A DNA stretch of 32,842 nt. It comes from an uncultured Lachnospiraceae bacterium. Its GTDB lineage: Bacteria; Bacillota; Clostridia; Lachnospirales; Lachnospiraceae. Numbering within the stretch: the first letter of the stretch is position 1; each line of letters begins with the position of its first letter. A program made the translations under genes and the position numbers. The stretch is from contig CAMVOY010000028.1 of the NCBI GenBank assembly GCA_947169235.1, forward strand, positions 1 through 32,842, written 5' to 3'. This document shows positions 1 to 32,842 of this stretch, in pieces. The notes under the pieces were generated by a model. That model was not told the origin of the DNA. It saw only the letters and a program-made list of their open reading frames with translations, and did no database searches.

Positions 1-13
1 CTCCACGGCTTTT

Positions 14-2341
14 TTATCCATCTGTCGGGTCGGTGTCTACATCACCGCCGCCGCCGTCGCCTCCATCATCCGGATCGACATCAACCGGTGGTTCCACAGT
101 ACCCGGATCTTCTTCCGGCTCATCGTCCTCTTCCGGTTCCTCATCTACATCCGTGTCGTCATCCGGATCCTCATCGACATTTTTAGGCTTTTTGGTCGGA
201 GTTGCCGCGGGTGCGTCAGGATGATCGCTTCTGGATTTTATAACTGCCTTTGATATCTCGAACTGCTTTGGAACGAGATTCTCATGGATCGCATTCATAA
301 ACTGCTCCCAGGTTCGAAGCGGGTATGTATTTCCAAGAAGGTCATAAACCGTTTTCGGAGAATCGTAACCGATCCAAATAGCAGTTGTATAATACGGCGT
401 GAGCCCACAGAACCAACCGTCTTTTTTGTCATTGGTAGTACCGGTCTTTCCTGCACACGGCATGCTGTTTTTAAGTGAATGCCCTGCCGCCGTACCTCTC
501 GCAAATACTCCCTGAAGTACATCAAGCATAGTATCTGCAGCCTCATGCTTGTATACGTATTTTTCTTCTATTCCGTCTCCGACGATCTCATTTCCGTCGG
601 CATCCTTTATTGAAACAATACAGGTCGGATCTCTGTACTTTCCGCCGTTACCGATGGTTGCATATGCACTTGCCTGCTCCAGCGTTGACACACCGTAGGT
701 CAGACCACCCAGAGATGCAGCCGGATAGTAGTCACTGTCTACTATATGAGAATAGTTCATATCTATCAGATACTGTAATCCCACCTGAGGAGTAAGCTCC
801 TCAAAAAGCTGCCATGCAACTGTATTCAGCGAGTGCTCAACCGCATACTGTATAGTAACATTTCCGTGATATCCACCACCGGAGTTTGACGGCCCGCCCT
901 CAAACTTGTGATCATTGACCATAGTATTTCTGGTCTTGCCACGTTCAAAGGAAGGCGTATACACAATAACCGGTTTTATGGATGATCCCGGCTGGCGGAA
1001 CGCCTGGAATGCGCGGTTCAATGTATATCCATCGTTCGGCTGTGAACGTCCTCCGACGATAGCAACTACACGTCCGGTCTTGTTATCAATACAGGTTCCG
1101 GAGCCCTGCATCTTATATATACCCTTTTTGGTCTTTTCTTTGAAGCCTTTTAAGTTCTCATTTATCGATCTTTGCAGTTCCTTCTGTATGGACAGATCGA
1201 TGGAAGTATAGATACGCAGACCATTGTTTTTGAGCTTTTTCTCCGCGGTGGTATACTCCTGCTGATAAAGATCATTATACTGAGCCTTGTCATCCTTATC
1301 CATAAAGCTGTTTCTGAACTCAAATCCGTTCTGACTCATCAGCTTTCTGATAGCACAGTAAGTGATAAAGGTCTCGATATAATCTCTCTTTTTTACCTCC
1401 TGAACATTTAATACTATCTTCTGCGAACGCGCCTCGTCATACTCAATCCTGTTTATAACACCATCTGCGAGCATCTGATCCAGAATACGGTTCTTTCGCT
1501 CGATGGTATTTTTGTATCGACGCAACGGATCATAACGACTGGGGCTGTTGGGGATCGCACATAAAAATGTCAACTCACCCAAAGTCAGGTCGGTACAGCT
1601 TTTGCTGAAATACCCTTTCGCAGCAGCCTCGATACCATAGTAACCGTTCATAAAATAGATAGAGTTCAGATAGAACTCCAGGATCTGATCCTTGGTGTAT
1701 TTTTTCTCCATCTCCATCGCAATGAAGATCTCTTTTACTTTTCGTTCGAGGGTTTTTTCCGTACTGAGAAATGTTCCTCTGGCGAGCTGCTGGGTTATCG
1801 TCGACGCACCCTGCGTAGCCACACCGTTGTTCTTCAGATATTGCCATCCCGCACGGAAGATACCTCCGATATCTATTCCGTTATGTGAGTAGAACTTTTT
1901 ATCCTCCGTAACGATGAAAGCATCCTTAACATACTTGGGGATCTTGTCTATCGTCATGTAGTAGGAGTCCTTTTCACCCTTCAGTATCGCGAGCTGACGC
2001 CCCTTACTGTCATATGCGATCGATGTCTCACTTGGCCGGAAAGTCTCCGGTGTAGAAGCATCAACGATCACCTTTGCTTCATCCTGCATGGCGAAGATAA
2101 CATCGCCGTATTTGAAATACAAAAACAGTCCCACACCCAGAATGGATAGAAGGATGATCAATATAAAGATCTTTACAACAAGCCAAAACTTACGATGCTT
2201 TTTGACCTTTTTGCGTTTTTTTCTGCGACGTTTTTTAGAAGGTGGAACGGGGCTTTTTTTAGGCGCCTCATCCAACGATAATTCCGTCGCCTGTGCCGTG
2301 GGAAGTTGTCTCTCTTTTCCACGGGGTTCCACTGTTGCCAT
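14..2341 (-). CDS. Class A penicillin-binding protein (PBP1A-like transglycosylase/transpeptidase)
   Basis: Bifunctional peptidoglycan synthase of 775 aa that polymerises and crosslinks glycan strands on the outer face of the membrane. A Lys/Arg-rich cytoplasmic tail (about residues 37-50) precedes one membrane helix (about 53-75). The GT51 domain has the catalytic-Glu motif TEDKKFYSH near residue 146 and GASTITQQLAR after it. The transpeptidase domain carries SSIK (Ser453), SLN (504-506) and KTGTT (632-634), so all three penicillin-binding motifs are intact. The last roughly 60 residues are an Asp/Glu/Pro/Gly-rich low-complexity tail. The ATG at 2341 is chosen because AGGAGGAAG lies just upstream; an ATG 13 codons earlier lacks a comparable site. 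It lies 42 bp after the glycosyltransferase gene and is probably co-transcribed. Function is near certain; the exact PBP paralogue is not assigned. Confidence 0.96.
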   Translation of the reverse strand: MATVEPRGKERQLPTAQATELSLDEAPKKSPVPPSKKRRRKKRKKVKKHRKFWLVVKIFILIILLSILGVGLFLYFKYGDVIFAMQDEAKVIVDASTPETFRPSETSIAYDSKGRQLAILKGEKDSYYMTIDKIPKYVKDAFIVTEDKKFYSHNGIDIGGIFRAGWQYLKNNGVATQGASTITQQLARGTFLSTEKTLERKVKEIFIAMEMEKKYTKDQILEFYLNSIYFMNGYYGIEAAAKGYFSKSCTDLTLGELTFLCAIPNSPSRYDPLRRYKNTIERKNRILDQMLADGVINRIEYDEARSQKIVLNVQEVKKRDYIETFITYCAIRKLMSQNGFEFRNSFMDKDDKAQYNDLYQQEYTTAEKKLKNNGLRIYTSIDLSIQKELQRSINENLKGFKEKTKKGIYKMQGSGTCIDNKTGRVVAIVGGRSQPNDGYTLNRAFQAFRQPGSSIKPVIVYTPSFERGKTRNTMVNDHKFEGGPSNSGGGYHGNVTIQYAVEHSLNTVAWQLFEELTPQVGLQYLIDMNYSHIVDSDYYPAASLGGLTYGVSTLEQASAYATIGNGGKYRDPTCIVSIKDADGNEIVGDGIEEKYVYKHEAADTMLDVLQGVFARGTAAGHSLKNSMPCAGKTGTTNDKKDGWFCGLTPYYTTAIWIGYDSPKTVYDLLGNTYPLRTWEQFMNAIHENLVPKQFEISKAVIKSRSDHPDAPAATPTKKPKNVDEDPDDDTDVDEEPEEDDEPEEDPGTVEPPVDVDPDDGGDGGGGDVDTDPTDG

Positions 2342-2383
2342 GTTACTTCTTCCTCCTGATGTTAACACGATTGTAGTCAATGA

Positions 2384-3574
2384 TCAGTATTTACTTAATA
2401 TCTCTTTATGTATGGTGATCGCTCTGTGTTCCCATGTATGGGATGCGATCGATCTTTCGTAGGCTGAACTCTGTATCTCATTCCATCTTTTTTTGTCGGA
2501 CAGTATCTGCTTTACCATATCAGGAAGGCTCTTCATATCTTCCAGATCATAAAACAACACTTCCCTGCCTGCTTCAAGTTCAGATAAAAGATAACTGCTT
2601 TTATCCGTAACACATATCGCCCCGTTAAGCATCGAACTGAACACTCTGTCATGCGCTCCATGCTTGAACCACGGCATTACATTTAATGATACTTTTGCTT
2701 CGCATATCTTTTTAAGACAGGTTAACGAGTCCGTATTATCATGTGTGATAAGGTTTTCCGGATGACTTACTTTCAGGCACTCCCAACCCTTTCCGTATAC
2801 ATCAACCCTTACACCACCATCGACCAAAGCCTTTACCGCTTCAGCTCTGAAGTAGTGCCTGATATACAGGTCGATCATTATCATATACGGAAAAGTATCT
2901 TTCAAGCTTTCCTCGGTAACCTCGTCGGGAAAGCTTTCCCTGATATGCTTTTCTATAGCCTCAGTCATGGTGAGATCGGTATGCGCTATGATATCATCAA
3001 GCAGATCTCTGTAAAACTTTTCATATTCAGGGCCATTTCTTTTTATCAGGGGCTCATGCTTTTCAGGCGGATTATAATTACCTGCAAAAACAACTTCTGT
3101 CGGTCTGTCGTCATAGGTCGGCAACTCTCCTCCCTCACAGATCGGACTGCCTGCAAGCGGTAAAAAAGGTCCCCTTTTTATCTCAGGAAAGAATCTTTTT
3201 AAATAATCCTCATGCTCGGTATCTATCGAGAGCTGCATGTAATCTTTCGGAAGATATGGTAAAAACTTATGATAATAAAACGGATGATCAACTACTATAT
3301 TTACCATCGGTACAGACAGCTGATCAAACAGGTGCTTTCCATTTTTATCATAAAGCTCATCCTCACCTGAGCATCCGTTAAAATTGAATCCAACCGAGAC
3401 AGTCTCTCCCGGGCGGATGAATCTTCTAAGCTTTTTTATACACGAGGCCTCTTCTCTAAGATCGTAATAAAACACCTCATATCCGAGCTTTTGAAATGCC
3501 TCTCCGAGCTGTAGAGAAAAGTACATCAAAGTCTCGATGCCACCCGTGTACAGGATGAGTTTTTTTATCTTCAC
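2384..3574 (-). CDS. CgeB-like glycosyltransferase family protein
   Basis: A 396-aa protein resembling the glycosyltransferases related to spore maturation protein CgeB. The N-terminal half has a GT-B-like opening (KLILYTGGIETLMYFS, then a paired beta/alpha pattern). The C-terminal half has VYGKGW, a helix, then VSLNVMPWFKHGAHDRVFSSMLNGAICVTD in register with the nucleotide-sugar-binding end of GT1-type enzymes; the HDRVF..MLNGA pattern is typical. No signal peptide or membrane helix is visible, so it is probably cytosolic. The start is GTG and overlaps the TGA of the upstream diguanylate cyclase (GTGA), indicating translational coupling. GGAGGG lies about 13 nt upstream, a somewhat long spacing. 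Donor and acceptor cannot be read from sequence. Position before a PBP gene suggests an envelope role (inference). Confidence 0.8.
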   Translation of the reverse strand: MKIKKLILYTGGIETLMYFSLQLGEAFQKLGYEVFYYDLREEASCIKKLRRFIRPGETVSVGFNFNGCSGEDELYDKNGKHLFDQLSVPMVNIVVDHPFYYHKFLPYLPKDYMQLSIDTEHEDYLKRFFPEIKRGPFLPLAGSPICEGGELPTYDDRPTEVVFAGNYNPPEKHEPLIKRNGPEYEKFYRDLLDDIIAHTDLTMTEAIEKHIRESFPDEVTEESLKDTFPYMIMIDLYIRHYFRAEAVKALVDGGVRVDVYGKGWECLKVSHPENLITHDNTDSLTCLKKICEAKVSLNVMPWFKHGAHDRVFSSMLNGAICVTDKSSYLLSELEAGREVLFYDLEDMKSLPDMVKQILSDKKRWNEIQSSAYERSIASHTWEHRAITIHKEILSKY

Positions 3575-4875
3575 TCTGTGATAAGTCCCTCCGGTATATC
3601 CTGCTGTTCACCGTCAACAACTATCTGGTTTCGTCCGCCGGTCTTTCCTTTATACAAAAGTGTATCGGCGCGATTCATCACTGTCTCGAACTCCTCACCC
3701 GGCTGACGTATGGTAACACCCATTGTCATTGTAACAGAGAATGTTTTATCTCCTGCCTCAAATACCTTTGCGCGGATACGACCTGTGACTGCCTTCAGAT
3801 GTTTGACCAGATCCTCCTGAGTACCGTCAAAGCCGATAAGGAATTCCTCACCACCCCAACGGGCGACAAAACCTGATTTCTCAAGCTCATCCTTCAGCTG
3901 GGCGGACACGAACTTCAGAACTTCGTCACCCATGTCATGGCCATAGTTATCGTTTACTCCCTTAAACCAGTCTATATCTCCCATCGCTATCGCAAAGTTG
4001 TTCTCTTCCCAGGTGTTCTGGACACGAACCATGGTTGCACGTCGATTCAAAAGCTTGGTAAGAGGATCACGGGAGATCATATCGTCAAGTGCGATCTCTA
4101 CATGGACTGCATACTCACCCATGTCAGCAAGCTCGTCATTTCTGCTGAGAACCTCCTCACTCATCTTCTGGGTGAAGTCTCCTCCTGCGAGGTGGCCAAG
4201 GAAATTCTTTATGTGCTGCAATGCGATGACCATTTTTGATGATGACAGATACAGTATAAATGCAGCCAAAAGGATTACAAAAATACTGATGATTATATTT
4301 CCGACAACCATGTAGTGTGTCGAGAGCATAACGGAGTCCTTGGGCTTGCCCGCGAAGCTCATTCCCACTACATCTCCATCATCGTTCTCGATCGGTACGT
4401 AGTAACCATAATACGGAACACCTTCTATATTGATATCCGTAGAATAATATTCCTCCTTAAGTCCAAACACATGCTCCGTAACACCCTCAGGCGCACCAGT
4501 GTTGGTCAGTCGGTTTCCATCCTTATCAACGATCGTCGTCATCCTTCTCTGATCGCCGTAATAAATGGTGACATCGTTTCCGGTATCGTTCTTTAAGTCG
4601 TCTATAACTCGATAATCGGATGTTATACGGGTCTCACCCTTGTACAGAATGTCGTCCTTCATGTTGAACTCTCCACCGTCAATGGCGTTGTAGGTGGAAA
4701 GGAGATTATGCGCGACGCCTGAGAGGGCACGCTCCATCTCGTAGTCCATTCCTTCGCGGACGGAGTACTGACTGTAGACTGTCAGTCCGATTCCTAAAAG
4801 GAGGATGGGTATGACGCCAATTCTAAGCAGAGTAAAGACTATGCTGTGACGTTTTTTGACTTGCTGTTCTGCCAT
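3571..4875 (-). CDS. Membrane diguanylate cyclase with extracellular Cache-like sensor and GGDEF domain
   Basis: Predicted c-di-GMP synthase of 434 aa. Helix 1 (about 12-34) and helix 2 (about 188-210) bracket an extracytoplasmic region of about 150 residues that looks like a single Cache domain (YYGDQRRMTTIVDKDGNR, then EGVPYYGYYVPI). A HAMP-like linker follows, then the GGDEF domain (about 268-420) beginning RDPLTKLLNRRA with an intact GGEEF at 341-345. The allosteric RxxD inhibitory site expected five residues before GGEEF is not present (EKSG there). The ATG at 4875 is chosen for AAGGAGG spaced 6 nt away; an ATG 12 codons upstream has no site. It overlaps the glycosyltransferase start by 4 nt. 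A strong hairpin lies just upstream. The ligand of the sensor is unknown. Confidence 0.93.
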   Translation of the reverse strand: MAEQQVKKRHSIVFTLLRIGVIPILLLGIGLTVYSQYSVREGMDYEMERALSGVAHNLLSTYNAIDGGEFNMKDDILYKGETRITSDYRVIDDLKNDTGNDVTIYYGDQRRMTTIVDKDGNRLTNTGAPEGVTEHVFGLKEEYYSTDINIEGVPYYGYYVPIENDDGDVVGMSFAGKPKDSVMLSTHYMVVGNIIISIFVILLAAFILYLSSSKMVIALQHIKNFLGHLAGGDFTQKMSEEVLSRNDELADMGEYAVHVEIALDDMISRDPLTKLLNRRATMVRVQNTWEENNFAIAMGDIDWFKGVNDNYGHDMGDEVLKFVSAQLKDELEKSGFVARWGGEEFLIGFDGTQEDLVKHLKAVTGRIRAKVFEAGDKTFSVTMTMGVTIRQPGEEFETVMNRADTLLYKGKTGGRNQIVVDGEQQDIPEGLITE

Positions 4876-4913
4876 GTTAATCCTCCTTTTCAAATTAATT
4901 AACGAATACATCC

Positions 4914-4959
4914 GGGATTTTCCACCCGGTTTTGTTCACAAAACCGTGCGGAAAATCCC
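4914..4959. repeat. Long imperfect palindrome/hairpin between symporter and GGDEF genes
   Basis: Outer arms GGGATTTTCC (4914-4923) and GGAAAATCCC (4950-4959) pair perfectly. After a 3-nt internal loop, inner arms CGGTTTTG (4927-4934) and CAAAACCG (4939-4946) pair perfectly around a TTCA loop. It lies 18 nt after the symporter stop. On the transcribed strand it is not followed by a U-tract, so it is not a classical intrinsic terminator. It could stabilise the symporter 3' end, attenuate read-through into the cyclase gene, or be a dispersed palindromic element. Confidence 0.7.
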
Positions 4960-4976
4960 TGCGAAATGTGATGCTA

Positions 4977-6488
4977 TTAGTCTTCCTTTGGAAGGGCTAC
5001 CCTTCTCTTAACAACGACGTCTTCTTCCAGGCAGGCGAAGACATCATCAACAAGCTCTTTTTTAGGTTTGGGCGTGATGAGCGAAACAAGCGGAACCACG
5101 ATCAGTCCGGCTACCATGGCGATGGCGCCTGCGTTGATTGGGGAGCCGATGTATGGGTAGATCATGTTCGACACGGTGATGCCGATGCCGACAAAGAAGC
5201 TTGCCCAAACAGCTGCCTTTGTTACCCGTTTCATATACAGACCATAGAGGAACGGTGCGAGGAATGCTCCCGCGAGTGCTCCCCAGGATATACCCATGAG
5301 CTGTGCGATGAATCCCGGCGGATCCAAAGCGATCACTACTGAGATGATGATGAAGAAAGCGAGGAATATGCGCATGCAAAGCACCTGCTTTTTTTCATTC
5401 ATATTTTTCGCAAACAATGGTTTGATAAAATCAAGTGTAAGTGTCGAGCTGGATGTGAGTACCAGACTCGAAAGTGTCGACATTGACGCTGACAGTACCA
5501 AAACGATAACGATTCCGATCAGGATATCCGGAAGTGCCGCAAGCATCGTCGGGATGATCATGTCGTATTTTACCGCTCCGTCAGCTGCAACCTCGATACC
5601 GGATATCTGTGAGAATCCTCCGAGGAAGTAGCATCCGCCGGCAACAACGATAGCAAATACAGTTGAAATGATCGTTCCGGTCTGTACCGCCTTTTCGTCC
5701 TTGATAGCATAGAACTTCTGAACCATCTGCGGAAGTCCCCATGTACCGAGTGACGTCAGGATCACGACTCCGAAAAGTCCCAGAGGATCCGGTCCGAAGA
5801 ACGAAGCGTACGCTCCCGGCATGGTCTCTGACGGAACTGCCGCAAGCTCCTTTATCGCTGCCATGAATCCGCCGTGACCCGAAAGCACTGCACCTATTAC
5901 CACCACGATACCGATCAGCATGATGATACCCTGGATAAAGTCGTTCAGTGCCGTGGCCATGTAGCCACCGACTATTACATATATTCCGGTAAGAACTGCC
6001 ATTCCGATAACGCAGAATTCATACGGAATATCAAATGCCATATTAAACAGATTTGAAAGTCCGTTATATACCGATGCAGTGTACGGGATAAGGAAAATAA
6101 ACGCAATCATGGAAGCTGCTACCCTGAGAGCTTTTGAATCGAAACGTTTTCCAAAAAAGTCCGGCATCGTCATCGAGTCAAGATGCTTGGTCATGATGCG
6201 TGTCCTACGACCGAGAACAACCCAGGCGATAAGTGAGCCTATAACTGCATTTCCGATACCGATCCAGGTGGATGCGATACCAAATTTATAACCGAACTGA
6301 CCTGCATATCCGACGAATACCACAGCCGAAAAATATGAGGTTCCATAAGCAAATGCCGTAAGCCACGGTCCTACCGCGCGGCCTCCTAATACAAATCCTC
6401 CTACGTTTGTTGCATGCTTTCTCGTGTAAAACCCGATTCCGAGCATTACCGCAAAGAATACGATAAGTAACCCAATCTTGATAACCAC
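4977..6488 (-). CDS. Sodium:solute symporter family (SSS/SLC5-like) transporter
   Basis: A 503-aa polytopic membrane protein with about 13 hydrophobic segments. FVLGGRAVGPWLTAFAYGTSYFSA near residues 32-55 matches the first core helix of PutP/PanF-type Na+ symporters, and GGYMATALNDFIQG near the middle matches the family signature. The family couples uptake of amino acids, sugars, vitamins or carboxylates to Na+ entry; the substrate cannot be assigned here. The start is GTG at 6488, preceded by a GGGGAAGA site 5-6 nt away. It has its own promoter with an overlapping palindrome (6529-6593). A Na+-coupled carrier fits the Na+-type ATP synthase encoded further along, although that link is inference. 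Confidence 0.92.
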   Translation of the reverse strand: MVIKIGLLIVFFAVMLGIGFYTRKHATNVGGFVLGGRAVGPWLTAFAYGTSYFSAVVFVGYAGQFGYKFGIASTWIGIGNAVIGSLIAWVVLGRRTRIMTKHLDSMTMPDFFGKRFDSKALRVAASMIAFIFLIPYTASVYNGLSNLFNMAFDIPYEFCVIGMAVLTGIYVIVGGYMATALNDFIQGIIMLIGIVVVIGAVLSGHGGFMAAIKELAAVPSETMPGAYASFFGPDPLGLFGVVILTSLGTWGLPQMVQKFYAIKDEKAVQTGTIISTVFAIVVAGGCYFLGGFSQISGIEVAADGAVKYDMIIPTMLAALPDILIGIVIVLVLSASMSTLSSLVLTSSSTLTLDFIKPLFAKNMNEKKQVLCMRIFLAFFIIISVVIALDPPGFIAQLMGISWGALAGAFLAPFLYGLYMKRVTKAAVWASFFVGIGITVSNMIYPYIGSPINAGAIAMVAGLIVVPLVSLITPKPKKELVDDVFACLEEDVVVKRRVALPKED

Positions 6489-6528
6489 TGCTTCTTCCCC
6501 TTTTCTTTTAGTTTATCGCGTAAAACGC

Positions 6529-6566
6529 AATATATGCGCCTATTTTTCCCCATAGGCGCATATATT
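6529..6566. promoter_or_regulatory. Perfect 15-bp palindrome overlapping the symporter -10 (operator or 5'-leader hairpin)
   Basis: Arms 6529-6543 and 6552-6566 are perfectly complementary over 15 bp (core ATGCGCCTAT / ATAGGCGCAT) with an 8-nt loop TTTTCCCC on the plus strand. The upstream end covers half of the -10 hexamer and the rest spans the predicted start site, as expected for a repressor operator. If transcribed, it would form a 5'-terminal hairpin followed at once by a second small stem GCGT/ACGC (6518-6528). No T-tract follows, so a terminator for the preceding mscS-like gene is less likely. Confidence 0.65.
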
Positions 6567-6593
6567 ATATCATATTATAATATGGTTTGTAAA
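6564..6593 (-). promoter_or_regulatory. Sigma-A-type promoter of the symporter gene
   Basis: On the minus strand TTTACA (6588-6593) is followed by an 18-bp spacer and TATAAT (6564-6569), giving a predicted start near 6557. This is 70 bp before the GTG of the symporter gene. The AT-rich spacer contains a second TATAAT-like hexamer, so the exact -10 is not certain. Confidence 0.65.
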
Positions 6594-6634
6594 GAAAAAT
6601 CGTAGAATTTTGATATTTTTCAAAAAAATCCCAT

Positions 6635-7435
6635 TTACTTCATATGAACATCCACATGTTGATACGGGATGTCGACGTGCTCAGTCTCAAGAGTCTGCCT
6701 GATAGCCGCTAGTGCGCGTCTTCTGCAACCCAGCTTCATATCCGGTTTTTCACAGACAACCTTTATCAGATGATCTACGGATGAATCGTCAAAGTTGTTC
6801 GTCCCGAGGAACGTGCTGTCCGCGATACCTTCGCATTCTTTGATAGATTCGACTGCCTTTTCAAGCAGCGCGTTTGCATCTCCTAAAGCCAGATCATACG
6901 GAAGCGGTAAATGGATATATATATCCGATGAGCTTTTTGAGACCTTTGATACATTTCTGTTGCATATGGTGATGAGATCACCTGACCCGATACTCCTAAG
7001 CTTCGTCGAGCGAAGGTTAAATGCTTCGACTATACCCTCTTCGTCCTCGTACTTTACAAGATCTCCAATCTGATAAAAGTCATCCATCATGATATGTATT
7101 CCCATGATGATATCTTTCAAAAAGTCCTGCAGCGCGAGACCGATAACAGCAGAAGCAACACCCACTCCCGCGATCAGCGATGTCACATTTACACCGTTTA
7201 TCTGAAGTATGGCAAGAACCAGCAAAAGAAATATGGATACTTTTATGGTATCATAGATCACCGAACGTATCGAACTGGCTGCTCTGGTTTTTTCATCGAT
7301 GTCTCTCTTTTTTCTATAGGATTTTCTGATGCATCTGTAGATCAACCAAAAAATCACAGTGATCAGTATAAATACTACACTGATCACTGCATGACGCACT
7401 GCTGCTATATCCCACAGTTCGCTAATAGTTTCCAC
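6635..7435 (-). CDS. Small-conductance mechanosensitive channel (MscS family)
   Basis: A 266-aa MscS-type channel that releases solutes on hypo-osmotic shock. Three hydrophobic helices lie at about 14-34, 60-80 and 84-112. The third is the Gly/Ala-rich pore helix (LIAGVGVASAVIGLALQDFLKD), the family hallmark. The beta domain follows (YQIGDLVKYEDEEGIVEAFNLRSTKLRS, about 121-148), then a vestibule-like C-terminal domain. Length is normal for small MscS/YkuT-type proteins. The start is GTG at 7435 with GAGAGGT 5-6 nt upstream. It follows the secreted Fn3 protein gene by 15 bp and is presumably read from that gene's promoter. No convincing terminator hairpin is seen before the symporter promoter. 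Confidence 0.92.
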   Translation of the reverse strand: METISELWDIAAVRHAVISVVFILITVIFWLIYRCIRKSYRKKRDIDEKTRAASSIRSVIYDTIKVSIFLLLVLAILQINGVNVTSLIAGVGVASAVIGLALQDFLKDIIMGIHIMMDDFYQIGDLVKYEDEEGIVEAFNLRSTKLRSIGSGDLITICNRNVSKVSKSSSDIYIHLPLPYDLALGDANALLEKAVESIKECEGIADSTFLGTNNFDDSSVDHLIKVVCEKPDMKLGCRRRALAAIRQTLETEHVDIPYQHVDVHMK

Positions 7436-7450
7436 TTTTTACCTCTCAAA

Positions 7451-8623
7451 TCATTTTGCTTTTACAGTCTTTTTTGCACTCCATTTTCCATAGGCTTTCT
7501 TTCCGCCGATCTCAGCAAATGCTCTGATCCTGACGCTGTATTTTTTTCCTTTTTTAACCTTGAGCGCATACCTGTTATTCCAGGCACCGAGATTCTTTTT
7601 CTTTCCGTTTACCTCAATCTGATAACCCTGGCACTTCGCTGTCTCTTTCCAGTTTACTACAAGCTTTCCGCTCTTTGCTTTTGCACTCTTTAGAGTTACT
7701 TTTCCGGGTGCTATATTCTTTGCGGATCCGTTGCCGATATCAGTAAGCTTCTCTGTTTCAGCAGCAATATTATTAGCCATATAAAAGCTGATGGTTGATG
7801 CCTTTATCTGATCCCCCGTTTTCATGGCTTCTCTTTTTTCGTATTCAACATTCTCATCTGCGATCGTCGAACCGGCGAACTCAATCTTGGAAGTAACAAA
7901 GTCTCTTACTCTGAAACCATCTTTTTTTACGGTTTCCATATCAGTTGTAAGATTCAGATCATCATAAATGCCTATCGCCACATCATACATATTCAGATCC
8001 GATCCGTTACATACATATTTCGAATCCTCTGAAAGTGATGTCCCGTCATATGCAACACGGAAGAACGACCATCCGAATCCGTCTGCAGTATAGTTTGCAA
8101 CATTGTACTCTTCAATACCTATATACTTTTTCCCATTCTGAACATATACAAAGCATGAAGAATCTCCATAGCTCCACCCAAGTCCGTTCTTGTAGCATTC
8201 CTTGTAATCATCGCTCTGGAACTCCACAAGCTCAAGTTCTGCCTTTTTCGTAACCTGTGAATCAACAACCTCATACATGGCGAGCTTGCCGCAGTGATCG
8301 GCATACTGCTCCATAACCAGAAGCTCGTTCGCTCCATCCTGATCAAAATCATCAATCCTGTATCCGATCGGACCAGTCGGTACATCTTTTACCGAATACT
8401 CAAACTGTCCATCATCTGTTTTCTTTTCAAGCATGCCGTCGTAGGTCTTTTCCGGGTTCGCACCCAGGAATGTGATCTTTTCCGCATACTCCTTTAGCAG
8501 TGTAGTAGTCGCATCCGCCTCAGCAGCAGATGATGTTTTCACTCCAACAAATGCCGGTAACACCAACGCAAGTGTAAGGGCTACCGATGCGATCTTTTTC
8601 GTGATACATGTAGTTTTTCTCAT
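7451..8623 (-). CDS. Secreted protein with C-terminal fibronectin type III-like domain
   Basis: A 390-aa exported protein of unknown function. The N-terminus (MRKTTCITKKIASVALTLA, continuing to about residue 34 with SSAAEA) is a signal peptide. The central region contains IDDFDQDGANELLVMEQY, an acidic repeat-like stretch seen in FG-GAP/VCBS-type domains, which may bind calcium. The final 85 or so residues (APGKVTLKSAKAKSGKLVVNW, then YQIEV and YSVRIRAF) read as an Fn3 domain of the kind found on Lachnospiraceae surface proteins. The ATG at 8623 is preferred because GGAGG sits 5 nt upstream; an in-frame ATG at 8656 has only a weak site. It has a consensus promoter and probably forms an operon with the mscS-like gene. 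Confidence 0.8.
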   Translation of the reverse strand: MRKTTCITKKIASVALTLALVLPAFVGVKTSSAAEADATTTLLKEYAEKITFLGANPEKTYDGMLEKKTDDGQFEYSVKDVPTGPIGYRIDDFDQDGANELLVMEQYADHCGKLAMYEVVDSQVTKKAELELVEFQSDDYKECYKNGLGWSYGDSSCFVYVQNGKKYIGIEEYNVANYTADGFGWSFFRVAYDGTSLSEDSKYVCNGSDLNMYDVAIGIYDDLNLTTDMETVKKDGFRVRDFVTSKIEFAGSTIADENVEYEKREAMKTGDQIKASTISFYMANNIAAETEKLTDIGNGSAKNIAPGKVTLKSAKAKSGKLVVNWKETAKCQGYQIEVNGKKKNLGAWNNRYALKVKKGKKYSVRIRAFAEIGGKKAYGKWSAKKTVKAK

Positions 8624-8695
8624 GGTTTCCTCCGTTCCGAAGCGATTATTCATCATGCTTTCACCGCTTCATTTCATCTGTTCCGATATGCACAT

Positions 8696-8724
8696 ATTAT
8701 ATGCTTTTTTTAAATAAATGTCAA
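8696..8724 (-). promoter_or_regulatory. Consensus sigma-A promoter for the Fn3 protein-mscS operon
   Basis: TTGACA (8719-8724), a 17-bp AT-rich spacer and TATAAT (8696-8701) match the sigma-A consensus exactly on the minus strand. The predicted start is near 8689, about 65 nt before the preferred ATG. This is strong evidence that the operon starts here and is separate from the methyltransferase gene upstream. Confidence 0.88.
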
Positions 8725-8770
8725 TTACGGTGCTTCGTTATTGCTGAGATCAAAACCGCCCGGCTGACTG

Positions 8771-9874
8771 TTATATCTTTTTGACCAGATACAAATACTC
8801 CTTCACGTGGATATCTCTGCCGCTTAGGTTCCTGCTGCCGCGGAAGGTATTGTATTCTTTATCAAACACCTTTACCTCTCCGATATCGGAAAGCAAGTCT
8901 ACCATGTCATCCTTCGAGATGAATCCTTCGTCATTAAAGGAGATCAAAAGGTATTTTGCTTTTACATTTTCACAGAGCTTTCTCATCGATTCCTTGGCTG
9001 TTTTTTTACTGTTATAATCTGACTTATTCCACCCCTTTGGGATACCGGAAACCTTACTGATATCAGTCGGTTTTTCATATGTATCTATCAGGTTCAGCAT
9101 GAAGTAATTCGATCCATACGGATGCTGGTTATATGGCGGATCCATGTACGCGAGATCAACCTCGGGAAGCTCATTTACAAGCTCGTTTGCATCCTCCCTG
9201 CTTATAAAAACATCACATGAAAAATTACTGAATATCGGCTTTTTTATTTCTATATCAGAGAGTATTCTTTGGAGTGCATTTCTTCCGTTTCCTCCGTACT
9301 GACCGATACCTGTTTTCGAGTTTTTATAAAACCCTTTAAATACTCCACTGGTGTTGTTATGTACCGACGCCTCATATATAAGCGGCGCAAGTAAAAATGT
9401 CCTGTACGGCTCCGGTATTTCTTCTATCAACTGTCTCGCAGTATCGATATAATTTGCATTTCTTACGGTATAAAAAACTCTCTCATCCTTCTTTATATCC
9501 TGATCATCTTTCGGACTGTAGAGTTCAGAAATAAAGCCACTTTTCAGTGGCTCGTTATCGAGTTTATCTTTGATACTATTATAATACTTATCAAGAGTTT
9601 TTTTATCGACTTCCTCTTCGTTTGTCAGGTAGCATTTGTTTATCGTCTCGGCATACTTTTCAAGGTCATTTACATACAGCTTATCCGCATGCTGCTTCAT
9701 ATACCTCGATACTATCCCCGACCCCGAAAAGAAATCAACTATATCAAGCTTGTCCTTTTTCAGATCATGCTTCACCTCTGAAACTGCCACTCCGATGAAA
9801 TCTAGTAAAGCTCTTTTATTACCGATGTAGGTGATGATCTGCTCTGATAAGTATTCGGGCTTTTCTGTTTTCAT
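8771..9874 (-). CDS. D12-class N6-adenine DNA methyltransferase
   Basis: A 367-aa S-adenosylmethionine-dependent DNA adenine methylase of the MethyltransfD12 family. N-terminal YIGNKRALLDFI (16-27) matches the family's opening substrate/cofactor motif. FFSGSG (48-53) is the AdoMet-binding motif I, MDPPY at 244-248 is the catalytic motif IV, and HNNTSGVFKGFYK (172-184) is a conserved block of the class. The recognition sequence cannot be read. No restriction endonuclease gene is adjacent. It starts 17 bp after the RhuM-family gene, with CGGAG 10 nt before its ATG, so both are probably read from the promoter at 10948-10976. It could be an orphan methylase or the modification half of an unrecognised system. 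Confidence 0.92.
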   Translation of the reverse strand: MKTEKPEYLSEQIITYIGNKRALLDFIGVAVSEVKHDLKKDKLDIVDFFSGSGIVSRYMKQHADKLYVNDLEKYAETINKCYLTNEEEVDKKTLDKYYNSIKDKLDNEPLKSGFISELYSPKDDQDIKKDERVFYTVRNANYIDTARQLIEEIPEPYRTFLLAPLIYEASVHNNTSGVFKGFYKNSKTGIGQYGGNGRNALQRILSDIEIKKPIFSNFSCDVFISREDANELVNELPEVDLAYMDPPYNQHPYGSNYFMLNLIDTYEKPTDISKVSGIPKGWNKSDYNSKKTAKESMRKLCENVKAKYLLISFNDEGFISKDDMVDLLSDIGEVKVFDKEYNTFRGSRNLSGRDIHVKEYLYLVKKI

Positions 9875-9891
9875 TTCTGTTATTCTCCGCT

Positions 9892-10926
9892 TTATCCTCG
9901 GCTATCCTCCATCTGATCAAGCTCCAGTAGATATCTGTCATAATCCGATAAGAACTCTCGATCCTGTATCACGCGATATTTTTCATATTCACTTAATGCA
10001 TGATCCTTAGCTATCTTTGCAGAAATCTTCCCCGAGTCCTGCAACAGTTCCCTATCGTCAGCCTGTAAAAATATATCCAACCGCTCCGACCAATCATGCA
10101 TAGTCATAGGTATGTGGCGCCTTGCACGCCCCTCAGCCAAATCAAGGTACGCGGATACGATACGCTCCAACTGATATAACTCATCCTCATCCAAATAATT
10201 CTTTGCAACAACAACATCTGAAGGAATAATCTTCCCCTCCGGTGCATCCTTCCAAGTAGTCAATCCCATATGATCTTTGCCTGCATCCGCCCTCTCATAG
10301 ATAACCTCTGCAGCCGTATGACCATGTACCGCAAAATGCATCTTGTTTTGAACCTTAGCAAAAAAATCTCTAGTTTCTTTCGCATCCTTGTCGTAATCCA
10401 GCGACGTCGCGTATATATCCGTGATCTTCTGATAAAACATACGCTCTGACAACCGAATCTCCCGGATTTTCTCGAGCTGCTCATCAAAGTATTTCTGTGT
10501 CAGAACACCGCCATTGCGAAATCGTTCCTCATCCATAACCCATCCTTTGATGGTAAACGTCTTTACTATCTGGTTCGCCCAGGCTCTGAATCTGACTGCT
10601 CGCTCGTTATCCACCTTGAATCCCACAGCTATGATCATTTGGAGATTGTAATGCATGGCATTATACGTTTTTCCGTCACTTGCAGTTATTAAGTATTTCT
10701 TAATAACTGATTCTTTATCCAATTCCCCATCTTCAAAAACTTTATTAATATGCTGATTAATGTTTTGCACTGTAACACCATATAACACAGCCATCATCTT
10801 TTGCGTCAGCCATATATTCTCGTCTTCATAACGCATCTCGATGCTCTGTTCATCATCTCCGTTCGAAGCTATAAACGTGAGATACTCTGCCGCAGAAGAG
10901 TGAATCATAATATCATCCTTACCCAT
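9892..10926 (-). CDS. rhuM: RhuM-family protein (COG3943-type)
   Basis: A 344-aa member of the RhuM (virulence protein/death-on-curing-associated) family. The N-terminal part (about 30-120) holds a helix-turn-helix-like region (IWLTQKMMAVLYGVTVQNINQHI) and the diagnostic block YNLQMIIAVGFKVDNERAVRFRAWA. The C-terminal part contains VHGHTAAEVIYERADAGKDHMGLT and is of unknown biochemical function. No signal peptide or membrane segment is visible. The family is often found beside restriction-modification genes and on genomic islands, which matches the methyltransferase gene 17 bp downstream. The start at 10926 is set by AAGGAGG 9 nt upstream; an earlier in-frame ATG lies upstream of the promoter elements and cannot be used. 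The promoter carries a LexA-type box. Confidence 0.9.
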   Translation of the reverse strand: MGKDDIMIHSSAAEYLTFIASNGDDEQSIEMRYEDENIWLTQKMMAVLYGVTVQNINQHINKVFEDGELDKESVIKKYLITASDGKTYNAMHYNLQMIIAVGFKVDNERAVRFRAWANQIVKTFTIKGWVMDEERFRNGGVLTQKYFDEQLEKIREIRLSERMFYQKITDIYATSLDYDKDAKETRDFFAKVQNKMHFAVHGHTAAEVIYERADAGKDHMGLTTWKDAPEGKIIPSDVVVAKNYLDEDELYQLERIVSAYLDLAEGRARRHIPMTMHDWSERLDIFLQADDRELLQDSGKISAKIAKDHALSEYEKYRVIQDREFLSDYDRYLLELDQMEDSRG

Positions 10927-10947
10927 AAGCCAGAACCTCCTTAACAT

Positions 10948-10976
10948 ATTATAGAACATTTGTTCGTAGATGTCAA
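10948..10976 (-). promoter_or_regulatory. Consensus sigma-A promoter of the rhuM-methyltransferase cassette
   Basis: TTGACA (10971-10976), a 17-bp spacer and TATAAT (10948-10953) match the consensus exactly on the minus strand. The -10 ends only 6 nt before the AAGGAGG Shine-Dalgarno (10936-10942), so the predicted start (about 10941-10942) falls at the edge of it and the leader would be about 15-18 nt. Confidence 0.88.
10953..10966. promoter_or_regulatory. LexA (SOS/DinR) operator-like box inside the rhuM promoter spacer
   Basis: On the minus strand CGAACAAATGTTCT contains GAAC-N4-GTTC (10954-10957 and 10962-10965 on the plus strand). This is the core of the Gram-positive LexA consensus CGAACRNRYGTTCG, with 13 of 14 positions matching. 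It sits between a perfect -35 and a perfect -10, where bound repressor would block RNA polymerase. The match and placement are read directly; LexA binding is inference. Confidence 0.75.
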
Positions 10977-11009
10977 GAATCGTTTTCGATCATCAATTAT
11001 AGCAAATAA

Positions 11010-11042
11010 AAGAAATCCGCTCGCACTGCGAACGGATTTCTT
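11010..11042 (-). terminator. Intrinsic terminator of the atp operon
   Basis: AGAAATCCG (11011-11019) pairs with CGGATTTCT (11033-11041), extended by one A-T pair. An inner stem TCGC/GCGA closes on a 3-nt loop. On the minus strand the hairpin is followed by TTTATTT. It lies 30 bp past the atpC stop, matching the end of the ATP synthase operon, and just upstream of the rhuM promoter. Confidence 0.75.
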
Positions 11043-11071
11043 CCTTTTTGTTTTCAATTATTTCTACGCTA

Positions 11072-11491
11072 TTACTTCTTTTCGCCTTCGGCGAGCTCAA
11101 GTCTTACCAAAGACTTTCTGAGCGCCAGCTCCGCACGAGCCATGTTGATGTTTTCATCAGAGCTCTTTAAGCGGCGCTCGGCACGGTCACGTGCCTCCTT
11201 CGCGCGGTCGACATCGATCTCGTCGGGCCACTCGCAGGACTGCGCAAGTATCGTCACCTTTTCCTGTGTGATCTCCATGAAGCCCTCTAAGACGGCGGCT
11301 TCCTTAGTCACGTTATCCGGCTCCGAGATAGTGAGGACTCCCGGGGCCACGATAGTCGTGAGAGGAATGTGTCCGGCAAGGATACCGATATCACCCTCCG
11401 TCGTAGTGAGCTCGACCATCTCGACATCTCCCGTATAGAAGACGCGCTCAGGTGAGATCACCTCTAATTGAAATTGCTTTAATTCAGCCAT
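11072..11491 (-). CDS. atpC: F-type ATP synthase epsilon subunit
   Basis: Epsilon subunit of the F1 sector, 139 aa, a normal length. The N-terminal beta-sandwich contains FQLEVISPERVFYTGDVEMVEL and GDIGILAGHIPLTTIVAPG, the classic AtpC signature. The C-terminal helical hairpin (DRAKEARDRAERRL, then ARAELALRKSLVRL) is present, so ATP-sensitive conformational inhibition is possible. The ATG at 11491 has GAGGTG upstream. It is the last gene of the atp operon, separated from atpD by 58 bp that contain two back-to-back hairpins, and followed by a terminator. Confidence 0.97.
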   Translation of the reverse strand: MAELKQFQLEVISPERVFYTGDVEMVELTTTEGDIGILAGHIPLTTIVAPGVLTISEPDNVTKEAAVLEGFMEITQEKVTILAQSCEWPDEIDVDRAKEARDRAERRLKSSDENINMARAELALRKSLVRLELAEGEKK

Positions 11492-11509
11492 ATTTTTTAC
11501 ACCTCATCC

Positions 11510-11545
11510 GGCCACTTCGTGGCCACCTTCTCCTCAAGGAGAAGG
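11510..11545. repeat. Tandem hairpin pair between atpD and atpC (candidate dispersed repeat)
   Basis: Two perfect stem-loops abut: GGCCAC-TTC-GTGGCC (11510-11524) and CCTTCTCC-TCAA-GGAGAAGG (11526-11545). In the mRNA they precede the atpC ribosome binding site. The combination of a CCTTCTCC-type stem with a GGCC-type stem resembles intergenic repeats I recall from many gut Clostridia. That is memory rather than a search result. It could tune atpC translation or protect processed mRNA ends. Confidence 0.6.
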
Positions 11546-11549
11546 CTTT

Positions 11550-12965
<1,416 letters not shown>

Positions 12966-12972
12966 TTACCTC

Positions 12973-13896
12973 CTATTCGATGGCCGCTGCCCCTGCCACG
13001 ATCTCAGTAAGCTCCTGAGTGATCGCCGCCTGACGGGCGCGGTTATACTGAAGTCCGAGTGTGTCTATCATCTCTTCCGCGTTTGATGTAGCGTTATCCA
13101 TGGCCTGCATACGTGCACCGTTCTCACTGGCGGTAGCCTCAACGAGCGCACCGAATATAAGCGAGTTCATGTACATCGGTATGATATAGGACAGAGTTTC
13201 CTCCTCCTCAGGCTCATAGTTCATGAGCGCCACAGCACCCTTCTGCTCATCTGCTGACTTTTTAGCATCCTCATCCTTTGATGACAGATCACCCATGTCA
13301 GATTCATTTTCGAGATCCTCCTCCGTAAATGGAAGAATCTTCATGAGCCTCGGCGTCTGTGTCATGGTATTTTTAAATACTGTATACGCGAGATAGACTT
13401 CATCGATCTTGCCGCTCTCGAGATCGCCTGTTACGGTCTTTCCGATGGATACGGCATCTCCGAAAAGAGGTTTGTTCATCACTTCGTTGAAGTCATCGCT
13501 CATCTCATAACCGAGACGACGCAGTGACTCCTGGCCTTTTCTTCCGACCGGATAGATAACAACATTCTCTTTGTCAAAACCGGCAGTGTTTACCAGTTTT
13601 ACTATATTTGAGTTGTATCCTCCTGCCAGGCCTCTGTTTGACGTGATGACAATGATACCCGTCTTTTTCGGCCCTTCTTTTTCACTTCCGGCGAGGTAAG
13701 GGTTTGAAATATTGCCTGATTTGGCAAGCATGCCCGAGACCGTCTCGTACATTTTTTCAAAGTACGGCTTGGATTCTTCGGCACGCCCCTTGGCCTTTTG
13801 AAGCTTTACGGTCGAGACCAGCTTCATCGCCTTGGTGATCTGCGACGTCGAGGTTATGGACTCACGGCGCCGCTTTATGTCTCTCATTGAAGCCAT
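12973..13896 (-). CDS. atpG: F-type ATP synthase gamma subunit
   Basis: Central rotor-shaft subunit, 307 aa. The N-terminal helix (MRDIKRRRESITSTSQITKAM) and C-terminal helix (ARMQAMDNATSNAEEMIDTL, then NRARQAAITQELTEIVAGA) are the conserved coiled-coil halves. The central Rossmann-like part contains ITSNRGLAGGYNSNIVK. It is about 20 residues longer than usual because of a charged insert at roughly 195-222 (rich in Asp, Glu, Lys and Ser), discussed as a finding. The ATG at 13896 is preceded by GGAGGAAG. It lies 11 bp after atpA. Confidence 0.98.
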   Translation of the reverse strand: MASMRDIKRRRESITSTSQITKAMKLVSTVKLQKAKGRAEESKPYFEKMYETVSGMLAKSGNISNPYLAGSEKEGPKKTGIIVITSNRGLAGGYNSNIVKLVNTAGFDKENVVIYPVGRKGQESLRRLGYEMSDDFNEVMNKPLFGDAVSIGKTVTGDLESGKIDEVYLAYTVFKNTMTQTPRLMKILPFTEEDLENESDMGDLSSKDEDAKKSADEQKGAVALMNYEPEEEETLSYIIPMYMNSLIFGALVEATASENGARMQAMDNATSNAEEMIDTLGLQYNRARQAAITQELTEIVAGAAAIE

Positions 13897-13907
13897 ATGC
13901 TTCCTCC

Positions 13908-15416
13908 TTAACTAAGGAACGTTTTTTTGAACTCTTCTATAGCAGCGACAAGCTTCTTCTCGGTATCCTCGCTGATCACCTTCTCGTCGCGGATCGCAGC
14001 AGGGATATCAGGGTGCTTTGAGTCAAGGTAATCAAAAAGTCCCTTCTCGAACTCGAGCACATCCTCTACAGGGATATCGATCAGGTACTGCTTGGTAGCA
14101 GCGTAAATGATGATAACCTGATACCAAACCGGAAGCGGATTGTACTGATCCTGCTTCAGGATCTCACGGATACGCTCACCCTGATCAAGCTGTCTCTTGG
14201 TGTCGGCATCAAGGTCTGAACCGAACTGAGAGAACGCTGCGAGCTCTCTGTACTGAGCAAGCTCGATACGGATAGGTCCTGCGATAGACTTCATAGCCTT
14301 GATCTGCGCGGAACCACCAACTCGGGATACCGAAAGTCCCGGGTTTACGGCCGGTCTGAATCCGGAATTGAACATCTCTGTCTCCAGATAAATCTGACCA
14401 TCCGTGATGGAGATAACGTTCGTCGGAATATATGCCGACACGTCTCCGGCCTGAGTCTCAATGATAGGAAGTGCTGTAAGCGAACCACCGCCCAGCTTAT
14501 CCGAAAGCTTCGCTGCTCTCTCAAGAAGTCTTGAGTGCAGATAGAAGACATCTCCCGGATATGCCTCACGTCCCGGCGGACGCTTCAGAAGCAGTGACAG
14601 TGTACGATAAGCCGTTGCGTGCTTACTAAGGTCATCATATATGATGAGTACGTCCTTGCCTGCCTCCATCCATTCTTCACCCATCGCACATCCTGAATAA
14701 GGTGCGATGTACTGCAAAGGCGCAAGCTCACTGGCTGTCGCGGCAACGACAGTGGTGTAATCCATAGCGCCGTATTCTTCCAATGTTTTAACCAGATTGG
14801 CAACGGTAGAAGCTTTCTGTCCGATAGCCACGTAGATACAGAGCACGTCCTGATCCTTCTGGTTGATGATCGTGTCGATCGCGATAGCCGTCTTTCCTGT
14901 CTGACGGTCACCGATGATGAGCTCTCGCTGTCCGCGTCCGATCGGCACCATCGAATCGATAGCCTTGATACCGGTCTGAAGCGGGGTATCCACGGACTTA
15001 CGTGAGATAACACCGTGCGCCACACGCTCGATAGGACGAAGCTTGTCGGTATTGATCGGTCCCTTGCCGTCGATCGGCTGTCCAAGTGCGTTCACTACAC
15101 GCCCCTGCATAGCATCTCCGACAGGTACCGTCATGACACGACCGGTCGTCTTTACGACATCACCCTCAGCGATACCGGATGCGTTACCGAGTAGCACCGC
15201 TCCGACATTGTCCTCCTCGAGATTCAGCACCATGCCGTATACCTCGCCCGGGAACTCCAAAAGCTCTCCCTGCATCGCCTTTTCCAATCCATGGATACGG
15301 GCGATACCATCTGCAACCTGAATGACGGTTCCGACGTTCGCAACTTCGAACTCCGTGCTGTATTTTTTGATCTCTTCTTTGATCACTGAACTGATCTCTT
15401 CAGGTTTTAAATTCAT
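13908..15416 (-). CDS. atpA: F-type ATP synthase alpha subunit
   Basis: Non-catalytic nucleotide-binding alpha subunit of F1, 502 aa. The P-loop GDRQTGKT is at 169-176. Downstream are [36 protein letters not shown] and the alpha signature [14 protein letters not shown], all as expected. It alternates with beta in the F1 hexamer and contacts delta at its N-terminus. The start at 15416 has an AAGAAGGTG site about 10 nt upstream. It is 50 bp after atpH in the operon. Confidence 0.99.
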
Positions 15417-15466
15417 ATCGTCTATACACCTTCTTTCTAAAACTCAGCGTAAATGTGACAAGCTCA

Positions 15467-16015
15467 TTACTGCAACCTTACGCTTGCGAGCTGTCGTCCC
15501 ATCGCATCCAGCTTTGATCTGATACTGTTATCCAGTACCTGATCTCCGATACGGATGACCATGCCGCCGAGCAAGGATTTGTCTAACTTATAATTCATCT
15601 CAAGCGATGCAAAATCAGTCACTTCGAGCACACGCGCCTCGACCTTCTTTTTCTCGTCAGAGGAAAGCTCCACCGGAGTACAAACCTCCACGACACCGAT
15701 CTTCTGTCTCTCCTTAGCTCTCTCGTCAAAGTACTCAAGTACCTTCTCAAGGTCGCCTATGCGATTCTTCCTGACCATAACATCGATCAGTCCCATCACA
15801 TCATTGGAAAGCTTTCCGCCAAAGATCTCTTTCAAAATTTCCTGCTTTTTTTCCATCGACATATCAGGATGTCTGAGCGTCGGCAAAAATGCAGGGTTGT
15901 CAGCAAGCGCTTTCTCTATGACACGAACCTCATCCCAAACCGATTCCAGTTTGTTCTCTTCTATGGCAAGTTCAAATAATGCATCACCGTACACCTTTGA
16001 TACTAGCTTTGCCAT
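15467..16015 (-). CDS. atpH: F-type ATP synthase delta subunit
   Basis: Peripheral-stalk delta subunit of 182 aa that links subunit b to the top of F1. The N-terminal helical bundle (SKVYGDALFELAIEENKL) and the C-terminal segment (SLLGGMVIRIGDQVLDNSIRSKL) carry the family pattern. The start overlaps the 3' end of atpF by 13 nt, suggesting coupled translation; AAGGAA lies upstream inside atpF. Length is normal. Confidence 0.97.
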   Translation of the reverse strand: MAKLVSKVYGDALFELAIEENKLESVWDEVRVIEKALADNPAFLPTLRHPDMSMEKKQEILKEIFGGKLSNDVMGLIDVMVRKNRIGDLEKVLEYFDERAKERQKIGVVEVCTPVELSSDEKKKVEARVLEVTDFASLEMNYKLDKSLLGGMVIRIGDQVLDNSIRSKLDAMGRQLASVRLQ

Positions 16016-16521
16016 GTCGCATCACCCATTTCCTTCAGTGTTTCATCCACCAGCTGTGCCTGCGTTTTTTCATCCATGGAGCTTTCCACGAATTTTCCTG
16101 CCATCTGCGTAGCTACCTGGACGATTTCCTGCTTGATCTCATCCTTAACCTTGTCCTTCTCGAGAGAGGCTTCCTTCTCGGCACGAGTGATGATACGATG
16201 TGCCTCCTCATCTGCCTCACTGATGATCTCAGTCTCACGCGCTTTTGCTTTCTTGCGCGCTTCCGCCATCATTTCTTCGGATTCTTCTTCCACCTTGGCA
16301 AGCTTTCCGTCATACTCCTCTTTCATGGCAAGCGCGGAATCACGAGCCTCAGCAGCCTCATCAAGCTGATCCTTGATAAACGCTTTTCTCTTTTCGATCA
16401 GCTTCCTCGCCGGATTGAACAAGAGGTAGGAGAGAAGGATAAACAGTATCAGCATTGCGATCAATGTGATACATGTGTCAAATAATGTCTGGGCGTCTAA
16501 CCCAAATATTCTGGGATCCAA
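16003..16521 (-). CDS. atpF: F-type ATP synthase b subunit
   Basis: Peripheral-stalk b subunit, 172 aa. One N-terminal membrane helix (about 14-33, LFDTCITLIAMLILFILLSY) is followed by a long charged coiled coil to the C-terminus. The start codon appears to be TTG at 16521, with GGAGGG about 7 nt upstream. An ATG at 16524-16526 is out of frame and opens only a 9-codon reading frame that stops at 16497. The ORF overlaps atpH by 13 nt and follows atpE by 47 bp. Identity is secure; the TTG start is inferred from the lack of any in-frame ATG at the right place. Confidence 0.95.
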   Translation of the reverse strand: MDPRIFGLDAQTLFDTCITLIAMLILFILLSYLLFNPARKLIEKRKAFIKDQLDEAAEARDSALAMKEEYDGKLAKVEEESEEMMAEARKKAKARETEIISEADEEAHRIITRAEKEASLEKDKVKDEIKQEIVQVATQMAGKFVESSMDEKTQAQLVDETLKEMGDATWQS

Positions 16522-16568
16522 CTCATATCCCTCCTTTCCATTTTTTTAAAAATGTACCTCCGGAGAGA

Positions 16569-16823
16569 TTACGGAAGCAGCGGATTCGCGAACATCAGGA
16601 TCATCGCTACAGCCAGACCGTAAAGACCTGTTGTCTCGGCAACGGCCTGTCCCAAAAGCATTGTTGACATTACCTCACCGCGGGCTCCGGGGTTACGTCC
16701 TACAGCGGATGCTCCGTAACCGGCTGCGATACCCTGGCCTACACCGGGTCCTATACCGGCGATAACCGCCAAACCTGCTCCAATCGCGGATGCTGCTCTG
16801 ATAATAGCTTCTGCCATTTCCAT
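16569..16823 (-). CDS. atpE: F-type ATP synthase c subunit (rotor ring) with Na+-binding signature
   Basis: Rotor-ring proteolipid of 84 aa with two membrane helices joined by the polar loop [10 protein letters not shown]. The ion-binding carboxylate is Glu63 in [12 protein letters not shown]. Gln30 (in GPGVGQG), Val61, Thr64, Thr65 and Tyr68 occupy the positions that bind Na+ and its water in the Ilyobacter c ring, where position 64 is Ser. Members of this family with this pattern are Na+-translocating; that conclusion here is inference from residues. The ATG at 16823 has GAGGA 8 nt upstream. A 106-bp gap separates it from atpB and shows only weak hairpin potential. Confidence 0.98.
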
Positions 16824-16929
16824 AATAGTGTCCTCACTTTCTGCCGCGTTATGCGGACTTGGTTTTTTATGTTATGTTTATTACTTACATGATATAGTCC
16901 GTGTAAGCGTGTTAGTCGTTCGTTACTTT

Positions 16930-17634
16930 TTAGTCTTGGATGTCGGCTGCGTTTGAAACGAATACCATCGTTAGCATTGCGAACACGTATGCCTGCAACG
17001 CACCGGCAAAGACGTCCAAATAGCCGTGAAGTGCGGCCGGCCAACCGATCAGGATGAAGTTCGGAAGCAATCCGTAGATGAGTGTCATCATCATTGTTCC
17101 TGAAAGGATGTTGGCGAAAAGACGGAGTGAGAGAGATACCGGAGTAGCAAACTCACTGATAATATTTACAGGCAGGAACAAGAATATCGGCTCGAAGAGT
17201 CCTTTGATCTTGCCCATCTTCTGCCACTTGAATCCCTGGTACTGGATCATCGCGAATGTGATCAGTGCAAGTGGAAGTGTCACACCGTAGTCAGCAGTCG
17301 GAGGCCTCAGTCCGAAAAGACCGGACAGGTTGCACACTATGATAAGTGTGAACAGCACACCGATATAGTTTTTGAACTTCGGCGCAAGAGTCTTTCCCAT
17401 GTTACTGAGAACCAGACCATCCACCGTTTCCACCAAAAGCTCAAGGATGTTTAGAAATCCTGTTGGTGCCTTGGTCGGATCTGCCTTTTTGATCGTCCTA
17501 TGTGCTACGATACCGAAGATGATCAAAATGATCATGACTATCGCCAAGCACACGTGGGTAGTCGTGATGTAAACATCTGCTCCCAAAAAGCTTAGCTTGT
17601 GGTAACCATGGACGTAAAAATCGACATTTTCCAT
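16930..17634 (-). CDS. atpB: F-type ATP synthase a subunit
   Basis: Membrane stator subunit of 234 aa with five or six helices that forms the ion half-channels. The essential stator arginine is Arg171 in SLSLRLFANILSGT, and the last helix has FAGALQAYVFAMLTMVF with a conserved Gln. The ATG at 17634 follows a GGAGGAGA site. It is downstream of atpI by 58 bp. Length is typical of the short Firmicutes form. Confidence 0.97.
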   Translation of the reverse strand: MENVDFYVHGYHKLSFLGADVYITTTHVCLAIVMIILIIFGIVAHRTIKKADPTKAPTGFLNILELLVETVDGLVLSNMGKTLAPKFKNYIGVLFTLIIVCNLSGLFGLRPPTADYGVTLPLALITFAMIQYQGFKWQKMGKIKGLFEPIFLFLPVNIISEFATPVSLSLRLFANILSGTMMMTLIYGLLPNFILIGWPAALHGYLDVFAGALQAYVFAMLTMVFVSNAADIQD

Positions 17635-17692
17635 ATGCTGTCTCCTCCATTTGTTATTCTATATCCCATGCGCGTCTCTCAGACACACATAA

Positions 17693-18241
17693 TTATTCTT
17701 CGTTCACTGCTTCTTCCTGCTGAGATAATTCCTTCTCAAGAAGCTCCTCCGCTTCTTTTCTTGAAAGCAGCCTTCCGTACTTTCTTAACTGCTCTTTATC
17801 CTCTTCGGTCATCTGACCGTTTCTTTCCTTATCAAAGAACAGAGGCACCATCATCGCTCCGAACTTTCTTCCGAAGAGTCCAATGAGGAGCGCTATCGGG
17901 TTTATCCACTCCGGTATGAAACAACATCCCACGACCGCCGCGATCTCTATCGCAAGACGTATCATCGCGTTCCATTTGGAATGCGCCCCGGCCTTTACCT
18001 CACCGATATCCAGCTCCACATCGATGCAGTGATACAGGTGAAACATAAGCGCCGTCGCGATACCGCTGCCGATAAGCTCACCCGCTAGGCACGCGGGGAT
18101 GTTCGGCACGAACCAGATGCCTACCGCTATCACAACCGCAGCGATGATCCATATGCCTAAGATTACTCTATGCAAAGTTTTCTTCGCTATCATGCGATCG
18201 GGAAGCTTAATGATATTATTTTCTTCAACCTGCGGTTCCAT
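17693..18241 (-). CDS. atpI: AtpI-like assembly protein of the ATP synthase operon
   Basis: A 182-aa membrane protein with four predicted helices: about 24-44 (ILGIWIIAAVVIAVGIWF), 48-70, 92-110 and 112-130. A charged C-terminal tail follows (EEDKEQLRKYGRLLSRKEAEELLEKEL). Position between the atpZ-like gene and atpB, and the helix pattern, match AtpI-type subunits that help c-ring assembly. Primary sequence in this family is poorly conserved, so the call rests largely on context. The gene opens with two ATGs; the second (18241) has GAGG at a better 6-nt spacing. It overlaps the preceding gene. Confidence 0.8.
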   Translation of the reverse strand: MEPQVEENNIIKLPDRMIAKKTLHRVILGIWIIAAVVIAVGIWFVPNIPACLAGELIGSGIATALMFHLYHCIDVELDIGEVKAGAHSKWNAMIRLAIEIAAVVGCCFIPEWINPIALLIGLFGRKFGAMMVPLFFDKERNGQMTEEDKEQLRKYGRLLSRKEAEELLEKELSQQEEAVNEE

Positions 18242-18566
18242 CATTATCCTCAGATTTCAATTCATAATCTCTATATTGCTCAAGCATGGTTTTCTCACGT
18301 TTTTCAGGCGAGCTTTTCTCTCCGGGCTTATATCTACCGGTCAAAACTAACATGCTCCTGATCGAAGCCAGAAAGCCTATGATCATAAACACTATTAATA
18401 AGAATTTCGTTCCAAGCAACCTGTCCAAGTACCAGCCAATACCAATACTCATCGCCATGCATACTAAGATAGCTAACCCTATCTGCAAGATCATCGCTAG
18501 GGCAGTCATGATCTCGCGTCTATTCTTGTCCTCATCCCGCTTTTTCAAAACAAATACCTCTTGCAT
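18225..18566 (-). CDS. atpZ: AtpZ/AtpI-family small membrane protein, first gene of the atp operon
   Basis: About 113 aa with two membrane helices (roughly 22-46 and 54-72: IGLAILVCMAMSIGIGWYLDRLLG, then FLLIVFMIIGFLASIRSMLVL). This is the AtpZ-type layout, with the characteristic GWYLDRLLGT block. AtpZ and AtpI together are proposed to form a cation channel and/or c-ring chaperone. The ATG at 18566 has no Shine-Dalgarno. A TTG at 18548 is preceded by AAGAGGT at 7 nt and may be the true start (107 aa). The 3' end overlaps atpI. No clear promoter was found in the 132 bp upstream, which is almost filled by a long hairpin. Confidence 0.82.
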   Translation of the reverse strand: MQEVFVLKKRDEDKNRREIMTALAMILQIGLAILVCMAMSIGIGWYLDRLLGTKFLLIVFMIIGFLASIRSMLVLTGRYKPGEKSSPEKREKTMLEQYRDYELKSEDNDGTAG

Positions 18567-18573
18567 CTATGCA

Positions 18574-18695
18574 GGAGCGGGCGTTTCACGAATGTTTTTT
18601 ATGAGGTTTCGCAGGGAACTCATCGAGTTCCCTACGCAGCCGAACGAAGTGAGCGTGAGCGCTCATAAAAAACAAGAGTGAAAGAAAGCCGCTCC
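18574..18695. repeat. 122-bp nested inverted repeat between proC and the atp operon
   Basis: The outer arms GGAGCGG (18574-18580) and CCGCTCC (18689-18695) pair. They continue through an imperfect stretch into a perfect 13-bp stem, 18593-18605 with 18662-18674. A separate inner hairpin AGGGAACTC-ATC-GAGTTCCCT (18613-18633) is perfect. The element starts 3 nt after the proC stop and reaches to within 8 bp of the atpZ ATG. On the minus strand no U-tract follows, so a simple terminator is unlikely. Its nested design resembles the elements at 4914-4959 and 32778-32834. Confidence 0.7.
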
Positions 18696-18698
18696 GGC

Positions 18699-19499
18699 CT
18701 ACTTTCCAGACATCTCTTTTGCTTTTTGAACGCATGCCATCTGCCCTTCGATGATGGCAGATCTCAGGCCACACTCCTCGAGCACGCGTACCGCCTCGAT
18801 GGTAGTGCCACCCGGCGAGCAAACCATGTCCTTGAGCTCTCCCGGATGCTTCCCTGTCTCAAGCACCATCTTTGCACTTCCGTATACGGACTGCGCCGCC
18901 ATACGATAAGCATCTGCTCTGGCCATACCGTCTGCAACGGCTGCATCAGCCATAGCCTCGATGATCATAAAAACGTATGCCGGTGAGCTTCCGCTGACAC
19001 CTATCACAGTATCTATCAGAGACTCCGGAACGATAGATACGATACCGAAGCTCTCAAAAATCTCAACAGCCTTTTTCTTTTCTTCCTCGGTGACCATATC
19101 CGAGAAGCACATGCCCGTAGCACCTGCTCCGACCAAAGCAGGAGTGTTTGGCATGGTACGTACCAGATGGATAGCCTTGCCGAAATGCTCCATCACGGAA
19201 TCTATGGTCTGACCTGCCGCGATAGATATGACAAGCTTATTCTCGTCAACAGCATCCGAAATATCCGGGATCACATCCGCATACTGATACGGCTTCAGAC
19301 TTATCAGAAGCACATCTGCCTTTTCGGCCACTTCACGGTTATCACGTGTCGTATTAACTCCCAGACGATCATGAAGATCCTTTAATGCCTCCTCATCGAG
19401 ATGCGATACGATCACATCCGACGGCGCATAGAGTTTATTTTTCAAAATACCTGACAGCATTGCCTGTCCCATGTTGCCACATCCGATTATGCCTAACAT
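18699..19499 (-). CDS. proC: Pyrroline-5-carboxylate reductase
   Basis: NAD(P)H-dependent reduction of pyrroline-5-carboxylate to proline, the last step of proline synthesis; 266 aa. The N-terminal Rossmann motif is IGCGNMGQAML (4-14). Conserved blocks RTMPNTPALVGAGATG and VTGVSGSSPAYVF-like (VIGVSGSSPAYVFMIIEAMADAAVADGM) follow, with the C-terminal SPGGTTIEAVRVLEECG typical of ProC. Its ATG overlaps the rpiB TGA by one base (TGATG). A long hairpin follows the stop codon. Confidence 0.98.
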   Translation of the reverse strand: MLGIIGCGNMGQAMLSGILKNKLYAPSDVIVSHLDEEALKDLHDRLGVNTTRDNREVAEKADVLLISLKPYQYADVIPDISDAVDENKLVISIAAGQTIDSVMEHFGKAIHLVRTMPNTPALVGAGATGMCFSDMVTEEEKKKAVEIFESFGIVSIVPESLIDTVIGVSGSSPAYVFMIIEAMADAAVADGMARADAYRMAAQSVYGSAKMVLETGKHPGELKDMVCSPGGTTIEAVRVLEECGLRSAIIEGQMACVQKAKEMSGK

Positions 19500-19930
19500 C
19501 AGTCTTCCTCCATCATCCTGATTCTCCTTAGATGTCTCTCATCCCCGGAGAACTCTGTATCTAAAAATGTATCGACTATCTTTTCTGCAAGCCCCGTGCC
19601 TATCGCTCTCGCCCCCAAAGCAAGAATATTGGCATCGTTATGTAATCTTGTCGCCTCTGCGGAAAAACAGTCGCCGCAAAGCGCAGCTCTGATCCCTTTT
19701 ACTTTATTCGCGGTTATCGAGATACCGATACCCGTCCCACAGATAAGTATTCCTTTTTCGTACTCACCGCCTGCCACGGCATGCGCAACCTTTTTCCCAT
19801 ACTCGGGATAGTCTACGGACTCGTTTGAGTAGCACCCGAAGTCCTCGAACTCCTCGCCTCTTTTTTTGAGATGCTCGATTATGGCAAGTTTCATCTCATA
19901 TCCCGCGTGGTCGCTTCCTATTGCTATCAT
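19499..19930 (-). CDS. rpiB: Ribose-5-phosphate isomerase B
   Basis: Interconverts ribose 5-phosphate and ribulose 5-phosphate; 143 aa. GSDHAGYEMK at the N-terminus, the catalytic-Cys block LICGTGIGISITANKVKGIRAALC and RLHNDANILALGARAIG are all diagnostic of RpiB/LacAB. The LacA/LacB alternative is unlikely because the gene is single and next to the Sua5 fusion, mirroring the ywlC-ywlE-ywlF order in Bacillus subtilis. The ATG at 19930 has GGAGG 10 nt upstream. Stop overlaps proC start. Confidence 0.97.
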   Translation of the reverse strand: MIAIGSDHAGYEMKLAIIEHLKKRGEEFEDFGCYSNESVDYPEYGKKVAHAVAGGEYEKGILICGTGIGISITANKVKGIRAALCGDCFSAEATRLHNDANILALGARAIGTGLAEKIVDTFLDTEFSGDERHLRRIRMMEED

Positions 19931-19967
19931 TCGGATAAATCCTCCATTTTATGTTGTACCGGATCCT

Positions 19968-21461
19968 CTACTGCCAACCCAGTTTCTTTTTCATCTTGTA
20001 CAGAAGATCCTTCAGCTCGATGTACAAAGACTCATACACGCTCTCATCGCCTCCGTACGGATCCGTAACGTCATCCTCAAGCCCCACGAACTCTCTCAGT
20101 GTGTAAACATGCTCTGTCTGATCGAACTGCTCCAAAACCTTTACCTTCTCGGTAAACGCCATCGTTATCACGAGAGTATTCTCATCCATGTCCTCTTCCC
20201 TAAGAAGCCTTGAGGACTGTTCCTCTATGGGTACGCTGTGAGATGTCAAAAGATCTATTATTTTTTGATTGATCGGTTCCGAAAAAAGAACGACCAAGCC
20301 TCTCGAACATATCTCGATGGATTTGTCCATAACGATACTCTTCATGATCCACTCGGCCATGGGTGATATCGTAACGTTTTCCTTACAGACAAAAATAACC
20401 CGGTGATAATCCATCAGGTCGATCACCTGACCGCCCGCCGCCTTCATCAGACGGTTCATCAGAGCATCTTCCTGTTCATTGCCATAGAAGGTCTCTGCAA
20501 AGATATGCATGACCTCCAGATGATCAAACTCGCGCAAAGCTCCATATAAGCCATGTCCAAGAGTATTGTCCTTGAAAGAACCGATGGAGAGGACCACTCC
20601 GTAATCGTACTGATCCTTCCTCTCATCCGTGGTCAGTATGCCGACCTTGTCCTGAGGGAACTGTCTTGCCAGCTCATCGATCTTTTTCTCGACCTCTTCC
20701 TCATCGCCTCTGACTACGGTAAGATCGGCCTCCGGTGCATAGTGCCTGTATTTCATACCCGGTGCTTTCGGAACTATATCTCCGCTCACCTCCGAAGCCT
20801 CAGGTATCGCCTCATCTCCGGGTGTACCGATGACACCCTCGATCATTTCTCTGGTAATGAATCCCGGTCTTAGTATAACAGGTCTGAGTCCTGTCATATC
20901 CAATATCGTGGATTCATAACCTATTCCGACCTCTCCGCCATCGATGATCATATCAACTCTGCCATCGAGATCCTCTATCACGTGGGCAGCCATGGTTGGT
21001 GATGGTCTCCCCGACAGATTTGCCGAAGGAGCAGCTATCGGTAATCCCGCTGCCTTTATAAGCTCTCTCGCGCCCGTATGTGCGGGCATTCTTATCGCTA
21101 CGGTCTCAAGACCGCCTGTTATCGCTTGTGGAACCCTGTCCGACTTCCTGAAGATAAGCGTCATGGGACCGGGCCAAAATGTATCCATAAGTTTTTCCGC
21201 CGACTCCGGGATCTCCTTTACCAGCTCATCGAGCTCCTCCCTTTCGGCGATATGCAATATCAACGGATTGTCGCTGGGTCTTCCCTTCGCCTCGTAGACC
21301 TTGGATGCGGCGCCCTCATTAAGGCCGTTGCAACCGAGCCCGTAAACCGTCTCTGTCGGAAACGCCACCAATCCTCCGTCACGAAGGATATTTGCGGCAT
21401 CACGCAGGTCTTCGGGTTTGTATCCCTCAGTCTTATCCCATGAGATAATCCTTGTCTGCAT
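19968..21461 (-). CDS. sua5: Sua5 threonylcarbamoyl-AMP synthase fused to a degenerate LMW phosphatase-like domain
   Basis: A 497-aa protein. Residues 1-205 are a YrdC/Sua5 domain that makes threonylcarbamoyl-AMP for tRNA t6A37: VAFPTETVYGLGC, KGRPSDNPL (59-67) and PSANLSG (145-151). Residues 225-345 fit the extra C-terminal Sua5 domain (PGMKYRHYAPEADLTVV). Residues 353-497 resemble a low-molecular-weight protein phosphatase/YwlE fold: IFVCKENVTISPMAEWI opens like IFVCTGNTCRSPMAE, and DP (467-468) fits the acid loop. Cys359 is kept, but Ile365 replaces the catalytic Arg of CX5R, so phosphatase activity is doubtful. B. subtilis has separate ywlC and ywlE before the rpiB homologue. The start has AGGAGAGACGT upstream. 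Confidence 0.88.
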   Translation of the reverse strand: MQTRIISWDKTEGYKPEDLRDAANILRDGGLVAFPTETVYGLGCNGLNEGAASKVYEAKGRPSDNPLILHIAEREELDELVKEIPESAEKLMDTFWPGPMTLIFRKSDRVPQAITGGLETVAIRMPAHTGARELIKAAGLPIAAPSANLSGRPSPTMAAHVIEDLDGRVDMIIDGGEVGIGYESTILDMTGLRPVILRPGFITREMIEGVIGTPGDEAIPEASEVSGDIVPKAPGMKYRHYAPEADLTVVRGDEEEVEKKIDELARQFPQDKVGILTTDERKDQYDYGVVLSIGSFKDNTLGHGLYGALREFDHLEVMHIFAETFYGNEQEDALMNRLMKAAGGQVIDLMDYHRVIFVCKENVTISPMAEWIMKSIVMDKSIEICSRGLVVLFSEPINQKIIDLLTSHSVPIEEQSSRLLREEDMDENTLVITMAFTEKVKVLEQFDQTEHVYTLREFVGLEDDVTDPYGGDESVYESLYIELKDLLYKMKKKLGWQ

Positions 21462-21504
21462 ACGTCTCTCCTAGTTTAACACATTTTTGCCAAATAAACA
21501 AGCA

Positions 21505-23376
21505 TCATTTAAACGATTTTGCAATTGTTTCCCATGTGACGGCTCTCTCGCCTCCCATGGCCCAGAACGCCGCTCCCGCGATATCCTGATTCTTGACCTC
21601 TTTGAGTTTCAGCTTCAATGATTTTTCATTTTCCATCCAAAGCTTGTAGGTCTTTTTCTTCCCTTCCTTGCACTCGACGTAGTTCTGTCCGACTTCCTTG
21701 TCCCATTTCGGTTTCAAATTGCGACTGTAAACCCAGTTTTCAGCTTCACTCATATTCATGACCTCACTGGTGAGCTCCACACCGTCATTCGTCTCGGTCT
21801 CAAGCCACAGTCTCGTAAAGAAGGGAAGTCCGATCACTACTCTGTCCTTATCGACTCTCTGTATTCCCTTTGCCACGGCATCCTGTACATAAAGGATGGA
21901 GGATACGCTTCCGGCCTGCTCGCTTCCCGAATAATGCTCATCATATGCCATAAATATCACGTAATCCACTACACGTCCCTGTTCCTGAGGATTGTAGTAG
22001 CTGTTGTACTCACGTATCGGGTAATTGTCGGAAGAGATGATGAGGTTATTTTTATGTCCCTCGATCACAAGCTCCCTCAGAAACTCCAGGTATCCCCCGG
22101 CTCCTTTTGCCGGTACCTGCTCGAAATCGACATTGATGCCTTCCACTCCGAGTTCTGTCGCCAAAGCTATAACATTTTTTATGAGTTTTCTTCTGTATTT
22201 CGTGTAGCCGAGAACCTTTGTATGCTTGATCCCCTTTGATGGGAAATCCTTCAATGTCGGCCATACCTGAAGTCCGGCGGCGTGTGCCTCGTCAACATAC
22301 TGCTTGTTGGCTATGGACGAAACATTACCCTTGTTGTCGCTTACCACGAACCAGGTCGGTGCGATCACATTAAGCGTCGTAGCCACGGAAACGTTCATCG
22401 GAAGATCGGTATAGTTTTCGCTGCCTATGTTGTGCCATCCGAGGCAAACTTTTCCGTCGATCGTCTTCTGCGTGAACGAGGTCGGCTCCTTGGAAAACTC
22501 CATGGTCTTTGACTCAGTCTTTCTGATCGACTCAGTCATGATGTAGCCTTTTATCCCATCCTTGGTCACTATCGGCTGATATTCATTTTCAGCCTTCGTC
22601 TCAGGATCGATAAAAAACTCCTCGCCCTCTTCCATATCCATGATATACGGGTATTTGTTTCCGGGACCTTTGCGGACTCTCTCTTCACGTCCCAGCGTTC
22701 CCACCGAATAGGTCTTCGCTCTGTCATAAAAGATCGTTATGCGGTTCGGATCCTTGTATTCCTTGTACTCACATATCGCATTTTTGGCGATGAAACCAAG
22801 CGCCACATAGAGTGTTCCATCAGCCTCAGCCAAAGGCTTTTCGCCGTCCTTTTCCTCATCAAGGGCATAGTCGGTCACACCCTCCTCGGTCGCATAGGAA
22901 AGTATCTTTTCCTTGGTATCTACATAAATCCTGTTATCCATATAGGCGCCCGCGATATCGGATGGGATGTATGTCTCACCGTTTATCACGCGTCCCTTTT
23001 TCTCTGAAATCTGACCATCTATGATGAGCGCAACCTCATCCTTTCCGATGTTGAACTCCTTGGTTATATCTGCTTTTTTCGTGCTCGGACCGAGCAGTTT
23101 CCATGCGAAAAATGCTCCGACTCCCAACACCAAAAGGATCGTAACCAAAACCACGATCCTGACAATTTTTTTCTTTTTCTTTCGAAATGCTTCTTCCTCT
23201 TCAGGAGAAACAAACTTGGGATCCTCTTCTCTGAGAGTCTCCTCCTCTCTTCTTCTGAGCGCCTCTTCGATCTGCTCTACCGTAGGCGGTGCTTCACGCT
23301 CTATGGGTTTGACCATGGAACCCTTTTCCACCATCTCTTCTTCGAGCTTTTTGAATTCATCTTCCTTTTTTCTCAT
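21505..23376 (-). CDS. Membrane-anchored GH18-family protein with SH3-like domain
   Basis: A 623-aa type II membrane protein. A charged cytoplasmic N-terminus (1-70, Glu/Lys-rich, possibly coiled coil) is followed by one helix (about 71-95). Next come a region like the copper-amine-oxidase N-terminal/stalk domain (about 110-215, GRVINGETYIPSDIAGAYM) and a bacterial SH3-like domain (about 222-288, ERVRKGPGNKYPYI). A GH18 barrel occupies about 308-622. GVEGINVDFEQV (411-422) holds the putative catalytic Glu419, and MAYDEH (486-491) is another barrel motif. The family resembles YaaH/YdhD-type spore-peptidoglycan enzymes, so a cell-wall substrate is more likely than chitin. The ATG has GGAGG upstream. 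It is 19 bp after the amidohydrolase gene. Confidence 0.9.
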   Translation of the reverse strand: MRKKEDEFKKLEEEMVEKGSMVKPIEREAPPTVEQIEEALRRREEETLREEDPKFVSPEEEEAFRKKKKKIVRIVVLVTILLVLGVGAFFAWKLLGPSTKKADITKEFNIGKDEVALIIDGQISEKKGRVINGETYIPSDIAGAYMDNRIYVDTKEKILSYATEEGVTDYALDEEKDGEKPLAEADGTLYVALGFIAKNAICEYKEYKDPNRITIFYDRAKTYSVGTLGREERVRKGPGNKYPYIMDMEEGEEFFIDPETKAENEYQPIVTKDGIKGYIMTESIRKTESKTMEFSKEPTSFTQKTIDGKVCLGWHNIGSENYTDLPMNVSVATTLNVIAPTWFVVSDNKGNVSSIANKQYVDEAHAAGLQVWPTLKDFPSKGIKHTKVLGYTKYRRKLIKNVIALATELGVEGINVDFEQVPAKGAGGYLEFLRELVIEGHKNNLIISSDNYPIREYNSYYNPQEQGRVVDYVIFMAYDEHYSGSEQAGSVSSILYVQDAVAKGIQRVDKDRVVIGLPFFTRLWLETETNDGVELTSEVMNMSEAENWVYSRNLKPKWDKEVGQNYVECKEGKKKTYKLWMENEKSLKLKLKEVKNQDIAGAAFWAMGGERAVTWETIAKSFK

Positions 23377-23395
23377 AGTGTTCCTCCAGCGGCGA

Positions 23396-24220
23396 TCATT
23401 TATTGAGATTTAAAAGCACCTCAGCATTTTTACCGAAAATCAATTCTTTTTCTTCTTTTTTCAGCGATGTATGCTCGATCCATTTCAGACTCTTTCTCTG
23501 CGATGCCCACGGCGAATCGGTCCCGAACAGGATCCTGTCCGCTCCAAATGCCCTAACCATCTCTACGAATCTGTCTTCGCTAAGCATACCGTCCACTTCG
23601 GTTGCTCCGGTCGAGAATGAAGTGTCCAGCCTTACATCCTCGCCGACAAGCTTTTCCATAACTTCATCCCACAATTTCCATCCACCCATGTGAGCAAGGA
23701 TGAGCTTGTCCGAACCTGTATCATGGATAACCTCTCGGATCATATCCGGCGTCGCATGCACCGGCTCCGGCAAACCAATATCCACTCCTGCATGGATCAT
23801 TATATACAATCCCAGCTCGGTTGCCGTATCCACGATCCGTTTGTACCTGTCGTCATTAAAAAATGCTCCCTGGTAATCAGGATGAAGCTTGATACCCTTC
23901 AGTCCGAGCGATGCTATTCCTCTGAGGACTCTTTTATGATCCGGAGAATCAGGATGGATGGCGCCGAACGACAACAAACCTTTCCTTGATGAAGAAAGAT
24001 TGATTCTGTACGCAACCTCATTTATTTTTGCAACCTGATGAGGACTCGTGGCAACAGGCATGATAAGCGTAAGGTCGATCCCCGCTTCCTTAGCCTTTTC
24101 GGACAACCCCTTTGCCGTACCATCAGTATGCGCACTCACACCTGCTATCTCGCCGAGCTTAGCCACCGTCTTTTCCGCTATCTCATCCGGATAGGTATGC
24201 GCATGAACATCAATTACCAT
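23396..24220 (-). CDS. Amidohydrolase-family (TIM-barrel metal-dependent) hydrolase
   Basis: A 274-aa amidohydrolase 2-type protein. The N-terminal metal site is IDVHAHTYPDEIA (VDxHxH class). Later blocks are KGIKLHPDYQGA, a His-containing strand YIMIHAGVDIG, LILAHMGGWKLWDEV and ILFGTDSPWASQRKSL, whose Asp is the usual catalytic/metal residue. The substrate is unknown; the family includes decarboxylases and hydrolases of aromatic or lactone substrates. The start at 24220 is preferred because GGGAG lies 5-6 nt upstream; an ATG four codons earlier has none. It lies 27 bp after iorB, so a link to aromatic 2-oxoacid or arylacetate metabolism is possible (inference). Confidence 0.88.
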   Translation of the reverse strand: MVIDVHAHTYPDEIAEKTVAKLGEIAGVSAHTDGTAKGLSEKAKEAGIDLTLIMPVATSPHQVAKINEVAYRINLSSSRKGLLSFGAIHPDSPDHKRVLRGIASLGLKGIKLHPDYQGAFFNDDRYKRIVDTATELGLYIMIHAGVDIGLPEPVHATPDMIREVIHDTGSDKLILAHMGGWKLWDEVMEKLVGEDVRLDTSFSTGATEVDGMLSEDRFVEMVRAFGADRILFGTDSPWASQRKSLKWIEHTSLKKEEKELIFGKNAEVLLNLNK

Positions 24221-24247
24221 AGCTTCTCCCATTAACGCATGACAACG

Positions 24248-24817
24248 TCACGCCTCGTATCCGACCAAAAATGCTTTTTGGTTTATATCTACCGTCTTTT
24301 GCGGCACTGTCTCAGCGATCACATCAAGCCACTGCTGTTTTTCAAAATCCATATTCTTTGCGGCGAGACCGATAATGATCGTGTTAAAAACTCTCGCGTT
24401 GCCGAGTTTCTTTGCTTCATCCATCGCATCGATGGAGATAACCTTATGTTCTTTCTCGAGAGTCTCAAGGATACCCTTCGGGTACTCACATGCCCCCATA
24501 ACAACCGGCATCGGATCCATTCTCTGATCGTTTACGATCATCACTCCGTATTTTTTCAAAAAGTGCGCGTAGCGCATCGCCTCGAGTCTCTCGAACGCGA
24601 TCAGAAGATCAGCCTGACCTTCCTCCACGATAGGCTCTCTGACTACATCACCATAACGAACATAAGTAACCACGGAACCACCTCTTTGCGCCATTCCGTG
24701 AACCTCCGAAAGCTTTACGTCATAACCGGCTTTTCTTATGATCCCTCCGAGGATCCTGCTCGTAAGGAGTGTTCCCTGTCCGCCGACTCCGACGATCATT
24801 ATATTTTTCGTTTCCAT
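24248..24817 (-). CDS. iorB: Indolepyruvate:ferredoxin oxidoreductase beta subunit
   Basis: The 189-aa beta subunit, equivalent to the gamma domain of pyruvate:ferredoxin oxidoreductases. The N-terminal IMIVGVGGQGTLLTSRILGG motif and SEVHGMAQRGGSVVTYVRYG are diagnostic. With IorA it decarboxylates aryl-pyruvates from Trp, Tyr and Phe to aryl-acetyl-CoA and reduces ferredoxin, or runs in reverse for synthesis. The ATG at 24817 has AAGGAG 7 nt upstream; the open frame extends further but without a start signal. It is 10 bp after iorA. Confidence 0.95.
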   Translation of the reverse strand: METKNIMIVGVGGQGTLLTSRILGGIIRKAGYDVKLSEVHGMAQRGGSVVTYVRYGDVVREPIVEEGQADLLIAFERLEAMRYAHFLKKYGVMIVNDQRMDPMPVVMGACEYPKGILETLEKEHKVISIDAMDEAKKLGNARVFNTIIIGLAAKNMDFEKQQWLDVIAETVPQKTVDINQKAFLVGYEA

Positions 24818-24827
24818 AGTATTCTCC

Positions 24828-26567
24828 TTATTTCTGAACAATATCAATAGCATCGAACTTGCAGAGTCTCTTGCAAAGTCCGCAACCGTTACACATGGTC
24901 TCATCGATCGAAATAGTACCGTCTTCATTCTTTGTAAGAGCCGGACATCCGGGCTTTAAACATGCTCCGCACTTCTTGCACTTGTCCGGATTTGGTACGC
25001 ACTTGTTCGGGAACTTCATTCCCTTTAAAAGAGCACACGGTCCGCAGGCGATGATCACTGAGACCTCATCCTTTGCGACCTCTTCCTTTACTACCTGCTC
25101 GAACTTCTCAATATCAAAAACATCGACCTCGACAACATTTTTAACTCCGATAGACTGGCAAAGCTTGTAAATGCTTACCGCCGGAACCTCTTTGCCCTGA
25201 AGTGTCTTTCCGGTGGCCGCGTGATCCTGATGGCCTGTCATACCGGTAGTCGAGTTATCCATGATAATGACCGTTCCGGTTCCCTGGTTGTAAACCATGT
25301 TGATAAGGGAGTTTACTCCGGTATGCATAAATGTCGAGTCACCGATAACGGCTACCCAGTTCTTTATATATTCTTTGCCTTTTGCCATCTCCATTCCATG
25401 AAGTGTCGAGATGGATGAACCCATACAAACCGTCGTGTCGATAACTGAAAGCGGCGGTACCGCTCCGAGTGTGTAGCATCCGATATCACCGGCTGCGTGG
25501 AGCTTTAACTTTTTGAGCACGCTGAATGTCGAACGATGCGGGCATCCCGGACAAAGGATCGGTGGACGCGCCGGCAGGTCAGGATACGCTTTTGTCTGTA
25601 CATCCTCTCCGAGAAGCTTCTCTCTGAGAAGGTTTGCACTGTACTCGCCCTGCTTTGTAAATATCTCCTTACCTACGCACTCGATTCCCCAGGCCTTCAC
25701 CTGCTCCTCGATAACAGGCTCAAGCTCTTCAAAAATATACAGCTTGTCAACCTCCCCCGCGAACTCCTCGATCAGCTTTTTCGGAAGAGGATAAACCATT
25801 CCGAGTTTGAGTACGGATGCCTCGGGGAATACCTCCTTCACGTACTGATACGGGATTCCACTCGTGATAAATCCAATCTTTGTATCACCGTATTCTGCTC
25901 TGTTTATTGAAAAGTCCGAACCGTCCTTCTCCAGACGATTCATACGATCCTCTACGACCAGATGTCGCTTTATGGCATTACCGGGCATCATTACATTTTT
26001 AGCCGCATTTCTTTCGTAAGGCTTGTCATCGGGCTCCACTCTGTCCTTCAGCTCAACGAGTCCCTGGCTGTGTGCGAGACGGGTAGTCGTACGCAGTATG
26101 ACGGGAGTGTCGTACTCCTCACTGATACGGAATGCCTCACCGACAAAGTCCTTTGCTTCCTGCGAGTCCGAAGGCTCGAGGACAGGCACGAGCGCCGCAC
26201 GGGCTATGGCACGCGTGTCCTGCTCGTTCTGTGAACTGTAAAGTCCCGGATCATCAGCGACTACCAGCATAAGTCCGCCATTTGATCCGATATATGAAAC
26301 CGTATAAAGCGGATCGGATGCGACGTTCAGTCCCACGTGCTTCATCGATGCCATGGCTCTGACACCACTCATTGATGCGCCTATCGCAACCTCCGTTGCC
26401 ACCTTCTCATTCGGTGACCACTCCGCGTATATCTCGGGATAATTCACGATGTTTTCACTGATCTCGGTAGAAGGTGTTCCGGGATATGCCGCACTGACCT
26501 TGACTCCGGCCTCGTAGGCTCCACGGGCTATCGCCTCGTTACCAAGCATAATCTTGCTTTCACCCAT
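24828..26567 (-). CDS. iorA: Indolepyruvate:ferredoxin oxidoreductase alpha subunit
   Basis: The 579-aa catalytic alpha subunit. The N-terminal pyrimidine-binding domain (LGNEAIARGAYEAGVKVSAAYPGTPSTEI) and the thiamine-diphosphate-binding domain (CPGCPHRSTF, then VAVIGDSTFMHTGVNSLINMVYNQG) are complete. A C-terminal 2x[4Fe-4S] ferredoxin domain has Cys530, 533, 536 and 541 (CX2CX2CX4C, a spacing used in IOR enzymes) and Cys559, 562, 565 and 569. It acts in the cytosol with IorB. AAAGGAG precedes the ATG at 26567. A promoter with an extended -10 lies about 60 bp upstream, so this is probably the first gene of the next transcript. Confidence 0.97.
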   Translation of the reverse strand: MGESKIMLGNEAIARGAYEAGVKVSAAYPGTPSTEISENIVNYPEIYAEWSPNEKVATEVAIGASMSGVRAMASMKHVGLNVASDPLYTVSYIGSNGGLMLVVADDPGLYSSQNEQDTRAIARAALVPVLEPSDSQEAKDFVGEAFRISEEYDTPVILRTTTRLAHSQGLVELKDRVEPDDKPYERNAAKNVMMPGNAIKRHLVVEDRMNRLEKDGSDFSINRAEYGDTKIGFITSGIPYQYVKEVFPEASVLKLGMVYPLPKKLIEEFAGEVDKLYIFEELEPVIEEQVKAWGIECVGKEIFTKQGEYSANLLREKLLGEDVQTKAYPDLPARPPILCPGCPHRSTFSVLKKLKLHAAGDIGCYTLGAVPPLSVIDTTVCMGSSISTLHGMEMAKGKEYIKNWVAVIGDSTFMHTGVNSLINMVYNQGTGTVIIMDNSTTGMTGHQDHAATGKTLQGKEVPAVSIYKLCQSIGVKNVVEVDVFDIEKFEQVVKEEVAKDEVSVIIACGPCALLKGMKFPNKCVPNPDKCKKCGACLKPGCPALTKNEDGTISIDETMCNGCGLCKRLCKFDAIDIVQK

Positions 26568-26629
26568 TTTAAAATTGCTCCTTTCAGATTGCTTTTCTGA
26601 TTATCCTTCCCACGCTCACGCAAGTTTAT

Positions 26630-26658
26630 ATTATATCAAAAATCAAGCGTCAATGCAA
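26630..26658 (-). promoter_or_regulatory. Extended -10 promoter upstream of iorA
   Basis: On the minus strand TATAAT (26630-26635) is preceded by TGA, forming the extended -10 TGATATAAT. A weak -35, TTGCAT (26653-26658), sits at 17-bp spacing. The predicted start is near 26623, giving a leader of about 55 nt. It overlaps the last codons of the preceding lipase-like gene. Confidence 0.65.
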
Positions 26659-28824
26659 GTTATCTCTTTTTCTTTTGTTTATTCGCTTTTTGGCATACAC
26701 TCCGCCGGCCGCACCTCCACAGGCTATTCCCCCGGCGACCATGTATATCCATCCCGGGATCCCACCGGGCTTTTGCTCGGGTTCAGGCACCGGTGTAGGT
26801 TCAGGCGAAGGTGTGGGCTTAGGCACGGTCCTGTAAACCGGTTTTACCATCTCATACTGCGCGTTGCCGCGGTTAACACTGATCTCGAGAGTGTCCTTCT
26901 GCGAAATCTCATTTCCGCTCTCATCTATCCATTTTTGAAGCTCGACATCCTCTCCCCGATCCCTCGCGATAAGCACGACCTTATAATCCTTTTCCATATC
27001 CATGGTCATGGCTCTTTCATTGTCAGGGTTTAAGTTCTCATAGAGGATTCCTTCGTATGCTTCCGTAAGTTCGCTCCCTTTGTCGCTCAGTCTTTTTATA
27101 CAAACCGAACCGTCGTGAGACGCACTCATTCGCCCGCCGCTTATCGCCGCCACGGGTTTCCCTTCGGAATAAACTACCGCATCCACATCCGAAGCCTCTG
27201 CTATTCGAAATACCTCGTCTGTTTTTTCCACGGGTGTTCCGATCTCATTCATATAAAAATTGTCCTTTGCCTTTACCAGATCAAAGTATTTTTCGGGATT
27301 ATGCGCGCCTCCGATCAAAGACATATTCTTCATCAGCGTACCTATCAAAGCGAATCCCTCTCTGCCGGAATACACATAATCATAGTGAGCTATCTCGAGG
27401 AGAGCGTAGACTAACGACCCCCACATTTTTCCAAGCTTCTCAAACTCATCCTTTGTAAGTGTGCTCTCAAGTCCGGGTCTGAACCATTGCCAGGTCGCAG
27501 CGTATATCGTATCACGCTCAGATCTCTCCATGGTGTTTATACCTTCTTTTACGGCTGTGATCATATCGGAGAGTTTCAAAAGGCCATCCACTCCAAGCCT
27601 GTCCTGAAAACCGGAAACAGCTGATGCCACTTCCTCAACATGCTTTGAGTCTGATGTCATCATGAACTTCAGAAGCTTTGCGAATATCTGCTCCACAGTC
27701 TCTCCATCCTCTATCCTTTTTGTCGAAAACGACTGTCTGTCCGGAGATACCGCTCCCTGAAGAGCATTCATCAGCTTGTCGAGAAACGTCCTCTGATCGG
27801 GATACATATCCGTTTCCGAAAAGGCGATGCTCTGCGGTATAGTCAGGCTTCCCATGTCCACCGCATATTCAACCGACATCCTATAGCTCTTGAAGGAAGT
27901 CGACACATCATCCAAAAATACCTCATCACCATAATGCGAAAATCCCATATATGACGGTACAACCCTCGGCACGGCATCGGATGTGTTTATGGTACAGTGT
28001 GAGTTCGGATAACTCCTTGTTTTATTGTATGCCGCCTGCGGAGTCGCAAATGAATAACCATATACGTTTGCCCCGCTGGGATCATATGCATCCGTCAACG
28101 CAGCCGTCAGAAGGTCCGTCACCGCTGCCGCCCTGGAAAACCCCGCTATCCAAAACTTTGTTTTAGTCGTATCTATATTGAGCTTTTTGATATAAGAATC
28201 AACCGTTTCTTTTGCCCTTTCACAAGCCTTTTTAAAACCGTTCGCATCACCCTCGGAGCCGATCTTCATATTTCCGATCCACTCCTTTTCGTATCCGGCT
28301 CCCCTGATACCGATCGGTATCAGCGTGTACTCCTCGCCATTTACATTGATCCGCTTTCTGCCGAGGCAAACCCCTATCGTATCCTCACCGGGCTTGACCA
28401 TAAAATCAGAGTTCACGCAGATATCCGTACATCCTATACGATCGAGCAGCTCTCTCACATTTACGGATTTCGTCGGATAATCTATCTGAGCCCCTTCATA
28501 TGATGACATCGCAGCTCCTGCCAGACACATGGACATGGTAGCCAGGTGCTCATCATACACTGTTGCGGCCTCCTTGAAATAACCGTCGGAATAAAAGAAT
28601 CTCTCCCTCTTATCCTCCAATGAGGATGCACCTCTGTAGCTGAAATATCCCGTGATCACCGGGCTGTCCTTATATGACCTAAGGTTACCGAGTGCGTCCG
28701 TATACAGTGCCCCTCCGCTAACTGCAGCACCTGATACCACTTGCGCGGATACAAAAAATGCCATGACAAAGCAAGCCCGTTTTCTACGGGTAAAAAATGC
28801 TTTGACACGGCCACTTTTTTTCAT
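26650..28824 (-). CDS. Secreted, C-terminally anchored lipase-like alpha/beta hydrolase
   Basis: A 724-aa protein with an Arg/Lys-rich N-terminus and signal peptide (about 1-35). The catalytic domain looks like class 3 lipases/Mbeg1-like hydrolases: nucleophile Ser230 in IAGFSRAAA, Asp283 in NTSDAVPRVVP, and His508 in GGAHNPEKYF form a plausible triad. A Pro/Glu spacer of TPSPEPTPVPEPE type (about 670-686) leads to one membrane helix (about 690-710) and a basic tail KKRINKRKR, so the enzyme is probably displayed on the cell surface. The substrate is unknown. The ATG overlaps the racemase TGA (ATGA), with AAAGGA upstream. Confidence 0.85.
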   Translation of the reverse strand: MKKSGRVKAFFTRRKRACFVMAFFVSAQVVSGAAVSGGALYTDALGNLRSYKDSPVITGYFSYRGASSLEDKRERFFYSDGYFKEAATVYDEHLATMSMCLAGAAMSSYEGAQIDYPTKSVNVRELLDRIGCTDICVNSDFMVKPGEDTIGVCLGRKRINVNGEEYTLIPIGIRGAGYEKEWIGNMKIGSEGDANGFKKACERAKETVDSYIKKLNIDTTKTKFWIAGFSRAAAVTDLLTAALTDAYDPSGANVYGYSFATPQAAYNKTRSYPNSHCTINTSDAVPRVVPSYMGFSHYGDEVFLDDVSTSFKSYRMSVEYAVDMGSLTIPQSIAFSETDMYPDQRTFLDKLMNALQGAVSPDRQSFSTKRIEDGETVEQIFAKLLKFMMTSDSKHVEEVASAVSGFQDRLGVDGLLKLSDMITAVKEGINTMERSERDTIYAATWQWFRPGLESTLTKDEFEKLGKMWGSLVYALLEIAHYDYVYSGREGFALIGTLMKNMSLIGGAHNPEKYFDLVKAKDNFYMNEIGTPVEKTDEVFRIAEASDVDAVVYSEGKPVAAISGGRMSASHDGSVCIKRLSDKGSELTEAYEGILYENLNPDNERAMTMDMEKDYKVVLIARDRGEDVELQKWIDESGNEISQKDTLEISVNRGNAQYEMVKPVYRTVPKPTPSPEPTPVPEPEQKPGGIPGWIYMVAGGIACGGAAGGVYAKKRINKRKRDNLH

Positions 28825-29594
28825 AGCTCATAATCCTTTCGGAGACCGGCTCCACTGAGACTTACCGCTTTAGCTGCCAGGATCTCGAGCATATCTATAA
28901 AACGCCCTTTGGATGCAGTTCTCATATGAAGAGCCTCCCTGCGTATCAGTGACAGCTCCGTACATCCGAGCACTACTCTCTCTGCGCCTTTTTCCAGCAT
29001 GGCATCAGCGAGCTTATTCAGTTTTTGCTGAGCCCGCTTCGCCCCGGTGGTCTCCGTTATCTCTCCGGTCTTCACCTCATCATATATCAGCTTCATAACC
29101 TCGGCCTGACACTCAGGCTCAGGCTTCAAAACCTCGACTTTATTTCTTTCGAATTCTTTCTCGAGGATTCCGCTCTTTATAGTTCCGTCCGTGGCAAACA
29201 ATGCGATCTTTCTGATGCCCATCTGCGCTACAGCCTCCGCTACATTAACATTAAACGAAACAACCGGTATCTGTACCGCCTTGCATATATCATCATAAAA
29301 ATACTGCGCCGTAACACATGGTACTACTATAAACCCTGCTCCGGCACTCTCCAAAACACGCGCTGCCTGCTGCATATTGGGAAGCGGGCTGTCTGCATCC
29401 GAGCCTTCTCTCATCGCTTCGAGATACGCCGTCCTATCAGGCGTATCCGGTATCGAGTACATGATCATCCTGGGATGATCCTGATCTGTTTTTGCATCTA
29501 CCATCATGGTGATAAGCTCTGTCAGATATACCGATGCCATCGGCCCGAGTCCGCCCATGATGCCTATGGTTTTTTTTACGTTGTTTTGTTCCAT
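28821..29594 (-). CDS. Aspartate/glutamate racemase-family protein
   Basis: A 257-aa cofactor-independent racemase-like protein. The N-terminus TIGIMGGLGPMASVYL is the family signature. The two catalytic cysteines are present: Cys93 in VVPCVTAQYF and Cys211 in VLGCTELSLI. The first motif is normally PCNTAH in aspartate racemases; here Val and Gln replace Asn and His, so substrate choice may differ. It is cytosolic. CAGGAT lies upstream of the ATG at 29594. It begins 18 bp after the transglutaminase-like gene and overlaps the lipase-like gene, placing a D-amino-acid-type enzyme inside a secreted-protein operon. Confidence 0.87.
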   Translation of the reverse strand: MEQNNVKKTIGIMGGLGPMASVYLTELITMMVDAKTDQDHPRMIMYSIPDTPDRTAYLEAMREGSDADSPLPNMQQAARVLESAGAGFIVVPCVTAQYFYDDICKAVQIPVVSFNVNVAEAVAQMGIRKIALFATDGTIKSGILEKEFERNKVEVLKPEPECQAEVMKLIYDEVKTGEITETTGAKRAQQKLNKLADAMLEKGAERVVLGCTELSLIRREALHMRTASKGRFIDMLEILAAKAVSLSGAGLRKDYEL

Positions 29595-29612
29595 TTTATC
29601 CTGCCGGTATTT

Positions 29613-30878
29613 TTATATTTTTTTAGGATCCGGTGAGAGTTTCTTGGTCGCTCTCTTCGGATACAGATCCTTTTTGAACCTAAACGTCGTTCCGGAATCA
29701 TAGCCGGTCAGCTGACTGTCCGTCACCAGACAGAAGTTCCCTCCGCGTCGTCTCGGTGTGGCATCAAAATGATACCATCCGCCCTTGATATATACCAGAT
29801 TCCAGAAATGGTCATAATTGTTTACATGCGGATACCTTCTGATCATGATATTCGGCACTCCTACTCTTGTAAGCAGCGCACGACTAAGCGAATAATAAGT
29901 GAAGCAGTCACCGGCCTGATACATCAGAGCTTCAAGTGCCTCATTTCTCCAGTTGACATGCTTCTCGCGATCAGAATAAGAAATATGTCCTCTGACGTAA
30001 GTGTAGATCGCACGTACTTTCTTTATCAGCGACCAATCCTTCTTCGTTATTTTTTTCAGGACGGTATCGCAACACTTTTCCAGATTATCACTGGCTATGA
30101 CCCTGACATAGCTCCAGGCTTTCGATTTGTTACCCGCGCTGTCCGTAGCGGTGAAATACACTTTTCCTTTTCCTCCCTCATCGAAATCCAATTTCGAGGT
30201 ATCTACCGAAATGTCTACCTCTAAATCTCTGTCATCCGAAGCGGTGATAAATCTTTTGTAATTGAAACCCTTCTTTTTGTCACTGTAAACAGTCAGATAA
30301 ATATCCGATCCGCAGATACTTTTTTTGCCTGTTTTTCCGGAAATAACAGGCGCCTTGGTGTCGGGAGTCCCCCATTGTTTCTTATATGTGTCCGTATCAG
30401 GATAGTATGTGCAGACAGCATCACCTGCATATACCTCCTCGGACTCAAACAGCATAGATTCGACGCTCCCCTGCTGATCAGCTATACATGAGACCTCTTC
30501 GGAAACATCTTTGGGCTCGATCCCTTTTGCGATCAGTGTAACCGTTTCTGTCTGCACCGAGTCGTATATGTATTGGGAAGGATCTCCCTTTATGGAATAG
30601 TTCACCTTGTATGTATATACCACTTTTTTTACATAGTGATCTGAAGTGTTTTTTATCCTTGCATAAAACCTGTACCCGCTGGGAGATGTAACATCATTCT
30701 CAATCCTAAGCTTCGTAAGATACACCTCTTTGGGGCTCACCAGGAGCTTGGGACTTTTTTGACCCGATGAAGAAGCCATACTCACCTTTCCCGTACACAA
30801 AAACATGGCACAAAAAAGTAATACTAAAAACACCTTAATGCTTATGGGTATTCTGTGAGCATATCCCTTGTTCTTCAT
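29613..30878 (-). CDS. Secreted transglutaminase-like domain protein
   Basis: A 421-aa exported protein. The signal peptide (about 1-35) has a hydrophobic core ISIKVFLVLLFCAMFLC. Residues about 170-262 look like an Ig-like/HYR domain (VYFTATDSAGNKS). The C-terminal transglutaminase/protease-like core has Cys325 in YQAGDCFTYYS, His357 in NNYDHFWN and Asp372 in YHFDATP, a complete Cys-His-Asp triad. Such proteins act as cell-wall amidases, proteases or crosslinkers; the reaction here is not known. GAAGGG precedes the ATG. It is 15 bp after the small secreted protein gene. Confidence 0.88.
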   Translation of the reverse strand: MKNKGYAHRIPISIKVFLVLLFCAMFLCTGKVSMASSSGQKSPKLLVSPKEVYLTKLRIENDVTSPSGYRFYARIKNTSDHYVKKVVYTYKVNYSIKGDPSQYIYDSVQTETVTLIAKGIEPKDVSEEVSCIADQQGSVESMLFESEEVYAGDAVCTYYPDTDTYKKQWGTPDTKAPVISGKTGKKSICGSDIYLTVYSDKKKGFNYKRFITASDDRDLEVDISVDTSKLDFDEGGKGKVYFTATDSAGNKSKAWSYVRVIASDNLEKCCDTVLKKITKKDWSLIKKVRAIYTYVRGHISYSDREKHVNWRNEALEALMYQAGDCFTYYSLSRALLTRVGVPNIMIRRYPHVNNYDHFWNLVYIKGGWYHFDATPRRRGGNFCLVTDSQLTGYDSGTTFRFKKDLYPKRATKKLSPDPKKI

Positions 30879-30893
30879 CGATCATTCCCTTCA

Positions 30894-31394
30894 TTACTTG
30901 AGTACAAACCTGAGCTGAGAAACCTTATTATTATCTATTTTAATAAACAGTTTTGTCTTTCCTTTTGAGTATATCACTATACCGAGATCATTTGGATTTT
31001 TGGTCCCGTATGTATTCATCACATCCTGCTTTGAGCTTCCGATACCGATACCTTCCTTTGTCTTTACCGAAGATGTTCTGAATGTGATGCCATTAACATA
31101 CTCGGCTCCCTTTTTACTGTTTGTATACGTGTAGAGAATAAAATCAGTATACTGTCTGGTTCTGTCATAGCCTTTGAACGCACAGCTCTTTTTCTTTTTC
31201 ATCGCAAGCGGTTTGCCGGCTGCCTTGATAAGCTTTTTAGCCTTGCTCCCCATGGTAACAGTCACTCCGGCATACTTAAAATAGTACCCCTTTGCAGCCA
31301 CACTTTTAGTAGTGAATACTAAAGGCGCACACATGCTCATCACGATCAAAAATACCACTGCTTTTTTTAAAATCTTTTCAACTTCCTTTTTCAT
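30894..31394 (-). CDS. Small secreted protein of unknown function
   Basis: A 166-aa exported protein. The signal peptide has a hydrophobic core (AVVFLIVMSMCAPLVF) and ends near SVAAKG. The mature part is Lys-rich and beta-predicted (YFKYAGVTVTMGSKAKKLIKAAG, then GIGIGSSKQDVMNTYG and LFIKIDNNKVSQLRFVLK). This looks like a repeat of a small beta domain seen in other Lachnospiraceae secreted proteins. I recognise no catalytic motif. The ATG at 31394 is preferred because AAAGGA sits 8 nt upstream; an ATG three codons earlier abuts that site. It is 26 bp after the SGNH-like gene. Confidence 0.75.
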   Translation of the reverse strand: MKKEVEKILKKAVVFLIVMSMCAPLVFTTKSVAAKGYYFKYAGVTVTMGSKAKKLIKAAGKPLAMKKKKSCAFKGYDRTRQYTDFILYTYTNSKKGAEYVNGITFRTSSVKTKEGIGIGSSKQDVMNTYGTKNPNDLGIVIYSKGKTKLFIKIDNNKVSQLRFVLK

Positions 31395-31420
31395 CCTTCT
31401 CATCCTTTCTTTTACTTTTA

Positions 31421-32758
31421 TTAATAGTTTTTTATCTCGCCATACAGATCAAGCTCTGCTTTTTGTGCGTCTATTATCTTCTGTTGCCACTCGACCTTTT
31501 CTCTGTAAACTCCGGCAAGTTTTTTATCTGCGCGGTGATCATTGATCCCGTACTTTTCCTTTAATTCTTTTCCGAGCCACTTTGACAGCTTTGTAGCTCC
31601 ATTATAATTCATATGGAGTCCGCCGTCATAAGTGTCCGTCTCGTAGTCGATCCCGGTTTCCTTTATAAGCTTATAAAAATTGATATATGGAAGGTTGTGT
31701 TCCTCTGCATATCCGACCACCTGCTCTTCCTGCGAATCAAACCATCTCGGCGACAGTGATGGGGCCTTTATAAGTATCAGTTTTATTCCCTTTGATTCAC
31801 ACAGCGTTCTGATCATCTCGAGATATTTCATCGGACGGTCGCCGAACTTTTCCCCTTCGTCCTTTATCGGGGATTCATCTTCCTCGGTGTCTTCTGCATC
31901 ATCTGCTTCGGTTTCATCGGCTTCGGCATCTCCCTCGTCCTCGAGCGCACCTCCGTTAATCACATCATCACCCTCCTCCAGGGATTCCAGATCTATATCA
32001 GCCCACGGATCATCAATCTCTCCGAAGCTTTTATCCTCATCGGCAGGGTCTTTTTCCGAATCATCTTCATCCTCATTTTTTCCATTGTCGACAGGCTCAG
32101 CGATCTGCCCAGGATAGAGTGTTTGTATCCATTCAGTATCATCAAATCCCCCTTCGCTTGCCGGAAGGGTATCTATCCTCATGTAATACCCGTTACATGT
32201 AACCTTTCTGGGTGTCATAAAATAGGTGATATCCTCTTCTCCGAGGCTCGTAAAACGCGAATGATATCTGAGCAGTGGAAAAAGATAATCAATAAACCTT
32301 TCTCCCTTACACATCGAGGCTCTAACAGCATCCCATTTCGTCTTTGACCACTTCATCCCGTCAAGTGTCATCCTGTTGTACTCTTCCTTTTCAGGTCTTT
32401 TGTGAGTCAACGCCTGGACATTGTAGATCACGACCTTTGGGGTTTCTCTTTCGAGCGCCTCCTCGAGCAAATAATACGACTGCCATGTGAGCTGCTGAGC
32501 ATTCCCTCTGATGTAACTCGTGATACCGTATTCTTTCCACAATGTGATGGGATCGAAATTCTCATATACCTCACAGTCGCCGATCATGAGTACATCATGA
32601 TCCGTGGTCTCATCGTAGTACTCCGAGGTAAAGTTTCCCTCGAGTGGGAACTCACCGCCGTCATACTTCGGTTGCACGAGCCTGGTCAGAAGTGCCAGCG
32701 AAGCAACGAGGACTGCTGCTGACAATATGAAGACAAAAAGGTTCTTTATTAGTTTCAT
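31421..32758 (-). CDS. SGNH-hydrolase-like, DltD/AlgX-type membrane-anchored protein
   Basis: A 445-aa protein with one N-terminal membrane helix (about 5-27) and an extracytoplasmic domain. VLMIGDCEVYENF (56-68) sits where SGNH/GDSL enzymes have GDS, so Cys62 replaces Ser. The C-terminal DGGLHMNYNGA supplies the expected Asp378-x-x-His382 pair. Residues about 225-303 are an Asp/Glu-rich low-complexity insert between these two halves. Such proteins often partner MBOAT acyltransferases that modify envelope polymers; a partner would lie beyond the window edge (inference). AGGAGA lies 10 nt before the ATG at 32758. Confidence 0.8.
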   Translation of the reverse strand: MKLIKNLFVFILSAAVLVASLALLTRLVQPKYDGGEFPLEGNFTSEYYDETTDHDVLMIGDCEVYENFDPITLWKEYGITSYIRGNAQQLTWQSYYLLEEALERETPKVVIYNVQALTHKRPEKEEYNRMTLDGMKWSKTKWDAVRASMCKGERFIDYLFPLLRYHSRFTSLGEEDITYFMTPRKVTCNGYYMRIDTLPASEGGFDDTEWIQTLYPGQIAEPVDNGKNEDEDDSEKDPADEDKSFGEIDDPWADIDLESLEEGDDVINGGALEDEGDAEADETEADDAEDTEEDESPIKDEGEKFGDRPMKYLEMIRTLCESKGIKLILIKAPSLSPRWFDSQEEQVVGYAEEHNLPYINFYKLIKETGIDYETDTYDGGLHMNYNGATKLSKWLGKELKEKYGINDHRADKKLAGVYREKVEWQQKIIDAQKAELDLYGEIKNY

Positions 32759-32777
32759 TATTATGGTCTCCTACGGC

Positions 32778-32834
32778 GTGAGTCCAACGGAAGACTCGGA
32801 TTCCTTCGGAATCCTCGTTTTCCGTTGGGCTCAC
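32778..32834. repeat. 57-bp nested hairpin at the right end of the window
   Basis: Outer arms 32778-32792 and 32820-32834 pair over 15 positions with one G-T (GTGAG..CTCAC, CCAACGGAA..TTCCGTTGG). An inner hairpin GGATTCC-TTC-GGAATCC (32798-32814) is perfect. It lies just upstream of the ribosome binding site of the SGNH-like gene. Again no U-tract follows on the minus strand. Context further upstream is outside the window. Confidence 0.7.
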
Positions 32835-32842
32835 CTGTCCTT

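What the first reader, a model, noticed from the sequence alone, without database searches (positions are those of the whole stretch)
10924..10976. LexA-type SOS box embedded in a perfect promoter of a RhuM-DNA methyltransferase cassette
The spacer between an exact TTGACA and an exact TATAAT holds GAACAAATGTTC, the GAAC-N4-GTTC core of the Gram-positive LexA operator (13/14 to CGAACRNRYGTTCG). A strong promoter with a repressor site between its hexamers is the layout of a tightly repressed, damage-inducible gene. DNA damage would then switch on a RhuM-family protein and an adenine methylase together. I know of no described SOS-controlled RhuM-methylase pair. It suggests a defence, anti-prophage or mobile-element-linked role.
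Basis: partly seen in the sequence, partly recalled or inferred. Interest (0 to 1): 0.78.

Follow-up and report, generated by a model that had tools for sequence, protein, structure and literature searches.

The report
SOS-controlled rhuM gene plus orphan methylase
A bacterium of the Lachnospiraceae appears to keep a rhuM gene and a companion DNA-methylating enzyme silent under its DNA-damage repressor, and comparison with relatives suggests that rhuM genes have come under this switch more than once and often exchange the small piece expected to recognise DNA.

Summary
On the minus strand TTGACA, a 17-bp spacer and TATAAT (10976-10948) enclose GAACAAATGTTC; the 14-mer has one mismatch to the Gram-positive LexA operator. 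The genome encodes LexA, and such boxes stand before its lexA, recA, uvrB and a yneA-like gene. A sister species (P6B14) keeps box and cassette. SOS control is well supported but not shown by experiment. The novelty claim is weaker: LexA binding upstream of a gut rhuM was already shown by EMSA (PMC3998124). The rhuM-methylase pair was found in two sister species only; the methylase is a solitary member of an EcoRI-family restriction-modification lineage whose nuclease was not found here. Boxes before rhuM recur: 11 of 130 family loci examined (one included because its box was known) against 0.57 in shuffles; ten box-bearing RhuMs fall in four places of a tree. Unexpected: residues 50-92 of RhuM, predicted recognition helix and wing, differ wholesale between otherwise near-identical proteins (7 of 21 disjoint pairs, window versus P6B14 among them). 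Best reading: a LexA-repressed operon for a DNA-binding effector with an exchangeable recognition patch, plus an orphan methylase. What RhuM does is unknown.

The parts
10971..10976 (-). -35 hexamer TTGACA
   Evidence: exact
10953..10966 (-). LexA-type operator CGAACAAATGTTCT (core GAAC-N4-GTTC 10954-10965)
   Evidence: 1 mismatch to CGAACRNRYGTTCG; 12/14 to this genome's lexA box; identical in L041
10948..10953 (-). -10 hexamer TATAAT
   Evidence: exact, spacer 17 bp
10936..10942 (-). Shine-Dalgarno AAGGAGG
   Evidence: read
9892..10926 (-). rhuM (344 aa), PF13310; winged-helix N-terminal domain predicted
   Evidence: Pfam 353 bits, gathering 33.7; PADLOC candidate PDC-S05; AlphaFold mean pLDDT 76.8, pTM 0.51
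10651..10779 (-). exchangeable patch of RhuM, residues 50-92 (recognition helix and wing)
   Evidence: 47% identical to L041 while the C-terminal part from residue 96 is 100% and residues 12-49 are 97%
8771..9874 (-). D12-class N6-adenine DNA methyltransferase (367 aa), solitary, EcoRI-family R-M lineage
   Evidence: PF02086 83 bits; relatives next to EcoRI-family nucleases; no PF02963 match in this genome; 17 bases after rhuM
11008..11044 (-). terminator-like hairpin (17 pairs) after atpC, isolating the cassette
8696..8724 (-). separate 12/12 promoter-like site before the next gene (orf401), marking the likely end of the two-gene unit

Best explanation
The site is the LexA operator of a two-gene SOS operon. 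LexA sits between the -35 and -10 of a consensus promoter and blocks RNA polymerase. DNA damage leads to RecA-stimulated LexA cleavage, and rhuM and the methylase are transcribed together (inferred from the family mechanism). RhuM is most likely a DNA-binding effector: a winged helix whose recognition helix and wing (residues 50-92) are an exchangeable specificity cassette, joined to a highly conserved helical C-terminal domain of unknown activity. The methylase is an orphan from an EcoRI-family restriction-modification lineage that shares the promoter and is probably not essential to RhuM's action. Shown by sequence: operator, own-genome SOS regulon, conservation in P6B14, recurrence of boxes before rhuM, patch replacement, no nuclease match. 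Inferred: LexA binding, induction, DNA binding by RhuM, exchange by recombination, methylase activity. Likely benefit: a damage-triggered response to foreign or mobile DNA.
For: One LexA_DNA_bind gene, with box CGAACAAATGTTTG at its -35. recA has two boxes before its ATG. Of 23 distinct <=1-mismatch sites in the genome, 13 lie inside ORFs of at least 100 aa and 10 stand ahead of genes: lexA 1, recA 2, yneA-like 3, uvrB 1, rhuM 1, sufS-like 1, DUF4446 1 (the recA boxes fall inside an upstream extension of the recA frame). P6B14 (G397) has boxes at lexA, recA, uvrB, yneA-like and rhuM. The layout TTGACA-N5-GAACN4GTTC-TATAAT with <=1 mismatch occurs in 56 of 397 family genomes, reversed control 0; downstream genes include recA and radA. 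CGAACRNRYGTTYG boxes (<=1 mismatch) within 450 bp upstream of 11 of 130 family rhuM loci, shuffle mean 0.57, maximum 3 in 60 shuffles, reversed pattern 0; exact GAACN4GTTC in 6 of 130, shuffle mean 0.72, maximum 3, reversed 1. Patch replacement in 7 of 21 disjoint near-identical pairs.
Against: No binding or expression data for this locus. The closest RhuM outside the cassette (L042, 83%) stands alone and has no box. Of the other 78 assessable loci none has a <=1-mismatch CGAACNNNNGTTYG site within 200 bp; L056 has one at -201. Of 130 family rhuM loci 119 have no box. One of the 11 (L250) entered because one search had found its box; without it 10 of 129. Genome-wide box counts do not exceed the control in this genome or in G397 (15/16 against 17/21). 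Structural matches are weak (no PDB match at E <= 0.001, best 5e-3), so DNA binding and the C-terminal function are inferred.
Confidence: 0.62

Rival explanations
1. The cassette works as a diverged restriction-modification-like system under LexA, with the methylase protecting host sites and RhuM taking the place of the lost EcoRI-type nuclease.
For: The methylase's relatives in G356 (64%) and a Paracoccus plasmid (49%) are followed directly by EcoRI-family nucleases; here rhuM is the gene next to it. Some RhuM homologues lie beside type I, II and III R-M genes (121 of 146 neighbours scanned).
Against: RhuM matched no nuclease family in Pfam. The pair was found in 2 genomes only. In the 9 box-bearing loci read, no methylase or restriction model appears among the 25 of 26 PADLOC families shown for 33 of the 65 other ORFs. 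Another methylase relative, G573 (58%, genome 85% complete), has no EcoRI match either.
Confidence: 0.15
2. RhuM is an SOS-induced toxin or growth-arrest protein (the death-on-curing reading), comparable to SOS-induced toxin-antitoxin modules, and the methylase is incidental.
For: PMC3998124 calls its LexA-bound rhuM a death-on-curing protein; PMC3710099 proposes RhuM as a toxin domain because it is often fused to DOC and sits in R-M loci.
Against: No Fic/Doc domain here (Pfam finds only Virulence_RhuM above cut-off); the only partner gene in the operon is a methylase; the replaced patch is the predicted DNA-recognition part.
Confidence: 0.2
3. The box is a chance palindrome or the site of another regulator.
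For: A GAACN4GTTC core somewhere in the window occurs in 36 of 100 shuffles; genome counts do not exceed the control.
Against: Exact position in the promoter (12 of 20,000 local shuffles), similar boxes at lexA, recA and uvrB, conserved in P6B14, same layout at recA and radA of other family genomes.
Confidence: 0.05

Closest known systems
[quoted passage not shown] 2014, PMC3998124)
   Same: A rhuM gene with a LexA site, bound by B. subtilis LexA in EMSA (passages and section 3.3 read)
   Different: The main text does not contain the word methyltransferase and offers a toxin-antitoxin reading; its site sequence is in a supplement I could not open, so identity with this locus is not known
E. 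coli DinD
   Same: Works like: annotated DNA damage-inducible protein (its LexA control is recalled) of a family that matches PADLOC PDC-S13 and a type I specificity model
   Different: Not shown to be the same family: hhalign probability 0.1%; DinD carries Bro-N (32 bits), RhuM reaches 12 bits against a cut-off of 25.6. One PADLOC model (PDLC04871) is matched by DinD at positions 10-128 and by RhuM at 124-457, suggesting a fused protein
EcoRI-family type II restriction-modification systems
   Same: The methylase belongs to that lineage
   Different: No nuclease match in this genome
Target-recognition-domain exchange in type I HsdS subunits (recalled)
   Same: Works like: the recognition element is replaced while the rest stays nearly identical
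   Different: RhuM is predicted to be a winged-helix protein, not HsdS; no specificity has been measured

Membership tests
LexA (SOS) regulon | Operator of the CGAACRNRYGTTCG type in the promoter | tested here: met
   1 mismatch, between -35 and -10
LexA (SOS) regulon | LexA encoded and the same type of operator at lexA and recA of the genome | tested here: met
LexA (SOS) regulon | Operator conserved before orthologues | tested here: inconclusive
   Conserved in the one orthologous cassette (L041); absent at L042, the nearest other rhuM
LexA (SOS) regulon | LexA binding and induction by DNA damage | not testable with these tools
   needs EMSA and RNA after mitomycin C
RhuM (PF13310) | Match to the family profile above gathering score | tested here: met
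   353.4 bits, cut-off 33.7
EcoRI-family type II R-M system | Methylase of the lineage | tested here: met
   64% to G356 and 49% to the P. marcusii plasmid methylase, both followed by EcoRI-family nucleases
EcoRI-family type II R-M system | Cognate restriction endonuclease | tested here: not met
   No PF02963 match at E <= 0.1 in G000 (96.55% complete) or G397
Fic/Doc toxin | Fic/Doc domain | tested here: not met
   Pfam gives only Virulence_RhuM above cut-off
DinD family | Sequence homology to E. coli DinD / Bro-N domain | tested here: not met
Anti-phage defence system | Shown protection against phage | not testable with these tools
   PADLOC lists RhuM only as candidate PDC-S05

The most novel reading that the evidence does not exclude
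RhuM proteins are damage-induced DNA-binding effectors with an interchangeable recognition cassette: the helix and wing (residues 50-92) are replaced by recombination as a unit, giving new target specificities to an otherwise identical protein, and in Lachnospiraceae several RhuM lineages were separately placed under LexA so that the re-targeted effector acts only when DNA is damaged or invaded.
Probability: 0.33. Interest if true: 0.75.

Novelty: new variant of a known kind. Interest (0 to 1): 0.52.

Why it matters
rhuM is widespread (139 of 397 family genomes) and I found no tested function for it. Recurrent SOS boxes say when it may act, and patch exchange says which part may decide what it acts on. 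Two natural proteins that differ in that patch and hardly elsewhere (window and P6B14) make its DNA targets directly measurable.

Tried and rejected
Considered and rejected: chance palindrome (position test); a conserved RhuM-methylase system (pair only in window and L041: 80 loci, some cut by contig ends, 397 genomes, where apart from the window only G356 at 64% has a close methylase, and neither nor one search shows a rhuM in that stretch); homology to E. coli DinD (not significant, DinD given as a single sequence); Fic/Doc toxin (no domain). Led nowhere: methylase in viral contigs (none); phages (11 records, at most 33.5% identity); PDB sequence search of both proteins (nothing significant); PDB fold search (no match at E <= 0.001; best is DdrC, E 5e-3, low TM); viral fold search gave six matches at E <= 0.001, some named Bro-N or regulatory protein, all at low TM. 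GAATTC is 4 against about 8.6 expected in the window, too few to infer a methylation site. A 40-bp rhuM-like stretch (95%) in G415 at the same locus was not followed further.

Method limits: the reverse-strand loci of L132-L160 were misoriented; one search replaces it. The 130 loci are the 29 non-window loci given, L250, and 100 picked by hand from the rows listed; partial matches, starts near contig ends and unlisted rows were dropped. L250 is there because its box had been found first. The tree is a quick tree of residues from 96 on; the loci known only by their upstream stretch are not in it, so box-bearing rows are over-represented; 3 ambiguous rows were left out of the count and L156 (same gene as L377) was dropped; long branches are flagged. 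The group table of the same call shows 1 change for 'box' because it compares with the ambiguous rows alone. A first recA comparison used a wrong frame; one search repeats it correctly (95% identity). In one search a frame check of the 130 upstream stretches passed 103; the 20 failures printed were all among L132-L160 loci, where the script was one base off (my reading).

Full report
Observation. On the minus strand TTGACA and TATAAT stand 17 bp apart and the spacer ends in GAACAAATGTTC, directly against the -10. The 14-mer CGAACAAATGTTCT has one mismatch to CGAACRNRYGTTCG. A core somewhere in a 32.8-kb window is not rare (36 of 100 shuffles), but a box in the 80-bp promoter is (12 of 20,000 shuffles). 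The rhuM start is most likely ATG 10926 behind AAGGAGG, giving a leader of about 15 nt (inferred).

The unit. A 17-pair terminator-like hairpin after atpC (11008-11044) precedes the promoter, and the next gene, orf401, has its own 12/12 promoter-like site at 8724-8696. Between them lie rhuM (PF13310, 353 bits) and a D12-class adenine methylase (PF02086, 83 bits), 17 bases apart. They should be one two-gene transcript (inferred).

SOS regulon of this genome. The genome has one LexA_DNA_bind match. Its promoter carries CGAACAAATGTTTG; recA has CGAACAAGCGTTCG and CGAACAGGTTTTCG between promoter and ATG. A search with CGAACRNRYGTTYG, <=1 mismatch, gives 23 distinct sites. Thirteen lie inside ORFs of at least 100 aa; ten stand ahead of genes: lexA, recA (2), a yneA-like LysM gene (3; NCBIfam 36.6 bits, below its cut-off of 60), uvrB, rhuM, a gene of the class-V aminotransferase family that I read as sufS-like, and a DUF4446 gene. 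The number of sites does not exceed the reversed-pattern control, and the exact core is rarer than its control (24 against 57), so the argument rests on where the sites lie. In the sister species P6B14 (L041; G397, a contig of the same length) boxes precede lexA, recA, uvrB, the yneA-like gene and rhuM; there too the total does not exceed the control.

The promoter design is common. TTGACA-N5-GAACN4GTTC-TATAAT with at most one mismatch occurs in 56 of 397 genomes of the family, and the reversed control gives none. Among the genes downstream are recA (L222), radA (L237), weaker rmuC-like and sigma-like matches below cut-off (L233, L261), a DNA methylase (L267) and a distant rhuM (L250).

SOS boxes before other rhuM genes. 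Of 80 rhuM loci from named genomes only L041 has a <=1-mismatch CGAACNNNNGTTYG box within 200 bp; L056 has one at -201; L087 is cut at the contig end and was not assessable. L042, the nearest other RhuM (83%), has none and lies between a GLUG-motif and a thioredoxin gene. In the family, where 139 of 397 genomes hold a match, 11 of 130 examined loci have a CGAACRNRYGTTYG box (<=1 mismatch) within 450 bp upstream; shuffles give 0.57 on average and at most 3 (60 shuffles), the reversed pattern 0. With the exact core it is 6 of 130, shuffles 0.72 and at most 3, reversed 1. One locus had been found by its box first; without it the first count is 10 of 129. Nine of the 11 boxes lie within 150 bp of the match start. 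On a quick tree of 112 RhuM C-terminal parts the ten clear box-bearing rows need 5 changes and fall in four places; many box-less loci are not in that tree and several branches are long, so the number is rough. Nine box-bearing loci, one of them ambiguous (L377), were read further: among 33 of the 65 other ORFs no methylase or restriction model is among the 25 of 26 PADLOC families shown, though some match other defence-candidate models. One unscanned ORF, L375:1234-2019, is a general methyltransferase of the UbiE type, not a DNA methylase by Pfam. The methylase thus does not look like part of the recurring theme.

The methylase. Its closest relatives found are in P6B14 (97.5%), G356 (64%), G573 (58%) and a Paracoccus plasmid (49%). 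In G356 and the plasmid an EcoRI-family endonuclease follows directly; G573 (85% complete), the window's genome and P6B14 have no PF02963 match. It is an orphan of an EcoRI-family lineage. rhuM and methylase together were found only in the window and P6B14.

The locus. The stretch between atpC and the mechanosensitive-channel gene (PF00924) varies in the genus: in G403 the two are neighbours; P6B14 has an additional PD-(D/E)XK transposase-family gene; G415 has a 197-aa gene without Pfam match, a HAD-family gene and a 40-bp stretch 95% identical to the inside of rhuM.

Patch exchange. rhuM of the window and of P6B14 is 90-100% identical in DNA on both sides of a stretch of about 150-180 bp in which identity falls to 40-80%. 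In the model (mean pLDDT 76.8, pTM 0.51) residues 50-92 hold the helix 53-65 and the two strands 75-81 and 87-93 of a winged helix. Among 112-113 RhuM proteins 44 pairs have C-terminal parts at least 93% identical; 14 of the 44 have patch identity below 70%. Taken as 21 disjoint pairs it is 7 of 21, with residues 12-49 at 92-100%. The wing comes in two main types (64 and 47 of 111 typed rows, by a rule of my own) that change 25 times on the C-terminal tree, against 29-40 in the 20 shuffles printed: types follow the tree only loosely. I read this as exchange of a DNA-recognition cassette by recombination; specificity itself is not measured, and fast divergence under selection is not excluded, though the sharp edges speak against it. 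Four library searches (RhuM with LexA; with helix-turn-helix; with recombination, specificity and restriction-modification; PDC-S05) listed no title or abstract start on such exchange; of those papers I saw listings only, apart from the two named next.

Prior knowledge. PMC3998124 (passages and section 3.3 read) reports that a LexA site of a gut rhuM is bound by B. subtilis LexA. PMC3710099 (passages read) proposes RhuM as a toxin domain of R-M loci. So SOS control of rhuM extends known work; its recurrence in the family, the co-transcribed orphan methylase and the patch exchange go beyond what I saw.

Mechanism and confidence. LexA repression is likely (about 0.85 on its own). That RhuM is a DNA-binding effector with an exchangeable patch is plausible; its action on DNA, the role of its conserved C-terminal domain and any defence role are open.

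Noticed in passing
L197:786-2057 and L021 (G000:C25:27075-27088): A perfect LexA-type box (CGAACAAGTGTTCG) 18 bp before a sufS-like gene (class-V aminotransferase family); P6B14 has a 1-mismatch version at the same gene (CGAACAAGTGCTCG, L390).
   Followed up: partly
L162:2567-2606 (G415): A 40-bp stretch 95% identical to the inside of rhuM just before a HAD-family gene at the same atpC locus, possibly the scar of a lost or recombined rhuM.
   Followed up: partly
L041:3656-4606: A PD-(D/E)XK nuclease family transposase gene between atpC and the rhuM promoter in P6B14.
   Followed up: no
L251:1085-1113 (G000:C80:5684-5712): A second exact TTGACA-N5-GAACN4GTTC-TATAAT promoter in the window's genome, near a contig end; only a 62-aa frame downstream in the stretch held.
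   Followed up: partly
L267:1248-2105 (G337): A DNA methylase (N6_N4_Mtase, 90 bits) as first gene behind a one-mismatch version of the SOS promoter layout.
   Followed up: partly
L227, L228, L239, L242, L243, L245, L247-L249, L262, L265: A small gene of about 95-115 aa (motif DVICQH or close to it) lies behind the SOS promoter layout in these 11 loci; no Pfam or NCBIfam family above cut-off for the one tested (L255, the same gene as in L247).
   Followed up: partly
G000:C33:28710-29381 (L192): A second, shorter RhuM homologue (45%) at the end of a contig of the window's genome.
   Followed up: no
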